The notes beneath the pieces were generated by a model. The model saw nothing but the letters and a program-made list of their open reading frames with translations. It made no database searches and was not told the origin of the DNA. 64,000 nt of DNA from Planomonospora sp. ID67723. Lineage in GTDB: Bacteria > Actinomycetota > Actinomycetes > Streptosporangiales > Streptosporangiaceae. Made by a program: the position numbers and the translations under genes. The stretch is taken from the NCBI RefSeq assembly GCF_015711605.1, contig NZ_JABTEZ010000004.1, forward strand, positions 248,001 to 312,000, written 5' to 3'. Shown here in pieces: positions 1-64,000 of this stretch (positions within the stretch are counted from its first letter, which is position 1; every line of letters begins with the position of its first letter).

Positions 1-610
1 GCGCCAGCTCCCGCAGCGCGGTCAGGTTCCCCTCGCGGAAGTAGTTCGACAGCGCCGCGTCGATCTCCTGCGGTGCGTAGACGTTGCCGTGCGCCAGGCG
101 GCGGCGCAGTGCCTGGGGGGTCATGTCGACCAGCTCGACCTGTTCGGCCCGCCGTACGACCTCGTCCGGCACGGTCTCGTGCTGTGCCACTCCGGTGATC
201 TGCCGCACCACGTCGCCGACCGACTCCAGGTGCTGGATGTTGACCGTGGAGACGACGTCGATGCCGGCGTCCAGGATCTCCTCGACGTCCTGCCAGCGCT
301 TGGCGTTCTTCGACCCCGGAGCGTTGGTGTGAGCGAGCTCGTCGATGAGGGCGACTTCCGGCCGCCGGGCGATGACCGCCTCGGTGTCCAACTCGGTGAA
401 GATCTCACCCCGATGGGCCAGGGTCTTGCGGGGGACGAGCTCCATGCCGTCCGACAGCCCGGCGGTGCGGGTACGGCCGTGGGTCTCCACCAGGCCAATG
501 ACCACATCCCTGCCGCGCTCCACCCCGCGACGCCCCTCGCTCAGCATCGCGAAGGTCTTGCCCACCCCCGGCGCCGCACCCAGGTAGACCCGCAGCCGCC
601 CCCGTGGCAT
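1..610 (-). CDS. kdpD: KdpD sensor histidine kinase, N-terminal part (runs off the left edge)
   Basis: KdpD is the membrane sensor kinase that, with KdpE, controls the high-affinity potassium ATPase KdpFABC. About 203 N-terminal residues are visible and match the cytoplasmic KdpD domain: MPRGRLRVYLGAAPGVGKT (Walker A), then a region with VALIDELAHTNAPGSKNAKR, then a UspA-like stretch with NIQHLESVGDVV. The frame is open to position 1, so the transmembrane and kinase domains lie outside. The start was set at the ATG at 610 because the family begins MPRGRL; an in-frame ATG at 622 is possible. No kdpABC genes lie upstream. Instead there is about 150 bp and then an IS30 relic, so the gene sits at the border of the accessory region. 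Confidence 0.93.
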   Translation of the reverse strand, partial: MPRGRLRVYLGAAPGVGKTFAMLSEGRRGVERGRDVVIGLVETHGRTRTAGLSDGMELVPRKTLAHRGEIFTELDTEAVIARRPEVALIDELAHTNAPGSKNAKRWQDVEEILDAGIDVVSTVNIQHLESVGDVVRQITGVAQHETVPDEVVRRAEQVELVDMTPQALRRRLAHGNVYAPQEIDAALSNYFREGNLTALRELA

Positions 611-769
611 GCCGATCACCATTTCCCCGATCTCGAAACCTCGCCCAGCCCTCCAGGAGAAGGACCAAGACCCATGAAATAGCGATAATCGGAGCTTCCC
701 CCGCATCTTGACGCTTTCTCTACGCCGCCGGAGGGGTTGTTGACGCGATCCATACGCGTCTTGCCGGCG

Positions 770-1057
770 CGCCCGGGCATGGGCCTGCGCGTCGGCAGGA
801 CCGGCCCGGTAGTGCTCGCGGCCGCCGTTGCGGGGCCTGGCGCACGCCACCGCTTTGCGCGAGTAAACGGCGGATGCGGTGCATGGAGGCGCCCAGTGCG
901 CGGCCCATCACGTTGAACGACTCCCCGTTGCGCCATCGCCGCCAGATCTCGTCTTGCTGAGCGGGGGAGAACCCGTAGTCCCGCACACACACCTCCATGG
1001 CCCACATGATCATCCATGGGTGGTGCGTTGATCCCTTGAGGGTGCCACCACGACGAA
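770..1057 (-). mobile_element. IS30-family relic, 5' end with internal deletion
   Basis: The reverse strand encodes the start of an IS30-type transposase (MIMWAMEVCVRDYGFSPAQQ) nearly identical to the copy at 4375. After residue about 50 it jumps directly to a segment reading RNGGREHYRAGPADAQAHAR, which in IS30 proteins lies well downstream, so an internal piece is deleted. The remainder of the transposase and the far end are missing. The outer edge (about 1025-1057) resembles the terminal repeat of the 4333 copy (GGATCAACGCACCACC). It is non-functional and marks recombination next to kdpD. The inner boundary is approximate. Confidence 0.8.
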
Positions 1058-1100
1058 CGTGATCGATCGCTCCGCTTGCCGAGCCGGTGGCTTCGGGGTT

Positions 1101-1919
1101 TCAGTCAAAGGCGGGAAGCGAGGGAACAGCAGCGAGGCCGAGATAACGGCCTGCTGCGTTCAGAGCCGTACGGACATCGTCGGCGACCTGCTGTACGACG
1201 GAGTCCCCGCAGGCTTCAGGGGAGTGACCGAAGCCGATCCACACCTCGGCTGTGGTGCGGCCCCGGGAGATCCGCTCGCTGCAGGCGCCCGGTACGAGTT
1301 CCCCGAAGATGAGCAGTTCCTGTAGGCCCGCCGGGCGCCACCAGGCGAGCCACTGCGGTGACTCGTTGACGGCCCGGACGAGGCGTTCGGCGGCCTGGGC
1401 GTAGGCGCTGCCATGCGGCAGGCCGCGATCGGTGATGCTCCAGAACGCCTGCAGCCATTGCTTGCCGGGGTGGGAGTGGTCCGCGACGAACGGGGCGGCC
1501 GGCTCCTGCGGTTCCCCGTGCAGGGCCTTTCGGTAGGGGGCCAGGTGCTTCAGGAACTCCGGCCAGTCCGCGGCCCGGACCTCGCTGAGATAGTTGTCGT
1601 CGGCACGGGTGGCCAGATCGAACGCGACGGCGGCCAGCCGACGCAGGTCAGCGGAGACGGTGAAGGGGTTGCGGTCCAGCCAGTGATGAGCGACCTCATC
1701 GGGAGCGATTCCTGAGATGCGGGCTGCGACCAGGCAGGCGATCGCCAGGGCGGCCTCCACTTGGCCCTCCTCGGCGTAGTCCTCGTTGTCTCGGACGAAC
1801 TCGTCGAGCACCTCGGTCATAGCCGCCGCGATGTCATCGCTTTCTTCCAGTTCCGCGATGGCGTCGGCGGCCTCGTCGCTGTCGAAGGGGCCCTCGAAGA
1901 AGGGCGTCTGGTCATCCAT
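1101..1919 (-). CDS. DUF4259-type protein
   Basis: A 272-residue protein of unknown function. The N-terminus (MDDQTPFFEGPFDSDEAADA) resembles the DUF4259 signature, in which a G-x-F-D-N/S-D-x-A-x-D motif precedes a short acidic helical domain; the rest is helical with many Trp residues and no membrane segment. The ATG at 1919 was chosen because AAGGAG lies 8 nt upstream; the open frame extends further but without another good start. It stands alone between the IS30 relic and a divergently transcribed serine recombinase, with about 200 bp of shared upstream DNA. Domain assignment is by motif recognition only. Confidence 0.75.
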   Translation of the reverse strand: MDDQTPFFEGPFDSDEAADAIAELEESDDIAAAMTEVLDEFVRDNEDYAEEGQVEAALAIACLVAARISGIAPDEVAHHWLDRNPFTVSADLRRLAAVAFDLATRADDNYLSEVRAADWPEFLKHLAPYRKALHGEPQEPAAPFVADHSHPGKQWLQAFWSITDRGLPHGSAYAQAAERLVRAVNESPQWLAWWRPAGLQELLIFGELVPGACSERISRGRTTAEVWIGFGHSPEACGDSVVQQVADDVRTALNAAGRYLGLAAVPSLPAFD

Positions 1920-2002
1920 ACCGCGACTCCTTCCCAAAGGGGCGATCAGGGTATGCGCAGGAGTCACGGTCATGTCCAGCGAGGTGGTGTACGCAAGTCG
2001 AA

Positions 2003-2097
2003 CCTCCATCGGACACTCGTGATCTTGAAGAGCGGGCGGATGCGGCCTGCGCGGACGCCGTCTCATATAGGTGGTCCGGTGAACTGTCCGATGGAGG
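2003..2097. promoter_or_regulatory. 12-bp inverted repeat overlapping the promoter of the serine recombinase
   Basis: CCTCCATCGGAC (2003-2014) recurs exactly inverted as GTCCGATGGAGG (2086-2097), arms 71 bp apart. The right arm falls where the -35 box should be for a TACACT -10 at 2110-2115, which ends 6 nt before the GTG start at 2122. This looks like a recombinase binding site or res-type site that also permits autoregulation. Arms and spacing are seen; the role is inferred. Confidence 0.55.
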
Positions 2098-2121
2098 AGG
2101 GGTAAACGTTACACTTCCCGG

Positions 2122-2718
2122 GTGGCCGTCACCTTGATCGGATACGCCCGCTGCTCCACCGACGAGCAAGACCTCACCGCCCAGAAGGACATCCTGCTCG
2201 GGCTCGGGGTCGCCGCCGAGCGGATCTATCTCGACTACGGGCTCACCGGCACCAACCGGGCGCGGCCCGGACTTGATCAGGCCCTGGCCGCGGTGCGCGC
2301 CGGCGACACCCTCGTGGTGCCGAAACTCGATCGGCTGGCGCGCTCGGTGCCTGATGCCCGTGACATCGGCGACTCCCTCGCCACCCGCGGGGTACGGCTG
2401 TCGCTCGGCGGCACCCTGTATGACCCGCTCGACCCGATGGGCAAGATGTTCTTCAACATCCTGGCGACCGTCGCCGAGTTCGAAGTCGATCTGCTGCGCA
2501 TGCGCACCCGCGAGGGCATGGCTGTGGCCCGCGCGAAGGGCAGGCTGCGCGGCAAGCAGCCCAAGCTGGGCGTGCGCCAGCAGAGCGAGCTGCGCCGCAT
2601 GCACGGCACCGGTGAGTACACCATCGCCGACCTGGCGGAGCTGTTCTCGGTGTCGCGGCCGACGGTGTACCGGGTCCTTGCGCGGGTCGGCCGGGACCGT
2701 GCGGGCGGGGCGGCATGA
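2122..2718 (+). CDS. Serine recombinase (resolvase/invertase family)
   Basis: A 198-residue small serine recombinase. The N-terminal catalytic domain carries IGYARCSTDEQDL (nucleophile Ser after YARC) and KLDRLARSVPDA (the LDRLxR motif). The middle holds the E-helix (GKMFFNILATVAEFEVDLLR), and the C-terminus is a Hin-type helix-turn-helix ending SVSRPTVYRVLARVG. Length and layout match resolvases and invertases. There is no ribosome site just before the GTG; a TACACT -10 ends 6 nt upstream, so the transcript is probably leaderless. The stop overlaps the next gene (ATGA at 2715), so the two are translationally coupled. Confidence 0.92.
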   Translation: MAVTLIGYARCSTDEQDLTAQKDILLGLGVAAERIYLDYGLTGTNRARPGLDQALAAVRAGDTLVVPKLDRLARSVPDARDIGDSLATRGVRLSLGGTLYDPLDPMGKMFFNILATVAEFEVDLLRMRTREGMAVARAKGRLRGKQPKLGVRQQSELRRMHGTGEYTIADLAELFSVSRPTVYRVLARVGRDRAGGAA

Positions 2719-3635
2719 GGCGCCGCGAGGCCGGGCTCGATCGGGACGTGGCCGCGCTCCTGGCGGCCAGGGCGTTCACCGAGATCCGGTACCTGGCCGG
2801 GGACACCCGGCAGGCACCGGAAGACGGCTGTCCTGACGATGATCTGGACCGCATCAGGTTCCTGGCCAACCTGGGCCACAACCTGCCGGGGATCGCGCGG
2901 CCACGCCGCCCCTGGCGGCCGTCCCGCAGGGGCACGCGCGGCAGTGGTCGTCAGCAGGCGATGGCGAAACGGCCGATGGGCTGGGCCTGGCACACCACTG
3001 GCCCGGAAGGGCGCGCCTGGATGCTGCGTCACATCGAACAGGCCGGGCTTCGCTGGACGCCACCGCCGCCGCTCCCGGCCAATCGCAAGGGCCCGTTCCC
3101 CATGACGCTGCGGCAGCGCATCGGCGTCCTGCTGGGGCGCTGGCCGGTCAGAACCCCGGCCGGTCAGCGGCCGCTGCCCGCGCAGGCGCGTGTCCTCAAG
3201 GAACTCGACACCGACACCGTCTGCGCCCTGTACGAGGAGGCCGGACGGCTCCGGCTCGGCCTCGGTAAAGGCGGGCCCTGGCTACGGGCCCACCTGGACC
3301 CCGACGGCGTCCACTACCTGGTGCCGGATCCGGCGGACTACTACTGGCCTGGCCGCTCGGACGGCCGAGGCGAACAGATCCGTTGGTGGCAGTGCACCGC
3401 GCTCCTGCGGATGCAGGACGGCGAACAGGTCACCGGGATGCTCGCCGTCCTGCCCGACACGTTCACCGCCCTGCCCTCGACCCTGCGCCGAAGCCGGCAA
3501 CTGCGGCTGGTCCACCTCGTCCGCGCCACCGAACGCGACACCTACCTGTGGGGCCGCGACCACAAGGCCGCATGCGGCCCGCAGCGCTGCGGCTACGCCC
3601 CGGAGGACAACGATCCGGAGGCGGCCGGTGAGTAG
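2715..3635 (+). CDS. Hypothetical protein coupled to a serine recombinase
   Basis: A 306-residue protein I do not recognise. It starts at an ATG overlapping the recombinase stop and ends at a TAG that overlaps the next start. The N-terminal third is Arg-rich (PRRPWRPSRRGTRGSGR) and could contact DNA. The C-terminal half is rich in aromatic residues and ends with RATERDTYLWGRDHKAACG, so two Cys lie near the end. There is no signal peptide or membrane segment. Its tight coupling suggests a role with the recombinase, for example as accessory factor or cargo, but nothing shows this directly. Confidence 0.7.
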   Translation: MRRREAGLDRDVAALLAARAFTEIRYLAGDTRQAPEDGCPDDDLDRIRFLANLGHNLPGIARPRRPWRPSRRGTRGSGRQQAMAKRPMGWAWHTTGPEGRAWMLRHIEQAGLRWTPPPPLPANRKGPFPMTLRQRIGVLLGRWPVRTPAGQRPLPAQARVLKELDTDTVCALYEEAGRLRLGLGKGGPWLRAHLDPDGVHYLVPDPADYYWPGRSDGRGEQIRWWQCTALLRMQDGEQVTGMLAVLPDTFTALPSTLRRSRQLRLVHLVRATERDTYLWGRDHKAACGPQRCGYAPEDNDPEAAGE

Positions 3636-3816
3636 GAGACGGTACGTGGCCCGAGGAGTGCCGGGCGGCTATCGCATCTGGGACACCCGGGCCCGCCGAT
3701 GGTGGGGGGATCTCTACGAGTTGTGCCCCGACGATCTGCTGGCCGAGCTGAACGGCGACGCGGATTACGAGAAGATCACCGCTCTGCTCAAGAGATACCG
3801 GGCTCTCAAGCGCTGA
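3628..3816 (+). CDS. Small hypothetical protein, third gene of the recombinase operon
   Basis: A 62-residue basic protein starting at GTG 3628 inside the end of the preceding gene (GTGAGTAG). It begins MSRRRYVARGVPGGYRIWDT, continues through ARRWWGDLYELCPDDLLAEL and ends KRYRALKR. Such short proteins that open with a W-D-T-x-x-x-x-W-W-G pattern resemble small accessory proteins seen in actinomycete accessory DNA, but I cannot assign a function. The overlap with the upstream gene and the consistently GC-rich third codon positions support it being real. Confidence 0.6.
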   Translation: MSRRRYVARGVPGGYRIWDTRARRWWGDLYELCPDDLLAELNGDADYEKITALLKRYRALKR

Positions 3817-3911
3817 GCCGGCGTCTGCTCTGCTTCCCCTGCGGACGGGCCGACGGCGGCATCGGGATGAGCAGGTCACCCACCCCTGCCGGCGACCGAT
3901 GCCCGCGAGCC

Positions 3912-4229
3912 TCAGCACCATTCCTCGATGTAGAGCAGGCGCAGGCCGGTTTCATCGCCGAACTCGTAGCCCATGTACACGATGTCAGAGTCGGCAGACG
4001 CAGTCGTGAATGCGTAGTTTCGGCGTACCAGCTCCGACAGGGCACTCAGCTCCCCGTCCGGAACCCACCGCAGGTCGAAACCACCGGATTCACCCAGCAG
4101 GACCGGGACATCGCGGCGGCGCATCAGGCTTCGGACGGTCCTGGGGTCAAGTCTGCGCCTCCGTACGCGCCAGGTGCGACCATCGGGATCGGTCAGTTCA
4201 CCCGAAGAACCGGGGCTCAAGCCAGCCAT
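3912..4229 (-). CDS. Small hypothetical protein
   Basis: A 105-residue protein with no recognised domain. It starts MAGLSPGSSGELTDPDGRTW, has an Arg-rich stretch (WRVRRRRLDPRTVRSLMRRR) and ends GYEFGDETGLRLLYIEEWC. The start at ATG 4229 has AGGCGAG 9 nt upstream; the frame remains open to a TTG at 4283. It lies convergent to the recombinase operon and just outside the IS30 element. The compact size, acidic C-terminus and lack of membrane segments recall immunity or antitoxin-like proteins, but no partner is visible. Confidence 0.5.
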   Translation of the reverse strand: MAGLSPGSSGELTDPDGRTWRVRRRRLDPRTVRSLMRRRDVPVLLGESGGFDLRWVPDGELSALSELVRRNYAFTTASADSDIVYMGYEFGDETGLRLLYIEEWC

Positions 4230-4332
4230 GCCACGAGTCTCGCCTACTTGGCCCAGTACTCCCGAAGCCGCGCCGAGCCGCAAAGTAGCTGAGGGTAATC
4301 GTCTTCACGCTCTGCGATCGTCTTGGGCTTCA

Positions 4333-5585
4333 AATAACGATGGCAGCCTCAATGGATCAATGCATCACCCATGGATGATCATGTGGGCCATGGAGGTGTG
4401 TGTGCGGGACTACGGGTTCTCCCCTGCTCAGCAAGACGAGATCTGGCGGCGCTGGCGCAACGGGGAGTCGTTCAACGCGATGAGCCGCGCACTGGGCGCC
4501 CCCATGCATCACGTCCGGCGTTTTCTGGCGCAGAGCGGTGGCGTGCGCCAGGCACCGCAGCGACGTTGCGCACGGCACCTGACCGCCGTCGAACGCGAGG
4601 AGATCTCCCGGGGCATCGCCGCGGGGATGTCCGCCCGGCGGCTGGCCACGCGGCTGGGCAGGGCCTCCTCGACGATCTCCCGGGAGATCACCCGCAGGCG
4701 GCGGCCGTGAAAACTACCGGGCCGGTCCTGCCGACGCGCAGGCCTATGCGCGGGCACGGCGGCCGAAACCCGCCAAGCTGGCCCGGCATCCGGCACTGCG
4801 AGCGGCGGTGGAGGCGAAACTGGCCCTGTGCTGGTCGCCGGAGCAGATCTCCGGCTGGCTGCGCCGGCACCACCTGCACGACTCCGGCATGTGGATCTCA
4901 CACGAGGCGATCTACCTGTCGCTGTTCGATCCGCGCCGCCGCCGCGCGATCGACCGCACCCTGACCCAGCGGCTGCGCACCGCCCGCCCGATCCGCCAGC
5001 CGAAAGCGGCCCGCCGGCCCAGCGGCCGCGGCGTCCTGCGCGACATGGTCCCGCTCAGCGCCCGACCGGCCGAGGCCGACAACCGTACGGTGCCCGGTCA
5101 TTGGGAGGGGGACCTGGTGATGGGCAGCCGCCCGTCGGCCATCGCCACGCTGGTCGAGCGCACCAGCCGCTACACCTGCCTGGTCGCGCTGCCCGACGGT
5201 ATCAAGGCCGAGCAGGTCCGCCCCTATCTGAGCGGCAGCATCCTGGCCGTTCCGGAGCGGCTGCGGCGCTCGCTGACCTGGGACCGCGGCCGGGAGATGG
5301 CCGAGCGCCGCGCCTTCAGCGCCGCGACGGGCATGCCGGTCTACTTCTGCAAGCCGCGCAGCCCGTGGCAGCGGGGCACCAACGAGAACACCAACCGGCT
5401 GCTGCGCCAGTACCTGGCCAAGAACGCCGATCTGCGCGTCTTCACGCAAGCAGACCTGGATGCCATCGCGGCCGAGCTCAACGACCGCCCTCGGAAGATG
5501 CACGGCTACCGCAGCCCGGCGGAGGTCTACGCTGAGATCTTGAACAGCGGTGATGCGTTGATCCCCTGAGACCGCCATCGTTATT
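4333..5585 (+). mobile_element. IS30-family insertion sequence, complete ends, frameshifted transposase
   Basis: A 1,253-bp element. The left end (from 4333, AATAACGATGGCAGCCTC) and the right end (to 5585, read inverted as AATAACGATGGCGGTCTC) form imperfect terminal inverted repeats of about 37 bp that also share the block GGATCAA(T/C)GCATCACC. The single transposase is frameshifted. No clear target duplication flanks it. The right end abuts the 3' end of the DUF6578 gene, whose TAA stop lies within the IS. Relics of the same family occur at 770-1057 and 59975-60061. Confidence 0.9.
4375..5569 (+). pseudogene. IS30-family transposase with +1 frameshift
   Basis: Two open segments together make one IS30 transposase. 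The first runs from ATG 4375 to a TGA at about 4708 and carries the N-terminal helix-turn-helix (SARRLATRLGRASSTISREI). The second continues in another frame from about 4690 to 5569 and holds the DDE domain: WEGDLVMGS, then TWDRGREMAE, then SPWQRGTNENTNRL, the last containing the catalytic Glu. At 4685-4705 an extra base turns the expected R-N-G-G-R-E-N-Y reading into RRRRP-stop; the relic at 770-1057 keeps the uninterrupted reading at the same place. This is more likely mutation than programmed frameshifting. Confidence 0.88.
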
Positions 5586-5970
5586 GGGACACAGTCAAGT
5601 GCACCAGGTAGCCGACGAACTCCAGCTCGCCGAGGTCGGGCGTCCATCCGTCAGCGAAATCCAGCGCAGACAGCACAGCCGAACCCGCGACCGGGTACAA
5701 GATGCAGGGGTCTGCTTTGGCTCCTGAGGCATATCGGCAACGAACCGCAGTGATCGCGGCCACGGTCCCCCTGGTGGCCGGCATATCATCCGACAGGCCA
5801 CTGTGGTGCCCTCCGGTCGTAGCGACCACAGCGACGATCTCCTCTTTCGGTAGCACAGCCAGGAACTCGTCATCGACAGGGCCCAGCCGCCACGAAACGT
5901 ACGATCCGATGCTGAACGGATCACCGCAACACTCCATCAGCCAGCGATTGACCCATACGATGAGATCCAT
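5581..5970 (-). CDS. DUF6578-like protein, 3' end at the IS30 boundary
   Basis: About 129 residues starting at ATG 5970 (MDLIVWVNRWLMECCGDPFS). The opening hydrophobic strand, Trp, Cys-Cys-Gly-x-Pro-Phe and the late GWTPDLGELEFVGYLVHL segment match my recollection of DUF6578, a small actinomycete family of unknown function. An in-frame ATG at 6021 exists but the family starts near 5970. The stop codon TAA (5581-5583) lies in the terminal repeat of the neighbouring IS30, so the last residues may have been replaced by the insertion; most of the domain is present. Confidence 0.68.
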   Translation of the reverse strand: MDLIVWVNRWLMECCGDPFSIGSYVSWRLGPVDDEFLAVLPKEEIVAVVATTGGHHSGLSDDMPATRGTVAAITAVRCRYASGAKADPCILYPVAGSAVLSALDFADGWTPDLGELEFVGYLVHLTVSQ

Positions 5971-6305
5971 ACCGTCAGTGTGGTCGTCAATACGGTTCGA
6001 GGACATCCGGGCCAGTTCCATGTGCCTATTAAACGACCGTCCCGAAAACGTTCGCCCTGGGACGGCCCGCAGGATCCCTCCCAGGGCGATGTTTGTCGAT
6101 TCCCGAAGTCGTGTTCACGAGCGACCAGGCGTTTCGTGGCCGATTGCAGGGGACTTCGGAACTTTCTGATTCCTGTAGTCCCGTGCACGACGGGTCGATC
6201 CTGTCCGTACTCGTGTGCACGGCCCGTCGGCTCCGCCGTTTCCGCGGGATGAGCCGCGGCCGGGAATCGAGCGTCTCTTGGGAGTCCGGCCCGCGACCGC
6301 CCGGT

Positions 6306-6329
6306 GTTCCACTTCCAAGGAAGTGGAAC
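6306..6329. promoter_or_regulatory. Perfect 24-bp palindrome upstream of the second serine recombinase
   Basis: Two 11-bp arms, GTTCCACTTCC and GGAAGTGGAAC, separated by AA. Parts of the arm recur nearby (GGAAGTCGTTCCAC at about 6390, AACGTTCCAG at about 6407), giving several spaced half-sites within 130 bp of the recombinase start. This resembles the multi-subsite res region bound by small serine recombinases, but an operator is equally possible. Confidence 0.55.
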
Positions 6330-6456
6330 AATCCGCGGCGCCGGCGATCCCGGGCCGGGAAACCGGACACCGCCGGACACGCATCGTTCCGGAAGTCGTT
6401 CCACAAGAAACGTTCCAGAAAGGACGTACGAAGACGAATTACGGTACGCTCGGAGC

Positions 6457-7065
6457 ATGGGAACCGGCAACGATCACCCTCAGGGCGGCATGGAACTCGG
6501 CTACGCCCGCGTCTCCACCACCAAGCAGTCCCTGGAACGCCAACTCGACGCCCTGACCGCCGCCGGGATCGGCGACGAACGGATCTACCTCGACAAGAAG
6601 ACCGGCACCACCGTCGACCGCGACGGACTGAAGGCCCTGCTGGCCTACGCCCGGCCCGGCGACACCATCGTCGTCCACACCCTGGACCGGCTCGGCCGCA
6701 ACCTGCGCGAGGTCCTCAACCTGGTGCACGACCTGGCCGAGCGCGGCATCGGTGTGCGATCTCTGGCCGACCCGCTGCCGATCAACACCACCGACGAGGG
6801 CATGGGCCGCATCGCCTTCCTGTTGCTGGCCCTGTTCGCCGAGATGGAACGTACCTTCACCGCCGAGCGTGCCGCCCACGCCCGCGCCGTGGCCGAAGCC
6901 TCCGGCCGCCAGGTCGGCCGCCCCGTCGCCCACCCCGAAGACAAGATCGAGTACGCCCAGCTCCTGAAGGCTCAGGGCGATTCCCTCGGTGTCATCGCCG
7001 CCAAGACCGGTATCCCCAAGACCTCCCTGCACCGCTACCTCGGCACCGACCAGATCAACCGGTGA
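6457..7065 (+). CDS. Serine recombinase (resolvase family)
   Basis: A 202-residue small serine recombinase. The catalytic motif is [20 protein letters not shown] (nucleophile Ser after YARV), followed by [19 protein letters not shown] (LDRLGR motif). The E-helix region is [19 protein letters not shown], then [20 protein letters not shown] and a C-terminal helix-turn-helix ([19 protein letters not shown]). The start may be ATG 6457 (CGGAGC upstream) or ATG 6490. It differs clearly from the copy at 2122, so the two were acquired separately. A palindrome-rich leader and flanking inverted repeats suggest it acts on its own ends. Confidence 0.92.
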
Positions 7066-7168
7066 AGCCGACTTCGGGAATCAGTGCAGACCCTTCCTGT
7101 CAAAATGGGTAGAGGTGGAAAACAAGCACGAAACTCTGTCGTGAGGGCGGGGAAGGAGACATCCCCTC

Positions 7169-7576
7169 GTGGACGCACAGCAACCAGAGCACGAGGTTCC
7201 CGACCCTGAGGTACGCGAACGGCCCGTGGCCCGTCGCTACAGCGCGGCCTACAAGGCCCGGATCCTGGCCGAGTACGAGCAGCTCGACAAGGCCGGCAAG
7301 GGCGCGCTGATGCGCCGCGAGGGCCTGTACTCCTCGCTGATCTCCGGCTGGAGAACGGCCCGCGACCACGGCGCGGCCCAAGCGCTGGCCCGGCCGGTCG
7401 GACGCCCGAAGGCCGACCCGAGGGACAAGAAGATCGAGGCCCTGGAAGGGGAGATCGAACGGCTGCGCGCCGAACTCGGCACGACCCGCCAGGTGATCGA
7501 GGTGCAGGGAAAACTCTTCGCACTGCTGGATCAGCTCGCCACCAGCAGCGAGACACCGGATCGGGGCGAGAAGTAG
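7169..7576 (+). CDS. IS3-family transposase OrfA
   Basis: A 135-residue DNA-binding subunit. It has the helix-turn-helix of the family ([20 protein letters not shown], then [20 protein letters not shown]) and a C-terminal leucine-zipper-like coiled coil ([20 protein letters not shown]). The GTG start at 7169 is preceded by AAGGAG 12 nt away. It overlaps OrfB in the -1 frame. The tetra-A run at 7510-7513 (GGGAAAACTC) is a plausible slippage site for production of the OrfAB fusion transposase. Confidence 0.9.
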
Positions 7577-8628
7577 AGGCGGCCCGCCTGATCGAGCAGG
7601 CCCAGTACGCGGCGGTCACCGAACTGGAGCCGGTCATCGGCCGCAAGCAGGCGCTGGCCGCGTACGGTGTCGCGCAGGCCACCTGGTACCGCCGCCACCG
7701 CAAGAGCCCGCTGCCCGAGCGGCCCGCCCGAGCGCGCCGACCGCACCCGGCCACCCTCAGCCCGGCCGAATGCGAGCACATCCGCGGCCTGCTCAACAGC
7801 GAGCGATTCTGGGACCGCTCGCCGACGTCGGTCTACTACATGCTGCTGGATGAAGGGCTCTACCTGGCCTCGGAGTCGACGTTCTACCGGATTCTGCGGC
7901 GCCATGGCGAGGTCGGCCGCGATCGCCGCCGCCAGGCCACGCCTGCGAACGCCTCGGTCCCGCACCTGTTCGCCGATGCGCCCAACCGGGTGTGGGCCTG
8001 GGACATCACCAAGCTGCGCGGCCCGGACAAGGGCATCTGGTACCACCTGTACACGATCATCGACATCCACAGCCGCTACGTCGTGGGCTGGATGGTCGCC
8101 ACCCGTGAGTCCGCGACCCTGGCCAGGCGCCTGATCACGGCCACCGCCCGCGCCCAGGGCATCGACGAGGGCACTTTGACGCTGCACGCCGACCGGGGCA
8201 GCTCGATGAGGTCCAAGACCGTCGCCGAGTTGCTCATCGACCTGGGCGTGGCCAAGTCCCACTCCCGTCCGCGCACCAGCAACGACAACCCGTACATCGA
8301 GGCGAGTTTCAAGACCCTGAAGTACTGTCCAGAGTTCCCGGGCCGGTTCGGCTCCAAAGAGCATGCCCGCCAGTTCTGCGCCGGGTTCTACCGCTGGTAC
8401 AACCATGATCACTACCATTCCGGGATCAAGTACCAGCATCCCGTCGATGTGCACTACGGCCGCGCCGCGGCCGTGCGCGACCAGCGTGCCGCGGTCCTGG
8501 CCGCCGCGCACGCGGCCCGTCCCGAGCGTTTCCCCCACGGCCCGCCCACTCCACCGGCCCTGCCCGGACCCGCGTGGATCAACAAACCCCGACCAGAGCC
8601 CGAAACAGATAACCGGGCACAGAATTAA
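7510..8628 (+). CDS. IS3-family transposase OrfB (DDE integrase core), -1 frame of OrfA
   Basis: The open frame runs through the end of OrfA and contains a full integrase core: [11 protein letters not shown] (first Asp), [13 protein letters not shown] (second Asp) and [17 protein letters not shown] (Glu). Upstream is the OrfB N-terminus with [20 protein letters not shown]. There is no good independent start before this N-terminal domain, so expression most likely depends on -1 frameshifting near 7510; the coordinate given is that site, not a start codon. The last residues, [12 protein letters not shown], match the family's usual C-terminus. No internal stops: the element may still be active. 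Confidence 0.88.
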
Positions 8629-8658
8629 CTGAAGCTAACAACCTAAGATCATTTGACA

Positions 8659-9045
8659 GGTTCCGGCACCGAGCATCTCCAGTTGCTCCTCCGGTGTCAC
8701 CTTCAGTCCCTTCGCCCGTGCCTCGAGTTCCCTGTCGATGGCCGCCACCATGGCGTCAGCGCGATCACGCCGCTCCAGCAGCAGGCCGCGCAGTTGGCGC
8801 AGGTGCGCGACCGCGTCGGTGGACGGGTCGTCGACCAGTTCCGCAACCTCCCGCAGCCCGAAGCCCAACCGCCGGTAGGCCAGCACCTCTCGCAGCCGTC
8901 CCACGTCGCCCGCCGAATAGGCCCGGTACCCGGCTGCGGTCCGCGCCGACGGCCGGACGAGCCTGATCTCGTCGTAGTGATGCAGCGTGCGGACGCTCAC
9001 GCCGGCCAGCTCGGCCACGTGTCCCACGGTCCAGTGATCCTCCAC
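8659..9045 (-). pseudogene. MerR-family (TipA-like) regulator truncated by the IS3 element
   Basis: The gene starts at GTG 9045 and encodes a MerR DNA-binding domain (WTVGHVAELAGVSVRTLHHY, then GYRAYSAGDVGRLREVLAYR), the dimerisation coiled coil (LRQLRGLLLERRDRADAMVA) and ends at KVTPEEQLEMLGAG, where the IS3 end begins. TipA-type proteins continue here into a drug-binding TipAS domain, which is lost. The open frame runs a few meaningless residues into the IS. The remaining fragment could still bind DNA without its sensor, like the natural short TipAS/TipAL pairing, but no evidence supports function. Confidence 0.82.
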
Positions 9046-9181
9046 GGCACCGACTATGCAGCCTGACGCCACGTGAAGGTCAAGAACCTCGCACACATGG
9101 CAGCAAGGGCCGAACACGAAGCAGCGGTCCGAGGCGACCCGGAGCGCTACCTGCGGCGCGATGAGGTGGCCGCCTACCTGA

Positions 9182-10864
9182 GTGCTACGCCGCTGCCGGG
9201 TGATCGCTCGGGCGTCCACGCCCGAGGTGGCGGCGCAGTTCGTCCCGTACGTCGACCGGGTGGTCACCGGGGACGAGCCGGACCTGATCCACCTGGCCGA
9301 TCCCGCTATCGCGCCTGCCGCGGCGGCGCTGACCGACCCGGGCGTGACGGTGCTGGCCACGCCTGCGGTGCTGGTGGCCGCAGGGCTGGGCTGGTTCCAG
9401 CGGGTCATCGAGGCGGTGACGCCGACCGGACCGCCTCCCGGGCTGCGGGAGGTCACCGCCGATCCGCGGGGCTGGCCGCAGTGGTGGTGGGGCCTGCTCG
9501 TCGGGTTCGGCATGATCGGTGCCGGGCTCGGTGCCGCCCTGATCACGATCGGGCCGCTGCTGCTCTGGTACGACGAGGGCTACCTCGGCATGGACCGCCG
9601 TCACCTCGACGCCGTCAACCAGAACCTGGCGCCCTTCCTGCAGCACGACCGGATCACGATGGCCGGCACCATGGTGGCGATCGGCGTGCTGTACGCCGGA
9701 CTGGCGTGGGGTGGCCTGCGGCAGGGATGAAGGTGGGCTCGCAAGGCATATCTCGTCTCCGGTCTGGTCGCTTTCTCCACCTTGTTCTATTTCTTGGGCA
9801 CCGGCTTCGTGGAGCCCTTGCACACCGCGGTCACGGTGGTGCTGTTTCCGATGTTCCTGCTGGCCACCTGGCGCAGGCCGATGCCGCCCCGGTGGAGGAT
9901 CCGCCCGGAAGGACCAGAGCGGCTGCGGCGGCGCGCCCTCGTCGGGCAGCTTTTGATGATCGCGGTCGGCCTCGGTCTGTTCGCCGGAGGAGCCGTCGTC
10001 TCCGTCGTGGGCCTCACGGGGGTCTTCGTCCCCACCGACCTGACATTCCTGGGCACCGACGCCGACCGCCTGCATGCGGTCAACCCCCGGCTGCTGCCGT
10101 TCGTCGCCCACGACCGCGCCGGCTTCGGCGGCACCCTCATGGCCGCCGGGGTGGCGCCGTTGCTGCGGCTGCTGCGGGCGATCCTCCGCCGCACCCTGTC
10201 GCAGGCCGGTGAGCTGTTCATCGAGGCGGCCGTGCTCGCCGCCGACGGCCACGGCATGGCGTTGGCCGGCCGGTCGCGCACCGGAAAAACCAGTCTCCTG
10301 CTCGCCTCCCTGCACCGGTACGGCGGGCACCTGGTCGCCAACGACGACGCCTCCCTGCTGCCGATCGCCCCCGGGCAGGTGTGGGCGCGCGGCTACCCGC
10401 GCAGCGTCACCATCCGCGGCGACACTCTGCCCTATCTCGGCGCGGCCGCCCCCGCCCTACTCCGCGCCGAGGCAACCTCACCCCCCGGCCACCGCGGCCC
10501 GACGGTAACCCTGGACGCCGGCGTCGCGGCACGCGCCCTGAACGCCCGGCTGGCCAGCCACGTGCCGTTGCGGGCGCTGGTGCTGCCCGTGTTCGCCGCG
10601 CCCGGCGAGGATGTGGTGCTGCGCCGTCTGAGCGCCAGGCAGGCCACCGCCGCGCTGCAGCCGCTGCTGGGGCCTTGCGACCCGTACGAGACGTGGCTGG
10701 AGCCGCTCATCCCAGAGCGCCCGCCGCCTCCCGGCTACGCGGCCCGCCTGGCCGCTGCCGTACCGGTGTGGAGACTGCGCCATGCCCTGCCCGCCCTGCC
10801 GTACACCGTTGACCGGCTCGTTGAGCTCCTGGCCGTTCAGGAGCAGACGCCGTGCCCCGACTGA
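9182..10864 (+). pseudogene. Chimeric ORF: membrane protein fragment joined to HprK-like P-loop kinase, in-frame TGA
   Basis: One frame spans this stretch with a single TGA at 9728-9730. Up to about 10170 it encodes two similar membrane segments (IGPLLLWYDEGYLGMDRRHL and GLTGVFVPTDLTFLGTDADR), the pattern of an actinomycete multi-pass protein that I know only by sight. At the TGA the context GLRQG-stop-RWARKA suggests CGA to TGA. Without a frame change the reading passes at APLLRLLRAILRRTL into an HPr-kinase-like domain with Walker A GRSRTGKTS and NDDASLLPIAPG, as found in RiPP and sugar loci. The abrupt domain change and the missing kinase N-terminus point to a deletion fusion. A separate fragment before 9182 (from 9073) is in another frame and unrecognised. 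Confidence 0.7.
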
Positions 10865-10877
10865 GAAAGGGATCCCG

Positions 10878-11858
10878 ATGGCGCCCCCCGCCCCACCCCC
10901 GGACGCGATACCCCTGGACACGGTCCGCCGCACCTTCACCGCTCTGACCGGTGAGCACGCCGATGACGTGGCCGCCCTGCCGCCCGGCTACGGCCATCTG
11001 TCGTGGCAGGTGGCCACCGGCACCGGCCGCTACCTGATCAAGACCGCGATCCGCAACGCCGGTGTGACCGCCCTGTTCCGGCAAGTCACCGCCCAGCAGG
11101 CCGCCGCGACCGGCGGCGTCAGCACGCCGCTGGTCGTCGCCGCCAGCGCCACCGGCGGCCCCCTGAAGCGGCCCTGCTACGTGCAGACCTGGATCGACGG
11201 CATCGACGCCGCCACCGCCCTGCAGCAGACGCCGGTCGATGCCGCCGCACTCGGGTCCGCGTTCGGCCGCACGGTGGCCGGCCTGCACCGCATCCGCGGG
11301 CCCCGCGTCGCCGACGACTGCGCCGCCACCACCAGTTACCCCACCTGGCGTCACGCCTGCACCGCCCGCCTGGACCGCATGATCCGATCCAACCGGGAGG
11401 CCGCCGTCCTGTCGGAGGAGATCCTGCGGCCGGTCGCCGACCGGCTCACCGCGATGATCGGCGCCCTGCCGGACGACATCGGTCCCCGCCTGATCCACCG
11501 TGACCTGTACCTGCCGAACGTGCTGCTGACCGGCCCCGTCGGCGATACTCCGCAAGTGGCGCTGCTGGACTGGGAGTCGGCCGCGTTCGGCGATCCGGTG
11601 TGGGACTTCGTGAAGCTCACCATGTGGGTGTTCGACCGGCACCCTCTCCTGCACCTGCCGTTCCTGGAGGGCTACACCGCCACCGCGCCGCTACCAGGCG
11701 ATTTCGAGCGGCGGCTGCTCACCTACCAGGGCATCGAATACCTGGCGGCGTTCCCGTACTTCGGCCGCCGCTGGCCCGACGCCGCCATGCTGGAGGGCTT
11801 CCGCAAGCTCCTGGCCGCGTGGATGGACAGCGCCGGCCTGGACGGAGCCCGCCCATGA
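10878..11858 (+). CDS. APH-type phosphotransferase (aminoglycoside/choline kinase fold)
   Basis: A 326-residue protein of the APH/ChoK family, which phosphorylates small hydroxylated substrates. The N-lobe has YLIKTAIRNAG (the ATP-binding Lys). The catalytic loop is PRLIHRDLYLPNVLL (H-x-D-x5-N type), followed by VALLDWESAAFGDPVWDF, where the D-W-E replaces the usual metal-binding D-x-D. ATG 10878 follows GAAAGGGAT. It is the first complete gene of a row with the SDR and the class III aminotransferase (overlap of ATGA with the SDR). It could be a sugar or amino-sugar kinase of that locus; a resistance role is less likely because it sits among biosynthetic-type genes. Confidence 0.82.
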   Translation: MAPPAPPPDAIPLDTVRRTFTALTGEHADDVAALPPGYGHLSWQVATGTGRYLIKTAIRNAGVTALFRQVTAQQAAATGGVSTPLVVAASATGGPLKRPCYVQTWIDGIDAATALQQTPVDAAALGSAFGRTVAGLHRIRGPRVADDCAATTSYPTWRHACTARLDRMIRSNREAAVLSEEILRPVADRLTAMIGALPDDIGPRLIHRDLYLPNVLLTGPVGDTPQVALLDWESAAFGDPVWDFVKLTMWVFDRHPLLHLPFLEGYTATAPLPGDFERRLLTYQGIEYLAAFPYFGRRWPDAAMLEGFRKLLAAWMDSAGLDGARP

Positions 11859-12604
11859 CCAGCACCGCCACGGGCCCGGTCGTCCTGGTCACCGGCGGCA
11901 GCAGCGGCATCGGCGCCGGCGTCGTGCGGCGCCTGCACGCCGACGGCCACCGGATCCTCGCCACCAGCCACCGCCATCCCGAACGCGCCCAGGCGCTGCT
12001 CACCGACCTCGACCCGGCGGGGCGCACGCTGGCGTTCACTCCCGCCGACCTGTCGGCCCCGGCCGGCACCGCTGAGGATCTCGTGGAGCGGGCGGTGGCC
12101 CGCTATGGCCGCCTGGACGCGCTCGTGCACTGCGCCGCCACCGTTGACATCACCCCCGCCGCCGAGCTGACCGCCGCCCGCTTCACCGACGTGCTGACCA
12201 CCAACGTGGTCGCCGCGTTCCTGCTGGCCCGCGCCGCCGCCGCCCACCCCCACCTGGGTGCGGTGGTGTTCGTGTCGTCGGTCGCGGCCCGCTTCACCGG
12301 CCCCGATTCGGCCGCCTACGAAGCCTCCAAAGCCGCACTGTCGATGCTGACGCGCACCCTGGCCGCCGAGTACGCGCCCCGCGTCCGCATCAACGCCGTC
12401 GCCCCCGGCGCCATCGATGTGGAACGCACCCTCGCCGACCCCGCCTGGCCGCGCGACATGCTCGCCCGGCGTATCCCGCTCGGCCGCGTCGGCACGCCCG
12501 CCGACGTTGCCGCCGCCATCGCCGTCCTGCTCGGTGACGACGCCCGCTACCTGACCGGGCAGATCCTCACCGTCGACGGCGGCTTGGCCCTGAGCCTGAC
12601 CTGA
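11855..12604 (+). CDS. Short-chain dehydrogenase/reductase
   Basis: A 249-residue classical SDR: VVLVTGGSSGIGAGVV (nucleotide-binding TGxxxGxG), LDALVHCAATVDIT (the NAG position reads CAA), VVFVSSVAARF (catalytic Ser), and Y-x3-K as AAYEASKAALSMLT. The C-terminus has the usual RINAVAPGAI and GQILTVDGGLALS. All catalytic residues are present. ATG 11855 overlaps the upstream stop. In context it would oxidise or reduce a hydroxyl or ketone on the same substrate used by the neighbouring kinase and aminotransferase; substrate not deducible. Confidence 0.92.
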   Translation: MTSTATGPVVLVTGGSSGIGAGVVRRLHADGHRILATSHRHPERAQALLTDLDPAGRTLAFTPADLSAPAGTAEDLVERAVARYGRLDALVHCAATVDITPAAELTAARFTDVLTTNVVAAFLLARAAAAHPHLGAVVFVSSVAARFTGPDSAAYEASKAALSMLTRTLAAEYAPRVRINAVAPGAIDVERTLADPAWPRDMLARRIPLGRVGTPADVAAAIAVLLGDDARYLTGQILTVDGGLALSLT

Positions 12605-12622
12605 AAGAGGAGATGTTTTCTC

Positions 12623-13935
12623 GTGGTTGATTCCCACCCGCGCGGCCGGCAGCTGGCGGCCCGCCTGCGCGACCTGGTGCCCGGCGGCGCCCACGCCTAC
12701 AGCAAAGCCCCCTCCCAGTGGCCGGCGACGGCGCCGCCGCTGCTGGAACGCGGATCCGGCGCCTGGGTGTGGGATGTCGACGGCCACCGCTACATCGACT
12801 GGTTCGCCGGGCTGACGTGCGTCCCGCTCGGTCACGCCCACCCGGCCGTCACCGCGGCCGTGGCCGCCGCCCTGCGATCCGGTAGCGCCTTCCAGTTGCC
12901 GGCGGCCGCCGAGCTCGCCGCCGCCGAGACGTTCCTGGCCACCGTCGCGGTCGGCGACGACATGGTGAAGTTCGCCAAGAACGGCTCCGACGTCGTCGAT
13001 GCGGCCCTCAAGCTCGCCCGCTACGCCACCGGCCGGACGCTGGTCGCCAAATGCGCCGAGCATCCGTTCTTCTCCACCGGCGACTGGTTCATCGGCACCA
13101 CCGCCGCCCGCGGCGGCACGCTGCCCGAGGTCGCCGCCCGCACCCTCGACTTCCCCTACAACGACACTCCCGCGCTGCAGACGCTGTTCACCGAGCACGG
13201 TGACGACCTGGCTGCCGTCATCTTGGAACCGGTCCGCTTCACCCGCCCCGACACCGCCTGGTTCACGGCGCTGCGCGAGCGGTGTTCCCGCCACGGCACC
13301 GCCTTGATCTTCGATGAGACGGTGACCGGCCTGAAGTACCACCTGCACGGCGCCCGCACCCTCACCGGCGTCCACCCCGACTTGACCTGCTGGGGTAAAG
13401 GCATCGCCAACGGCCTGCCCGTCTCCGCGCTCACCGGCCGCCGCGAGCTGATGGAACTGGGCGATCCGGCCCGGTGTCCGCGCACGCCGCCGCTGCTGCT
13501 GCTGTCGACCACGCACGGGGGGAAGCCGCCGGCCTGGCCGCGATGGTCGCCACCGTCACCGAGATCGCCGCCACCGGTGCGATCGAGGCCGCCCACGCCA
13601 CCGGCGCTGCCTTGCGCACCGGCATAGACGACCTCGTGCGCCAGGCCGGGCTGGCCGAGCAGATCCGGCTGGTCGGATACGACTGCTTCCTCGGGATCGA
13701 AACCCGCGACACTACGGCCGTGTCCGCCGCGGAGCTCAAGACGCTGCTGCTGCAAGAACTCATCGCCGCCGGAGCGCTCGTGCGCGGCATCTTCTACCCG
13801 ACCGCCGCCCACGGGCAAGAGCACGTGGAGGCGACGTTGACGGTGGCGGAGATGGCGGCGAAAGTGTGCGGGCGGGCGCTGGAGGCCGGCTCCGGCGGGC
13901 TGTTGCGCGGACCGGCCGCACGCCGCCTGCTGTGA
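12623..13935 (+). pseudogene. Class III aminotransferase (glutamate-1-semialdehyde aminomutase-like), frameshifted
   Basis: The first part (GTG 12623, AGGAG upstream) reads as a PLP fold-type I enzyme: YIDWFAGLTCVPLGHAHPAV, MVKFAKNGSDVVDAALKLAR, IFDETVTGLKYH and DLTCWGKGIANGLPV with the Schiff-base Lys. At the G tract 13516-13521 the frame is lost; one more G would restore STTHGGEAAGLAAM, and the rest (TATGAIEAAHATGA to ALEAGSGGL) continues in the other frame to 13935. So this is one full-length gene with a 1-base deletion in a homopolymer, either a real mutation or a sequencing error. Function before loss: amination of a keto or aldehyde group in the same pathway as the SDR and kinase. Confidence 0.85.
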
Positions 13936-13946
13936 GGCCCGGCAGA

Positions 13947-14237
13947 CTAGGGCTGGACGGTGTCGTACTCGGCGCCGGGACCGTCGAGGAGTCCGGCCAG
14001 GCCGGATCGGTACCACGGCATGACCGTGCCGGCTTCCTCCAGCGTCATCCACCGGGTCTCGGTCACGTCGTCGTCGACGCCGCTGACGGCTGCCTCACCG
14101 GAGATGACGTGGGCGCGGAACACCACGAACAGGTCGTGGACCTGATCGGTGATCTGCTCGGTGACGCTCACGACCGGCCCGGTCTCCACGACCAGTCCGG
14201 TCTCCTCTTTGGTTTCGCGTACGGCGGTCGCGCTCAG
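13947..14237 (-). pseudogene. NUDIX hydrolase, C-terminal half
   Basis: The reverse strand reads LSATAVRETKEETGLVVETG, the second half of a NUDIX box (R-E-x-x-E-E-x-G), followed by a normal NUDIX C-terminus ending PWYRSGLAGLLDG. The first half of the box is missing; a matching N-terminal half lies at 24905-25057 on the same strand. Joining the halves at the repeated CTGAG restores G-x5-E-x7-R-E-x2-E-E-x-G exactly. The break coincides with the end of the 14238-24904 unit. Originally a single NUDIX hydrolase downstream of the exonuclease/ATPase genes. Confidence 0.88.
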
Positions 14238-14968
14238 AGCCTGACGCTGTCGGGGATCTTGGTTGAGCGCGGATCAGTCGGTTGAGCGCCAGGAGCGAGG
14301 GCGCGGGATGTGTTGCCAGTCGAGGAAGCCTTGGAGGGCAGTCGGGGGGCGGAGTTGAGGTGCGATGGCGGGCGGGAGCTGCGCGCAGATGCGTTCGATG
14401 TTGATGGCGATCGCGGTGAGGACGTGTTGGACGTGGGTTTTGTCCTGGCTGCGGTAGCGGCTTCGGCGCATGCCATGTCCTTGGACGAACTCGTTGATGG
14501 TGCTCTCGATGCCAGCGCGTCGGGTGTAGCGGGTCCACCAGTCCCGGGTCTGCTGTTCGGCTCGTGCTCGGGTCTGGAGCTTGTGGAGTTCCCGCGGGTA
14601 GAACGTCAGCTGGCGGGCGTCGGTTCGGGTGCACTGGGCCTTGACCGGGCAGGCGCCGCAGTCGTTCTGGAGGAACTTCACCCTGGTCAAGGGCGCGATC
14701 GAGGGGGGAGTCGCCCATTGGGAACTCTCTTTGCCCTGCGGGCAAATGACCTTCTCTCGGTCCCAGTCGATGGTGAAGGCGTCGGGCGGGAACACGTTCC
14801 CCTTGCGTGATTGGCGGGTGCGCTTGGCCCGTATCGGGCCAAGAAGCTCGATCTGGTGCAGGCGGGCCACGTTGTCGCGGATGGCGACGGAGGTGTAGCC
14901 GCCGTCGACCAGGTGCTCGGCGGGCAGAAGGGCCCGCTCGGCGAGGCGGGCCTGGACGATCGGGAGCG
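14238..14968 (-). mobile_element. Truncated IS1182-type element (3' part)
   Basis: Contains the last 231 residues or so of an IS1182-like transposase: LPAEHLVDGGYTSVAIRDN (DDE-type Asp), the Cys-rich region LQNDCGACPVKAQCTRTDA, and RAGIESTINEFVQGHGMRR with the catalytic Glu, then 36 bp to the terminal repeat at 14238. The transposase N-terminus and the other end are missing from this copy; at 14968 the sequence switches to an oxidoreductase gene. Confidence 0.85.
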
Positions 14969-15359
14969 CCCGGATGTCGTGGCCGAACCAGGGGTAGACC
15001 GGGCCGGTGTTGCCGCGGCCCAGCATCAGGTCGATGCGGCCGTCGGCCAGGTGCTGCAGCATCGCGTAGTCCTCGGCGATCTTCACCGGATCGTTGGTGG
15101 TGATCAGCGTGGTCGCGGTGGACAGGATCAGGCGCTCGGTCCGTGCGGCGATGTAGCCCAGCATGGTGGTCGGGGACGACGGCACGAAGGGCGGGTTGTG
15201 GTGCTCACCGGTCGCGAAGACGTCGAGACCGACCTCCTCGGCCTTGAGCGCGATGGCGACCATCGCCTTGATCCGCTCGTGCTCGGTCGGCGTCCTTCCC
15301 GTGGTGGGGTTCATGGTGACGTCGCCCACGGGGAAGATTCCGAACTGCATCGTGCTCAC
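14274..15359 (-). CDS. In-frame chimera: LLM-class flavin oxidoreductase N-terminus fused to IS1182 transposase C-terminus
   Basis: A 361-residue open frame made of two unrelated parts. Residues 1-130 (GTG 15359, GCGGGACG upstream) are the N-terminus of a luciferase-like flavin monooxygenase: VGLDVFATGEHHNPPFVPSS and LMLGRGNTGPVYPWFGHDIR. From residue 131 it is the IS1182-type transposase. The oxidoreductase lacks the C-terminal part of its barrel, and the transposase lacks its start, so neither activity is expected. The reading frame stays open across the junction at about 14969, so a fusion protein could be made. An AT-rich stretch (TTTAAAATTCAAC) before the start looks like a promoter or operator. 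Confidence 0.8.
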   Translation of the reverse strand: MSTMQFGIFPVGDVTMNPTTGRTPTEHERIKAMVAIALKAEEVGLDVFATGEHHNPPFVPSSPTTMLGYIAARTERLILSTATTLITTNDPVKIAEDYAMLQHLADGRIDLMLGRGNTGPVYPWFGHDIRALPIVQARLAERALLPAEHLVDGGYTSVAIRDNVARLHQIELLGPIRAKRTRQSRKGNVFPPDAFTIDWDREKVICPQGKESSQWATPPSIAPLTRVKFLQNDCGACPVKAQCTRTDARQLTFYPRELHKLQTRARAEQQTRDWWTRYTRRAGIESTINEFVQGHGMRRSRYRSQDKTHVQHVLTAIAINIERICAQLPPAIAPQLRPPTALQGFLDWQHIPRPRSWRSTD

Positions 15360-15456
15360 CGTCCCGCTGCCGTTTAAAATTCAACTATTTAAGCATCGCG
15401 GCAGACGATCCTATTTCCGGCCGGACCCCGGTGACCGGGCGGAGCGGTGCCGGGCC

Positions 15457-15705
15457 TCAGGCCGGGGGCCGCTCCTGGGCGGTGCGGCCGATCTGCAACT
15501 CGTCGAGGAGGTCCTGGGTCGCGGCGGCGACGGCCTCCACGGCCCGCTCGAAGGCGGCGGCGTTGCGCGCGGACGGGGCGCGGAAGCCGGAGATCTTGCG
15601 GACGTACTGCAGCGCGGCGGCCCGCACGTCCTGCTCGGTCACGTCACTGGAGTAGGGCTCGCGAAGGGTTTTGATGCTTCGGCACATGTCGAGACCGTAC
15701 GACAT
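15457..15705 (-). CDS. DUF2277 family small protein
   Basis: A small protein matching DUF2277: MCRSIKTLREPYSSDVTEQD, then VRAAALQYVRKISGFRAPSA and AFERAVEAVAAATQDLLDEL. This conserved actinobacterial family has no known function. Many members begin at MCRSIK (ATG 15687), but the in-frame ATG at 15705 has AGGGAG just upstream, so the longer form of 82 residues is given. It lies between the oxidoreductase chimera and a divergent membrane protein gene. It is a housekeeping-type gene carried within the 14.2-24.9 kb unit. Confidence 0.85.
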   Translation of the reverse strand: MSYGLDMCRSIKTLREPYSSDVTEQDVRAAALQYVRKISGFRAPSARNAAAFERAVEAVAAATQDLLDELQIGRTAQERPPA

Positions 15706-15779
15706 CGGCTCCCTGGCCGGGGGGCGCCCCTGCCGTCATAATCCTGGGAACGGATTCCTGCGCACGGCGGGAGGTGTTC

Positions 15780-16034
15780 ATGGACTCCTCGGACGGCCGG
15801 GTCCTGGTCCTCATCGTGGTCGCGACGGTGGTGTTCTTCATCGGACGGCGCTATCAGCGGACGGTGGACGCCTGGGGAGGCCGGGGCAAGGCGATCAAGA
15901 CCGCGGCGGACGCGAAGGACAGGATCCCCGCCGCCAAGGCGGCGGCGTGGGCGGCGATCCGCGGCATGGTCGGGGCCGGGCTGGTGGCGTTGATCCTGTT
16001 CGCCATCGTCGCCAACGCGATCCGGTACGGCTGA
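15780..16034 (+). CDS. Small membrane protein
   Basis: An 84-residue protein with an N-terminal transmembrane helix (VLVLIVVATVVFFIGRRYQR), a charged middle (AIKTAADAKDRIPAAKAAAW) and a second helix near the C-terminus (GAGLVALILFAIVANAIRYG). ATG 15780 was chosen because GGGAGG lies 5 nt upstream; an in-frame GTG is at 15774. No known family recognised. It is divergent from DUF2277 and convergent with the KAS III-like gene. Confidence 0.7.
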   Translation: MDSSDGRVLVLIVVATVVFFIGRRYQRTVDAWGGRGKAIKTAADAKDRIPAAKAAAWAAIRGMVGAGLVALILFAIVANAIRYG

Positions 16035-16099
16035 GCCCCCGCCGCACCGCGGCATGGGCGCCGGGCCGTGAGGACCGGGTGGCGCAGCGGCGCAGTGGC

Positions 16100-17164
16100 T
16101 CAGCCGGCCGGGGCCCACCCGGCGGGCTCGACGATTTCCACGACCACGCAGGACAGGGCGATGCCGACGCCGTTGCCGAGCAGCAGCACGTGGTCCCCCG
16201 GCCCGACGGCTCCGGTCTCGACGAGATGGGTGAGTCCCGCGATCTGGTCGTTCACCCCGAGGTGACCGACGCCGCGCCCGAACTCCAGCACGCCCCGGGC
16301 GGGGTCGATGCCCAGGGGTTCCAGCACGCTCCTGACGTAGGCCTCGCCGCCGGAGAAGACGTGCGTGGCGCGGGCCACGTCCCGCGGGCCGATCCCGGCC
16401 TCGGCGAGAGCGCGCCGCGCCACCTCGACGCGCGCCAGCGTCAGCCGTTCCCTGGCCCGGTCGAACTCCGCGGGACGGCGGGCGGCGAACTCGGCGATCC
16501 GCGCCCCGATCGCCATGGGGCGGCCCACCGTGCATCCGGGCGGGAACAGCGGCATGTCCCCCCGGTACATCTCCTCCATGTCCGGGAGCGAGGCGGAGGC
16601 GACCGCCCGCAGCCGGGCGAACCCGCCGCGTCGCGACAGCACGACGGCCGTGCCGGCGTCACCGAAGATCGTGCCGCGGTTGGTGACCGCCCCCTCGGCG
16701 TAGCGCCAGCGGTCGACGAGCGGCGCGCCGAAGTTGTCCGCCCCGGTGATGAGGGCGGCGGTACGGTCCCCGCCGCCCGCGGTCAGGTAGCACGCGGCCA
16801 GCTCCATCGCGCCGAGCATCCCGTTGCAGGTCTGACGGATCTCGAAGGCGGGGACGTGGCCGCCGATGGTGTGGCGCTGCACGTAGTGGTGCGGCGACCA
16901 GCCGTCGGGACCCTGGTGGTAGAAGGTCGCGTGAAGGAGCAGGCCGACCTCGGAGGCGTCGTGGCCCGAGCGGGCCAGCGCCTGGTTGCCGGCGCGCACG
17001 GCCATGTCCGGTGCCGGCGTCCGGCCGGCCACCGCGGCGCCGGACCATCCGGCGCGCATGTGCTCCTCACGGTCGTACATGCCGAGCTCCACGGCCCTCG
17101 CCGCACTGAACGACTCGGGGATGTATGCGCCGAGCCCGGCGATGTGGATGCCGTCCACCTTCAT
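16100..17164 (-). CDS. 3-oxoacyl-ACP synthase III-like condensing enzyme
   Basis: A 354-residue thiolase-fold enzyme of the FabH/KAS III type, which joins an acyl-CoA starter with a malonyl or ketoacyl unit. Nucleophile Cys113 lies in EIRQTCNGMLGAMELAACYL, as in FabH. The later FGRGVGHLGVNDQIAGLTHL and LLGNGVGIALSCVVVEI supply a His and an Asn for the catalytic triad. ATG 17164 has GAGG 8 nt upstream. The gene is divergent from the AfsA-like operon and shares its upstream region, so joint regulation is likely. It could make the beta-ketoacyl precursor that AfsA-type enzymes use, or offload an acyl group; neither is proven. Confidence 0.9.
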   Translation of the reverse strand: MKVDGIHIAGLGAYIPESFSAARAVELGMYDREEHMRAGWSGAAVAGRTPAPDMAVRAGNQALARSGHDASEVGLLLHATFYHQGPDGWSPHHYVQRHTIGGHVPAFEIRQTCNGMLGAMELAACYLTAGGGDRTAALITGADNFGAPLVDRWRYAEGAVTNRGTIFGDAGTAVVLSRRGGFARLRAVASASLPDMEEMYRGDMPLFPPGCTVGRPMAIGARIAEFAARRPAEFDRARERLTLARVEVARRALAEAGIGPRDVARATHVFSGGEAYVRSVLEPLGIDPARGVLEFGRGVGHLGVNDQIAGLTHLVETGAVGPGDHVLLLGNGVGIALSCVVVEIVEPAGWAPAG

Positions 17165-17527
17165 TTTTCGACCTCGCTTACCGAGCGGTGTCCGGTGATC
17201 CGTACCGGTTTCGGGCGACGCGTGGAAATGCACCGCCCCTCCTGTGCGACGCGGCCCGAATCCTGGACCCGCGGACGCCGGACGCACATCTTCTGGAATG
17301 CGGTACCGGCGGCGCCGGTGGACACCGGGTCCGTGAGCAGCTCCGGGTCCGTTAACGCCGGGCCGTATCCGCGATTGACAGAGGACTGAAAACGCCGGCT
17401 TTTTCCTGTCCGGATCGCCTTCCGCATAGAGCCTGATCAGAGGGGACGCCGTCCGCTGGCGAATATTCCGACAGTCGTTTCGGGATCGATCCATAACACC
17501 GAAATATGGAGGAGAGCAATACGGGAG
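17165..17527. promoter_or_regulatory. Divergent control region between KAS III-like and AfsA-like genes
   Basis: 363 bp with no convincing gene. It separates two divergent biosynthetic genes and must hold both promoters. Its right half is AT-richer than the surroundings (GAATATTCCGACAG at 17461 and CCATAACACCGAAATATGGA at 17491, the latter ending in an AGGAGAG ribosome-site-like run). I see no operator that I can name. Confidence 0.5.
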
Positions 17528-18523
17528 ATGCTCGGTGATCATGCCGGTAACAGGATTCATGAATCTTTCCCGAAACGGGGGTTGGAACCTGTGACACTTC
17601 TGACCGCATCCGAGGCCCACCACGGAGTCCTGCCGCAGGAGCGGCCGGCCGACGGTCTGCTCCGGGACCTCGATCTGGTGACCGGAACCTGGTCCGCGAC
17701 GCTCGCCGTGGACTCCGGCGATCCCTACTTCTTCGACCATCCTCTCGATCACCTGCCCGGTATGGCCCTCGTCTGCGGTCTGCTGGACCTGTTGCGCGCC
17801 ACCGGCACCGGGCACCCCGAGCGGCCGGGGCACCGCATGCTCATGTCGCTGGATCTGTCGACGTTCTGCGAGCAGGAGGTGCCGGTCCACCTCGAAGCGA
17901 TCCGGCTCCCTCCCGACGACACCGGCGGACTGCCCGGCGGGCTCTCCGGCACGACGCGGGTGGTCATGAGCGCCCGCCAGCGCGGCCAGGTCGTCTGCGA
18001 GGGAGAGGCCGCCTTCCGCCCGGCGGCGCCCTTCGAGGCGCCCGGCGTCCCCGCCGCGGCCCGCCACCCCGAACCGGCCCGCCCGGAACTGGTCCACCGG
18101 CACCGTCCGGAGAACGTCCTGATCGGCGGCATGGTGCCGTACGGCACGACGCGGATCGCGGAGATACGCCGGCCGCCGGACGGCCACCCGCTCGCCCCGG
18201 CGCCGGGCGCGCCGCCCCGCGCGGAGCTGATCATCGACGCGGCCCGGCAGTTCGGCACCATGATCTGCCACGTCGAGCACGCCGTGCCGCAGGACGCCCG
18301 GTTGATCCTGCTGGCCATCGAGGCCGACCTGCCGTGCGAGCTCCCCCGGGACCTGCGGCTCGGGTGGACGCGGACCGCCCCGCGACGTGGACGCTCCCGC
18401 ATGCACATCGAAGTCGTCGCCGGCGACCCCGGCACCGAGCCGTGCGGCTCCGTCACGCTCGACTACTACGCCGCCTCGCCGGCGATCTACCGCAGGCTGC
18501 GCCACGCGGGAAGGACGGCATGA
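17528..18523 (+). CDS. AfsA-like hotdog protein (gamma-butyrolactone biosynthesis type)
   Basis: AfsA/ScbA enzymes join a beta-ketoacyl chain to dihydroxyacetone phosphate to make gamma-butyrolactone signals. Two hotdog repeats are visible. The first has DPYFFDHPLDHLPGMALVCG, the AfsA signature F-D-H-P-x-D-H-x-P-G. The second has LVHRHRPENVLIGGMVP, then AARQFGTMICHVEHAVPQDA. Length (about 310-331 residues) fits. The start is uncertain: ATG 17528 with AGGAGAG upstream, or GTG 17591. It heads an operon of overlapping genes (ATGA junction with the next). No ArpA/TetR-type receptor gene is adjacent, so a biosynthetic rather than regulatory role is possible. Confidence 0.85.
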   Translation: MLGDHAGNRIHESFPKRGLEPVTLLTASEAHHGVLPQERPADGLLRDLDLVTGTWSATLAVDSGDPYFFDHPLDHLPGMALVCGLLDLLRATGTGHPERPGHRMLMSLDLSTFCEQEVPVHLEAIRLPPDDTGGLPGGLSGTTRVVMSARQRGQVVCEGEAAFRPAAPFEAPGVPAAARHPEPARPELVHRHRPENVLIGGMVPYGTTRIAEIRRPPDGHPLAPAPGAPPRAELIIDAARQFGTMICHVEHAVPQDARLILLAIEADLPCELPRDLRLGWTRTAPRRGRSRMHIEVVAGDPGTEPCGSVTLDYYAASPAIYRRLRHAGRTA

Positions 18524-19173
18524 GCGCCGCGAGGTCCGCGGGCCTGGTGACCCTGTTGACCCGGGTGCTGTTCGTCGCCGCCGTCACCGCGATGGCGGTG
18601 CGCGCCGCCGGGTACCTGACCCACGCCGCCGAGGGCGCGAACCTCGTCTCCGGACTCCTCGTCACCGGCTACCTGGCCTGGGTGAGCATCGAGATCCCGG
18701 TCACCTTCCGTAAACCGTCGCAGCCCGTCGCCGAGAGCCGCACCCTTGCCGCGTACGCCTCCTCGCGGATGCTGCTGGTGCTCGCGGCCGTGGTGCCGCC
18801 GGCTCCCTGGAACGAGGTCTCCTATCTGATGGCGCCGGCGATCGCCCTGTTCCTGGCGGGCATCGTGCTGCGCACGGTCGCGATCAGGGCGCTGGGCGCG
18901 CTCTACACCCATCACGTCCTGCGCCGCGAGGAGCACCCGCTGGTCACCACCGGCCCGTACCGGTTCCTGCGGCACCCGGCCTACGCCGGCATGCTCCTGG
19001 CCAACACCGGCTTCGTCCTCTACTTCCACCAGGCGTACGGCGTCGCGGCGCTGCTGGTGCTGGCCGGAGTCCTGGTCTGGCGGATCCGCACCGAGGAGCG
19101 GGTGCTGTGGTCGGTTCCCGGATACCCGCAGTTCGCCGCCGGGCGCGCGCGCCTGCTCATGGGGGTGTGGTGA
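18520..19173 (+). CDS. Isoprenylcysteine carboxyl methyltransferase-like membrane methyltransferase
   Basis: A 217-residue integral membrane protein of the ICMT/PEMT family, which methylates lipids or prenylated substrates with SAM. It has about five hydrophobic segments. The conserved C-terminal SAM-binding stretch is LVTTGPYRFLRHPAYAGMLL, followed by FHQAYGVAALLVLAGVLVWR and RTEERVLWSVPGYPQFAA, where R-x-x-x-E-E is typical. ATG 18520 overlaps the AfsA stop, and the TGA overlaps the next start. With a UbiA prenyltransferase in the same operon, a prenylated small molecule is a reasonable substrate. Confidence 0.86.
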   Translation: MSAARSAGLVTLLTRVLFVAAVTAMAVRAAGYLTHAAEGANLVSGLLVTGYLAWVSIEIPVTFRKPSQPVAESRTLAAYASSRMLLVLAAVVPPAPWNEVSYLMAPAIALFLAGIVLRTVAIRALGALYTHHVLRREEHPLVTTGPYRFLRHPAYAGMLLANTGFVLYFHQAYGVAALLVLAGVLVWRIRTEERVLWSVPGYPQFAAGRARLLMGVW

Positions 19174-21875
19174 TGACCGCGCTGATCCGGGCCGGTGACG
19201 CCCGGCTCACCGACGCGACCGTGACCGGGCACAAGTTCGCCCGTCAGGAGCTGCTGCGCCGGGCCGGTTTCCAGGTGCCCGAGTTCTTCTGTGTTCCGGT
19301 CACCGTGTTCGACGCCGTGGCCCGCGACCTGCTGCCCCCCGCGCCGGACCCCGGGCGCGAGGCCGAGCTGACGGCCTGGGCGGCGGACGCGGCGGCCCGG
19401 CTGTCGTCCGCCGTGCCACCGGGCCGGCTGGAGGCCGAGCTGCGCGAGGAGGCCGCGGCCCTCGCCGGGGACCACGGCCTGCTCGCGGTACGGGCCTGCG
19501 TGGTGGCCGACGCCGAGGGAGTCGGCGAGGACGGCGTCAGCGACGCGTTCGCCGGGATGACCGAGTCCTACCTGTACGTGCGTCCCGAGGACGTACCAGG
19601 GCGGGTCGTGCAGTGCTGGGCCTCGGGATTTACCCCGGAGTCGATCCTGTACCGGGTACGCAGGGGACTGTCGGTCGGCTCGGTCCGGGTGGCGGTCGGA
19701 GTCCAGGTGATGGTCCCCGGGACGCGGTCGTTCGTGGCGTTCAGCCGCGACCCCCGCACGGGCGAGGCCGCCTGTGTGATCGCGGCGGCGCACGGCATCG
19801 GTGAGGGCGTCGTCCAGGAACGCGCCGACGTCGACCACTTCTTCGTGGACACGGCCTCCGGCCGGATCCGGTCCGAGGTTGTCGTCAAACGGGTGATGAT
19901 GACCCGGGGTGACGGGGACGAGGGGCCGGTGCCGCGTCCGGTGCCCGCCGAGCAGGCCGGGCAGCCCGTGCTCACCGACGGTGAGGTGCGCCGGGTGAGT
20001 GATCTCGCGGCGGAGGTCGAGGACTTCTTCGGGCTGCCGCAGGACATGGAGGGCACGATCACGCCCGACGGCGCCATCCACCTGGTGCAGGCCCGCCCCG
20101 TGGTGTTCGCCGGCGGTCCGGAGGAACCGGCGGTGCGCTGGAGCAACCACAACATCACCGAGAGCTTCCCGGGCCTTTCCGGCGCGTTGACGTACTCGCA
20201 GGCACGCGTCTTCTACCGGTCGATCTTCCGCGACCTCTACCGGCGGATGGGAGTGCCCGACCGCCGGCTCCGGGCGCTGGAGCACCACCTCAACCGCATG
20301 GTGGGGCTGGTCGACGGCCGCATCTACTACCGGTTGGACGCCTGGCTCGCTCTGCACGGGCAGATCCCCGGCTTCCCGCTGGTCCGCCGGTGGTGGGAGC
20401 GCTCGATGGGGATCGACGGCGACCATCGCCCCTCCCGGCCGGAGGTGCTCCGCGCGCTGCCCTCCGTGCCGCGTCTCCTCGCACGGCTGCTGCGACAGCC
20501 CCGGGAGACCGGGGACTTCCTGCGCTGGTGGGACCGCCTGGTCGACCAGAGCGCGGGGATGGACGAGTGGACGCCCGATCGCCTCATCGCCTTCTACCGG
20601 CGGCTGTGGGCCGAGGTGGGCCGGCGATGGGGCGTCACCCTCGTCAACAGCTTCTTCCTCCTGGTGTGGACCACGCTGACCTCGGCGGCGCTGCGCCGCT
20701 GGGTCACCGACGACGAGCAGCGGCTGCTCGGCGGCCTGCTGACGGGCGGGCGGGAGAACCGGTCGCTGCTCGGGGTGCGGTCCGCAATCGCGCTCGCGGA
20801 GCTGGTCGGCGGGCACCCTGAACTGGCCGGACGGATCCGGCGCTGTGGCGGGGAGGGCGACTCCGCCGACGAGATCTGGGTCGACGTCGTCGCGGGCCGC
20901 TACGGAGCGGAGATCGCCCGGGCCGCCGCCACCCACCTGCGCCGGTACGGCGATCGGGCCCTGCACGACCTGAAGCTGGAGGAGCCCTCGCCCCGCCAGC
21001 GGCCCGGCATGATCATCGAAATGGTCAAACCCATGGTCCACGGCGGCCTGACCGTGGCGGGCAGCCGCGCCAAGGAGCTCGCCGCCCGTGCCGAGGCGGA
21101 GCGGGAACTGCGCGGGCGTTGCCGCGGCACCGTCCGCCTCCTGACGATCCGCGCCCTCGTCGCTGGGCTGCGCCGGGCGGTCAAGACCCGCGAGGACACC
21201 CGGTACTGCCGCAGCCAGCTGTTCGGGTTGACCCGTCAGGTGATGTGGCGCCTCGGGGACCTGCTCGCCGAGGCGGGCAGGCTCGACCGCGGCCGGGATG
21301 TCGTGGACCTCACCGTCGAGGAGGTGCTCGGCGCCTACGACGGCACGCTGGTGGACGCCGACCTGCGCTCCCTCGTCCGCGCCCGCCGCGAGGAGCGGCG
21401 CGCGGCGCAGGGACGTCCGGACCCCGGCGTCGAGCTGGCCATGCCGCTCAACCGCCCCATGCCGCTCAACCGCCCCATGCCGGGCGGCCCGGCCGGTGCG
21501 CCTCCCGACCCGCCCGCTCCGGAGCCCGCCACGGTGGCCGGCGACCTGCGGGGACTGCCGTCCAGCAACGGCGTGGTGCGCGGCGAGGCTCGCGTCGTCC
21601 TCGACCCATCCATATCCCCCGAATCATGCCGTGACCGGATTATCGTGGCGAAGGAGACCGACCCCGGATGGTTGTTCCTCATGATGGCGGCGCGCGGAAT
21701 GGTGGTGGAACGGGGCACGCTACTGTCCCACACCGCGATCACCGGACGACTGCTCGGCATCCCGACCGTCGTCTCCGTGCCCCGGGCGACCACGCTGATC
21801 AAGGACGGGGCCCTCGTCGAGGTCGACGGGGCCGAGGGGAGGGTGCGCGTCCTGAGCGCCGCGGAGACCTCCTGA
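19173..21875 (+). CDS. PEP-synthase-type dikinase, rifampicin-phosphotransferase-like architecture
   Basis: A 900-residue three-part protein. Residues 1-320 are a PEP/pyruvate-binding ATP-grasp domain: HKFARQELLRRAGFQVPEF, then GVSDAFAGMTESYLYVR and HGIGEGVVQERADVDHFFVD. The middle (about 330-760) is the divergent helical region seen in rifampicin phosphotransferases. A Pro-rich linker with a duplicated MPLNRP follows, then the swivelling His domain with VERGTLLSHTAITGRLLGIP (catalytic His near 853). Such enzymes use ATP to phosphorylate pyruvate or a small-molecule hydroxyl. It overlaps both neighbours by a few bases. Within this operon it more likely modifies the product or an intermediate than central metabolites. 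Confidence 0.88.
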   Translation: MTALIRAGDARLTDATVTGHKFARQELLRRAGFQVPEFFCVPVTVFDAVARDLLPPAPDPGREAELTAWAADAAARLSSAVPPGRLEAELREEAAALAGDHGLLAVRACVVADAEGVGEDGVSDAFAGMTESYLYVRPEDVPGRVVQCWASGFTPESILYRVRRGLSVGSVRVAVGVQVMVPGTRSFVAFSRDPRTGEAACVIAAAHGIGEGVVQERADVDHFFVDTASGRIRSEVVVKRVMMTRGDGDEGPVPRPVPAEQAGQPVLTDGEVRRVSDLAAEVEDFFGLPQDMEGTITPDGAIHLVQARPVVFAGGPEEPAVRWSNHNITESFPGLSGALTYSQARVFYRSIFRDLYRRMGVPDRRLRALEHHLNRMVGLVDGRIYYRLDAWLALHGQIPGFPLVRRWWERSMGIDGDHRPSRPEVLRALPSVPRLLARLLRQPRETGDFLRWWDRLVDQSAGMDEWTPDRLIAFYRRLWAEVGRRWGVTLVNSFFLLVWTTLTSAALRRWVTDDEQRLLGGLLTGGRENRSLLGVRSAIALAELVGGHPELAGRIRRCGGEGDSADEIWVDVVAGRYGAEIARAAATHLRRYGDRALHDLKLEEPSPRQRPGMIIEMVKPMVHGGLTVAGSRAKELAARAEAERELRGRCRGTVRLLTIRALVAGLRRAVKTREDTRYCRSQLFGLTRQVMWRLGDLLAEAGRLDRGRDVVDLTVEEVLGAYDGTLVDADLRSLVRARREERRAAQGRPDPGVELAMPLNRPMPLNRPMPGGPAGAPPDPPAPEPATVAGDLRGLPSSNGVVRGEARVVLDPSISPESCRDRIIVAKETDPGWLFLMMAARGMVVERGTLLSHTAITGRLLGIPTVVSVPRATTLIKDGALVEVDGAEGRVRVLSAAETS

Positions 21876-22783
21876 CGACCCGTCTGCTCCGCTACGTCGC
21901 CGGCAGCTACCCGCCCAAGGTGTACCTCCCCTACGCGCTGGCGTGGGCGATCGGCGCGCCGGCCGCCTGCGCGCTGGTCGACCCCCGGATCTCCGGATGG
22001 CTGCCGGACGCGGGGACCGCGGTGAGCGCCGTGACCCTCGTCGTCGTCCTGCTGATGATGCGGGCCCTGGACGACATCCGGGACCTGGACTACGACCGGG
22101 AGCACAACCCGGACCGGCCGCTCGCCAGAGGCGTCGTCCGCGTCCGCGACCTGACCGTCATGGTCGCCGCCGGGACCGTGCTCGTGCTCGCGCTCAACGC
22201 GTGGCGCTGGCCGGTCATGTGCGTGCTGGCGGGTCAGCTCGCGTACGCGTACCTGGTGCTGTGGGCCGACCGCCGGCTCGGGTGGCCGCGCGGCGACGCG
22301 CTCGTGGCGGGCTTCCTGGTGAACCTCCCCGTCCAGCTCATGATCAACGCCTTCCTGTACGCCGGGCTGCTGCACTCGGCCGGGCTCGCCCCGGTCTGGC
22401 CGGGCGCGATCGGGATCGCCGTGGCCGCCCTGGCGTTCCTGCACGTGGAGTTCGCCCGCAAGACGACCCGGCGGCCCCGCCCGGGCGAGCGCACCTACGT
22501 CACCCTGTTCGGCACGGCGGGAACCGCCGCACTGGCCCTGGCCTGCGCGCTGGCCTCGGTCGCGGTCCTGATCGCCTCGACCACCGCCGGAGGCGGCGAG
22601 CGCACCGGGACCTGGGCGGTGTGGCTGGCGGCGGCACCGCTGGCCTTCGCGGGGCTCGGCGCGCTGCGGTTCCGGCGCGAGGACCTCGCCCGCTGGCCCT
22701 ACGGGCAGGCGGCGCTGTTCATGCTCGTCAGCTTCGCCGGCTATCAGATCATCAACCTCGTGGAGAGGGCGACGGCGCCATGA
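21872..22783 (+). CDS. UbiA-family prenyltransferase (possible CTG start)
   Basis: A membrane prenyltransferase of about 303 residues. The first Asp-rich motif is MRALDDIRDLDYDREHNPDR (D-D-x-x-D-x-x-x-D), followed by PLARGVVRVRDL. Eight or so hydrophobic segments follow. The second motif region reads VEFARKTTRRPRPGERTYVT, lacking the usual Asp pair, as in some UbiA subgroups. There is no ATG or GTG near the conserved start LLRYVAGSYPPKVYLPYA; the best candidate is CTG 21872, which has GGAG 7 nt upstream and overlaps the preceding stop. GTG 21920 would cut conserved residues. It transfers an isoprenyl chain to an unknown acceptor. Confidence 0.85.
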   Translation: MTTRLLRYVAGSYPPKVYLPYALAWAIGAPAACALVDPRISGWLPDAGTAVSAVTLVVVLLMMRALDDIRDLDYDREHNPDRPLARGVVRVRDLTVMVAAGTVLVLALNAWRWPVMCVLAGQLAYAYLVLWADRRLGWPRGDALVAGFLVNLPVQLMINAFLYAGLLHSAGLAPVWPGAIGIAVAALAFLHVEFARKTTRRPRPGERTYVTLFGTAGTAALALACALASVAVLIASTTAGGGERTGTWAVWLAAAPLAFAGLGALRFRREDLARWPYGQAALFMLVSFAGYQIINLVERATAP

Positions 22784-23979
22784 CCGACCTCCAGCTCTTC
22801 CCCTTTCCCGCCGGGACCAGGGGTGAGCCGCCGGCCGAATACGCCCGGATCCGGCAGGAACCCGGCCTGCCCCGGGTACGGCTCAGCAACGGCCGCCAGG
22901 CGCTGGTCGTCACGCGGTACCACGACGTCAGGCTCGTGCTGTCGGACAGCAGGTTCAGCCGCTCGGCGTTCACCAGCACCCCGCTGTTCGCGCGCACGAC
23001 GGAGTCGCTCGCGTTGAACACGGCCGACGCGCCCGAGCACGGCCGCCGGCGGGGAGCCGTCGCACACGCCTTCACCGCCCGCCAGGTGCGGCGGATGCGG
23101 CCGATGGTCGAACGGGTGATCGAGGAGCAGATCGCCGAGGTCGCGGCCGGCCCGCGCCCGGCCGATCTGGTCGACCGGTTCACCGTGCCGTTCACGCTGC
23201 GGGTCATGTGCCGGATCCTCGGCGTGCCGGAGGATGACATCGGGCGGTTCAAGCCGTGGGTGGATCCCATGATGTCCGTGGGCCGTTTCCCCGCCGACAC
23301 CGTGGCCCGGTGCCACCGGGAGATGAACGACTACTTCACCGCGCTCGTGGAGGATGTGCGGGCGGCGCTCGACGCGGGCCGTACGGTGCCCGGCCTCATC
23401 GCCGAGATGCTCACCCCGCGCAAGGAGGAGCGCCGGCTCAGCCGGGCCGAGGTGATCACGATGTCCGCCGGGATCCTCATCGCCGGATACGAGACCACCA
23501 GCAACGAACTGGCGGCGGCGGTGTACGAGATGTTGCGCCGCCCCGAGCTGGTGCGGCGCGTGCGCGACCGTCCGGAGGAGAGCGGGCCGGTGGTCGAGGA
23601 GATACTGCGATACCTGTGCGCGAACGGCAGCGGCGGTGTGCCGCACGTGGCGACCGCCGACGTCACGCTCCCCGGCGGGGTCGTGGTACCGGCCGGGGAG
23701 GTGGTGGTCCCGATCCCGGACGCCGCCAACCACGATCCCGGCGTCTTCGAGGACCCCCGGTGCCTGCGGGGCGATCGGGCGGAGAACCCGCACCTGACCT
23801 TCGGATTCGGGGCGCACTACTGCCTGGGGGCGGAGCTGGCCCGGCTGGAGATGCGCCTGGGCCTGACGGCCGTGTTCGGCGCCTTCCCGACACTGCGCCT
23901 GGCCGTGCCCGAGGAGGAGCTCCGCTGGCGGACCGACATGTTCATCCGCGGGCTGTGGGAACTGCCGGTCACCTGGTGA
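22780..23979 (+). CDS. Cytochrome P450
   Basis: A 399-residue soluble bacterial P450. The I-helix oxygen-binding motif is AGILIAGYETTSNELAAAVY. The E-x-x-R is in VVEEILRYLCAN. The haem-binding loop is LTFGFGAHYCLGAELARLEM, with the Cys ligand. ATG 22780 overlaps the UbiA stop. No ferredoxin gene is adjacent, so electrons must come from elsewhere. It probably hydroxylates or epoxidises the pathway intermediate. All signature residues are intact. Confidence 0.96.
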   Translation: MTDLQLFPFPAGTRGEPPAEYARIRQEPGLPRVRLSNGRQALVVTRYHDVRLVLSDSRFSRSAFTSTPLFARTTESLALNTADAPEHGRRRGAVAHAFTARQVRRMRPMVERVIEEQIAEVAAGPRPADLVDRFTVPFTLRVMCRILGVPEDDIGRFKPWVDPMMSVGRFPADTVARCHREMNDYFTALVEDVRAALDAGRTVPGLIAEMLTPRKEERRLSRAEVITMSAGILIAGYETTSNELAAAVYEMLRRPELVRRVRDRPEESGPVVEEILRYLCANGSGGVPHVATADVTLPGGVVVPAGEVVVPIPDAANHDPGVFEDPRCLRGDRAENPHLTFGFGAHYCLGAELARLEMRLGLTAVFGAFPTLRLAVPEEELRWRTDMFIRGLWELPVTW

Positions 23980-24001
23980 CCGGGGAGGAGGGAGGTTCCG
24001 C

Positions 24002-24703
24002 ATGAACGGCGCGAACGCCCCGCACGGCCCGGCGGAGAACGGGCTGACGCCCGACGGGCTGCTGACGACCACCCGCTCGGTGCGCAGGCGGCTCGACCTG
24101 AACCGGCCGGTGCCCGTGGCGCTGGTCGAGGAATGCCTGCGGATCGCCCAGCAGGCGCCCTGCGGCTCGGGCCGCAACACCGGGCACTGGATCGTCGTCA
24201 CCGACCCTGCGATCAGGGCGGCGATCGGCGAGTCGTACCGGGCGGCGTTCGACCGCTACGCGCCCCCGGCCTCCCCGGAGCCGTCCGGGGAGACGGCGGG
24301 CCCCGGGCCGGGCCGTGCCGGTGGACAGGACGCCTGGGCGGCGAGCCGGCGGCGCTCGCTCGACAGCGCCGGCCATCTCGCCCGGCACCTCGGCGAGGTC
24401 CCCGTCCTGGTCATGGCCTGCCTGGATTCCGGCGGCCCGTTGCCCGGCGGCAGCCAGGCCGGGCTGTGGGGGTCCCTGATGCCCTCGGTGTGGAGCTACA
24501 TGCTCGCCGCCCGGGCGCGCGGACTCGGGACCGCGTGGACCACCGCCCACCTGGCGTACGAACGGGAGATCGCCGAGTTGCTGGGGATCCCGCCCGGGGT
24601 CCACCAGGGGGCGCTCATACCGACGGCGTACCACCTCGGCGACACCTTCCGTCCGGCGGCCCGGCCCCCACTGCGGGAGGTGCTGCACCACGACCGCTGG
24701 TGA
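24002..24703 (+). CDS. Nitroreductase-family flavin oxidoreductase
   Basis: A 233-residue FMN enzyme of the nitroreductase fold: LLTTTRSVRRRLDLNRPVPV (Arg pair binding the FMN phosphate), CLRIAQQAPCGSGRNTGHWI, and a C-terminal GLGTAWTTAHLAYEREIAEL followed by LGIPPGVHQGALIPTAYHLG. It starts at ATG 24002 after a strong GGAGGAGGGAGG. It is last in the operon, 22 bp after the P450. Relatives reduce quinones, enones or nitro groups; here it is a likely tailoring step. The operon ends about 120 bp before the unit's right end. Confidence 0.9.
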   Translation: MNGANAPHGPAENGLTPDGLLTTTRSVRRRLDLNRPVPVALVEECLRIAQQAPCGSGRNTGHWIVVTDPAIRAAIGESYRAAFDRYAPPASPEPSGETAGPGPGRAGGQDAWAASRRRSLDSAGHLARHLGEVPVLVMACLDSGGPLPGGSQAGLWGSLMPSVWSYMLAARARGLGTAWTTAHLAYEREIAELLGIPPGVHQGALIPTAYHLGDTFRPAARPPLREVLHHDRW

Positions 24704-24821
24704 CGGCCGCGGCGCACCGGACAGCAGTTCCAGAGATGCCTCGCACCACCCGGGGCGTGAAGAATTTTGGCCGTAACTCTTCGTCGGCGCCCGCGATCGT
24801 GCGCCTGGAAGGAGTCGAAGT

Positions 24822-24904
24822 GCCCGACGCTGTCGGGGATCTTGAAGAGCTGGTGATCATCTGGTTGAACGTCAGCCCTTCAAGATCCCCGACAGCGTCG
24901 GGCT
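24822..24904. repeat. Mini-IS/MITE with 26-bp perfect inverted arms; right end of the 10.7-kb unit
   Basis: GCCCGACGCTGTCGGGGATC continuing to 24847 recurs exactly inverted at 24878-24903, with a 30-bp loop. Each arm is a copy of the IS1182-type terminal repeat found at 14238. It looks like an IS with its whole interior deleted. The CTCAG duplication lies on its right only, so its outer arm is also the end of the large unit. Confidence 0.85.
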
Positions 24905-25057
24905 CTCAGGGTCTCGCCTTCCTCGCGGCGACCTCCGGGCAGGCTCCACGAGTCACGATTACGCACCGCCAGTACGCGCCGGGTGGGTCTCATCCAGAAC
25001 CAGCGCGTAGGCCACGTCGATCCGTTGAAGAGGCATGTTCGCCAGCCGCTCACTCAT
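24905..25057 (-). pseudogene. NUDIX hydrolase, N-terminal half
   Basis: It starts at ATG 25057 (MSERLANMPLQRIDVAYALV) and, after a 1-base frameshift at about 24985, continues VLAVRNRDSWSLPGGRREEG followed by E-T-L, the front half of a NUDIX box, up to the inserted unit at 24904. The C-terminal half is at 13947-14237. The frameshift lies outside the insertion, so the gene carries two separate lesions. Position and strand place it downstream of the exonuclease and P-loop ATPase genes. Confidence 0.82.
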
Positions 25058-25293
25058 AGAGCCCAGTGTCCCAAATTGGACGGGAAGACGCAGTTGGTTG
25101 CCGGTCATGCCGGGTTCCCCGCCGGGAGTCGAACGATGGCCGCCGCTGCTTGCCGTCAGGTTCGCCCGTTCATTTCGGGGTGACCGAGGCGCCGCCGCGC
25201 CCGGATCCCGGCTGGACCGGCTCCCGGTGTGCTCAGCGGCCACTTTCGCGACGCCGCCGGATTCTGGGACGCGGTCGGGGCCGCGGTGTCGGG

Positions 25294-25629
25294 CGGTTAT
25301 GCCCAGCGCCGCCCCTGCCCTGGTCAGGACGGTCGCCATGATGAGCGCCTGGCGGCTGGCGTGGAGGTCAGCCAGGGCCGTGAGCCGGTCCAGGGTGCGG
25401 GGGTCGGGCTGCTCGCCGCGGCTCCGCTGGTGATGATCCATTCGGTGGAGGCAGGGGTGTGCCGGGTCATCTTCGCAAACCCGAGTGCGGCCGCCCGGGT
25501 GGCCAGGCCGCTGACGCGGGCCACGGTCAGGCCGCCTGCGCGCAGCTCCATCTCGATGCGGCGGGCCAGGGTGGTGGTGGCGGTGCCGTGCGTTCCGGCG
25601 ATGCCGAGGTGAACGGGGGTGGTCACCAT
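25294..25629 (-). pseudogene. P-loop ATPase-like gene, decayed
   Basis: Start ATGGTGA at 25629 overlaps the exonuclease stop. It reads VHLGIAGTHGTATTTLARRI, recognisable as a P-loop but with G-K replaced by A-T, so the ATP-binding Lys is missing. Then LTVARVSGLATRAAALGFAK and ASTEWII follow; after that the frame shifts and continues PDPRTLDRLTALADLHASRQ. The family (a small kinase/ATPase paired with exonuclease-like genes in actinomycete accessory DNA) is recognised by eye. Both the Walker A change and the frameshift argue for a dead gene. Confidence 0.65.
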
Positions 25630-26234
25630 AACGTCTTCTGTTCCTCATGGTCGGGGACGGTCGCTGTTGCGGGCAGGCCCGGGGGGACGGCCACCGCGGT
25701 CAGCGCGTCCCAGGTCGGGTAGCGGCCGGCGAGGGTGAGCAGGAGCCGCGCGGTGGCGTGGGCGTCGAAAGCGGCGCGGTGCCGCTGGCCGGGGATGTCG
25801 TCGGTGGTGATGCCGGTGTAGGTCAGCAGGGCGTCCAGGCCGTGGCCGGGCGCTTGCGGCAGGGCGGCGCGGGCCAGGCGCAGCGTGTCGATGACGCCGG
25901 CGGGTTCCCAGCCCGGCAGGTGCCGCTCCAGCACCCGGTAGTCGACGTGGGCGTTGTGGGCCGCGATCCATACACCGTGGAGGGCGTCCCGGGCGGCTGG
26001 GGCGACGTCAGCCCAGGCCGGGGCGTCGGCCACGTCCTGGTCGGTGAGGCGGTGGACGCGAGTGGCGAAGCGGGAGATGGGGCGCGGCGGCTGGATCAGG
26101 GTGCACAGTGCCGGCTGCGGCACCGGCCGCCCGCCGTCGATCCGGATCGCGGCGACTTCCACCAGGTCCGGCGGTTGGGCGCCGTTGCCCTCGACGTCGA
26201 CGACGAGCAGGGGCGGCCAGGTGCCGAAGTCCAC
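25623..26234 (-). CDS. 3'-5' exonuclease, DnaQ-like (DEDD)
   Basis: A 203-residue exonuclease domain protein. Exo I is LLVVDVEGNGAQPPDLVEVA (D-x-E), exo II is IAAHNAHVDYRVLERHLPGW, and exo III is GQRHRAAFDAHATARLLLTL (H-x4-D). GTG 26234 has AGGAGG 6 nt upstream. The family removes nucleotides from DNA or RNA 3' ends. It overlaps the following ATPase-like pseudogene, so they formed one operon. Unlike replicative epsilon subunits it is short and isolated, suggesting repair or defence roles. Confidence 0.9.
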   Translation of the reverse strand: MDFGTWPPLLVVDVEGNGAQPPDLVEVAAIRIDGGRPVPQPALCTLIQPPRPISRFATRVHRLTDQDVADAPAWADVAPAARDALHGVWIAAHNAHVDYRVLERHLPGWEPAGVIDTLRLARAALPQAPGHGLDALLTYTGITTDDIPGQRHRAAFDAHATARLLLTLAGRYPTWDALTAVAVPPGLPATATVPDHEEQKTLW

Positions 26235-26244
26235 GGGGTGCCTC

Positions 26245-26406
26245 CTATGCGGTCGCTGCGGGCCAGCCGATGTCAGCGCGGCCGTGCCGACGGTAGTGGT
26301 GGGGGTGCTCGCGGGCGTGGACCTGGTAGCCGTGGGTGTGCTGCAGGAAGTAGCGCGGCGGCTCGTCCAGTCCTTCCACCATGATGGCGCGTTCGGTGAC
26401 CTCCAC
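26245..26406 (-). CDS. Small hypothetical protein upstream of the exonuclease
   Basis: A 53-residue frame starting at GTG 26406: VEVTERAIMVEGLDEPPRYF, then LQHTHGYQVHAREHPHHYRR and ending DIGWPAATA. It stops 10 bp before the exonuclease start and overlaps its ribosome site. It is His-rich and may bind metal. Coding-like composition and position suggest a real short gene; the start is unsure. Confidence 0.42.
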   Translation of the reverse strand: MEVTERAIMVEGLDEPPRYFLQHTHGYQVHAREHPHHYRRHGRADIGWPAATA

Positions 26407-26776
26407 GCTGCCGGTCGCGTCGAATGCCCCGTGAGCGGCACCCGGCAGCTTATGAAACGCTCCATAGGCAGTCCGTCACTCCTCGTCAAACGCGAGTGTG
26501 GATCGGTCCGCACAGCAGCAGGACCTTCCGCCGCCCACCCGCGCCCCTGCCGGCACCCGGTACGGCTCGCGCGGCCTCCCGCCGGCGACGACCGGCCCCT
26601 GGCCCTTGGTGGTCACGATGAGGCCTTTCACTGCGCAGGATCCGAAGGGCCTGCCCGACGGGGTGGATCTGCTGCAACAAGCCCTAAATGCCCTGAGCGC
26701 ACATGCGGGACCCGCTGCCCACGGCAGCGGTGACAGGGCCGGAGCCTGGGCTGGTGGGGCTCGAGCCCCGGCCCTT

Positions 26777-27676
26777 CTACACGTCGAGGCCGGCGATCGC
26801 CTTCGTGATCAACATACGGGCCGTCTTGCCGTACACCGCGAGCTCGGCCAGCTCGGCGAACGCCTGCGCGTACATGGTGATCTCGTGCGGCTGGGTGATG
26901 GTCAGATGCCCGGACACCAGCTCGACGGTCACCTCGGCTTCGTCGAACATCCAGAAGCCTTCCACCGGCCAGATGCTGGAGCGGTCGGCGTCCAGGGGGA
27001 TGATGCCCAGCGACACTGACGGCAGTGTGCTCGCCGTCAGCAGGTGCCCGAGCTGTCCGGCCATGGTCTCTGTCCCGCCGATCGGGTGATGCAGGACGTT
27101 CTCCTCCAGCAGGATCGCAAACTGGTGATCACCTTCATGGATGACGTTTTGCTTGTCCACGCGGACCTGTACGGCCTGCTCGACGTCGTCCGGGATGGAG
27201 CGGCGCCGGGTGAGGGAGGTCAGCACCGCGGTGATGTAGGCGCGAGTCTGCAACGGTCCCGGGATCATCCGAGGCGAGTAGATGCGGAAGTGGCGGGTGC
27301 GTTCCCACAACGGCAGTACCGTCTCCTGGGCGCGGCGCAGACCGGTGCGTTCCATCTGCCGCCACTCCACGAACATGCCTTCCACCGCGCGCAGCGAGGC
27401 GACCAGATCAGCGACCTGGTCGCCTGCGCCGCAGTGCTCGCACCAGGCGCGGATGTCGGCGGCGGTGGGGGTTTGCTTGCCGTACTCGATTTTGCTGATC
27501 TTCGAGGAGTGCCAGCCGGTCCGCCGGCCGAGGTCACGGCCAGACAGTTCGGCCTCGACGCGGATGTCCCGTAGGCGCTGCCCGAGTGCCTGGAGCGCCT
27601 GATGCGCGCTGGAGGAAGAGGATCGCACAGCGGCTGCGGGCTCAGAGCGGCTGGTAGTGGTCGTGAGAGATGGCAC
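26777..27676 (-). CDS. XRE-family regulator with DUF5753
   Basis: A 299-residue regulator. An N-terminal XRE helix-turn-helix (LGQRLRDIRVEAELSGRDLG, then WHSSKISKIEYGKQTPTAAD) is followed by the DUF5753 domain, the putative ligand-sensing part common in actinomycetes: LRAVEGMFVEWRQMERTGLR, IPGPLQTRAYITAVLTSL and TMAGQLGHLLTASTLPSVSL. It overlaps the DUF6879 gene. These regulators often pair with a small DUF397-type or DUF6879 partner, and the genes are thought to act together; targets unknown. Confidence 0.93.
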   Translation of the reverse strand: MPSLTTTTSRSEPAAAVRSSSSSAHQALQALGQRLRDIRVEAELSGRDLGRRTGWHSSKISKIEYGKQTPTAADIRAWCEHCGAGDQVADLVASLRAVEGMFVEWRQMERTGLRRAQETVLPLWERTRHFRIYSPRMIPGPLQTRAYITAVLTSLTRRRSIPDDVEQAVQVRVDKQNVIHEGDHQFAILLEENVLHHPIGGTETMAGQLGHLLTASTLPSVSLGIIPLDADRSSIWPVEGFWMFDEAEVTVELVSGHLTITQPHEITMYAQAFAELAELAVYGKTARMLITKAIAGLDV

Positions 27677-28157
27677 GCTCCCACACGGCCTCGAACGCGG
27701 CCACGTGGAACTTCACGACCTGCGGATCCATGACCGTTTCAGCGCTGACCTTGTCGCCTTCGCCGCTGAAGTGGTGGACCAGCAGCACCTCCTCGTCGAA
27801 CAACCAGAAGTCGTTACCGGGCAGCGCCAGGCCGGTCGTCCGGCGGCGGGGCAGCCACCGCACCTGCTCCCCGGCCCGCAGGTTGGGGACGGTGATGTCG
27901 TACTCGTAGCGGATGTAGGCGCTGATCGGCTCGGACACGATGCGGGCCCGGCGGACCTGGACGCCGCGGGCGGTCGCGTCCGTGATGTTCTGCAGCCAGG
28001 GCCGCCACCAGGAGGTGCGGTCGTCCAAGTTGATGCGGTGGCCGGCCTGCCAGGCGTGATAGTCGGGATCGTTGAGCGTGTAGCCGTCACGCATCTCCAG
28101 GTGGAGCGCGGAGCGCGTGCAGACGGCCAGGTGCTGCTCAAGCGTCCGCTCGACCAC
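27642..28157 (-). CDS. DUF6879 family protein
   Basis: A 171-residue protein with the DUF6879 pattern: LHLEMRDGYTLNDPDYHAWQ, then RGVQVRRARIVSEPISAYIR and YEYDITVPNLRAGEQVRWLP, ending FHVAAFEAVWERAISHDHYQ. GTG 28157 has GGAGG 8 nt upstream. It overlaps both the small upstream gene and the XRE gene. Families of this sort sit next to XRE/DUF5753 regulators in many actinomycetes and probably form a regulatory pair; no biochemical function is known to me. Confidence 0.88.
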   Translation of the reverse strand: MVERTLEQHLAVCTRSALHLEMRDGYTLNDPDYHAWQAGHRINLDDRTSWWRPWLQNITDATARGVQVRRARIVSEPISAYIRYEYDITVPNLRAGEQVRWLPRRRTTGLALPGNDFWLFDEEVLLVHHFSGEGDKVSAETVMDPQVVKFHVAAFEAVWERAISHDHYQPL

Positions 28158-28365
28158 CGGTCACCTCCGGGAAGAACTGCATCATGCGCTGGGGGTAGCG
28201 GATCCGGATCTCCCCGTCCGGGACGGGGCCGAGCTCGGCGGTCGTGGCCGGGCTGGTGTCGATGTAGCCCTGCAAGACGTAGTCGCCGGTCTCGGTGTCT
28301 CGCCACACCGTCGCCGAGTCGCCGTTGGGGCTGGAGGGGTCTTTGTCGAGGAACTCAAGGGCCAT
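28138..28365 (-). CDS. Small hypothetical protein, first gene of the XRE/DUF6879 operon
   Basis: A 75-residue acidic protein: MALEFLDKDPSSPNGDSATV, then WRDTETGDYVLQGYIDTSPA, ending MMQFFPEVTGGRADA. The run of beta-type residues, the W-R-D-T and Y-V-L-Q-G motifs and its position immediately before DUF6879 fit a conserved small companion gene. It starts at ATG 28365 with GGAGC upstream. Its end overlaps the DUF6879 start by 20 bp. Confidence 0.75.
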   Translation of the reverse strand: MALEFLDKDPSSPNGDSATVWRDTETGDYVLQGYIDTSPATTAELGPVPDGEIRIRYPQRMMQFFPEVTGGRADA

Positions 28366-28543
28366 GACGGGCTCCTTCGCGCATCGGGGGTTGTTGCTTG
28401 AGTGTGCTCCGATGCCTCCGCCAGCTCAAGGAGTTTGCTTGATTTTGCTCGGCCAGCGGGAGAAAGGCCGCTGAGGAGAGGCCCGTCGCAAATGGCAGCA
28501 AACTCATTGAGGCTCTGGCCAGCGCGTTTCTACGGTCCGGGGT

Positions 28544-29350
28544 ATGCGCTCCCCTGCCACCCCTGCGGGCACCACCTTCTCTTCTCGAACCCCGAGCGTG
28601 GCCCGCATTTACGATCACTTCCTCGGCGGCAAGGACAACTTCGCCTCTGACCGGGACGCCGCCGGCCGTCTCACCAAGGTGGTGCCGACGATCACTGGTA
28701 CCGCCCGCGCGAACCGGGCGTTCGTCCAGCGTGCCGTACGGCATGCCGCCGTGGCGGGCATCACCCAGTTCCTGGACCTCGGCTGCGGCATGCCCCGGCG
28801 GCGCAACGTCCATGAGATCGCCGCCATGACGATCCCGGATGCTCGGACCGTCTACGTCGACAACGACCCCGCCGTCCTCATGCATGCCCGCGCGATCTTG
28901 GCCGCCGATGGCACCGCCGCGGCCGTGCCCGGCGACATCCGTACCCCCGACGCCCTCTTCAAAGACCCGGTGCTGCTCGACTGGCTGGATGTGTCTCGGC
29001 CGGTCGTCGTGCTCCTGGCCGCCGTCCTGCACCACGTCGACGATCCAGCCGGGGTCGTCACCGCGGTCCGGGAGCGGCTCGCGCCGGGCAGTTGGATCGT
29101 CATCTCCCACGCCTGCCGGGACGCCGTCTCCCCGGCCGCTCTGGACGTCGTCAAGACGGTTTACGCCGAGACCGGTACGCCGATTACTCCTCGCCCCTTC
29201 AGTGAGATCTTGGCTCTGTTCGACGGCCTGGGCGTCGTCGACCCGGGCGTGGTCGAGGTGTCGCAGTGGCGGCCCGGCGACGGCGGCGCTCATCACGGCA
29301 CCGCCCAGGCCGTGGGCGGTGCCGGGATCTGCCCGGGAGGGCAGTCATGA
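28544..29350 (+). CDS. SAM-dependent methyltransferase, Methyltransf_19 (DUF574) type
   Basis: A 268-residue actinomycete methyltransferase. Signature segments are PSVARIYDHFLGGKDNFASD (the family's Y-D-x-x-L-G-G-K-D/N opening), ANRAFVQRAVRHAAVAGITQ and FLDLGCGMPRRRNVHEIAAM (SAM-binding glycine loop, with the G-C-G-x-P of the family). VYVDNDPAVLMHARAIL then supplies the acidic residue. It heads a three-gene overlapping operon. Such genes are present in dozens of copies in actinomycetes; substrates are unknown. Confidence 0.92.
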   Translation: MRSPATPAGTTFSSRTPSVARIYDHFLGGKDNFASDRDAAGRLTKVVPTITGTARANRAFVQRAVRHAAVAGITQFLDLGCGMPRRRNVHEIAAMTIPDARTVYVDNDPAVLMHARAILAADGTAAAVPGDIRTPDALFKDPVLLDWLDVSRPVVVLLAAVLHHVDDPAGVVTAVRERLAPGSWIVISHACRDAVSPAALDVVKTVYAETGTPITPRPFSEILALFDGLGVVDPGVVEVSQWRPGDGGAHHGTAQAVGGAGICPGGQS

Positions 29351-29712
29351 GCGGGCGCGACCCGGTGTCGGTCGCGCCGACGTACTCGCGGGCCCCCGGC
29401 GGTGACCAGGAGCCCGCGGCAGGGGGCGGGCCGGCCATCAGGGGTGGCATTCCGGGCCGGCCCGCACCTACCCCGACCGGAGACGGTCCGCCGGGCCTGG
29501 TGCTGTCGGAGGAGCAGGCTGACGGGCTCGCCGCCTGCATCGGCCGCTCTTATTCGTCCTGGAGGATCTGGCGAGCCCATGGCGTCTGGTATGCGACCGG
29601 GCCCTGCCCCGGGTGCGGGTGCACCCAGACCCTGCACGCCCGCACCGCCGGCGAGCTGTGCGAGCAGCTGGCCACCGCCGAACAGGCAGCGTCCGGTCGG
29701 CAGGCGTCGTGA
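29347..29712 (+). CDS. Hypothetical protein with CPxCGC motif
   Basis: A 121-residue protein whose N-terminal half is Pro/Gly-rich and probably disordered. The C-terminal half is folded: SSWRIWRAHGVWYATGPCPG, then CGCTQTLHARTAGELCEQLA. The C-P-G-C-G-C cluster could bind zinc. ATG 29347 overlaps the methyltransferase stop; its own stop overlaps the next start. No known function; the tight coupling suggests work with the methyltransferase or regulator. Confidence 0.72.
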   Translation: MSGRDPVSVAPTYSRAPGGDQEPAAGGGPAIRGGIPGRPAPTPTGDGPPGLVLSEEQADGLAACIGRSYSSWRIWRAHGVWYATGPCPGCGCTQTLHARTAGELCEQLATAEQAASGRQAS

Positions 29713-30359
29713 CCAGCTCCCACATCCCCGTCCCGTACGTGCTGGCCTACTCCGGTGAGGCCGTCCGCCAGCGGCTGACATTCGCCCCCGATCCGTCCTG
29801 CGGCGAGCTGCGGCTGTCGCACCAGGACCCGCGGCCGCGCTCGGACTGGCACCGCGGGGTCCTGCTCGCCCGGGTGCGCACCAACCGGCGCGGCCAGATC
29901 ATGTGGCGGCACCTCAACCGGCGCCGGCAGTGGGAATGCATGACCAAGGACCTGTGCCAGGTGTGCAAGGGCCCGGCCGCTGATTCGCGCACCGGGCGCC
30001 TGTGGTGGGTGATCACCGAGACAGGGTTCCGCGCGAGCAGCGACTCCGGCGGCCTGACCAACGCGCCCCCGACCTGCCGCCCCTGCATCCCCACCTCCCT
30101 GCAATGGTGCCCCCAACTACAGAAGTCCGCCGCGGTCTACACCGTCGCCGCCGCCGAGTCCGCCGGCGTGCTCGCCGACATCTACCGGCCCGGGCCGGGC
30201 GGCGTACCGGTGTTCACCGGCGAGCACAACGCCTTCGTCGGATGGGAGGAGTTCAGCGTCCTGCCGTTCGCGCTGGCCACGCAGATGGTCGTCCGCTTGC
30301 ACGACATGGTGTTGGTCGAGCACGGCGCGGACGTCTGCCCCGCGCTCGTCCCTTCATGA
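29709..30359 (+). CDS. Hypothetical Cys-rich protein
   Basis: A 216-residue protein from GTG 29709. It has a treble-clef-like set of Cys pairs: MTKDLCQVCKGPAADSRTGR and NAPPTCRPCIPTSLQWCPQL, spaced about 40 residues. The C-terminus is QMVVRLHDMVLVEHGADVCP. The C-x-x-C...C-x-x-C spacing suggests a zinc-binding nucleic-acid or protein contact domain. It is the third gene of the methyltransferase operon. I do not recognise the family. Confidence 0.72.
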   Translation: MTSSHIPVPYVLAYSGEAVRQRLTFAPDPSCGELRLSHQDPRPRSDWHRGVLLARVRTNRRGQIMWRHLNRRRQWECMTKDLCQVCKGPAADSRTGRLWWVITETGFRASSDSGGLTNAPPTCRPCIPTSLQWCPQLQKSAAVYTVAAAESAGVLADIYRPGPGGVPVFTGEHNAFVGWEEFSVLPFALATQMVVRLHDMVLVEHGADVCPALVPS

Positions 30360-30684
30360 GCCCGGCGCGGCAGCGCGAAGAGCAGCCCTACCCGTGTGGC
30401 TCCCGTGTCGTCGCGCCGTTCCACCCCCCCTCGCGGACAGCGCCGCGGATCCGCCTGACACGCTGCCCGCGAGGGACACGACGGCGACCACACGGCCCCT
30501 GGGCAGGGTGCCGTGGAACTCCGGTCGCTCGCAGTGCCCCCTCGAATTCGCCCCGCGGCGGGTGCACCGCCCCTTGAACCGGGAGCCGTTGACCATCCCC
30601 CCTGACAGGCGGATTGTCACCGCTAAGTGATCCCTCCCACCGCCGCCCCTCCCAGCAGAAAGGAGAACGCCGCCCCTCCAGCAC

Positions 30685-30897
30685 GTGACACACCAGCACC
30701 AGGAACCGAAGGAGCGCAATGCAATCCATTGGAACCACCACAGGTCCAACGGCGCGCACCTGCGCGTGCGCCACCGCCACTCCTGGTGGCTGCGCTGCCC
30801 CTGCGGACTGTACGAAGTCGTCGAGAGCGCCCGCGCCGCCAAAGCCCGCAAGGCCGAGCACGACACCCCCTCGGCCCGGATCTCAGGCCGCTGGTGA
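30685..30897 (+). CDS. Possible small protein; only coding candidate in 30360-31139
   Basis: A 70-residue frame from GTG 30685: HWNHHRSNGAHLRVRHRHSW, then WLRCPCGLYEVVESARAAKA and ending ARISGRW. The C-x-C and charged tail look protein-like, but there is no clear ribosome site. The rest of 30360-31139 holds no convincing gene; no RNA gene or repeat was recognised there. Confidence 0.33.
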   Translation: MTHQHQEPKERNAIHWNHHRSNGAHLRVRHRHSWWLRCPCGLYEVVESARAAKARKAEHDTPSARISGRW

Positions 30898-31139
30898 AGT
30901 CGGCCTGATTACGTCGGTGTGAGTTGTGACAGCGATCGTTTTCAGCGGAAAGCGATGCCGATGAGAAGCAGCAGCGCTCTTGGTCTTGCGGTGGGACGAT
31001 GAGTGTGCTCCGCAGGTGAGGTGCTGGGGCGGATCGGCGTCGGCTGCCCGACCAGGGACAACGATGCGCCAACGCAGCCGGAGGCCCGATCATGTGTCAC
31101 CGTTCGCAGTGGTCTTCTTCGCCTACCCGCTCAGATCGG

Positions 31140-31721
31140 TCAACGGCGCACCCGATAGCGCAGGTGAAGCACCCGGTTGCCCTGAATCACCACGTCAGGA
31201 TCCTCCAACAGGTGCTGCGCGTTGACGGACCCGAAGTAGCGCTTGCCGGACCCGAAGACCACGGGTACGACGTCCATGCGCACCTCGTCGACCAGACCCG
31301 CGGCAAGCACCTGGCCACCGACGTCGCCGGCGGCGACCTCGACCAAGCGGTCACCCGCAAGCTCCTGCGCCTTGGCCACGGCTGCCTCGACGCCGTCGAC
31401 GAAGTGAAACGGCGCCTCGGGGTCCCAGCCCTCGGGCATCGGCCGGTGCGACACGACGACCACGTGGTCGATGCCGCCCGGCGGCTTCCCGCCCCAGCCG
31501 TCCGTCAGGTCGAAGACGTGGCGGCCGACGATCGTGACTCCGATCTGGTCCCAGTACGGCCGGGTGTAGTCGTAGGACGCCTGCGACACCTTCAGCTCGC
31601 CACTCCCGTCCAACGGGACCTCACCGCTGGACAACCAGTCGAACAGCGGTCCGGGCTGGTCATTGTCGTCCGCGACGAAGCCGTCCACCGACACCGAGCT
31701 GTACATGACCACCTTGCCCAC
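31140..31721 (-). CDS. Dihydrofolate reductase-family protein (RibD C-terminal fold)
   Basis: A 193-residue member of the DHFR/RibD-C superfamily: KVVMYSSVSVDGFVADDNDQ at the N-terminus, then TIVGRHVFDLTDGWGGKPPG and VVVVSHRPMPEGWDPEAPFH. VAAGDVGGQVLAAGLVDEVR is the nucleotide-binding region and VVFGSGKRYFGSV the late loop. Family members reduce pterin- or flavin-like substrates with NADPH; the exact one is unknown. It is transcribed in the same direction as the AraC gene upstream, 87 bp away. Confidence 0.92.
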   Translation of the reverse strand: MGKVVMYSSVSVDGFVADDNDQPGPLFDWLSSGEVPLDGSGELKVSQASYDYTRPYWDQIGVTIVGRHVFDLTDGWGGKPPGGIDHVVVVSHRPMPEGWDPEAPFHFVDGVEAAVAKAQELAGDRLVEVAAGDVGGQVLAAGLVDEVRMDVVPVVFGSGKRYFGSVNAQHLLEDPDVVIQGNRVLHLRYRVRR

Positions 31722-31808
31722 GGGGCTCTCCTCTGCTTCGGGGTGCCCCCAATTCGCTTTGGGGCGCCCTCAAATTAGCGTGTCGTGAGCTGTCTCTCTT
31801 GTAAGAAA

Positions 31809-32648
31809 TCAATCGGCCGGCAGCGGCCAGCCGTCCAGCGCGTGGCCGGGATGTTCGCGCAGGAACCGCCGCCGGACTTCGACGTACCGGGTCGGCGTGA
31901 GCCCGGTGAACGCCCGGAACTCGTGGCCGAAGTGGGCCTGGTCGAAGTAGCCTGCGCCACCGGCGAGGTCGCCCCAGTCGATCGGTCCGGCGGGGTTGAT
32001 CGCGAACACGGTGGCGGCGAAGCGGTAGGTGCGGGCCAGCCGCTTCGGCGTGACGCCGATGAGCTCCTTGAACCGCTGTGCCAGATGAGTGCTGCTGACA
32101 CCGGCTGCCACGCTCAGGTCGCCGATCGCCACCGCCCCCCTGGTCGCCGCGATGACGCTGCTCGTATGGCGGACCAGCCCCAGGCCGGCGGTCTCGCACA
32201 GCCGCCGCATCAGCTCCTGCTCGAGCAGCGTCAGCATCTCGTGCGGTCCGTCCGCCGTGGCCAGCCGGTCTCGCAGCTCGGCAATGGCGGGCCGGCCCCA
32301 AACCTGCTCCACCGTCACCGGCCGGTCACACAGCTCGGCCGCGGGCATCGGCAGGAACGGCGCCAGCCCCCACGGCTTGAAGTGCACGCCGACGGACCGG
32401 GTCCCCGGCGGATAGCCGAACTCGAAGGCGCGGGTGGGCATGGTGACCACGCAGCCGTCGGCGTACCCGGCCGTCTCGATGTCGGTGCCGGCGCGGATGC
32501 GGAACGGCGCCCCGAGGTTGACGATGAGCAACGCCGCCGGCATCGGCGGCAGCGTCAGCCGGTCGTACGGCGGTGCACCCTCCAGGTAGTAAAGGTCGTC
32601 GATCAGCCCGTCCAGCGGCGGTCGCGGCACTCTGGACACGTACTCCAC
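31809..32648 (-). CDS. AraC-family transcriptional regulator
   Basis: A 279-residue regulator with an N-terminal cupin-like sensor (VSRVPRPPLDGLIDDLYYLE, RAFEFGYPPGTRSVGVHFKP) and two C-terminal helix-turn-helix units: IGDLSVAAGVSSTHLAQRFK and the AraC signature GGAGYFDQAHFGHEFRAFTG, then LTPTRYVEVRRRF. GTG 32648 is taken as the start; the frame extends upstream without support. It most likely controls the adjacent DHFR-family gene, a common pairing. Confidence 0.9.
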   Translation of the reverse strand: MEYVSRVPRPPLDGLIDDLYYLEGAPPYDRLTLPPMPAALLIVNLGAPFRIRAGTDIETAGYADGCVVTMPTRAFEFGYPPGTRSVGVHFKPWGLAPFLPMPAAELCDRPVTVEQVWGRPAIAELRDRLATADGPHEMLTLLEQELMRRLCETAGLGLVRHTSSVIAATRGAVAIGDLSVAAGVSSTHLAQRFKELIGVTPKRLARTYRFAATVFAINPAGPIDWGDLAGGAGYFDQAHFGHEFRAFTGLTPTRYVEVRRRFLREHPGHALDGWPLPAD

Positions 32649-32773
32649 GCCCGCAGTATCGCCGACGCCCCGCCGGCATCGCGCGCCGGGATCCGTCCAG
32701 CCGCGCTGCCGCCAGCATCGAGCCGGCGCCGATCCCGGACCAGCGCTCGGCCGCGGACATTTGCGCGGGAGAT

Positions 32774-33186
32774 ACGCGTGTCGCACATCGACGCTACCGC
32801 TTCTACGACGTCTTCCACCTGGCCCACGCCGCCGTCCTGGGCTGTCCCCCGTCACCCGTTTCGTACTGGGCTGCAAGCGCAAAAGCGACCCCAAGACCGA
32901 CGAGGCCGAGGACGGCGGCCGCGCGATCGCGATCGAAGAAGGCATCTCCGCGCTTGTGTTCTCCTACGCCGCCCGCCACGGCTACTTCGCCAACGTGCGC
33001 CACATCGACCACGAGCTCCTCAAGACCATCGCCGCCATGGCCTCCCACCTGGAGGTAAGCGTCCTGCGGGCCACTGACTGGGAGCAGGCGATCATGACGG
33101 GATACGTCGCCTGGCGACAGCTTCGCGCGAACAGCGGAGGCACCCTCCACATCGACCTGGACCAACAGATGCTGACCATCGAGTAA
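32774..33186 (+). pseudogene. MazG-like pyrophosphohydrolase-type gene, frameshifted
   Basis: Two frames together read HRRYRFYDVFHLAHAAVLG, then (after a missing base at about 32850) SPVTRFVLGCKRKSDPKTDE, AEDGGRAIAIEEGISALVF and DHELLKTIAAMASHLEVSVL. This resembles a MazG-like helical family with the E-E-x-x-x-x-x-x-x-x-Y and D-x-x-D-E-x-E-D metal-site pattern. Adding one G after GGGCTG would restore WSPVTR. A normal start is not visible. The last residues HIDLDQQMLTIE are intact. Confidence 0.62.
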
Positions 33187-33514
33187 CGCGTCCGATACCG
33201 CGCCGGGTACTGGACGCCAGGCCGGACGGGTGGCCGGGCTGGAAGTCCTCGAGGTCCTGCTGGAATTGGCAATGATGGGGATCGCCGAGCCGACCACGTG
33301 CATCTGCACTGCCCCAATCGCCCTGGACTGGTACGCGATGTTGATCTTTCCGAGGTGCTGGCGCATCTACATCTTGCGGCGAGAAGGTATGGGAGTTCAT
33401 CTGTTTTCTTCCAAGGAAGTACAAGGATCGGCAAAAAACAACAAATAGGATAAAAGGGCACACAAAGGGTGCATAGGGTTGCTTTGCTCTGTTCGCCGAG
33501 TGAGGACCCTTCTC

Positions 33515-35671
33515 ATGACCACCTCTTCACCCACGCCAGAACCGCAGCGCGCTCCGGCTGTTCTACGCGCGGTATCTGCACCGACGATGAGGGGCCGCAG
33601 CAATGTGGCCGGGCCGGCCGCCGGCCCTCACCCTGCGACTGGTGAAACCTCTGCACTCGTGAGCCCTTCGCGAAAGGGGACACGGCTGCTGGTGCTGCTC
33701 AGCGCCCTCACCGTGACGTTCACGGCCCTGGTGACCGTTCATGCGCCTCCGGCGCACGCCACGACGGGCTGTACCGTCACCGCGTGGGGCACACAATCGG
33801 GCGCCTCAGCTATGGTGCCGTCCAGGCTGACCGATGTCGTGCAGGTGGCCGCCGGAGTCGGACACGGTCTGGCACTCAAGTCCGACGGCACCGTCGTGGC
33901 CTGGGGAGACACTGACGACGTACCTGCGCTGCCGTCCGGGCTGACCGATGTCGTGCAGGTGGCCGCCGGAGTCGGACACGGTCTGGCACTCAAGTCCGAC
34001 GGCACCGTGGTGGCCTGGGGATCCAACGCACAGGATCAGACGGCGGTGCCCAGCGATCTGACCGATGTCGTGCGGGTGGCCGCTGGCAGTTATCACAGTC
34101 TGGCGCTCAAGTCCGATGGCACCGTGGTGGCCTGGGGATTCAACGCCTCCGGTCAGGCGACGGTACCCAGCGGCTTGACCGATGTGGTGCAGGTCGCTGC
34201 CGGGCACGCCCACAGCCTGGCGCTCAAGTCCGATGGCACCGTGGTGGCCTGGGGATCCAACGCACAGGATCAGACGGCGGTGCCCAGCGGCTTGACCGAT
34301 GTCGTGCAGGTCGCCGGTGGCAGCAATCACAGTCTGGCGGTCACGTCCGACGGCACCGTGGTGGCCTGGGGATACCCCAATGATTCGATCGATGTGCCCA
34401 GCGGTCTGACCGATGTGGTGCAGGTCGCCGCCGGGACCCTGCACAGTCTGGCACTCAAGTCCGACGGCACCGTCGTCGCCTGGGGACACCACTCCTATGG
34501 CCAGACGGCGGTACCCAGCGGCCTCACCGGCGTAATCCAGATTGACAGTCAGTCCACCCACAGCGTGGCGTTGAGCTGCCGTTCAGAGGTCGAGTTCCAG
34601 CACCCAGCCATGACGGTCGCCGAAGAGACTGCAACGATCCAGCTACCGGTCACCCGCACCGGTACTGCGGCGGCGACCACCGTGGACTACGCCGTCACCG
34701 GCGGCAGCGCCGTCGCCGGATCCGACTTCACCTTCACCCCCGGTACGCTGAGGTTCGCGCCCGGTGAGAGCACCAAGACCATCGCGCTGGCCATCCGCAA
34801 CGATGCCACCCCCGAAGCCGCCGAGACGATCCGCATCACGCTGTCATCGCCCAGTTCAGGATCTGATCTGGGATCGGCGGCGTCGATGACGGTGACCATC
34901 ACCGCCAGCGACCACCCCGTCGGATTCGCTCGCACGACCTTGACCGTCGCGGAGAACGCCAGCACCCTCCGTCTGCCGGTGATCCGCACCGGTGCTGCGG
35001 CGGCGACCACCGTGGACTACGCCGTCACCGGCGGCAGCGCCGTCGCCGGATCCGACTTCACCTTCACCCCCGGTACGCTGAGGTTCGCGCCCGGTGAGAG
35101 CACCAAGACCATCGCGCTGGCCATCCGCAACGATGCCACCCCCGAAGCCGCCGAGACGATCCGCATCACGCTGTCATCGCCCAGTTCAGGATCTGATCTG
35201 GGATCGGCGGCGTCGATGACGGTGACCATCACCGCCAGCGACCAGCAGCCCGACGCCCTGATCAGCAGCGGTGGCGGCTACGTGGGCAACAACATCTACA
35301 ACACCACTGCGGCGGCGCAGAGCAAGACGACCGCGGTGCGCTGGAGCTGGAAGGGTGCCACCCGCAGCTTCTCCGTGCGCATCTACAACGACGGCAACGC
35401 CCCTGCCGTCATCGCCCTCAAGGGCAGCCGCGCCTCGAGCGGATCTGCGATCGGCTACTACGCTGGCAGCACCAACGTCACCGCCGCGCTGCAGTCGGCA
35501 TCGGGCTGGCGCGTCAGCGTGGCGCCCCGCTCCTACCGGTTGATCCGCATCCAGCTCCACGTCGCTCCTGGCGTCAGGGCCGGGACCCGCTCCGCCGCTG
35601 TCTCGGGCACCTGGGTCGGCGACGGCAGCCGCGTCGACCTGGTCAAGGCAGCGGTCACAGTCACCCGCTGA
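33515..35671 (+). CDS. Secreted RCC1-like repeat protein with two Calx-beta domains
   Basis: A 718-residue surface or secreted protein. The N-terminus has a positive region and a hydrophobic signal (TRLLVLLSALTVTFTALVTV, cleavage near AHATTG). Residues about 85-360 are seven beta-propeller repeats of the type LTDVVQVAAGVGHGLALKSD followed by GTVVAWG. Two Calx-beta domains follow (TVAEETATIQLPVTRTG and TTVDYAVTGGSAVAGSDFTF), then a C-terminal beta domain. ATG 33515 was chosen over an upstream TTG. Likely roles are adhesion or protein contact at the cell surface. The two Calx-beta units are encoded by identical DNA (see repeat). Confidence 0.86.
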   Translation: MTTSSPTPEPQRAPAVLRAVSAPTMRGRSNVAGPAAGPHPATGETSALVSPSRKGTRLLVLLSALTVTFTALVTVHAPPAHATTGCTVTAWGTQSGASAMVPSRLTDVVQVAAGVGHGLALKSDGTVVAWGDTDDVPALPSGLTDVVQVAAGVGHGLALKSDGTVVAWGSNAQDQTAVPSDLTDVVRVAAGSYHSLALKSDGTVVAWGFNASGQATVPSGLTDVVQVAAGHAHSLALKSDGTVVAWGSNAQDQTAVPSGLTDVVQVAGGSNHSLAVTSDGTVVAWGYPNDSIDVPSGLTDVVQVAAGTLHSLALKSDGTVVAWGHHSYGQTAVPSGLTGVIQIDSQSTHSVALSCRSEVEFQHPAMTVAEETATIQLPVTRTGTAAATTVDYAVTGGSAVAGSDFTFTPGTLRFAPGESTKTIALAIRNDATPEAAETIRITLSSPSSGSDLGSAASMTVTITASDHPVGFARTTLTVAENASTLRLPVIRTGAAAATTVDYAVTGGSAVAGSDFTFTPGTLRFAPGESTKTIALAIRNDATPEAAETIRITLSSPSSGSDLGSAASMTVTITASDQQPDALISSGGGYVGNNIYNTTAAAQSKTTAVRWSWKGATRSFSVRIYNDGNAPAVIALKGSRASSGSAIGYYAGSTNVTAALQSASGWRVSVAPRSYRLIRIQLHVAPGVRAGTRSAAVSGTWVGDGSRVDLVKAAVTVTR
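34665..35244 (+). repeat. 250-bp perfect direct repeat, period 330 bp
   Basis: Positions 34665-34914 and 34995-35244 are identical as far as I can compare them base by base; the 80 bp between copies are unique. The repeat encodes most of one Calx-beta domain. Identity at silent positions means a recent duplication or ongoing gene conversion, and the copy number may vary between isolates. Confidence 0.93.
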
Positions 35672-35691
35672 GCCCGAAGGTGGGGTAGAGC

Positions 35692-35735
35692 AAGTGGCTG
35701 GCTGTCGCGGTGATCACCGCGACAGCCAGCCACTT
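35692..35735. terminator. 44-bp perfect palindrome, likely bidirectional terminator
   Basis: Arms of 22 bp, AAGTGGCTGGCTGTCGCGGT plus GA and its exact complement, meet without a loop. It lies 20 bp after the RCC1-like gene and 160 bp from the end of the convergent DUF4328 gene. There is no T run, as is common in actinomycetes. Confidence 0.75.
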
Positions 35736-35897
35736 ACGCCGTGGTGAAGGCTTACCGCGCCCCCCCTGCGCGCTAGACATTGAGAATGCGCCCGTTCGCC
35801 TGTCGGCCCGGCAGACAGGGTGCGTCCGGTCGGACGCTGCCGCCGGGCGGCCGAGGGTTGCTGCCGCCCGGCAACCGTCCGATCTACCGATCAGCTC

Positions 35898-36620
35898 CTA
35901 GCCCGCCGGTGGGGAAGCAAAGACAGAGCGCTCTTGGAACGCGGTGATCTTCCAGACCACCGTGGCAGCCAGGGCGGCGCAGATCGCGCTCGGCGCGGCG
36001 AAGAAAACCTCGATCTTGGCGGTCAGGAGATAGGACGGCAGATCCTCACCGTCAGCCAGACTGTAGGCGAAGGCGGACGCGACCATGCTGACCAGCCATG
36101 ACAGCCACCATGCCAGCACCAGCGGCGAACGACGGACGGTGTCCAAGGTCAGATGGCCGAGCGTGGTGAAGCCCGCTGAGCCCAGCTTGGAGGTGATCCA
36201 GATGTCGTCGACGATCTGCCGGGGGTACCACAGGTGCACGATCGGAAAGCCCCAGCCGAAGACGATCCAGGCGGCGTGCCTGCGATGTGGGAGCACCATC
36301 AGGGCCTGGGCGTTGGCGCGGGCCCGAAACAGCCAGATCATGAACACGACAGCGGTCGTGAAGAAGGTTGCGGTCATCGGGATGGCGGAAGCCAGGTAGA
36401 GAAAGTCGTTGCAGTCAACCGCGACCATGTCGACTGTGTCTGGGGCCTCGATGAGAGCGGAGAGCAAGAAGACGCGGTCGACGGTGATGACGAGCGCGGC
36501 CAGATCGACCAGCGTGGTGACGCCCAGCAGGACCACGACTGTGATGGCCAGGCCACGGATCGGCCGGACCGGCGTGAGCAGGGTGGGAGCGGGCGGGGCG
36601 GCGAGGTGGGAGGGATGCAT
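35898..36620 (-). CDS. DUF4328 membrane protein
   Basis: A 240-residue protein with about six transmembrane segments (PIRGLAITVVVLLGVTTLVD, IPMTATFFTTAVVFMIWLF). The family region is FRARANAQALMVLPHRRHAA followed by WIVFGWGFPIVHLWYPRQIV, where the P-x-V-x-x-W-Y-P is characteristic of DUF4328. Function unknown. The start at ATG 36620 lies 32 bp after the sortase stop, so it is probably the last gene of the sortase operon. Confidence 0.88.
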   Translation of the reverse strand: MHPSHLAAPPAPTLLTPVRPIRGLAITVVVLLGVTTLVDLAALVITVDRVFLLSALIEAPDTVDMVAVDCNDFLYLASAIPMTATFFTTAVVFMIWLFRARANAQALMVLPHRRHAAWIVFGWGFPIVHLWYPRQIVDDIWITSKLGSAGFTTLGHLTLDTVRRSPLVLAWWLSWLVSMVASAFAYSLADGEDLPSYLLTAKIEVFFAAPSAICAALAATVVWKITAFQERSVFASPPAG

Positions 36621-36651
36621 GATGTCCTTCAGGTGGTGCGGAGGGTGCGGG

Positions 36652-37425
36652 TCAGCGGGCGGCGGCGTAGACGATCACGTTGTCGGTGTAGCTGCGGGCG
36701 CGGGTGTCGAAGTCCCCGCCGCAGGTGATCAGCCGCAGGCCGGCGTGGTCGAGGGCGCCGTAGACGCGGCCGGTGGGGAAGTTGCGCTTGGGTGCTTTTT
36801 CGATGCCCTCCACGATGAAGGTGACGGTGCTGCCGTCGCGGCGGGTGATCTCGATGGCATCGCCGGGCAGGAGCTGGCGCAGCCGGGCGAAGACTGCGGG
36901 CCCGGTGGTGGTGTCGACGTGGCCGAGGATCACTGCGGGGCCGGCCTCGCCCGGGGTGGGGCCGTGCTTGTACCAGCCGGTCGTATTCGGGTGATCGATG
37001 GGCGGGGTGCCCACGGTCCCGTCGTCTTCCAGGCCGACCGTGCCGATCGGAGCCGACACGCCGATCGCGGGGATGCGGATACGGACCGGCGTCGAGCGCG
37101 GCAGCGCGGCGGCGGGGGAAACCGGATCCGTCTCGAGCGCTGTGGCAGGGTCGGGAACCGGCTGCAGCATCAGGGGACGCGCGGCGCCGCTCTGCGGTGC
37201 GGCGGCAGTGCCGCGGTCAGAGGCGTCCAGGATTCTGCTGGTCATCGCCAGCGGGGTGGCGATCGCGGCCAGCACACCGGTGATGACCAGGACCCAGGTG
37301 AACGCGCTCCAGGGGCGCGGCGCAGGGCGAGGTGGGGGCACCGGGGCCGGTGGGGGCGCCGACTGGACCCACAAGATGCCCTGGCGGTCGAACCAGGCGT
37401 AATACGGCCCCTGCTCAGTAGCCAT
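36652..37425 (-). CDS. Class E/F-type sortase
   Basis: A 257-residue membrane-anchored transpeptidase that attaches surface proteins to the cell wall. The N-terminal cytoplasmic tail is Pro-rich, then one transmembrane helix (WVLVITGVLAAIATPLAM). The catalytic domain carries AVILGHVDTTTGPAVFARLR (His), AGLRLITCGGDFDTRARSYT (Cys and Arg) and NVIVYA at the end. ATG 37425 overlaps the stop of the upstream gene. Two putative substrates with C-terminal hydrophobic tails are encoded directly upstream, so the operon is self-contained. Confidence 0.93.
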   Translation of the reverse strand: MATEQGPYYAWFDRQGILWVQSAPPPAPVPPPRPAPRPWSAFTWVLVITGVLAAIATPLAMTSRILDASDRGTAAAPQSGAARPLMLQPVPDPATALETDPVSPAAALPRSTPVRIRIPAIGVSAPIGTVGLEDDGTVGTPPIDHPNTTGWYKHGPTPGEAGPAVILGHVDTTTGPAVFARLRQLLPGDAIEITRRDGSTVTFIVEGIEKAPKRNFPTGRVYGALDHAGLRLITCGGDFDTRARSYTDNVIVYAAAR

Positions 37426-38233
37426 GGATGCGCTTGCGGCGGATCTCCAGGCCGAGCCCGATGACCAGCAGCAGGCCGGCTCCGGCGGCGGCATACGGCC
37501 AGATGTTGGCCTCGGACAGGCCGCCGCCGCCGGTGGAGGCGCCGCCCTTGGGTGTCACCTCGGTCTGTACCAGCGACTCACTGGTGGTGCTGCGCGTCGG
37601 CGTGGCCGTGACCGTCACGGTCGGTGTGGGCTTCGGAGTCGGGGTGGGGGGCGGGGTGGGACTTGCGCTGGGGGTGGCGGTCGGGGTGCTGCCAGCGGTG
37701 GTGACGGTGATGGTGGCCAGCGCCGGAGCCGCGGCGTCGACCGTGCACAGGGTCTGCTGCTGGGTGCCGTTGTGGGTGATGGTCACTGTCAGGTTCCCGG
37801 GGGTCAGGGTGAGGCTGCCGGTCCGGTCGGGGGTCACGGTTCCCTTCATCGGCGGCAGCTGCAGGGCCTGGCCGGCGGTCAGCGCTGAGGTGGTGGCGGC
37901 GGAGCTGGTGGTGATGGTGCCGCTCTGGGATCCGGAGACGGTGAGGACGGCACGCTGGGCGATCGATCCGGCGGGCCGGTCGTCTACGGCCAGCAGGCCG
38001 GTGGTGAGGTTCCACTCGATCGCCACCGGCTTGCCCGCCATCGCCGTGGTCGGAATGTTGGCCGTGGCCTGCATCGCGGCGGCGGCTCCGGTGCCCAGCG
38101 GCGCCTGGCAGGTGTAGCTGACGGTGGCCTGCACCGTGACAGGAGACGGTTCAGCGGCTGCCGGGGCGATCCCCGTCAGGGAGCACAACGTGCCGAGGAG
38201 AGCGAACGCGAGCAGGCGGGCGGGCGTATTCAC
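37415..38233 (-). CDS. Secreted surface protein, DUF6801-like, with C-terminal anchor
   Basis: A 272-residue exported protein. The signal peptide is LLAFALLGTLCSLTGIAPAA. The body has SYTCQAPLGTGAAAAMQATA and a late Cys, the pattern of DUF6801-like immunoglobulin-type domains, with two Cys that can form a disulfide. Then a Thr/Pro-rich spacer, a GGASTGGGGL stretch that could serve as a sorting signal, a transmembrane helix and the basic tail EIRRKRIHGY. GTG 38233 has AAGGA 7 nt upstream and is preferred to ATG 38239. Probable substrate of the adjacent sortase. Confidence 0.82.
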   Translation of the reverse strand: MNTPARLLAFALLGTLCSLTGIAPAAAEPSPVTVQATVSYTCQAPLGTGAAAAMQATANIPTTAMAGKPVAIEWNLTTGLLAVDDRPAGSIAQRAVLTVSGSQSGTITTSSAATTSALTAGQALQLPPMKGTVTPDRTGSLTLTPGNLTVTITHNGTQQQTLCTVDAAAPALATITVTTAGSTPTATPSASPTPPPTPTPKPTPTVTVTATPTRSTTSESLVQTEVTPKGGASTGGGGLSEANIWPYAAAGAGLLLVIGLGLEIRRKRIHGY

Positions 38234-38270
38234 AGACATTCCTTCGCAACGGGGATCGAGAGCCGGGTGG

Positions 38271-38918
38271 TCAGGGGGCGCGGTGCTGGCCGATATGGCG
38301 CTCGCGCGGGCCGGTGGCAGAGATGCTGGCGGGCCGGCGCCGCGGAGTGCGGCGGTCAACGGCGATCAACCCGGCGATCACCGCGAGGATCAGCATGAGG
38401 GCGGGCACGGCCAGCTGCAGCTCGACGCCGGCATCGGGTGAGGAGTCACCTACCGAGGAGACCGAGGTGATCGGAGCCACGGAGGCAAATGGCGTAGGTG
38501 CTGGGGCGGGGCCGGTCGGTGCCATCGGCGGCGCTGGCACCAGTGAGGGCGTCGCCTCGGGGAAGGCGGGCGCATCGTCGGTGGCGTCCGTGCCGGTGGG
38601 CACCGGCGCAACGGGCTCCAGGGGCGGCAGGCTCGCGGGCGCTGGAGGCGCAGGCGCCGAGGAGGAGGGGGCCGGTGAGGAGGTGACGGGCGCCGGGGTG
38701 GCGGACGGCTGATCGGTCACCGTCACGGTGACGGTGGGCTGCGGGAGTGGCGGCTGCGGTGAGGGGGAGGCGTTGTTCCCGTCCTCGGGGCCCGGGTCCG
38801 GCTCGATCACATCAGGTGTGGGCGCGTGAACAGGTGATGCCCATGCTGCGGAAGTGGCCGCATAGGCCGCGCTGAACGAGGCGGCCAGCACCACCCCCGC
38901 CACCATCACCCGCTTCAT
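38271..38918 (-). CDS. Pro/Ser/Thr-rich secreted protein with C-terminal membrane anchor
   Basis: A 215-residue low-complexity surface protein. It has a signal peptide (MKRVMVAGVVLAASFSAAYA), then a long Pro/Ala/Ser/Thr-rich stalk (PAPSSSAPAPPAPASLPPLE), a hydrophobic helix (LAVPALMLILAVIAGLIAVD) and a basic tail (RRTPRRRPAS). This is the layout of a wall-spanning stalk protein, made with the DUF6801-like protein and sortase in one operon. No enzymatic domain. It has no clear LPxTG motif, so it may remain membrane-bound. Confidence 0.78.
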   Translation of the reverse strand: MKRVMVAGVVLAASFSAAYAATSAAWASPVHAPTPDVIEPDPGPEDGNNASPSPQPPLPQPTVTVTVTDQPSATPAPVTSSPAPSSSAPAPPAPASLPPLEPVAPVPTGTDATDDAPAFPEATPSLVPAPPMAPTGPAPAPTPFASVAPITSVSSVGDSSPDAGVELQLAVPALMLILAVIAGLIAVDRRTPRRRPASISATGPRERHIGQHRAP

Positions 38919-39257
38919 CGCTTCCCTTGTGATCGACCCGACGCTTCACCGCCCGCAGCAAGAACGAACATAATGCCCTATTGATGTTTATATAGGAAGA
39001 TTGCTCGCAGATGGGACATAAAGGTTAAGAAGGTAGACGGCCGAGCCTGGCGCCTGCTCGACGCCTTCATGGCCGACGGCATTCGCGACCGCCGCCCGCA
39101 TGGACAGATCGCCACACAAGATCACAAAAGTCTGGTCGGCCAGGCAGTGGCCCGCCCCTTCCCTCGCCTGCAGCTCGCGACCTCGCGCAAGCCGAGTTGA
39201 TCCTCATATGTTCCTTTTTGATCTACTGATACCTTGCTGTCTGTTTACGTACCTTTT
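38919..39257. promoter_or_regulatory. Divergent intergenic region with AT-rich promoter-like DNA
   Basis: 339 bp without a confident gene. The left part is AT-rich (TGTTTATATAGGAAGATTGC near 38985; GACATAAAGGTTAAG near 39015) and probably drives the sortase operon leftward. A short coding-like scrap (KVDGRAWRLLDAFMADGIRD, about 39027-39095) is a gene remnant. The right part must hold the promoter for the DNRLRE protein. Confidence 0.45.
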
Positions 39258-42200
39258 ATGCTCATTGGGGTTCCTGTGGTATGGATCCGGAGGGCCGCCG
39301 CGGTCCGGCGGAGCGCGTTGCCGCGCGTAGAAGCCCAGTTCGGGATGGCGCTGACAGCGGCGATCCTGGTGGCTGCGTTGGCTGTTCTTACTGGTGCAGG
39401 CCCCGCTTTGGCGGCCGGACCGGTGCAGGCTCTCTCCTCGGCGGGGGCGGTCCTGGAGCCTGATCCCGGGATCGAGAACACGGCTGAGGCGCAGGACGGC
39501 GACGCGGCCGATGAGGCCGACGCCGCCCGGGCGAAGGCGACGGCGCTGGCGCGCGCCGCGGGCGAGCCGGTGCCGGTGCCGCAGCTGACCGACGAGGTCA
39601 GCACCACGATCGCCAACCCCGACGGCAGCTACACCACGAACATCACCTCGGGTCCGTCCCAGCTGAAGCAGGACTCGGGGTGGGCTCCCATCGACACGGC
39701 GCTGGTCGCCGACGGCGAGGTGCTCAAGCCGCGCGCCGGTAAGGCCGAGGTGGAGGTCTCTAACGGCGGCAGCGGGCCGATGGCCAAGCTGACCGACGAA
39801 GAGGGGCGCGTGTTCGCACTGCAGTGGCCGACCGCCCTGCCCAAGCCCGTCATCACCGGCAACGTCGCCACCTTCGTCGATGCGGCGGGCCCGTCGGCGG
39901 ACCTGGTGGTGACCGTGCTGCCCACCGGCTTCCAGCATGACGTGCTGTTGCGCAAGCGGCCCACCGAACCGCTGGAGCTGCGCATCCCGGTGCGCACCGA
40001 GGGCGTGGAGCTGTCGGAGACCAAGAGCGGGCGGCTGGTGCTGACCGACAGCGGCGGCGCAGACAGCAACGAGGTGGTCGCCTCCGCGCCGCAGCCGCTG
40101 ATGTGGGACGCCGAGGGCCGCAGCAAGCTGCACCGCCAAAGCGTGCCGATCGACACCCAGGTGGAGTCAACCGGTGAGGCGACCACCCTGGTACTCAAGC
40201 CCGACTCCGACTTCCTGGCCGATCCGGCAACCACCTACCCGGTGACCATCGACCCGACCACCACGCTGCCGATCCAGGCCGACACCGATGTCGCCACCTC
40301 GTGGGCTTCGCACCCGGGCGATCAGATGATCATCGCGGGCACGATGCCGAAGCAAAGCGGCAGCGGCACCGACATCATGCGCTCCTACGTCAAGTTCAAC
40401 ACCAGCGCGCTGAACGGCATGCGGGTCACCGCGGCCACCTTGTCGCTGTGGAACCTGGAGACCCACGCCTGCGGCAGCGCGGTCGGCTCCGGCATCCTCG
40501 TCCAGCGCGTCAGCAAGGCCTGGGATCAAACGACGCTGACCTGGAGCAACAGGCCCACCGCGGGGACCAGCGGCCAAGCGGTCAACCGTCAGGGCCGGGG
40601 CCGTACCTGGAGCGCGGCCTGCTCCACCGCCGCTGGCTATCTGAGCTGGCCGGTCACCGCCATCGCTCAGTCCTGGGCCGATGGCGTAGCCAACTACGGC
40701 TTTCAGCTGCGCGGCACCAACGAGGCCGAGACCACCAACTGGCGGGCTTTTGCCGCCACCGAGCACACGGTCAAGCGGCCGCCGACCCTGTCGGTCACTT
40801 ACCACGTGCCGCTCAAGACCATCGTTTCGGGCAACTGGCACAAGCTGATCGCCGCGCACAGCGGCCAGGTTCTGCAGGTCGACAACGGCGTACTGGCCAG
40901 CGGAACGGCGGTCAGCCAGGGGCCGTACGAGGGCTGGCCGTGGCAGGTGTGGCGCTTCGATGCGCAAAGCGACGGCAGCTACAAGATCGTCAACCGGCAC
41001 AGCGGGAAGCTGCTGGCCGTCAACGGCGCCAGCACCGCCGACGGCGCGCTCATCCAGCAGTCCGACAACACCACCTGCGCCTGCGCGACCTGGTACGTCG
41101 AGAACACCGGCGGCGGCCTGATTCGGCTGTGGGCCAAGCACAGCAGCAAGGTGATCGAGGTGGCCGGAGCCTCGACCGCCGATAACGCACTCATCCAGCA
41201 GCGGACTGCCCTGACCACCGACAACCAAAAGTGGATGATAAAGGTGGTGTCGGCGCCCTCGGCCGGTGCGATGACCGTGACCCCGTCGGCCTCGGTGAGC
41301 GGAGTGATCACCACCAGTACGGTGACGCCGACGCTGCGCACAACGCTCACCGACAGCGCTAGCGGCACGCTGACCGGCGCCTTCGAAGTCGAGCACGACC
41401 CCTCCGTGCCAGCCCAGGGCAGCGGATCAATCTGGTCGCACAGCATGAGCAATGTGGCCTCCGGCAGCACAGTCGAGGCCGCCGTCCCCGACGGCAAGCT
41501 GGCCGACGGCTGGCTGGTGCGCTGGCGGGTACGCGCAATCTCCGCCACCTCCTCCTCAGCGTGGTCGGCCTGGCAGCAGGTGAGGGTCACCATCCCGGAC
41601 GCGTCGAGTGGGATGTCGACCGATCCGCCGGTCGCCGACGGCGGATTGATGAGCACCCTGACTCCCACGCTGAAGGCGCAGATCAGCGACAGCGATCCCC
41701 AATGGCTGGCCGCGCGGTTCGAGTGGTGGGTCGCCGGCGGTGACCTGGTGGGCTCGGAGGAGACCGCGCTGGCTCCGCACGGCACGCACACGGCTCAGAT
41801 CCCCGCGGGTGCTTTCGCCGACGGCACCCGGGTGTCGTGGCGGGTGCGGGCCTTCAACGCCGCCGGCACGACCGGCCCGTGGAGCGCCTGGCACACCTTC
41901 CTGCTCGCGGTCGAACCGCCGGCCAAGTCGGCGGTGGTCGCCTCCAGCGACTTCCCGGAAAACCAGGTAGGCCAGCCGGTGGGCACATCCGGCGCCTTCA
42001 CCTTCAGCGCCAACGGGCAGGCCACCGTGGTGGCCTACCTGTGGGATGTCGACAACCAGAGCCCGACCCAGCGGGTGGAGGCCGAGGCTGCGGGCGGTAC
42101 GGCCGGCATCTCCTACACCCCGACCGACGACAGTGAGCACATTCTGTATGTGCACGCGGTGGATGCGGCCGGTCGGCTCTCCCCGCGGGCGGCCTACCGC

Positions 42201-42866
42201 TTCCAAGCTGGGCGCGTCAGTACGCTACCGGTGGCGCACCTGCCGCTGGATGAAGGCGACGGCGTCACCCCTGACTACTCCGGCAACGGCCACGATGCCA
42301 CCCTCACTGAGGGCGCCAGCGCGAGTTACGACGACGTGACCGGTCGCTTCGGCCTGGCCCTGGATGGCATCGGCGGCCATGCCTACACCGCAGGCCCGGT
42401 GATCCGCACCGATGCCAGCTTCACCGTCAACGCCTGGGTCCGGCTGAACGCCACCGGCGCCTCGGCCACCGCCGTGGGCCAGGACGGCACGCATGCCAGC
42501 GCCCTGATGCTGGGCTATTCGCAGGCTGTGGACCGTTGGGCGCTGTCGCTGCCGACCAGCGACAGCGACGCCGCCCTCAGCGTCCAGGCGACCTCGGCCG
42601 CGGCTCCGGCGCTGAATGAGTGGGTACATCTGGCCGGGGTGTACGACGCCGCGGCGGGGCAGATCCGGCTGTATGTCAACGGCCAGCTGGAAGGCAGCGC
42701 GCCGATCAGCTCCGTCTGGCAGGCGGGCGGGCCGATGACGATCGGCCGCGCCAAGCTGGGCGGCGCACCGGCCGGCTTCTGGCCCGGCGACCTCGACGAG
42801 GTCATTGTGTACCAGCGGGCGCTAAGTGAAGTCGAGATCGCCGAGCTCGTCGCCTCGGCTGGCTAG
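39258..42866 (+). CDS. Large secreted protein: DNRLRE, ricin-type lectin and LamG domains
   Basis: About 1,202 residues. It has an N-terminal signal or anchor (MALTAAILVAALAVLTGAGP). A domain with QLTDEVSTTIANPDGSYTTN is typical of proteins encoded next to RHS genes. The DNRLRE-type region has IMRSYVKFNTSALNGMRVTA and WDQTTLTWSNRPTAG. Ricin-B-like repeats follow (NRHSGKLLAVNGASTADGAL, KHSSKVIEVAGASTADNALI), then two fibronectin-like modules and a C-terminal LamG/concanavalin domain (LDEGDGVTPDYSGNGHDATL). The start could be ATG 39258 or GTG 39276. It probably binds glycans at the wall and works with the RHS protein next door. Confidence 0.86.
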   Translation: MLIGVPVVWIRRAAAVRRSALPRVEAQFGMALTAAILVAALAVLTGAGPALAAGPVQALSSAGAVLEPDPGIENTAEAQDGDAADEADAARAKATALARAAGEPVPVPQLTDEVSTTIANPDGSYTTNITSGPSQLKQDSGWAPIDTALVADGEVLKPRAGKAEVEVSNGGSGPMAKLTDEEGRVFALQWPTALPKPVITGNVATFVDAAGPSADLVVTVLPTGFQHDVLLRKRPTEPLELRIPVRTEGVELSETKSGRLVLTDSGGADSNEVVASAPQPLMWDAEGRSKLHRQSVPIDTQVESTGEATTLVLKPDSDFLADPATTYPVTIDPTTTLPIQADTDVATSWASHPGDQMIIAGTMPKQSGSGTDIMRSYVKFNTSALNGMRVTAATLSLWNLETHACGSAVGSGILVQRVSKAWDQTTLTWSNRPTAGTSGQAVNRQGRGRTWSAACSTAAGYLSWPVTAIAQSWADGVANYGFQLRGTNEAETTNWRAFAATEHTVKRPPTLSVTYHVPLKTIVSGNWHKLIAAHSGQVLQVDNGVLASGTAVSQGPYEGWPWQVWRFDAQSDGSYKIVNRHSGKLLAVNGASTADGALIQQSDNTTCACATWYVENTGGGLIRLWAKHSSKVIEVAGASTADNALIQQRTALTTDNQKWMIKVVSAPSAGAMTVTPSASVSGVITTSTVTPTLRTTLTDSASGTLTGAFEVEHDPSVPAQGSGSIWSHSMSNVASGSTVEAAVPDGKLADGWLVRWRVRAISATSSSAWSAWQQVRVTIPDASSGMSTDPPVADGGLMSTLTPTLKAQISDSDPQWLAARFEWWVAGGDLVGSEETALAPHGTHTAQIPAGAFADGTRVSWRVRAFNAAGTTGPWSAWHTFLLAVEPPAKSAVVASSDFPENQVGQPVGTSGAFTFSANGQATVVAYLWDVDNQSPTQRVEAEAAGGTAGISYTPTDDSEHILYVHAVDAAGRLSPRAAYRFQAGRVSTLPVAHLPLDEGDGVTPDYSGNGHDATLTEGASASYDDVTGRFGLALDGIGGHAYTAGPVIRTDASFTVNAWVRLNATGASATAVGQDGTHASALMLGYSQAVDRWALSLPTSDSDAALSVQATSAAAPALNEWVHLAGVYDAAAGQIRLYVNGQLEGSAPISSVWQAGGPMTIGRAKLGGAPAGFWPGDLDEVIVYQRALSEVEIAELVASAG

Positions 42867-42896
42867 AGCAACCGGGAGGCGCTGCTGCACTCTCGC

Positions 42897-42928
42897 ATGG
42901 CCGCCGACACCTTGGTGTCGGCGGCCAT
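42897..42928. terminator. Terminator hairpin after the LamG protein gene
   Basis: Perfect 15-bp arms (ATGGCCGCCGACACC and its complement) around a 2-nt loop, 31 bp after the stop codon. It is followed by TACCAATTTGG, AT-richer than its surroundings. Confidence 0.85.
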
Positions 42929-43066
42929 ACCAATTTGGACACTAGCACATATAGATCGTTTAGATTACTAAAGATCATTTTATTCGATCTTGGGTATAAA
43001 TTGGACATAAGTCACTTGCGTCACTACAGTCCCGCCTACTGTTTGTGATCTGCGCGGAGGCGTGCT
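42929..43066 (+). promoter_or_regulatory. AT-rich promoter region of the RHS gene
   Basis: 138 bp of unusually AT-rich DNA (ATATAGATCGTTTAGATTAC; TTTTATTCGATCTTGGGTAT) ending in GCGGAGGCGTGCT before GTG 43067. The GGAGG ribosome site is 7 nt from the start. Composition contrasts strongly with the about 70% GC genes on both sides; a silencing-protein target is possible. Confidence 0.5.
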
Positions 43067-46000
43067 GTGAGTGGTAGGGGCGGCCGTAAGGCGGCGCATC
43101 AGCGGATGCGCCGGGGCTGGACGGCGGCGGTAGTCGCGGGTGTGGTGGCGGCGCTGACGGCGTCATCGTTCGTCGACGTGCCGCAAGCGGCCGCCGCCGC
43201 GGGCAACACCCGTCCCGAGGTGCAAAAGACGCCGTCGGTGGAAGGCGAGGTGCGCGCCTCCAAGAAGCGGCCGGCCAACGCCGCAGGCAAGGCCTCCCTG
43301 AAGCAGGCGCCACCGGTCAGCTGGCCCCAGCCGGGTGCGGTTGAGGTGGACCTGTCGGGCCAGCCGGAAGCCGCCAAGCAGGCGCCGGGCGCGCAGGCCG
43401 ACAACCCGCGCGTGCGTGCCGGCCAGTTGCCCGTGTGGGTGGGCGCCGCACCGAAGGACAAGAGCAAGGGCAAAGGCAAGAACGCCCGCGCAGCGCAACC
43501 CGAGGCCACGCAGCAGGAGACACCCGCACGGGTCCGCATTGAGGTGCTGGATCGCGAACTGGCGGCCAAGGCCGGCGTGGACGGCTTGTTGATGCGGGTG
43601 GCGCGCACCGACGGCCAGGCCGAGGCCGGGGCGATCGACCTGCAGGTCAACTACAAGGACTTCGCCGGCGCCTTCGGCGGCGACTGGGCCCAGCGGCTGC
43701 GCCTGGTCCAGCTGCCCGAGTGCGTGCTGGAGAGCGCCGCCACCAGCCGGTGCGCGGCAGCGACCCCGCTGGTGACACACAACGACGCCGCCGCCTCCAC
43801 GGTGAGTGCGGTCCTGCAGGCCCCGGCGGCCCCCGGTCCGGACGCTCCGGCCCCGGATGCCTCAGTCCCGGCTGACGGGGAGCAGGCGCCGGCCGCGCCG
43901 AGCTCTTTCACCGGCAAGGCCACCCCGACGATCGTCGGCGCGTCCCTGACCACGACGTCCACCCCGCAGAGCACCGCGACCACCAGCGGCACGCTGGTGG
44001 CGGTGACCGCGGCGCCGTCGGGCAGCACCGGCGACTGGAGCGCGACCTCGCTGTCACCGGCCGACTCCTGGAACGCCGGCACCCAAAGCGGCGACTTCAC
44101 CTGGTCCTATGACATGAACACCCCGCCGTCGCTGGGCGGCCCGGCCCCCGACCTGGGCCTGTCCTACTCCTCCGGCGGCGTCGACGGCCGCACCGCCTCC
44201 ACCAACAACCAGCCCTCCTGGATCGGTGAGGGCTTTGACCTGGGGGCGGGCTATATCGAGCGCTCCTACATCCCGTGTGCCGAAGACCAGACGAACGCCA
44301 ACAACGCCGGTCAGCCCAGCGGTGACCTGTGCTGGAAGAGCGACAACGCCACCTTCAGCGGCGGCGGCGAGCTGATCAAGGACAAGACCACCGGCATCTG
44401 GCGGCTGCGCAACGACGACGGCTCGCGCATCGAGCACCTGACCGGCGCGGTCAACGGCGACAACGACGGCGAATACTGGCGCCTGACCACCACCGACGGC
44501 ACCCAGTACTACTTCGGCCTCAACAAGCGCTTCGCGGCCGACACCGCGCAGACCGCCTCGGCCTTCACCGTCCCGGTGTTCGGCAACCACGCCGGTGAGC
44601 CCTGCCGTGGCAGCGATTTCGTCGGCTCGGCCTGCACCCAGGCCTGGCGGTGGAACCTGGACTACGTCGTGGACCCGGCCGGCAACACGATGACCTACTT
44701 CTATGCCCCTGAGCACAACCGCTACGGCCAGAACAACGGCGCCAAGGTCGCCAGCTACGTGCGCCACGGCACCCTGGCCCGCATCGAGTACGGCACCCGC
44801 AAGGGCAGCGAGCACACCAGCCCGGCCCCGGCGCGCGTGCTGTTCGAGGTCGCCGAGCGTTGCATCCCCAACGGCACCATCACCTGCGACCCGGCGCAGC
44901 TGACCGCGGCCAACGCCGGCCACTGGCCGGACGTGCCGTTCGACCAGATCTGCACCAGCACCACCGCGTGTGCGACCACCAGCCCGACGTTCTTCACCAC
45001 CAAGCGCCTGGCCCAGGTCACCACCCAGGGCCGCACCGGCGACGGCTACAGCGACATCGACGCCTGGACCCTCACCCACAGCTTCCCCGTCCCCAGCGAC
45101 GGCACCAGCGCGAGCCTGTGGCTGGCCTCCATCCAGCACACTGGCAAGGCCGGCGGCAGCATGGCCCTGCCGAAGGTGACCCTGGACGGCCACCCGCGCG
45201 CCAACCGGGTCGACGTCGGCGACGGCCGCCCCGCCATGGTCAAGTGGCGCCTGGACCTGGTCACCTCCGAGACCGGCGGCCTGCTGTCGGTCAACTACGC
45301 CAACCCCAACTGCGAGCCCGGCCAGGCCCGCCCGGCCGACGACGCCAACACGCTGCGCTGTTTCCCGGTGCACTGGGACGCCGACGGCAACGGCACCCTG
45401 GTCAAGGACTGGTTCCACAAGCACGTGGTCGACTCGGTCGTCGCCGACGACCGCATCGCCGGCGGCGTGCAGCAGACCACCCGCTACACCTACCTCGGCG
45501 ATGCGGCCTGGCACTACGACGACAACGCCCTGACCGCTGATACGCAGCGCACCTGGTCCCAATGGCGCGGCTACGGCAAGGTCCGCGTCAGCGCCGGCGC
45601 CTCCAGCCAGACCCAGACCATCAGCGAGTACACCTATTTCCGCGGCATGCACGGCGACAAGCGCGCCGACGGCTCCACCCGCACCGTCAAGGTCGTCGAC
45701 TCCGAAGGCACCGCCCTCGACGACCACGAGCGCTTCAACGGCGTGCTGCGTGAGGAGATCGCCTTCGACGGCGCCAGCGAGACCGGCGCCACCATCACCA
45801 CCCCGCAGGTGAGCGCGGCCACCGCCACCGACGCCTCTGGTCGTACCGCCCACTACCTGCAGGTCGCCTCCACCCGCGCCCGCGCCGCGATGGACGGCCT
45901 CCGCGCGCCGCGCCGCAGCGAGAGCACCTACACCTACGACGAGTACGGCACGCTCAAGGAAAGCTCCGACCTGGGCGACCTGGCCACGCCGGGCGACGAT

Positions 46001-49000
46001 GTCTGCACCCGCTACAGCTACGCCCGCAACACCGCCGCCTGGATGATCGGCTACCCGAGCCGGAAAGAAGTCACCGCCGGCGCGTGCACCACCACCCCGA
46101 ACCGGCCCGCCGGGCTGATCTCCGATGAGCGCACCTTCTACGACGGCGGCGCCTTCGGCGCCGCCCCCACCGTCGGCAACGTCACCCGCAGCGAGAGCCT
46201 GTCGGGCTGGGCCGACGGCGCCCCCACCTACATCGCCCAGACCCGGGCCAGCTACGACGCCCACGGCCGAGTGATCGAGACGCTGGATGCGGCCGACGCC
46301 AAGAGCACGGTGGCCTATACCCCCGCCACCGGCGGCCCGCTCACCGCGATCAGCGAGACCAACGCGCTCGGCCACACCTCCACCACCACCCTGGATGCGG
46401 CCACCGGAGCCGCGCTTTCTGAGGTCGACGCCAACGGCAAGCGCACTGAGGCCGCCTACGACCCGCTGGGCCGATTGATCAAGGTGTGGCTGCCCGGCCG
46501 CGACAAGGCCACCCAGAGCCCGAACACCGAATACGAATACCTGATCCGCGCGGACGCGCCCACCGCGGTGACCACCAAGACGCTCGGCCCCGACGGCGGC
46601 TATGTCACCAGCGTTCAGTTGCTGGATTCGCTGCTGCGCCCCCGCCAGAGCCAGGCGCCGGCGCCCGGCGGCGGCCGCATCATCACCGACACCCGCTACG
46701 ACCACCGCGGCCTGGTCTCCCGGCAGACCTCGCCGTACTACAACAACGATTCGGGACCCTCGACCAGCCTGCTGTCGGTGCCCGAGCACCTGGTCCCGGC
46801 GCAGAGCGTCTACACCTACGACGGCGCCGAGCGGCCGATCGCCGAGGTGCTGCAGGTGTATGCGCAGGAGAAGTGGCGCACCACCACCAGCTACGGCGGT
46901 GACCGCGTGCACGTCGACCCGCCCACCGGCGCCACCCCGACCACCACCATCAGCGACATCGCTGGCCGCACCACCGAGGTGCGCCAGTACAAGGGTGATG
47001 AGCCCACCGGCGCCTACGACGCCACCACCTACACCTACGACGTCGCCGGCCAGCACACCGCCACCCGCGATGCGGCCGGCAACACCTGGCGCTACCACCA
47101 CGACCTGCGCGGCCGCCTGATCAAGGAGGAAGACCCCGACGCCGGGACCGAGACCTTCACCTACGACGCCCTGGACCGGCTGACCTCCTCCACCAACGCC
47201 CGCGGCAAGACCATCGTCACCACCTACGACGTGCTGGGCCGCAACACCGCCCGCTACGACGGCTCCACTGAAGGCCCCAAGCTGGCCGAGTGGACCTACG
47301 ACACCCTGGCCAAGGGACTGCCCACCTCGAGCGTGCGCTACGCCGGCGGTCAGGCCTACACCAGCGCGGTGACCGGCTACGACGACGCCTACCGGCCCAC
47401 CGCCACCACCTTGACCATCCCGGCCAGCGAAAAAGCCCTGGCCGGCACCTACACCTTCGGCTCCACCTACAAGGTCGACGGCAGCCTGGCCACCCAGACA
47501 CTGCCGGCCAAGGGCAACATGCCGGCCGAGACCCTCAAGTACGGCCACGACGCACTGGGCTTCGCCACCACATTGACCGGGCTGCGCCCGTATGTGCTGG
47601 CCTCCCGGTATACCCCCACCGGTGAGACGCAGCAGTACACGCTGGCCCTGTCGGAGCAAAACCGCAAGATCTGGCAGACCTTCACCTACGAAGAAGGCAC
47701 CAACCGTCTGCAGCGCGCCTACCTGACCCGGGAGACCTTCACCGGCCGCGACGCCGACATCGTCTACGGCTACGACCCGGCCGGCAACATCACCAAGATC
47801 GCCGACGTGCCGACGATCGCCGGAGCGGCCGCCGACATCCAGTGCTTCCGCTACGACTACCTCAACCGCATCAGTGAGGAATGGACCCCGGCCAGCACCG
47901 CCGACAACACCTGCGCCGCCACCCCCAGCCAGGCCCTCATCGGCGGGGCGGCCCCATACTGGAACACCTACAGCTACGACCTCACCGGCAACCGCACCAC
48001 CGAGGTCCAGCACACCAGCGCCGGCGACGTGACGCGCACCTACAGCTACCCGGCCGCCGGCTCGGCGCAGCCGCACGCCCTGCGCCAGGTCACCACCGCG
48101 GGCCCGAACGGCGCCTCCAGCGACACCTATGCCTACGACGCCTCCGGCAACACCACCGGCCGCACCGTCGGCGGCCGCCAGCAGACACTGGACTGGGACG
48201 CCGAAGGCCACCTGGCCAGCGTCACCGAAGGCAGCGCGGTCACCGGGTTCCTGTATGACGCCGACGGCAACCGGCTGATCCGCCGCGAGGCAAGCGGCAC
48301 CACCCTGTATCTGCCGGACGGCTCCGAACTCAAGCTCGATGCCGCTGGCACCATCAAGGGCACTCGCTACTACAGCCACAACGGCGACACCATCGCGGTG
48401 CGCCAGGTCGGCACCGTGCAATTCCTGATGGCCGACCACCACGGAACCGCCCAGATCTCCGTCCACGGCGGCACGCTGACCACCACCACCCGGCGTTTCA
48501 CGACCTTCGGCGCCTCCCGCGGCACCGTGCCGACCAACTGGATGGGTGAACGCGGCTTCATCGGCGGCACCCAGGACGCCAGCACCGGCCTCACCCACCT
48601 GGGCGCCCGCGAATACGACCCGGCCATCGGCCGCTTCATCAGCGTCGACCCCCTGCACGGAACTCTCGAGGGACCGCAAAGCCTCAACGCCTACACCTAC
48701 GGCATCAACAATCCCGTCAACAACGCCGACCCCACCGGCGAATGCGTTCCCGGCGACTGCCCGCAGCGCACCAATGGCCTATACCGGCTCGCGTCCAAGA
48801 CGACCGACAGCGCGACCAAGAAGAAGTACACCGAAGCTGCTCAAAAATCGGAACAGGACGAAGCGGCACGCTACACGAGGATCAACTCCGGGACTGCGAA
48901 GAGCTCGGGAAGCAGCGCCGCCAGCAGCACCGCCAGCACGTACGCCAGGACCACTTCACCGACGGGGCGAACCGTACGCGACGAATACATCCAGACGAAC

Positions 49001-49564
49001 GAGGGACTCATTCCATCGTTCGCCTTGCGGGAGCATCCCGGAGGTGGCCGGGAAATCACCCTCCCCAGAGCTGTCGGGCAAATGATCGACGACCTGGCAA
49101 ACGGATCCCTCGCCGGGTTCGGGTGGCGAGGTGGGCGTTTCAGCTTTTCCGGAATTCTCTCGATCTTTAAGCGGCAAGAATCGGTATGGAAACTTCCTGC
49201 AACTCGCCGAGGATATGTCATCGAGGGAAGACTTGGTGGAAACCTCCCAAACGGATTCAAAACAATCGATCGCTTCAGTAATGGTGAAGTTTCTAGTATT
49301 AAGAGTATTGACACTCGCACCAAGTCTTATCAGAATCCAAGAAGGCTTGAAAGTAGACTAAAGGGCTATATCGACAAGGTGTCGAAATTTAACGGGCACA
49401 GCCGTGGTGGCGTTACGATCGACAAGTCGATGATCAGCAGCAGGGCGCTCGATGTAGTATTCCCCAAGGGGAAGGTGAGTTCAGCGCAACGGGAGGTCTT
49501 CAAAAGGAGCATCTCCTACGGCAATTCCGTCAACGTTACTGTCCGATTTAGAGGTATGGGATGA
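43067..49564 (+). CDS. RHS-repeat polymorphic toxin with C-terminal PD-(D/E)xK-type nuclease tip
   Basis: A 2,165-residue export-dependent toxin. It has a signal segment (GWTAAVVAGVVAALTASSFV). The N-terminal RHS-associated region contains SGDFTWSYDMNTPPSLGGPA. Many RHS/YD repeats follow (TYDALDRLTSSTNARGKTIV, YDPAGNITKIADVP). The core-closing motif LGAREYDPAIGRFISVDPLH, then LNAYTYGINNPVNNADPTGE, marks about residue 1885. After it the tip changes composition: RRGYVIEGRLGGNLPNGFKT, then IDRFSNGEVSSIKSIDTRTK. That gives an E...D...S-x-K layout like CdiA-type tRNase/REase toxins. GTG 43067 has a good GGAGG. The stop overlaps the immunity gene (ATGA). Confidence 0.9.
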   Translation: MSGRGGRKAAHQRMRRGWTAAVVAGVVAALTASSFVDVPQAAAAAGNTRPEVQKTPSVEGEVRASKKRPANAAGKASLKQAPPVSWPQPGAVEVDLSGQPEAAKQAPGAQADNPRVRAGQLPVWVGAAPKDKSKGKGKNARAAQPEATQQETPARVRIEVLDRELAAKAGVDGLLMRVARTDGQAEAGAIDLQVNYKDFAGAFGGDWAQRLRLVQLPECVLESAATSRCAAATPLVTHNDAAASTVSAVLQAPAAPGPDAPAPDASVPADGEQAPAAPSSFTGKATPTIVGASLTTTSTPQSTATTSGTLVAVTAAPSGSTGDWSATSLSPADSWNAGTQSGDFTWSYDMNTPPSLGGPAPDLGLSYSSGGVDGRTASTNNQPSWIGEGFDLGAGYIERSYIPCAEDQTNANNAGQPSGDLCWKSDNATFSGGGELIKDKTTGIWRLRNDDGSRIEHLTGAVNGDNDGEYWRLTTTDGTQYYFGLNKRFAADTAQTASAFTVPVFGNHAGEPCRGSDFVGSACTQAWRWNLDYVVDPAGNTMTYFYAPEHNRYGQNNGAKVASYVRHGTLARIEYGTRKGSEHTSPAPARVLFEVAERCIPNGTITCDPAQLTAANAGHWPDVPFDQICTSTTACATTSPTFFTTKRLAQVTTQGRTGDGYSDIDAWTLTHSFPVPSDGTSASLWLASIQHTGKAGGSMALPKVTLDGHPRANRVDVGDGRPAMVKWRLDLVTSETGGLLSVNYANPNCEPGQARPADDANTLRCFPVHWDADGNGTLVKDWFHKHVVDSVVADDRIAGGVQQTTRYTYLGDAAWHYDDNALTADTQRTWSQWRGYGKVRVSAGASSQTQTISEYTYFRGMHGDKRADGSTRTVKVVDSEGTALDDHERFNGVLREEIAFDGASETGATITTPQVSAATATDASGRTAHYLQVASTRARAAMDGLRAPRRSESTYTYDEYGTLKESSDLGDLATPGDDVCTRYSYARNTAAWMIGYPSRKEVTAGACTTTPNRPAGLISDERTFYDGGAFGAAPTVGNVTRSESLSGWADGAPTYIAQTRASYDAHGRVIETLDAADAKSTVAYTPATGGPLTAISETNALGHTSTTTLDAATGAALSEVDANGKRTEAAYDPLGRLIKVWLPGRDKATQSPNTEYEYLIRADAPTAVTTKTLGPDGGYVTSVQLLDSLLRPRQSQAPAPGGGRIITDTRYDHRGLVSRQTSPYYNNDSGPSTSLLSVPEHLVPAQSVYTYDGAERPIAEVLQVYAQEKWRTTTSYGGDRVHVDPPTGATPTTTISDIAGRTTEVRQYKGDEPTGAYDATTYTYDVAGQHTATRDAAGNTWRYHHDLRGRLIKEEDPDAGTETFTYDALDRLTSSTNARGKTIVTTYDVLGRNTARYDGSTEGPKLAEWTYDTLAKGLPTSSVRYAGGQAYTSAVTGYDDAYRPTATTLTIPASEKALAGTYTFGSTYKVDGSLATQTLPAKGNMPAETLKYGHDALGFATTLTGLRPYVLASRYTPTGETQQYTLALSEQNRKIWQTFTYEEGTNRLQRAYLTRETFTGRDADIVYGYDPAGNITKIADVPTIAGAAADIQCFRYDYLNRISEEWTPASTADNTCAATPSQALIGGAAPYWNTYSYDLTGNRTTEVQHTSAGDVTRTYSYPAAGSAQPHALRQVTTAGPNGASSDTYAYDASGNTTGRTVGGRQQTLDWDAEGHLASVTEGSAVTGFLYDADGNRLIRREASGTTLYLPDGSELKLDAAGTIKGTRYYSHNGDTIAVRQVGTVQFLMADHHGTAQISVHGGTLTTTTRRFTTFGASRGTVPTNWMGERGFIGGTQDASTGLTHLGAREYDPAIGRFISVDPLHGTLEGPQSLNAYTYGINNPVNNADPTGECVPGDCPQRTNGLYRLASKTTDSATKKKYTEAAQKSEQDEAARYTRINSGTAKSSGSSAASSTASTYARTTSPTGRTVRDEYIQTNEGLIPSFALREHPGGGREITLPRAVGQMIDDLANGSLAGFGWRGGRFSFSGILSIFKRQESVWKLPATRRGYVIEGRLGGNLPNGFKTIDRFSNGEVSSIKSIDTRTKSYQNPRRLESRLKGYIDKVSKFNGHSRGGVTIDKSMISSRALDVVFPKGKVSSAQREVFKRSISYGNSVNVTVRFRGMG

Positions 49565-50004
49565 ACCGATACGCCAATGCCTATCTCCGAAAAGGCATCA
49601 TTTTAGTAGAGTCCGTACATGTCACCGTGGACGGAATGGGCATATCGGCACATCCGATATTCGTGCTAGAAGATCCCTTTCCTCCGGAAAAAGCGTATCA
49701 GGCAATCACTGAGGCCCTAGCTGGCAGCATCCAGGGTGTCCCGACCCCTCGGTTTGATCGGTCACAAGAGTGGCCGATCTTGCAGGCCGCTGGAGTGAAG
49801 AGCTGGAGTGTATTCAATCGAGGCGCGAAAGCTGTAGTTATACGACGGGAGGGAGAAGAGGTATTTCTCACCCCTACCATTAGCACCAAAGCAAAAGGTG
49901 GGGGATTTGATCATTTACCTGAAAAGGCCATATGTCTACCGAAAAATAGCTCGCCCATCGAGGTTAGGGACGCCTTGATGGCTGCTTTCGCCGCATCTGT
50001 CTAG
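49561..50004 (+). CDS. Probable immunity protein for the RHS toxin
   Basis: A 147-residue protein starting within the RHS stop codon. It is far lower in GC than the RHS core and shares that with the toxin tip, as expected for a toxin/immunity cassette exchanged together. It reads MNRYANAYLRKGIILVESVH, then PTPRFDRSQEWPILQAAGVK and ends LMAAFAASV; no signal peptide or membrane helix, so it is cytoplasmic. I do not recognise the fold by name. Role assigned from position, size and composition. Confidence 0.75.
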   Translation: MNRYANAYLRKGIILVESVHVTVDGMGISAHPIFVLEDPFPPEKAYQAITEALAGSIQGVPTPRFDRSQEWPILQAAGVKSWSVFNRGAKAVVIRREGEEVFLTPTISTKAKGGGFDHLPEKAICLPKNSSPIEVRDALMAAFAASV

Positions 50005-50566
50005 TGCTTGGCGAACCGCAGCGCGTGAGTAGCGAGTCCTTGCCTGCAGCCGACTTTAACGCTGCGTGACTGTTTATTTGGTCCTGCTTGCGTTAGAGGA
50101 GAACGAGCGGAGCATCGACAGCTTGCCCAGCATCCGCTCCAGCCCCATCTCATTGAGAATCTCGGTGGAGGAGAACAGCTGCGAATCTTCGCTGGGATGT
50201 TGGTGGGAATTTGTGCGAGGTGTAGTGGACAGGTCACAGGCGGTTTTTCGAGGTCGAGCGGGGTTGACCTGAACTGCAACAGCGACTCAAGCGACTGAAG
50301 TTCGTGGTTGGCTGTCGCAGCCTCGGTATCTCGGCCTGGTGCCAGCTCCATCAGTCGGTCTGCTGAGATTTATCATCTCATGATGGTGAACGTTGAGGCG
50401 GCGATCGGGTCCGCTCAGGTACAACGCCGAGTGACTCAAACGACTGAAGCTCGGGATGGTCTGCTGCCGTAGGCCTCGTGTTCCGGGGTCGCTGCTGGCT
50501 TTCCGCCAGCTGGCCCCACAATCGTGTGAGCGTGTTTGGGCAGGCCAGATGGGTTGTGAAAGAGAC
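50005..50566. other. Gene-poor stretch with a short direct repeat and gene remnant
   Basis: 562 bp with no intact gene. The minus strand between about 50085 and 50215 reads FSSTEILNEMGLERMLGKLS as the tail of an unidentified protein. A 21-bp repeat, GACTCAAGCGACTGAAGTTC (50284) and GACTCAAACGACTGAAGCTC (50433), recurs at 149-bp spacing. It probably represents debris of earlier toxin or transposon insertions downstream of the RHS locus. Confidence 0.5.
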
Positions 50567-50941
50567 TTACGGCTGTAGTGAGTCAGGCAGGATGCCGGTG
50601 CACGGGAACAACCGGTCGCGGTCGGCGTCTGTGGCTCTCTTGGCGTCGATCGTTTCCAGCGACCGACGGACCTGCTCCTCGGCCCGGGCCACCCCTTCGG
50701 GGTCGCGCCGGCGGCTGTCTTCCATCAACTCGGCGATGTGCTGGCGCGCCGCGGCGGCCTGGCGGCGACGCTGCAGAACGACGGCGGCGGCGCGGCCGGG
50801 CTCGGTAAAGCTGTCGATGGCCTGGTGGACCTGTTCCAACGGCATTCTGCTCAGCAGGTTGGTGACGTAGGTGAGGAGCGCTTGCTGCTCGACCTCCGGC
50901 AGCAGGACCGGGAGATCTTCCTCGGGTGTGGGTGAGCTCAT
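50567..50941 (-). CDS. Hypothetical helical protein
   Basis: A 124-residue protein from ATG 50941: MSSPTPEEDLPVLLPEVEQQ, then ALLTYVTNLLSRMPLEQVHQ and VLQRRRQAAAARQHIAELME. It is predicted mostly helical with a charged middle; no domain recognised. It lies downstream of, and in the same direction as, the integrase gene, separated by the repeats at 51091-51217. Codon use is typical of the host. Confidence 0.58.
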   Translation of the reverse strand: MSSPTPEEDLPVLLPEVEQQALLTYVTNLLSRMPLEQVHQAIDSFTEPGRAAAVVLQRRRQAAAARQHIAELMEDSRRRDPEGVARAEEQVRRSLETIDAKRATDADRDRLFPCTGILPDSLQP

Positions 50942-51090
50942 CTCTCCAGCGTAGGGAACCGGCACCGTGGAGAGACCAGCCATGCAGCCTTCTCAGTAAA
51001 GGGCTCGGGTAACGCGCGGCTGGTGGCGATCATCCAGGGCGTCGACAGACCTGCCTTTCCCGATATGCGCTTCGCAGGGCGGATCACGTT

Positions 51091-51217
51091 ACTGACACCT
51101 CATGGCCGATGGTGTCGCTCCTGCCCACAGCAGCAGACCATTGACCTGGAGATTCGTCATCGGATGTCAGTGGTTTTATCGCCGGGTGTCAGCGAATTTT
51201 CGTCATCAGGTGTCAGT
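51091..51217. repeat. Cluster of AGGTGTCAGT repeats beside the integrase
   Basis: AGGTGTCAGT occurs inverted at 51091-51100, direct at 51208-51217, and again inverted at 54288-54297. Looser copies GGATGTCAGT (51162) and GGGTGTCAGC (51184) sit about 22-24 bp apart from the 51208 copy. Regular spacing like this is seen in the multiple terminal repeats of IS21-type elements and in recombinase arm sites. No IS21 genes are present, so a relic or integrase sites are the options. Confidence 0.55.
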
Positions 51218-52358
51218 AGGGCGCCTCGGTGGAGGCGGCGTTCATGAAGGCCATCAAGCGGGTGGCGGGGTGCCGGTCCAGGGCGTAGCGGGCGCGGTCG
51301 TAGGCGCGGGTGGTGCGCGGGTCGGCGTGGCCCATGGCGTCCTGGACGTCGCGCAGAGCGGCGCCGGCGTCCAGGGCGAGGGTGGCGAAGGTGTGGCGCA
51401 GGCTGTGTGCCGACAGTTTGGTAGCCGAGGGGATGGCCGCGGTGCGGGCGATGCGGCGGATCAGCTTGGTGACGGCCCACCGGTCCAGGCGCCCACCACC
51501 TGGGTGCGGGCCGGAGGGTTCGGTGACGAACAGCGGCCCGGCCAGGTCCTCGGGCCGCACACCGGCGCGGGCGGCGCGGTCGGCCAGATACACCTCGACG
51601 GCGTGGGCGATGGGTGGGGCCAGGGGAAGCATCTGACGTTTGCCGCCTTTGCGGGTGACGGTCAGGGTGCGCCAGCCGCGGTTATAGCCGAGATCGGCGA
51701 TGTCGGAGCCGCAGATCTCGGCCACTCGCACCCCTTCAGTGAGCATGACGCCGAGCAGGGCGGCGGTGCGCAGCCGTACGGGGCGATCGTCGGCGGCGGC
51801 CGCGGCCAGGAACCGGGCGGCCTCATCGCGAGACAGGCCGATGGTCGAGGAGACATCCCGCTCGCGGCGGGGCCGGTCGGCAGCGGCCGCGGGGTTGCGT
51901 TCGCAGGCGTCGTTGCTGATCAGGTAGGCGTACCAGGCGGACACGGCTGACAGCTTGCGCGCCACGGTGGCGGCGGCGAAGCGTGCGGCCAGGTCGGCGG
52001 CGTACAGGTCGGCGTCGGCGCGCCGCGCGGCCAGCGGGTTCAGGCGGCGCTCGGCGCACCAGGTCAGCCAGGCGTGCAGGTCGGTGCGGTAGGCGGCGCG
52101 GGTGGCGGGTGAGGCGCGGGTCTCCAGCCAGATCGCGGTCAGCCGGTGCACGCCGTAGGCGTCGGTCACGTCGACCGGGCCCAGGGCGGGCAGCGCGGCC
52201 ACGGTCTCGCTGAGCATCAGGCGCCGCTGAGTGACCGGTGCGGGCAGGGATGCGGCGGGTGCGCCTTCCGCCGGTGGAGCCTCTCTCCCGTCGATGACCG
52301 CGGCGGCATCGGGGCCGGTGAGGGCAGCGTGATCGTCCACTCCGCGACCGTACACCAT
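51213..52358 (-). CDS. Tyrosine recombinase/integrase (XerC/D-like)
   Basis: A 381-residue site-specific recombinase. An N-terminal SAM-like core-binding domain (TRAAYRTDLHAWLTWCAERR) precedes the catalytic domain with the full set of residues: Arg in LTEGVRVAEICGSD, Lys in TVTRKGGKRQMLPL, H-x-x-R in LSAHSLRHTFATLALDAGAA, His in DAMGHADPRTTRAYDRARYA and the nucleophile Tyr after T-R-A. The last codons overlap one AGGTGTCAGT repeat. ATG 52358 sits 7 nt after CATAAT (a -10), so a leaderless message is likely; GTG 52340 is an alternative. Confidence 0.92.
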   Translation of the reverse strand: MVYGRGVDDHAALTGPDAAAVIDGREAPPAEGAPAASLPAPVTQRRLMLSETVAALPALGPVDVTDAYGVHRLTAIWLETRASPATRAAYRTDLHAWLTWCAERRLNPLAARRADADLYAADLAARFAAATVARKLSAVSAWYAYLISNDACERNPAAAADRPRRERDVSSTIGLSRDEAARFLAAAAADDRPVRLRTAALLGVMLTEGVRVAEICGSDIADLGYNRGWRTLTVTRKGGKRQMLPLAPPIAHAVEVYLADRAARAGVRPEDLAGPLFVTEPSGPHPGGGRLDRWAVTKLIRRIARTAAIPSATKLSAHSLRHTFATLALDAGAALRDVQDAMGHADPRTTRAYDRARYALDRHPATRLMAFMNAASTEAPY

Positions 52359-52459
52359 AAGCGGAATTATGGGGTACGAAATCACGGACGATATTTAGCG
52401 TTCCGCGAATCGCTTAAACGTTTCGAAGTAGAGCACGCGATACTTGGTAGGGTGCCGTC
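52359..52459. promoter_or_regulatory. Compact divergent promoter between integrase and coiled-coil gene
   Basis: 101 bp between divergent genes. Leftward, CATAAT (complement of 52365-52370) lies 6 nt before the integrase ATG. Rightward, AGCACGCGATACTTGGTAGG precedes ATG 52460 with GATACT as a possible -10. The middle (TTCCGCGAATCGCTTAAACG) is AT-richer than average. Confidence 0.45.
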
Positions 52460-53674
52460 ATGATGGAGGACCCCACGCCTGATCTCGCTGACGCGAGCGA
52501 ACCGGGCCCGCGCCCCGAGGCCGCCCGCCAGCTGCAGACCGCCGACGGCGACGCTCCCGACGACAGCGGCCCCGACGACAGCGGCCCCGACGGCGGCGGC
52601 CCCGACGGCGGCGCTGCGGGCGAGCCGGACCCGCTCGCCGAGACCGAGGCCGAGGCCGAGGCCGCCGGGGTGTGCCGACTGGAGAGCTGTACGGCGCCGC
52701 TGCCGCCGCGGCGTGACGAGCACGGCCGGCGCGTCAGCGGCCGCCCGGCCAAGTACTGCAGCCCCGCGCACAAGGACGCCGCCGCCCGGGCCCGCCGCGA
52801 GCAGCAGGCTTCGGCCGTGGCCGAGCCGCTGACCGCCGCCCGCGCGCTCGCCGAGAGCGTGGGCCCGGCCGCCGACCGGCTCTCGGCCGTGCTGGCCGAG
52901 CTGAGCGCACAGCTGCGCCGCGCCGAGACCGGCGCGCTGGCCCGCATCGCCACCGCCGAGAGCGAAGCCGAAACCGCCCGGGACACCGCGGCCGCGGCCG
53001 AGGCCCGCGCCGAGACCGCCGAGACGCGCCGCCGCGAGGCCCTTGCCGCGGCCCGCCAGGCCAGCGAAGCCCGCGCCAAGGCCGAGCGGGCGGCCGCACG
53101 CATCCAGGCCGAGGCCGAGGCCGCCCAGCAGCGCGCCTGGAGCGAGACCGCCCGCCACGAGCGGGCCCGCGGCCAGGCCGAGGCCACCCGCGATGCCGCC
53201 CAGGCCGCGCAGCAGGCGCTCACCGCGCAGCTGACGACCCTGGAAGAGGAGGTGCAGGCGCTGCGTGTCGCCTCCCAGCTCCAGGCCGAGCAGCTGCAGG
53301 CCAGCGAGAGCGCGCTCGGGCAGGCGCGCACCGAGGCCGCCGCGCGCACCGAGCAGCTGCAGGCGCTGCGGGAACGGCTGCAGGCCACCACCGAGGAGCT
53401 GAAGCAGGCGCGCGCAGCCGCCCAGGCCGCCCGGGAGCACGACGGCCGCCAGCTCACCCAGGCCCGCGAGGAGACCACCCGCGCGCAGCTGCGCGCCGCC
53501 GAGGCCGAGACCGCCCACCAGGCGCAGGCGGCCCGGGCCGAGGAGCTACGGGCCGCCCTGGAGGCGGCCGAGACGCGCAACACCCGCCTGCAGGAGCTAC
53601 TCAGCGCCCTGGCCGCACCGCCGGACCAGCGTGAGCGGTCGCGCCCCGGCCCGGGGCCGGCCGGGGAGGAGTAG
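52460..53674 (+). CDS. Zinc-module plus long coiled-coil protein (KfrA-like layout)
   Basis: A 404-residue protein. After an acidic, Pro/Gly-rich N-terminus comes a Cys-rich module: GVCRLESCTAPLPPRRDEHG, then GRPAKYCSPAHKDAAARARR (C-x4-C...C-x2-A-H). Residues about 130-390 are an unbroken Ala/Glu/Arg coiled coil (QARTEAAARTEQLQALRERL). This layout, small DNA- or zinc-binding head plus long coiled coil, recalls plasmid KfrA proteins that assist partition, but no parA or origin is present. It is divergent from the integrase, which suggests a place on an integrative element. The same Cys module recurs at 54309, 57674 and 61150. Confidence 0.75.
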   Translation: MMEDPTPDLADASEPGPRPEAARQLQTADGDAPDDSGPDDSGPDGGGPDGGAAGEPDPLAETEAEAEAAGVCRLESCTAPLPPRRDEHGRRVSGRPAKYCSPAHKDAAARARREQQASAVAEPLTAARALAESVGPAADRLSAVLAELSAQLRRAETGALARIATAESEAETARDTAAAAEARAETAETRRREALAAARQASEARAKAERAAARIQAEAEAAQQRAWSETARHERARGQAEATRDAAQAAQQALTAQLTTLEEEVQALRVASQLQAEQLQASESALGQARTEAAARTEQLQALRERLQATTEELKQARAAAQAAREHDGRQLTQAREETTRAQLRAAEAETAHQAQAARAEELRAALEAAETRNTRLQELLSALAAPPDQRERSRPGPGPAGEE

Positions 53675-54142
53675 CCGGCCCGGGGCCGGCACGTGCCCCC
53701 ACGGCCCGGCCCGGCGCGCAGGAGCCCGCGGCCTTCAATCCCGGCCCAGTCCGCGGTTTCACTCGGTCGACCCACCACAGGGAACTCACGAACTCAGCGC
53801 CGGTTGCCTATTCGCAGCGGCAACACAGCGGTGCCCCGGGACGCGTGCACGCAGAGGCGCTCCCGGGGCTTATGCCCTCCACGGTAGCAAGCCAGATCCC
53901 AGCCCGACGCGGAGCAGCGACACCCCATGGCACCTCGTGCTGACAGATGACGGCACACAGCAGCGCGTCTGCCGTACTGACTGTCAGCAAACGACGCATC
54001 GCCAGGCCCGCCAGGGGATACGGACCGGCCCGCGTGCGGGTTCACGGTCGAAGCCCAAAGAGCAGCAAGGCTCCGCACGCTCCGGTGCAAGGGGACGCCG
54101 ATGGGCCGAACGCGTACCCCGACTTCAGTTCGCGGTGGAGCT
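53675..54142. other. Gene-poor stretch after the coiled-coil gene
   Basis: 468 bp in which no reading frame is convincing on either strand. A hairpin-like stretch (CCCCGGGACGCGTGCACGCA to CGCTCCCGGGGC, about 53830-53869) could end transcription. No repeat, tRNA or IS end recognised. Confidence 0.45.
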
Positions 54143-54280
54143 ATGACTTGCGTGAACAGCCTTCAGTCGGCCGAGGGGGGATGCCCGTCGCGGCTTTCGC
54201 TAACCGATCTCGCCGACATCTCACGGCACATCCAGGACGACTTGGCGGTAATCCGTAGGCGGCTAGGAAACCCGCTCTGA
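54143..54280 (+). CDS. Possible 45-residue protein
   Basis: A short frame from ATG 54143 with GGTGGAG just before it: SLQSAEGGCPSRLSLTDLAD, then ISRHIQDDLAVIRRRLGNPL. The second half is an amphipathic helix. It ends 8 bp before an AGGTGTCAGT repeat. Composition is protein-like, but it could also be the tail of a truncated gene. Confidence 0.33.
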   Translation: MTCVNSLQSAEGGCPSRLSLTDLADISRHIQDDLAVIRRRLGNPL

Positions 54281-54929
54281 CCTGGTCACTGACACCTCGT
54301 GCAGCTTTTTGCTGTCATCTCAGTGCAACCTTGCAGCCGAGCCGCGCCGGTACGCCGGACCCGGATGCGCCACCCGGGTGCCGCCGCCCGTCCTGGACGC
54401 CGGCGGCCGGCCCAAGGGCGGCCGCCCCGCCCTCTACTGCAGCTCCGCCTGCCGCAGTGCCGCCCACCGCCTGCGCACCGCCCGCGCCACCCCCGCCCTG
54501 GGCGAGGCGGTGACTCGCGCCCAGGCCCTGGCCGACGCGCTGCTGCAGACCGGTCGGCCCTGGCAGGCCGCACTGGAGACGCTCACCACGCAGTTGCGCG
54601 AGCTCACCGACGGCGCCGCCGGCCAGCTGGCCGCCGCCGAAGAGGCCCGCGCCGCGGCCGCAGCCACCGAGGAGCGCGCCACCACGGCCGAACGCCGCGC
54701 CGCCGACGCGCTGGCCGACCGCGACGCCGACGCCGCGCACGCGCGCGCCGAGACCGCGGTCGCCTCCGAACTCAAGGCCCTACGGGATCTGGGCGCCGAG
54801 CAGGCCGCGCGAACCGGCGCCGAGACCGCCCGGGACGCGGCCCTGGCCGCGCGCGACGCACTAGGAGCTGTTTGGGGTTCGGATCTAGGTAGGGCCCGGT
54901 GGCGGGCCGGCGGCTGGTAGAACTCGGAC

Positions 54930-55370
54930 GTGGCGCGTTTTGATGTGACGGACGCCGAGTGGGCGTTGATCGAGCCGTATCTGCCGGTGGCGGCCACCGG
55001 GCCGCTGCCGCGGCGGGTGCGTGATCAGTTCAACGGGATCCTGTGGCGTTTTCGCACCGGGTCCGGCTGGCGTGACGTCCCCGAACGCTACGGGCCCTGG
55101 TCCACGCTCTACTCCCGGTTCAACGGCTGGGTCAAGGCCGGGGTGTTCCAAGGGCTGATGGACGCGTTGATCGCTGAGGCGGCATCGCGCGGGCAGGTCG
55201 GGCTGGAACTGGTCAGCGTGGACTCCACGATCGTGCGGGCGCATCAAGAATCGGCCGGTCTGGCCGTGGCCGGGGAGACCCTGGATGCGCTGGAGCAGGC
55301 CCTGACCGAGGAAAAGGGGGCTCCGCTATCGGAGCAGCCGCCGGTGCTGCGGGTGATGCGCCTCCGGTGA
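54930..55370 (+). CDS. IS5-family transposase, first frame
   Basis: A 146-residue N-terminal transposase part: RFDVTDAEWALIEPYLPVAA, then VRDQFNGILWRFRTGSGWRD and VPERYGPWSTLYSRFNGWVK (the family's DUF4096-type head). LVSVDSTIVRAHQESAGLA follows, with the first catalytic Asp. GTG 54930 is the likely start. It overlaps the next frame by 4 bases; a fusion by frameshifting is usual for this group. Confidence 0.9.
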   Translation: MARFDVTDAEWALIEPYLPVAATGPLPRRVRDQFNGILWRFRTGSGWRDVPERYGPWSTLYSRFNGWVKAGVFQGLMDALIAEAASRGQVGLELVSVDSTIVRAHQESAGLAVAGETLDALEQALTEEKGAPLSEQPPVLRVMRLR

Positions 55371-55942
55371 CACCCGGCGCGGACACCTCGTCGGAGCAGG
55401 ATCGCGCCGCTGCGCGGCGACGCCGCAGGGCCCGGACCAAGGCCGCCGGGCTCGGCCGGTCCCGCGGCGGGCTGAGCAGCAAGGTCCATGCCGCGGTCGA
55501 CACCCGAGGGTTGCCGCTGGCCTTCGTGCTCACGCCCGGCCAGGCCGCCGACTGCCCGCAGTTCATCACCGTCATGGACAAGATCCGCGTTCCCGGTCCG
55601 GTCGGTCGGCCCCGCACCCGGCCGGGCGCCCTCGCCGCGGACAAGGCCTACTCCTCCCGTTCCAACCGTGCTTACCTGAGGAAACGCCACATCAAGGCGG
55701 TCATCCCGGAGAAGAAGGACCAGGCCGCCAATCGCAGGAGGAAGGGCAGCCGGGGCGGTCGGCCCGTCAGTCACGACACCGATCTCTACAAGGAGCGCAA
55801 CACCGTTGAACGCTGCTTCCAGAAGATCAAGACCTGGCGCGCTCTGGCGACCCGCTATGACAAGGCCCCGGAGAGCTACGAGGCTGGACTCTACCTTCGA
55901 GGTTCGATCATGTGGCTGAAGTTCCTCACCTCAACCACATGA
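55367..55942 (+). CDS. IS5-family transposase, second frame (DDE C-terminal part)
   Basis: A 191-residue catalytic half: LGRSRGGLSSKVHAAVDTRG, then LAADKAYSSRSNRAYLRKRH (second Asp) and KERNTVERCFQKIKTWRALA (catalytic Glu, in the Y-x2-R-x3-E-x6-K signature). It starts at GTG 55367 inside the first frame's end. No internal stops, so the IS may be competent. Confidence 0.9.
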   Translation: MTPGADTSSEQDRAAARRRRRARTKAAGLGRSRGGLSSKVHAAVDTRGLPLAFVLTPGQAADCPQFITVMDKIRVPGPVGRPRTRPGALAADKAYSSRSNRAYLRKRHIKAVIPEKKDQAANRRRKGSRGGRPVSHDTDLYKERNTVERCFQKIKTWRALATRYDKAPESYEAGLYLRGSIMWLKFLTSTT

Positions 55943-56379
55943 TCCGAACCTCGAACAGCTCCTAGCCGAGCAGCTCGCCGCGACCAAGGCCGCACTGGCC
56001 GAGCAGATCACCACCGCCACCCGGCTGAACGAGCAGCTGGCGGCGGCCACCGATCGCGCCGACCGCGCCGAGACCGACACCGAGCGCACCCGCACCGAGG
56101 CAGCCGAGACCCGCGAGGAACTGAAAACGGTCCGCACCGAGCTGACGACCGTCCACGCCGAGACCGAGCGGCTACAGACCGAGACCGCCCGCACCCGGGC
56201 CGCCGCATTCGAAGCCGAGCTGGCCACCGAACGCGCCGCCGCCCAGGAGCGCATCACCGAGCTACGGAGTCGGCTGGCCGAGGCGGAGGCCCGGCTGGCA
56301 GGCCTGGCCCTGCCGCCCCTGGTCGACGTCGGCGGCACGCCGGGGGTCGTGCTCGACGACGACACCGCCGTGCTCGCCG

Positions 56380-57213
56380 ATGATGGCCCCTGCTGCCAGC
56401 TCGATGACTGAAACGGAGTCGGCTCCCGAGGAGGTCGGCACTCCTGAAGAGGAGTCGGAAGATCTGCTGTACGAGGTCGACATCGCCCCGCCGGTTATCG
56501 GGGATTCTCAGATCGCTGACCTGGCGGGTCTGCCGACAGTCCAGACATCGAGCAGCAGCGTATCTTCCTTGGGGGCAACCACGACAAGCGCACAATCCGC
56601 TATGCGCCTGTCAGCTACCTGGACCACGTACGAGACCTACATCAAAGATAAGTTCGTTGACGCCCCTGAAGGGTACGGACTTATCTGTGAAGACGGAGCC
56701 GACTGGTGGTATTCCGGCGACGGCCGGGGGTCGGGGTTCAACACCGGGAAATATCGCACCCGTGCCGCAGTAAAGTTCAACTGGGATGACGGTAACACCT
56801 ATGGATACAAGGACGTAAGCTCCACCAAGCGATACAGGTACATCGGCGGCAGATACGTTTACGACTCCAGCAAGAAGGAAAGCTCGGCAAATTTCAAGGT
56901 ATACTCGCTGGCGAATTCTAAAACATTCAGCCACGTTAAGATAGACCACAAAGTAGGGAACCCTTTCTGCTCAAACACTTACATCTTCTACGTGAACTGG
57001 CAGAAGTTCTATAAGACCGGAAACCGATGGGTTTACGGGGAGCACACGAAGATGCCGCATCACGAGTTCTACATCCAAGACGTCTGGACCGACGGACAAT
57101 CGGAGACCAAGCACCACAAGAAGGTCTTCACTCATGCAGCCGTCTCGCCTTTCTGTCTGGCGACATTCGGGGTAACCCCCTGCGGAAAGAAGAATTACCA
57201 GTACGTTAAGTAG
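56380..57213 (+). CDS. Hypothetical low-GC protein, possibly 5'-truncated secreted protein
   Basis: A 277-residue protein I do not recognise. The N-terminus (MMAPAASSMTETESAPEEVG) overlaps the tail of the split coiled-coil gene and has no signal peptide; its Ala-Pro-Ala-Ala-Ser-Ser start looks like the end of one that was lost. The body is rich in Tyr, Lys and aromatic pairs: DKFVDAPEGYGLICEDGADW, then KYRTRAAVKFNWDDGNTYGY and KMPHHEFYIQDVWTDGQSET, with several Cys. This resembles secreted Gram-positive proteins. GC is markedly lower than that of its neighbours, suggesting separate transfer with the gene at 57296. Confidence 0.62.
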   Translation: MMAPAASSMTETESAPEEVGTPEEESEDLLYEVDIAPPVIGDSQIADLAGLPTVQTSSSSVSSLGATTTSAQSAMRLSATWTTYETYIKDKFVDAPEGYGLICEDGADWWYSGDGRGSGFNTGKYRTRAAVKFNWDDGNTYGYKDVSSTKRYRYIGGRYVYDSSKKESSANFKVYSLANSKTFSHVKIDHKVGNPFCSNTYIFYVNWQKFYKTGNRWVYGEHTKMPHHEFYIQDVWTDGQSETKHHKKVFTHAAVSPFCLATFGVTPCGKKNYQYVK

Positions 57214-57238
57214 CGATCTCGCCGAGCGGCGGGTTAAG

Positions 57239-57269
57239 CCAGGGGGCTCCTCGAGAGAGGGGCCCCTGG
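57239..57269. terminator. Hairpin between the two low-GC genes
   Basis: CCAGGGGGCTCCT and AGGGGCCCCTGG form a strong GC stem around CGAGAG, 25 bp after the stop at 57213 and before the ribosome site of the next gene. Confidence 0.65.
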
Positions 57270-57295
57270 TCACAGGGACATAAAGGAGAGATAGG

Positions 57296-57673
57296 TTGAA
57301 AAATTCACTCAAGGGGAAATTTGGAATCCGTCTTTTGGTTGCCATCCTGGTGGCCGGGTTCCTCTTCTCCTGTTCGCTTTTTGTCGCAGGTCTTACCGGA
57401 TGGTATATTCCCGACGGATCCCCTCGGCTTACAATGGCGGCAGTCTGGATGCTTTTCCTGTCTGCGATTCTAGGTTTGGCGGCGGTCTGCGCCTACCGTG
57501 GCATCCTCGGATGGCGCATAGCGTCCTTCTGGCTTCTGCTCGCCTTGATAATCCCTTTCGGGCAAGGGGTAATACTTACACTTAAGCCGGCGCAGACAAT
57601 CGAATGCGACAGAGAAGTCGATACGCGCAATCCTTTGGAGCTTGAAGAGCACTGCAGATTGGTTGAAAAATAA
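57296..57673 (+). CDS. Small membrane protein, low GC
   Basis: A 125-residue protein from TTG 57296, with AAAGGAG 8-9 nt upstream. It has three or four hydrophobic segments (IRLLVAILVAGFLFSCSLFV, LTMAAVWMLFLSAILGLAAV, SFWLLLALIIPFGQGVIL) and a hydrophilic tail (DTRNPLELEEHCRLVEK). It follows the low-GC secreted-type protein. Pairs of this kind include effector plus membrane immunity protein, but that is only a suggestion. No family recognised. Confidence 0.68.
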   Translation: MKNSLKGKFGIRLLVAILVAGFLFSCSLFVAGLTGWYIPDGSPRLTMAAVWMLFLSAILGLAAVCAYRGILGWRIASFWLLLALIIPFGQGVILTLKPAQTIECDREVDTRNPLELEEHCRLVEK

Positions 57674-57949
57674 AGCGCATCGCTGCGCTTGTGCAGGCTC
57701 ACATACCAGGCGGTCTCCCACACCGAGCACCGGGCCGCTGAGCGCGCAGCTCCCGGCCGGTCGATCCGCAGCAGAGCTGCCCAAGGCGGTTACTTCGGCC
57801 ATCGCCGCGGCGTAGGCCTCGCGGCCGCGCTTGACCTTACGCCACTGTCCGGCGCGGCAGGCCGACGAGCAGTACCGCCAGGAGGACCTGGACCCCTCCG
57901 AGAGAGGCCTTCCGCAGCTGGCGCACCGGCGCGGCGTGCGGCGCTCCAT
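57674..57949 (-). pseudogene. Truncated Cys-module protein
   Basis: Starts at ATG 57949: ERRTPRRCASCGRPLSEGSR, then SSWRYCSSACRAGQWRKVKR and AYAAAMAEVTALGSSAADRP. The C-x2-C...Y-C-S-x2-C module is the same as in the 52460 and 61150 proteins. Downstream the frame runs antisense into the 57296 gene, so the 3' part was replaced; the low-GC pair probably inserted here. N-terminal fragment only. Confidence 0.6.
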
Positions 57950-58066
57950 CCGAGCGTGACGGGGCAGTTGCCCCCGTCCGCCGCAGCCGGCGCCCCCGAT
58001 TCTTTCTTGCCGCCTTGGCTGTAGCGACCTCACCTCGGCCACATCACCGAGGGTGCCTCACCGCGG

Positions 58067-58108
58067 TGGCGTCATCGGGGTGGCGTCATCGGGGTGGTGT
58101 CATCGGGG
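58067..58108. repeat. Three 14-bp tandem repeats at the FG-GAP gene stop
   Basis: TGGCGTCATCGGGG occurs at 58067 and 58081, and TGGTGTCATCGGGG at 58095. The stop codon of the FG-GAP gene (58100-58102) lies in the third unit. Slippage here would change the protein's end. Confidence 0.8.
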
Positions 58109-59509
58109 CAGGGCCGAGGCGAAGCGGGCTTCGGGTTCGACGGCTCCGACGGTGTGAGGGTGGATGATCTGGGCGGCGGGGAAGGCGCCGGTGGCCGTGC
58201 CGGGCAGCACTGTCAGCATGCCGCGCCTGGTGTTCTTGCCCGGTGCGCCGACCAGCAGCTCGCCCTTGCCGTCGCCGGTGACGTCCAGGATCGCCACGGC
58301 CCCGCCGAAGCCGTCGTCGGCTGCGGACTGCTCGGGCACCGGGTCGGCGACCGGATCGGCACTGTCACCGTCTTGGCTGATGATGCGCACGCCGGCGGGC
58401 TGCGGCCCCGATTTCGAGCCGGGCACCAGGGCGACCAGGCCCGCATCGTGGTGGCCGGAGACGATGGCCGCCGGAGCACCGATGGCGATCTCGGCGGCGC
58501 CATCGCCGGTGACATCGCCCACGGTCACGGTCATCCAATCTTCAGGCAGGTCGGACAGCCACGACAGGTTCCGGGCGGTGTAGCCGGGGGCGGCCATGCC
58601 GGCGCCGTACTTGGAGCCGTAGAAGACGTTGATGGTGCCGGTGCTGGGGGTGACCATGACCACGTCGTCGTAGGTGTCGCCGTTGACGTTGCCGATGGCC
58701 AGTTTGGAGTCGCGTTGGGGGCAGGCCTGGGCGGTGGGGGCGCTCGAGCCGCAGCCGGCCGGTGAGCCCATCACGTACGGTGTGGCCGAGGGATTGCGGA
58801 TGTCGCCGATGTACCACAGGAAGTAGTCGCGGTCACCGAAAGTGGTGACGGTCACCATCTCCAGCAGGTCATCACCGTTGAGCAGGCCGGTGGCCGTCGA
58901 AAGGGGGAGAGGCTGCCGGCCGGGCAGGAGAGGGGCCTGCTCGTAGGGCCCGCCGTTGTACCAACCACCCAGGTGAGAGGTGTAGCCGCTCTTCCAGGCG
59001 GCCACGATGTCGATTTTCGGGTCGCTGTCGGCCCGGCCGGCCTTCAGCCCGCCCAGGTAGGTTCCGGTCGCGAGATCGGTGAGATGCCGGGTCGAAACGC
59101 CTTCCGGCTTCCAGGCGTGAACTCGCATGCCGCGACCGCCGGCGGAGATCAGCTCGGTGCGGCCGTCGCCGTCGAGGTCGGCCGCGCTGAAGTCGCTGCC
59201 CCAGTCGGTGCAGGGCAGCGCCCCCCGCGGGCCGACGCCGCTGAAGCACTGCGGCGTGGGCCGGAAGTTCTCATGGCCGGCGAGTCCGTTCGGGCCGCCG
59301 TAGAGCACCGTGACCAGGCCGGAGTGGGCGCTGCCTGCGGGTCCGGGATAGAACGGGCTGCCCACGGCCAGGTCGTTGTAGCCGTCGCCGTTGAAGTCGG
59401 TGTTCTTGACCGGGGCGGCGGCCTGGGCGCTGGCCGGGGCGGTGGCCGGGAGGGTCAGGGCCGCGCTCAGGGCGAGCAGCAGCGCCGCCCGGGTGGCTGT
59501 CATGTGCAT
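58100..59509 (-). CDS. Secreted FG-GAP repeat (integrin alpha-like propeller) protein
   Basis: A 469-residue exported beta-propeller. The signal peptide is RAALLLALSAALTLPATAPA, with cleavage near ASAQAAA. Repeats contain the calcium-binding pattern D-x-(D/N)-x-D-G-x-x-D: NTDFNGDGYNDLAVGSPFYP, SAADLDGDGRTELISAGGRG, LAIGNVNGDTYDDVVMVTPS, VGDVTGDGAAEIAIGAPAAI and AILDVTGDGKGELLVGAPGK. Start at ATG 59509 or 59503. Such proteins act in adhesion or as extracellular scaffolds. It is isolated from other surface genes. Confidence 0.92.
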   Translation of the reverse strand: MHMTATRAALLLALSAALTLPATAPASAQAAAPVKNTDFNGDGYNDLAVGSPFYPGPAGSAHSGLVTVLYGGPNGLAGHENFRPTPQCFSGVGPRGALPCTDWGSDFSAADLDGDGRTELISAGGRGMRVHAWKPEGVSTRHLTDLATGTYLGGLKAGRADSDPKIDIVAAWKSGYTSHLGGWYNGGPYEQAPLLPGRQPLPLSTATGLLNGDDLLEMVTVTTFGDRDYFLWYIGDIRNPSATPYVMGSPAGCGSSAPTAQACPQRDSKLAIGNVNGDTYDDVVMVTPSTGTINVFYGSKYGAGMAAPGYTARNLSWLSDLPEDWMTVTVGDVTGDGAAEIAIGAPAAIVSGHHDAGLVALVPGSKSGPQPAGVRIISQDGDSADPVADPVPEQSAADDGFGGAVAILDVTGDGKGELLVGAPGKNTRRGMLTVLPGTATGAFPAAQIIHPHTVGAVEPEARFASALPR

Positions 59510-59559
59510 GGCCGCATGATCGCGGCGGTCTCTTGTGATCGACTTGCGGCTGACCGCAG

Positions 59560-59904
59560 ATGCTGATCAGCGGCTTTGCCGACTTCGTCGGCCTGCTCGG
59601 TCGACTCGGCATGTACGCGCACGCGGCGGTGGCCGAGGCTGAGCTGGCTGCCTCCGGACTCGTTCCGGTGACCATCGTCCACGGCGAGGACCTCACCGAG
59701 CTGGACCTGGTCTACACCGAGCTGCCCGGCCTGGCGGCGCGGTGCGGCGCCGTGCACGCGATCCAGCACGCTGGTGACTACACCACCGTGTTGTTTTCCG
59801 GCGTCGATGCGGAGCGGACGCGGCTTGCCTTCATGGCCGAGCTCGCCGCAGTCGCTCCGCCGCGGTGGCGCATCACCGCCGACCGCACCCCGGATACCGG
59901 CTGA
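59560..59904 (+). CDS. Hypothetical protein
   Basis: A 114-residue protein from ATG 59560: LISGFADFVGLLGRLGMYAH, then AAVAEAELAASGLVPVTIVH and YTTVLFSGVDAERTRLAFMA. It looks like a small alpha/beta domain; no signal peptide. It is divergent from the FG-GAP gene with only 50 bp between starts. Typical host codon use supports it; function unknown. Confidence 0.58.
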   Translation: MLISGFADFVGLLGRLGMYAHAAVAEAELAASGLVPVTIVHGEDLTELDLVYTELPGLAARCGAVHAIQHAGDYTTVLFSGVDAERTRLAFMAELAAVAPPRWRITADRTPDTG

Positions 59905-59974
59905 GCGGCTCAGCCGCGGAGTACCTGCTGGTCGCCTTCAACCTCAGCTGAGCACGCTGTCGTTTGGAGCGTCG

Positions 59975-60061
59975 ACAAACGACGGCGGTCTCAAAGGATC
60001 AACGCATCACCGCTGTTCAAGATCTCAGCGTAGACCTCCGCCGGGGTGCGGTAGCCGTGGA
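59975..60061 (-). mobile_element. IS30 right-end relic
   Basis: CGGCGGTCTCAAAGGATCAA at 59983, then CGCATCACCGCTGTTCAAGA, closely matches the right 85 bp of the complete IS30 (5500-5585, inverted), including the last codons of the transposase. Everything else of that copy is gone. The sequence beyond 60061 is unrelated. Confidence 0.85.
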
Positions 60062-60124
60062 GCTACCGCTCCGGAACCGCTGGTACGCCGCCAGTCGTTC
60101 CTCCATCGTGGATTCCGTGGCGAA

Positions 60125-60375
60125 GCCAGACGAAGCGGTCCCCGCCCCACCCGAAAAGATCCCCACCACGCCCCCTCCCGTGAAGGGCTGCGCCTGGCCC
60201 GCATCGGGCCCGTACTCGCCCTCGCCCTGGCTGGGACGGTCCTGCTCAGCACCGGCCTGTTCATCGGCGCGCTGTGGCTACTCGGCTTCCCGGTCCTGAC
60301 TCCAGTCGGCCCGAAGGGCATCTCCCTGGCCCGGCTGTTCGATCTGCTGAAGCTGTCCTTCGCCGTTGTCGCCGG
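60125..60375 (+). pseudogene. N-terminal fragment of a membrane protein, cut by IS5 relic
   Basis: It reads GLRLARIGPVLALALAGTVL, then STGLFIGALWLLGFPVLTPV and SLARLFDLLKLSFAVVAG, where the IS5 relic starts. Two hydrophobic segments and the L-F-D-L-L-K-x-x-F-A-V-V-A-G end match the N-terminus of actinomycete membrane proteins that continue into a longer (often pentapeptide-type) domain. No start codon is certain. Confidence 0.55.
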
Positions 60376-60570
60376 CCAGGACCCGTAGCAGTCGGGCACG
60401 TCGCGCCAGGGGGCGCCGACCCGGACTCGCCAGCGGATCCCGTCGATCAACTGCCGCTTGCTGAACAGCGACGGTCGCCCTGAGCGCTTCGGCGCAGGCA
60501 GCAGCGGTTCCAGTACCGCCCGCTGTGCATCGGTCAGGTCGAACCGCCTCGTCACCGCTAAGGTGGCCAC
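60376..60570 (-). mobile_element. IS5-family transposase N-terminal relic
   Basis: Starts at ATG 60570: RFDLTDAQRAVLEPLLPAPK, then RQLIDGIRWRVRVGAPWRDV and PDCYGSW, where homology stops. It is a different lineage from the IS at 54865. Only about 65 residues remain. Confidence 0.85.
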
Positions 60571-60800
60571 GAGGTCTCCGGTATTCAGGTTCTTCTTGGT
60601 CGGAAATCATCCACCAGAGACCTCGCCGTTATCGATCAACGACCTGCCGCGATCTCCTCAGTCCGTCGCCGCCGACTTCGATGCGCGTCCTACGGTCGGC
60701 CGACGCCTCGCGTGATCGTGGTGGATCTGTGTTGTCCGGGCACCCACCGCCACGCTGCTCGGCGCCTGGTGGGTACCCCGGGCGCGGAATTGTCGCGGGA

Positions 60801-61052
60801 TCATTCGGCGGCGGACATCGCCTTCTTGTGTCGGGTGTCCAGGACCGCGATCACCGCGAGCGCGATGGCTGCCGCCGCGACGGCGACGACGTAGCACCAC
60901 GGGGCGGGCAGGTAGTTAGCCGCCACCAGTGGGTTCGGGCCCTTATCGGTGAACACGCGGAAGATGATCGCCATCGGCCCCTCCCAGACCCCCGCGATGA
61001 GCGTGACAAGCATTGCCAGCCGATACCAGCCTTCGTCCACAATCACTCCCAT
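60801..61052 (-). CDS. Small membrane protein
   Basis: An 83-residue protein from ATG 61052 with two transmembrane segments (LAMLVTLIAGVWEGPMAIIF, YVVAVAAAAIALAVIAVLDT) and a basic tail (RHKKAMSAAE). A small inverted repeat, GATACG-AA-CGTATC, lies at 61056-61069 just upstream and could be an operator for this gene or for the divergent TetR gene at 61150. Function unknown. Confidence 0.62.
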   Translation of the reverse strand: MGVIVDEGWYRLAMLVTLIAGVWEGPMAIIFRVFTDKGPNPLVAANYLPAPWCYVVAVAAAAIALAVIAVLDTRHKKAMSAAE

Positions 61053-61149
61053 CGAGATACGAACGTATCAATAACATCATCATAAATCTCCTGGCATCAA
61101 GGGTATAAGATGTAATTCGTCACGATAATGATGTGGATAGGCTTGGAAT

Positions 61150-61875
61150 ATGCGTGATGAAACGAGGTGTCCGGTCTGCCGCGGCCCGGTGCGGCCGTCC
61201 ACGCGAGGCCGCCGCCCGGTCTACTGCTCCCGCGCCTGTCAGGCCCGCGCGTACCGGTCCCGCAAGAACCCGCCGGTCCCGGCCCCCACCGCCCCGGAGC
61301 CAGCCGGCCGCCAGCGGCAGATCGCCGAGGCGGTCTGGCGGATCGCCGCCGAGCGCGGCCTGCAGATGGCCACCGTCCGGGAGATCGCCGCCGAGGCGGG
61401 CGTGTCCCCGCGGGTGGTGCAGTACCACTTCACCGACAAGCACCACCTGCTGGTCACCGCCCTGCAGATGCTGCACCGGGAAAACGAGCGCCGGGCCCGG
61501 GAGCGGATCTCGGCGCTGCCCGATGCGTCCGACCCGCGGGTGCTGCTGCGCGCCACCCTGGAGGAGCTGCTCCCGCTCGACGAGCAGCGCCGCGCGAGCC
61601 TGCGGGTGATGACCGCCTACTACGCGCGGAGCCTCACCGACCCCGTGCTGGCGGCGGTCTTCCTGCACGAGGGAAGCCCGCTGGAGGACCTGGTCGCCGC
61701 TCTGATCACGGCGGCCGGAGTCCGGCCCTCGATCGACGCGACCCGGGAGGCGGTCCTGCTCGTCGGCGGTGTGACCGGGCTCGGAATCGATCTGCTGAAC
61801 CGGCGCCGCACCTGGGCGGACGTGCGGCGCACCCTGGACTACCACCTGAACCGCATCCTGGCGGAGCAGCCATGA
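61150..61875 (+). CDS. TetR-family regulator with N-terminal zinc module
   Basis: A 241-residue protein. Residues 7-36 form the Cys module: RCPVCRGPVRPSTRGRRPVY, then CSRACQARAYRSR (C-x2-C...C-x3-C type). After a Pro-rich linker comes a complete TetR helix-turn-helix (WRIAAERGLQMATVREIAAE, then AGVSPRVVQYHFTDKHHLLV) and a TetR C-terminal ligand/dimer domain (RASLRVMTAYYARSLTDPVL, VLLVGGVTGLGIDLLNRRRT). TetR proteins do not normally carry such a head. It is divergent from a small membrane protein gene, a possible target. Confidence 0.85.
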   Translation: MRDETRCPVCRGPVRPSTRGRRPVYCSRACQARAYRSRKNPPVPAPTAPEPAGRQRQIAEAVWRIAAERGLQMATVREIAAEAGVSPRVVQYHFTDKHHLLVTALQMLHRENERRARERISALPDASDPRVLLRATLEELLPLDEQRRASLRVMTAYYARSLTDPVLAAVFLHEGSPLEDLVAALITAAGVRPSIDATREAVLLVGGVTGLGIDLLNRRRTWADVRRTLDYHLNRILAEQP

Positions 61876-61946
61876 CCGGGCCATCGGCCGCGCCGATAGT
61901 GCGCCGGCCGGGTCAGCGTTTTATGCCAACGTCTCCGGTGCGCCGC

Positions 61947-62112
61947 TTATAGGCAGGAGATGGCATCAACGCGGGTGGAGTTGTAGGAGCAGGAGTCGAT
62001 CACCTGTCCGCTGGGCCGCAGCAGGTAGGCGCTGTCGCGGTCGTTGTTCCACACGTACTGCCGCCGGCCCCGATACACGGTGGTGGCAGTGTCGGTTCCC
62101 TGGCCGGTGCGC
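61947..62112 (-). pseudogene. Lamin-tail-domain protein, 3' fragment
   Basis: Reading from about 62112 it gives GTDTATTVYRGRRQYVWNND, then RDSAYLLRPSGQVIDSCSYN and ends at 61947. This is the second half of an LTD domain, common at the ends of secreted actinomycete proteins. The N-terminal part is missing; the frame continues upstream into unrelated antisense sequence. Confidence 0.65.
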
Positions 62113-62388
62113 AGCCGGCTGCGCGGCGCGGCCTTCGAGCTGACCGTCACCGCCACGGCGGTGGTTCTCGCAGGAATCCCGATGGTGGAGGGTCTGCGCG
62201 TGGTCGACTCCGGCCGGATCGAGGTCGAGCTCACGCCCGAGCAGGTCGACGCCTTCGGGTTGCAGAGCGGCGTCGCCTACCGGGTGCGGGGCGAGTGGTA
62301 CGGCGCCGACGGCCGGGCGGCGGAGATGCCGGTGGCGGTGGCGATCCGGGTCCCGGCCCGCTGGCTGCAGCCGCTGGGGGAGAGCTGA
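62113..62388 (+). pseudogene. 3' fragment of an unidentified gene
   Basis: It reads AAFELTVTATAVVLAGIPMV, then GRIEVELTPEQVDAFGLQSG and ends PARWLQPLGES. Beta-strand-rich, like phage- or tail-associated small proteins; no proper start codon near the point where it meets the inverted LTD fragment. Both fragments lost their 5' ends at the same junction, which suggests an inversion or deletion. Confidence 0.5.
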
Positions 62389-62518
62389 TCGCAGGCAGAG
62401 GTTGCCGCGTCGGCCCGGAAGGCGGCTGCGGCAGGGGCCGCCTGCTCCCCGTCCACGACAGGAGAGTGAGGAGCAGGCGACGGTAGCGGGCCGACGGTGA
62501 CTAATGGGCGAAGACCGC

Positions 62519-63382
62519 TCATGCGCCGCGGCCACAAAGCGCACCCTGGCTGCCGTCTGGCATGATCTCGAAGCCGCGAAGGATCGGACGCGAATCGGCT
62601 CGACCTGCCGACCTGGTTGCGCTGGCCGGCGTAGCGTAGCTCACCGTGACCCCCCATGATCCCTTCCCCGGTCTGCCTGATGCCGCTCCCGCCGCGGTGA
62701 GTGCTGCCGTCGACGCCTGCGAGCGGTTTCTGACGCATCTGGGCCTGCTGGCCGGGCAACTGCGGGAGCTGCCACCGGATCCCGCAGGCGCCGCACAGGT
62801 CCGGGAGGCCGCGGCCCGGGTCGGCGTGGTCCTGGCGGAGCTGACGGCAGCCGCCGCCGGGCAGCGACCGTAGCGACCGAACCCGGCAACCCAGGAAACA
62901 AAGGAGAGCAGCGCCGGCCACGGGTGGGCGTGGTACTCGCGCGGCACCCGCCGGTAGTCCTGGCCCGGCAACGGGATGACCTCGGCGGCGGCGACATGTA
63001 GATCGTCCAAGGTCGCGCGGCGCGCTCCGGCGCTTTGGCTAACGGTCAGCCGGGCCAGATGCGCCCACCACGAACCACTGGCGCGCCGCCAGCCGCGCAG
63101 CAGGACTATCTGTCCGCCGTAGGCGACCAGTGGTGGCAGCGTCAGCAGCGCTCCCGGACGGTGGGGAAGCTGGTCGTAGGGCTGGCCGTCGAGTTCGGCC
63201 ACATCCGCATACGGCAGGCGCTGCTCGATGATGGATGGTGCGTCCGTCACCGGGTCGGCGGGGATGATCCAGCACAGGTGCGCCCACAGCTGACCCTCGA
63301 GGGGTTCGCGGCCGCGCAGGAACACCGGCCGCCTGCCGTACAGCACCAGCGGCGGCACCGGCAGCAGCGTGGAGGCGGGCAT
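62519..63382 (-). CDS. Hypothetical protein; C-terminal part doubtful
   Basis: From ATG 63382: MPASTLLPVPPLVLYGRRPV, then LRGREPLEGQLWAHLCWIIP and YDQLPHRPGALLTLPPLVAY. The first about 165 residues form two similar halves (VLYGRRPVFLRGREPLEGQL and VAYGGQIVLLRGWRRASGSW), an internal repeat. After about 62880 the frame runs antisense to a convincing plus-strand gene and becomes Ala/Ser/Arg-rich, so the true protein probably ended there before rearrangement. No known family. Confidence 0.5.
   Translation of the reverse strand: MPASTLLPVPPLVLYGRRPVFLRGREPLEGQLWAHLCWIIPADPVTDAPSIIEQRLPYADVAELDGQPYDQLPHRPGALLTLPPLVAYGGQIVLLRGWRRASGSWWAHLARLTVSQSAGARRATLDDLHVAAAEVIPLPGQDYRRVPREYHAHPWPALLSFVSWVAGFGRYGRCPAAAAVSSARTTPTRAAASRTCAAPAGSGGSSRSCPASRPRCVRNRSQASTAALTAAGAASGRPGKGSWGVTVSYATPASATRSAGRADSRPILRGFEIMPDGSQGALCGRGA
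62646..62873 (+). CDS. Small helical protein
   Basis: A 75-residue protein from GTG 62646: AAPAAVSAAVDACERFLTHL, then GLLAGQLRELPPDPAGAAQV and RVGVVLAELTAAAAGQRP. All-helical with strongly GC-biased third codon positions. No ribosome site; a leaderless start is possible. Overlaps the doubtful end of the minus-strand gene at 62519-63382. Function unknown. Confidence 0.5.
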   Translation: MTPHDPFPGLPDAAPAAVSAAVDACERFLTHLGLLAGQLRELPPDPAGAAQVREAAARVGVVLAELTAAAAGQRP

Positions 63383-63470
63383 GCGCCGACTCTACCGTTT
63401 TATCGATCACGTGTTCTATGCCGGGGTGGGTGTGTCGGCGCTGCGGCCGGTGCCGCGTTCGTGTGACTCC

Positions 63471-63689
63471 CAGCGATAGTTGTCACTTGCCAGAGATAGT
63501 TGTCACCACGGTCCACACCTCCGAGCGCCTCTGGCGCGAATCACCTGGTCAGCCTGCTACTCGGTGGTGACAACAACGCTGGCAAGCCGCGGTAGGTGAC
63601 AGGTACCGCTGGGAGGGGGTGACAACTAGCGCTGGGAACCGGTCGTTGGGCACCAGCTCAGCCCGCCCGTCAGTGACAACTATCGCTGG
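63471..63689. repeat. Inverted cluster of GATAGTTGTCAC repeats
   Basis: CAGCGATAGTTGTCAC (63471) and CAGAGATAGTTGTCAC (63491) face GTGACAACAACGCTGG (63567), GTGACAACTAGCGCTGG (63619) and GTGACAACTATCGCTGG (63673). Two direct copies on the left and three inverted on the right within 219 bp, with no gene between. The layout matches the two multi-repeat ends of an IS21-like element with its interior deleted. Confidence 0.75.
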
Positions 63690-63708
63690 TGGTCACAGTT
63701 CGTCGCCG

Positions 63709-64000
63709 TCAGATGATCTCGGGCACCTGGTAGTCGGGGTGCGCTCCGGGGCGCTGCCCGGCGCGCAGGCCATACAGGAAGTAGATGATGCAGCCGGCGC
63801 CGCTGTGGCAGCGCACGTGGACGCCGTAGCGGTGGGCCTGGCCGGTGAACGGGCCGACGCCGGCGATCTGTGGGCTGGCCGCGTTGATGAGCAGGGCCAC
63901 CAGCCAGTTCTCGACGTCCTAGATGCGGACCTGCGGAGCCTCGGGCAGCGGGGCCGCGGGAACCGGCTCCAGGACCGCACCGTCGATGATGCGCTCATCT
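63709..64000 (-). pseudogene. Unidentified gene with in-frame TAG (runs off the right edge)
   Basis: The frame enters from the right edge as ERIIDGAVLEPVPAAPLPEA, meets a TAG at 63918-63920, then continues DVENWLVALLINAASPQIAG, VGPFTGQAHRYGVHVRCHSG and ends YQVPEII at 63709. The two sides look like one protein interrupted by a nonsense change (for example CAG or GAG to TAG). A start at the GTG in NWLVALL would give a short product. No family recognised. Confidence 0.5.

Follow-up and report, generated by a model that had tools for sequence, protein, structure and literature searches.

A cluster-bearing block between two unlike IS1182-type elements in a split NUDIX gene of Planomonospora: a probable compound-like transposon

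Genes and ends of the 10.7-kb block

We analysed a 64,000-nt stretch of DNA from Planomonospora sp. ID67723 (the window); coordinates are positions within this window, and the prefixes C1, C2 and C4 denote the contigs of genome coordinates. The block at 14238-24904 (10,667 bp, or 10.7 kb) holds about ten genes or gene parts, comprising a seven-gene small-molecule cluster and others. To the right of a transposase remnant and a luciferase fragment lie a DUF2277 gene (15457-15705, minus strand; Pfam 2.6e-27), a small protein gene read from the sequence (15780-16034, plus strand) that falls inside the block common to Planobispora siamensis, and a beta-ketoacyl-ACP synthase III-like gene (16100-17164, minus strand) recognized by its Pfam domains, the NCBIfam matches all being below cut-offs. 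These are followed on the plus strand by an AfsA-domain gene (17528-18523; Pfam 6.1e-18), an ORF with an ICMT-type methyltransferase (18334-19173; domain at residues 170-258, with the true start probably later), a PEP-synthase-like dikinase with PPDK_N and PEP-utilizers domains (19107-21875), an ORF with a UbiA-like prenyltransferase (21668-22783; 28.9 bits, below the Pfam cut-off of 34.2), an ORF with a cytochrome P450 in its second half (21943-23979; profile matches) and a nitroreductase-family gene (24002-24703; profile match). The AfsA-domain protein contains the AfsA domain, and its NCBIfam ScbA/BarX score of 85.6 bits falls short of the cut-off of 200, that is, of the equivalog level for a gamma-butyrolactone synthase (AfsA/ScbA). 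None of the seven cluster proteins reached a cut-off in the NCBIfam scan, and we make no product prediction.

The two ends of the block are in inverted orientation and alike at 23 of 24 bp. The left end (14238-14261) reads AGCCTGACGCTGTCGGGGATCTTG, and the right end (24881-24904), read on the minus strand, is AGCCCGACGCTGTCGGGGATCTTG, differing at one of the 24 positions. The pentamer CTCAG lies directly outside both ends (14233-14237 and 24905-24909), and both features, which had been pointed out in an earlier note on this DNA, were confirmed by direct reading. An inverted 24-mer pair with at most one mismatch was found in 0 of 20 first-order Markov shuffles of the window, while the real window contains the outer-end pair and a second inverted pair inside the right end. 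Further repeat pairs in the window are located at 777-1003/4362-4726 and 5501-5542/59995-60036. The end core GACNCTGTCGGGRATCTT is also present in IS1182 relatives, and both outer ends carry GACGCTGTCGGGGATCTTG, the core of intact elements, as is characteristic of IS1182-type terminal inverted repeats; the outer left end corresponds to the 3' end of such an element. Besides the three end copies of the unit, the genome has a single site at two or fewer mismatches (C2:1682244, two mismatches), which from its sequence we took for a chance match and not for a fourth true end. A 17-bp part of the end occurs in 5 of 341 family genomes, including this one, and the other four have one site each.

Two different elements at the borders

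The left border carries the C-terminal part of an IS1182-type DDE transposase (14274-14970, minus strand; Pfam DDE_Tnp_1_6, 95.6 bits, 3.5e-27), the N-terminal part of which is missing. The remnant is assignable to the IS1182 family; its counterpart in a 561-aa Streptomyces IS1182 transposase spans residues 322-553. Fused to it in frame is the N-terminal part of a luciferase-like monooxygenase (14971-15350, minus strand; Pfam Bac_luciferase, profile positions 1-120 of 314). Homology to a luciferase paralog in the same genome starts at 14971, and the border between transposase and luciferase is placed with an uncertainty of ~10 bp. This half transposase and the truncated luciferase-like gene joined to it had been overlooked in the earlier note. 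We found no other, complete copy of the left IS, and searches of the genome by end site and by transposase gave no sign of an active element of this type. Since a search of the genome with the transposase remnant gave a single other match, a short remnant of 27 residues, the unit is probably immobile at present.

The right border is an 84-bp miniature inverted-repeat element (24821-24904), a palindrome with a hairpin z-score of -11.79. It consists of an IS1182-type outer end and the final ~50 bp of an IS1182 element, including the last transposase codons and the 3' end; 46 of 53 bp match the IS1182 3' end at C4:459326 in the same genome. The transposase of that relative (C4:459 kb) ends in WRSTR*, whereas that of the left element ends in WRSTD*, and judged by sequence the left remnant and the right miniature go back to different IS1182 members. 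The third end copy (24821-24844) faces inward, at the cargo limit: the identity to Planobispora breaks off at 24826, within this inner end, where the Planobispora sequence runs on into a chorismatase gene. In its length (within 50-500 bp), two inverted ends, lack of a gene and origin by internal deletion of an IS the element conforms to a MITE, except that MITEs have several copies per genome and this genome holds one. Partial relatives of 83 bp (72.9%) are present in two Streptomyces plasmid records, in both cases behind a quinone oxidoreductase gene. The earlier description of the right end holds for the outer end and had missed the 84-bp element with its own inward-facing end.

At the left inner junction the transposase meets the luciferase at a short shared stretch, and at the right inner junction TGCCCG is common to the miniature and the native Planobispora sequence. 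Short shared sequence at both inner junctions is not the picture of clean transposition and means that the inner borders could stem from illegitimate deletions, which counts against a compound transposon.

The interrupted gene and the relatives of the cargo

The DNA on either side of the block belongs to one NUDIX gene on the minus strand. Its back half, including the left CTCAG, lies at 13947-14237 and its front half at 24905-25057, both supported by translation or reading and by alignment to the intact NUDIX gene of a family member (G191). When the flanking halves are joined through a single CTCAG, the NUDIX box is restored (24 residues across the join), with no gap at the join relative to G191. 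The intact gene adjoins the same aminotransferase as the split gene, providing the uninterrupted ortholog that the earlier note had proposed to look for. The claim that the flanks are two halves of one box is therefore upheld, with the qualification that a frameshift, located after ...DVAYALVLDETHPAR and before the following 15 residues, interrupts the reading frame of the front half (25057 to 24905). The empty site is represented by G191 as the one relative, at 55% protein identity; in searches for relatives of the NUDIX locus no genome besides the window's own and G191 passed the cut-offs used, 1e-15 or 1e-20. The 1,081 bp adjoining the unit on its left gave no long match in a genome of the same genus (G001), which is therefore unusable as an empty site.

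We examined 21 IS1182 loci, 13 of which have paired ends 1.5-3.2 kb apart and represent 12 distinct insertions. Five of these 13 are flanked by an exact 5-bp repeat of the form NTNAG (CTCAG in one case), two by a 4-bp repeat and six by none, so that CTCAG fits the target repeat of the actinobacterial IS1182 subgroup. Two observations speak against this assignment: the spacing from repeat to GAC core is 3 bases in the repeat-bearing reference elements and 5 in the window, and the relatives closest by transposase (L105/L106 and L107) have no exact target repeat. The IS1182 family is heterogeneous in this respect, since its member ISPse1 makes 4-bp target repeats (PMC3281130) and IS1272 makes none (PMC4923244, PMC5678879). 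Replacement of a hairpin, reported for IS1272 only, is not what we find, as 5-bp direct repeats flank the unit; the NUDIX sequence over the insertion site aligns to G191 without loss.

Over 9.7 kb the same block recurs with other surroundings in two species of Planobispora, answering the earlier proposal to search for it at another locus, and a scan of named genomes for the AfsA protein, which detects close relatives only, likewise identified the two Planobispora species. The Planobispora contigs begin within the luciferase gene, at points equivalent to 15157 and 15172 of the window. The cargo is on average 93.5% identical to P. siamensis (19 windows of 500 bp), compared with a baseline of 87.5% (94 windows from four syntenic regions, picked by synteny and not randomly; Mann-Whitney p 3e-8). 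These data suggest horizontal transfer of the cargo, with a Planobispora-like genome as its probable source. Counting against this is rpoB, which is 96.3% identical between the window genome and a genome of the genus Planobispora (G045), used for Planobispora with the rpoB model giving no match in G087, G111 and G132.

A module of chorismatase, ligase and decarboxylase genes, the latter two assigned by 87.7% DNA homology, lies on the same contig 463 kb from the unit (C4:732389-736437), and in Planobispora such a module directly follows the cluster block. The resident module matches that of Planobispora at 88.4%, like the genomic baseline. We did not conclude that one Planobispora pathway was split and that the window cluster is its first half, because two further genomes (G171 and G196) keep the cluster without an adjacent chorismatase module; chorismatase is encoded elsewhere in G171 (C1:5906084) and not at all in G196. 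It is a speculative and rather doubtful idea that the AfsA cluster transposed in from outside and rejoined the recipient's own diverged module. If true, IS1182 ends and their miniature derivatives would be a route for cutting actinomycete pathways at operon borders and reassembling them across genera.

Origin of the unit and comparison with known systems

We consider the block to be a compound-like transposon that has two different IS1182 derivatives as borders and carries a horizontally acquired cluster, with a probability of about 0.78. That an insertion took place, as the earlier note had read the locus, is supported by the NTNAG form of the target repeat, by the intact ortholog in G191 and by the 9.7-kb block in another context. 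The left border would be an IS of which the 3' end and the C-terminal portion of the transposase were retained, and the right border an 84-bp miniature produced by internal deletion of a related IS, both in the same orientation. An IS1182-group transposase may then have used the outermost ends, namely the left element's 3' end and the right element's 5' end, moving everything between them into CTCAG of the NUDIX gene and duplicating those 5 bp. The whole block would have moved in one event, with transposase supplied by an intact relative or by the left IS before it broke. Like a composite transposon, the unit has an IS derivative on each side, outermost ends in use and one target repeat. The 3' ends of the two elements differ, so they are not two copies of the same IS, and we therefore use the term compound-like; as to movement as a unit, no second copy of the whole unit was found.

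The outer ends and the target repeat would be expected equally if a lone IS1182 element had entered the NUDIX gene, creating CTCAG, and the cluster had later entered this IS through homologous or illegitimate recombination, the middle of the IS being lost, an alternative that had been raised in the earlier note. The internal break in the left IS and the short shared sequence at both inner junctions are in keeping with such a course. However, the 5' half that the left IS lacks is not represented by the right element, which carries a second 3' end, and one IS with one entry event should leave two ends, not three. This alternative is weakened because the inner end of a whole miniature coincides with the cargo limit and the elements come from different IS1182 members, and we regard it as unlikely. 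Less probable still is a move within the genome, in which the cluster left the C4:732389-736437 module and jumped into the NUDIX gene. What makes this conceivable is that the resident module is what directly follows the block in Planobispora. Across a shared non-coding stretch of 113 columns, however, the window is closer to Planobispora (92.9%) than to the resident module (75.2%; Planobispora to resident module 74.3%), and on this three-way comparison we rejected relocation from C4:735 kb. The baseline-like identity of the resident module to Planobispora and the clusters of G171 and G196, which have no such module alongside, also speak against it. Finally, the lack of an open frame in the NUDIX front half would suit two separate genes next to inverted repeats and CTCAG that arose by chance or are unrelated. 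We give this almost no credence, given that the shuffles contained no comparable pair, that the ends are known IS1182-type ends and that the joined halves align to the G191 gene without a gap, which refutes it if orthology is accepted.

The usual grounds for inferring that a biosynthetic cluster has passed from one actinomycete to another are a patchy distribution. At this locus several traces can be seen side by side: the target repeat, the interrupted recipient gene, its empty site in a distant relative, a related lineage of raised identity, and the limit of the cargo. The structure also suggests that one unit can be terminated by an IS1182 remnant on one side and an 84-bp miniature on the other, and that so short an element can delimit a mobile cluster.

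Among the matches listed from the open-licence literature we found no report of an actinomycete biosynthetic unit bounded by IS1182 elements. IS1182 elements on Streptomyces plasmids (NZ_CP109160.1 and NZ_CP108865.1) have transposases 66.8% and 55.0% identical over the remnant and share the end core of the window unit, but each is a lone IS. In copies L105, L106 and L107 an additional ORF separates the transposase from the right end; the left end in the window has no such ORF. In Tnces (PMC4057527) the cereulide cluster lies between two IS6-family copies, likewise as a biosynthetic cluster in a composite transposon; these are two full IS copies with an 8-bp repeat, in contrast to two unlike defective elements, and movement of a marked derivative was demonstrated by experiment, whereas the window unit is known from its sequence. 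TIME-COMPs are composite-like units with miniature-element borders (PMC13367494) and so resemble the window unit in having miniature elements as ends, but they are Tn3-derived and have two copies of one element instead of one miniature and one IS1182-type remnant. The nearest parallel among the matches listed appears to be TnSha1, which contains IS1272, of the IS1182 family, and carries fabI (PMC4923244, PMC5678879). There too an IS1182-family element moves an adjacent metabolic gene by means of an extra end-like repeat, and three IS ends are reported, matching the three end copies in the window unit. TnSha1 is described as targeting hairpins and deleting part of the stem without a target repeat, whereas the window unit has a 5-bp repeat, and it is a 3,022-bp unit with one IS1272 and one gene, whereas the window unit, 10.7 kb long, combines about ten genes or gene parts with a broken IS and a miniature.

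Outer ends of the unit and the interrupted NUDIX gene

The transposon-like unit at 14238-24904 measures 10,667 bp between its outer ends, which are identical in inverted orientation at 23 of 24 positions (14238-14261 at the left, 24881-24904 at the right). CTCAG directly flanks it on both sides, so that both features claimed in an earlier note on this DNA can be read in the window; first-order Markov shuffling of the window, repeated 20 times, yielded no inverted pair of 24-mers differing at one position or none. The flanks hold two parts of a single minus-strand NUDIX gene, the front half at 25057-24905 and the back half at 14237-13947. That removing the unit together with one CTCAG restores the NUDIX box of this gene, as the same note had proposed, was borne out: the flanks joined with a single CTCAG align, gap-free at the join, to the intact NUDIX protein (Pfam NUDIX, 8.3e-20) of G191, a genome of the same family.

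The G191 gene, at 55% protein identity, adjoins the same aminotransferase and neighbours (DNA identity 67-76% over five pieces), and G191 does not belong to the 16 genomes in which AfsA was matched. A NUDIX search of 200 family genomes gave a match at E <= 0.001 in all 200; apart from the own genome, G191 alone is clearly set apart, at 4.5e-35, the next best being 1.7e-15. Among 79 genomes chosen by handle, two were better than 1e-15 (own and G191), and among 394 drawn from the class one was better than 1e-20 (own), G191 perhaps falling outside that draw. The evidence for an empty site thus comes from a single relative, G191. The front half in the window carries a frameshift, as expected of a dead gene, suggesting that the insertion event is not fresh.

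The bounding elements and their IS1182 relatives

The unit is bounded by two unlike elements in the same orientation. At the left is a chimeric ORF (14274-15359, minus strand), whose residues 4-129 match positions 1-120 of the 314-position profile for luciferase-like monooxygenases, and in which a DDE transposase domain is matched at residues 205-325; in alignment, the transposase part covers residues 322-553 of 561 in a Streptomyces IS1182 transposase. Homology to a luciferase paralog in the own genome (C2:1935 kb) starts at 14971. This coverage and starting point indicate that the left IS retains its 3' end, its 5' portion having been lost along with the rest of the luciferase gene. At its inner junction the window and an IS1182 transposase gene have CACGACA in common, of which GACA recurs in the luciferase paralog.

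The right element (24821-24904) forms an almost perfect hairpin (z -11.79 relative to 200 shuffles) and includes a copy of the end that faces inward. Its inner part, taken on the minus strand, represents an IS1182 3' end, matching at 46 of 53 bases a remnant at C4:459326 in the own genome whose transposase frame terminates RSWRSTR*. The left IS frame terminates RSWRSTD*, and because the two 3' ends are unlike, the right element appears to derive, by internal deletion, from a distinct though related IS member. The remnant itself (C4:459261-459379), consisting of the last transposase codons and the 3' end, is likely a relative of the miniature element's parent. An 83-bp partial relative of the right element (72.9%) is present in two Streptomyces plasmids (L118:1501-1583 and L119:1501-1583), in both behind a quinone oxidoreductase gene.

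Relatives of the transposase occur in 160 plasmid records; of 250 family genomes, 62 have one, counting the own genome. Paired ends, sought in 21 loci at a spacing of 1.5-3.2 kb, were present in 13, with L105 and L106 representing one insertion. Five of the 13 have an exact 5-bp NTNAG repeat (TTAAG, CTAAG twice, CTCAG and ATGAG), two a 4-bp repeat (TTAG, CTAG) and six none; a Paracoccus IS1182 element is likewise tabled with a 4-bp repeat (PMC3281130). The CTCAG of the window fits the NTNAG form of related elements. Between the repeat and the GAC core there are 5 bases in the window, versus 3 in reference elements with an NTNAG repeat. The nearest relatives by transposase, the paired-end loci L105/L106 and L107, have GCCT before the core as in the window, and an exact target repeat was not found at either. 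The Streptomyces plasmid elements L105:1680-4402 and L107:1672-4321 carry an extra opposite-strand ORF between transposase and right end, for which a Pfam search at 0.01 gave no match in L105.

Two further inverted repeats were noted in the window. One, of 91 bp (5492-5582 / 59978-60068, 92%), has copies 54 kb apart that by eye resemble 3' ends of IS transposase genes; in the other (763-1047 / 4341-4763) the arms measure 225 bp (92%) and 65 bp (89%), their separation is 3.3-3.9 kb, and the reading frames there appear HTH-like by eye.

Probable origin and limits of the cargo

The genus-level search took in two genomes, the own genome (8.34 Mb in 9 contigs, the window being C4 bases 248001-312000) and G001. 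At family level the AfsA protein was matched in 16 of 200 genomes, own included, with four others close: two Planobispora species of this family, P. siamensis NBRC 107568 (G087 C79) and P. takensis NBRC 109077 (G111 C53), at 86% identity, and G171 and G196 at 64-66%. G171 and G196 share with the window the region from KAS III through the nitroreductase gene. The conserved set, made up of a divergent KAS III gene plus six genes in one orientation, is therefore present in the unit in full.

The earlier note had raised the occurrence of the block at another locus. This holds for window 15157-24826, which has a 9.7-kb alignment of 92.9% identity in P. siamensis; identity with Planobispora stops at 24826, within the inner end of the right element. 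In 500-bp windows the block is more similar to P. siamensis (93.5%, 19 windows) than are four syntenic chromosome regions (87.5%, 94 windows; Mann-Whitney p 3e-8), the baseline comprising only pieces aligned over at least 400 bp in regions picked by synteny, not at random; 6 of the 94 reach or exceed the block's median. For the slow gene rpoB, the window genome is 96.3% identical to G045, a genome of the genus Planobispora, and the claim of raised similarity therefore rests on the four-region baseline. P. siamensis and P. takensis are 92.5% identical in one region.

Past the cargo limit, Planobispora and a resident module of the own genome read on as GTGCCCGTCACC, the start of an FkbO/Hyg5-type chorismatase gene (361.6 bits in Planobispora, cut-off 325). 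The next Planobispora genes encode a ligase closest to BagE/FevW, whose 557 bits fall short of its cut-off (800), and a PLP decarboxylase. No counterpart of this module was found in the 20-kb stretches of G171 and G196. Because six bases, TGCCCG, are common to the IS end and the native Planobispora sequence, the right inner junction may have arisen through short homology instead of by clean insertion. At the left end both Planobispora contigs stop inside the luciferase gene, limiting the comparison to the right side; two luciferase-like paralogs are interrupted by contig breaks at about one and the same residue (the contig starts L060:1 and L061:1, the G087:C58 end and the G111:C46 start), which suggests a shared repeat. 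Bases 9.7-40 kb of the P. siamensis contig gave no match to the window at E <= 1e-5 save a 265-bp second copy of a cargo piece. In P. siamensis a 265-bp direct repeat around the DUF2277 start (L060:495-760 and L060:13701-13965, about 13.2 kb apart) flanks the cluster and chorismatase module; P. takensis lacks the following 4.4 kb.

The resident module (C4:732389-736437; L145:6389-10437) and the unit are on one contig, separated by 463 kb; the Planobispora equivalent of the module directly follows the cluster. Its chorismatase scores 106.7 bits, above cut-off, and its ligase and PLP decarboxylase were assigned by DNA homology to Planobispora, to which it aligns over 4.1 kb at 87.7% (88.4% in windows, like the baseline, p 0.40). 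Departure of the unit from this module is ruled out by a 113-column non-coding stretch in which the window is closer to Planobispora (92.9%) than to the resident copy (75.2%; Planobispora versus resident, 74.3%).

Proposed mobilization and known parallels

We infer that the block moved in one event, as we do the direction of cargo transfer and the source of the transposase. The outermost ends would have been used by an IS1182-group transposase to place the entire block at CTCAG, with the enzyme probably coming from an intact relative or from the left IS before its breakage. The own genome has one further site within 2 mismatches of the end core, and its sole other transposase match is a 27-residue remnant; with both so scarce, the unit is probably now fixed there.

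In TnSha1, an IS1182-family unit, IS1272 and an additional end move fabI, and three IS ends are reported; it is described as deleting part of hairpin targets and making no repeat, unlike the window unit with its CTCAG (PMC4923244, PMC5678879). The composite transposon Tnces encloses a biosynthetic cluster (PMC4057527), and TIME-COMPs are units bounded by miniature elements (PMC13367494). Overall, while adding no new principle, the window unit combines features of TnSha1, Tnces and TIME-COMPs.
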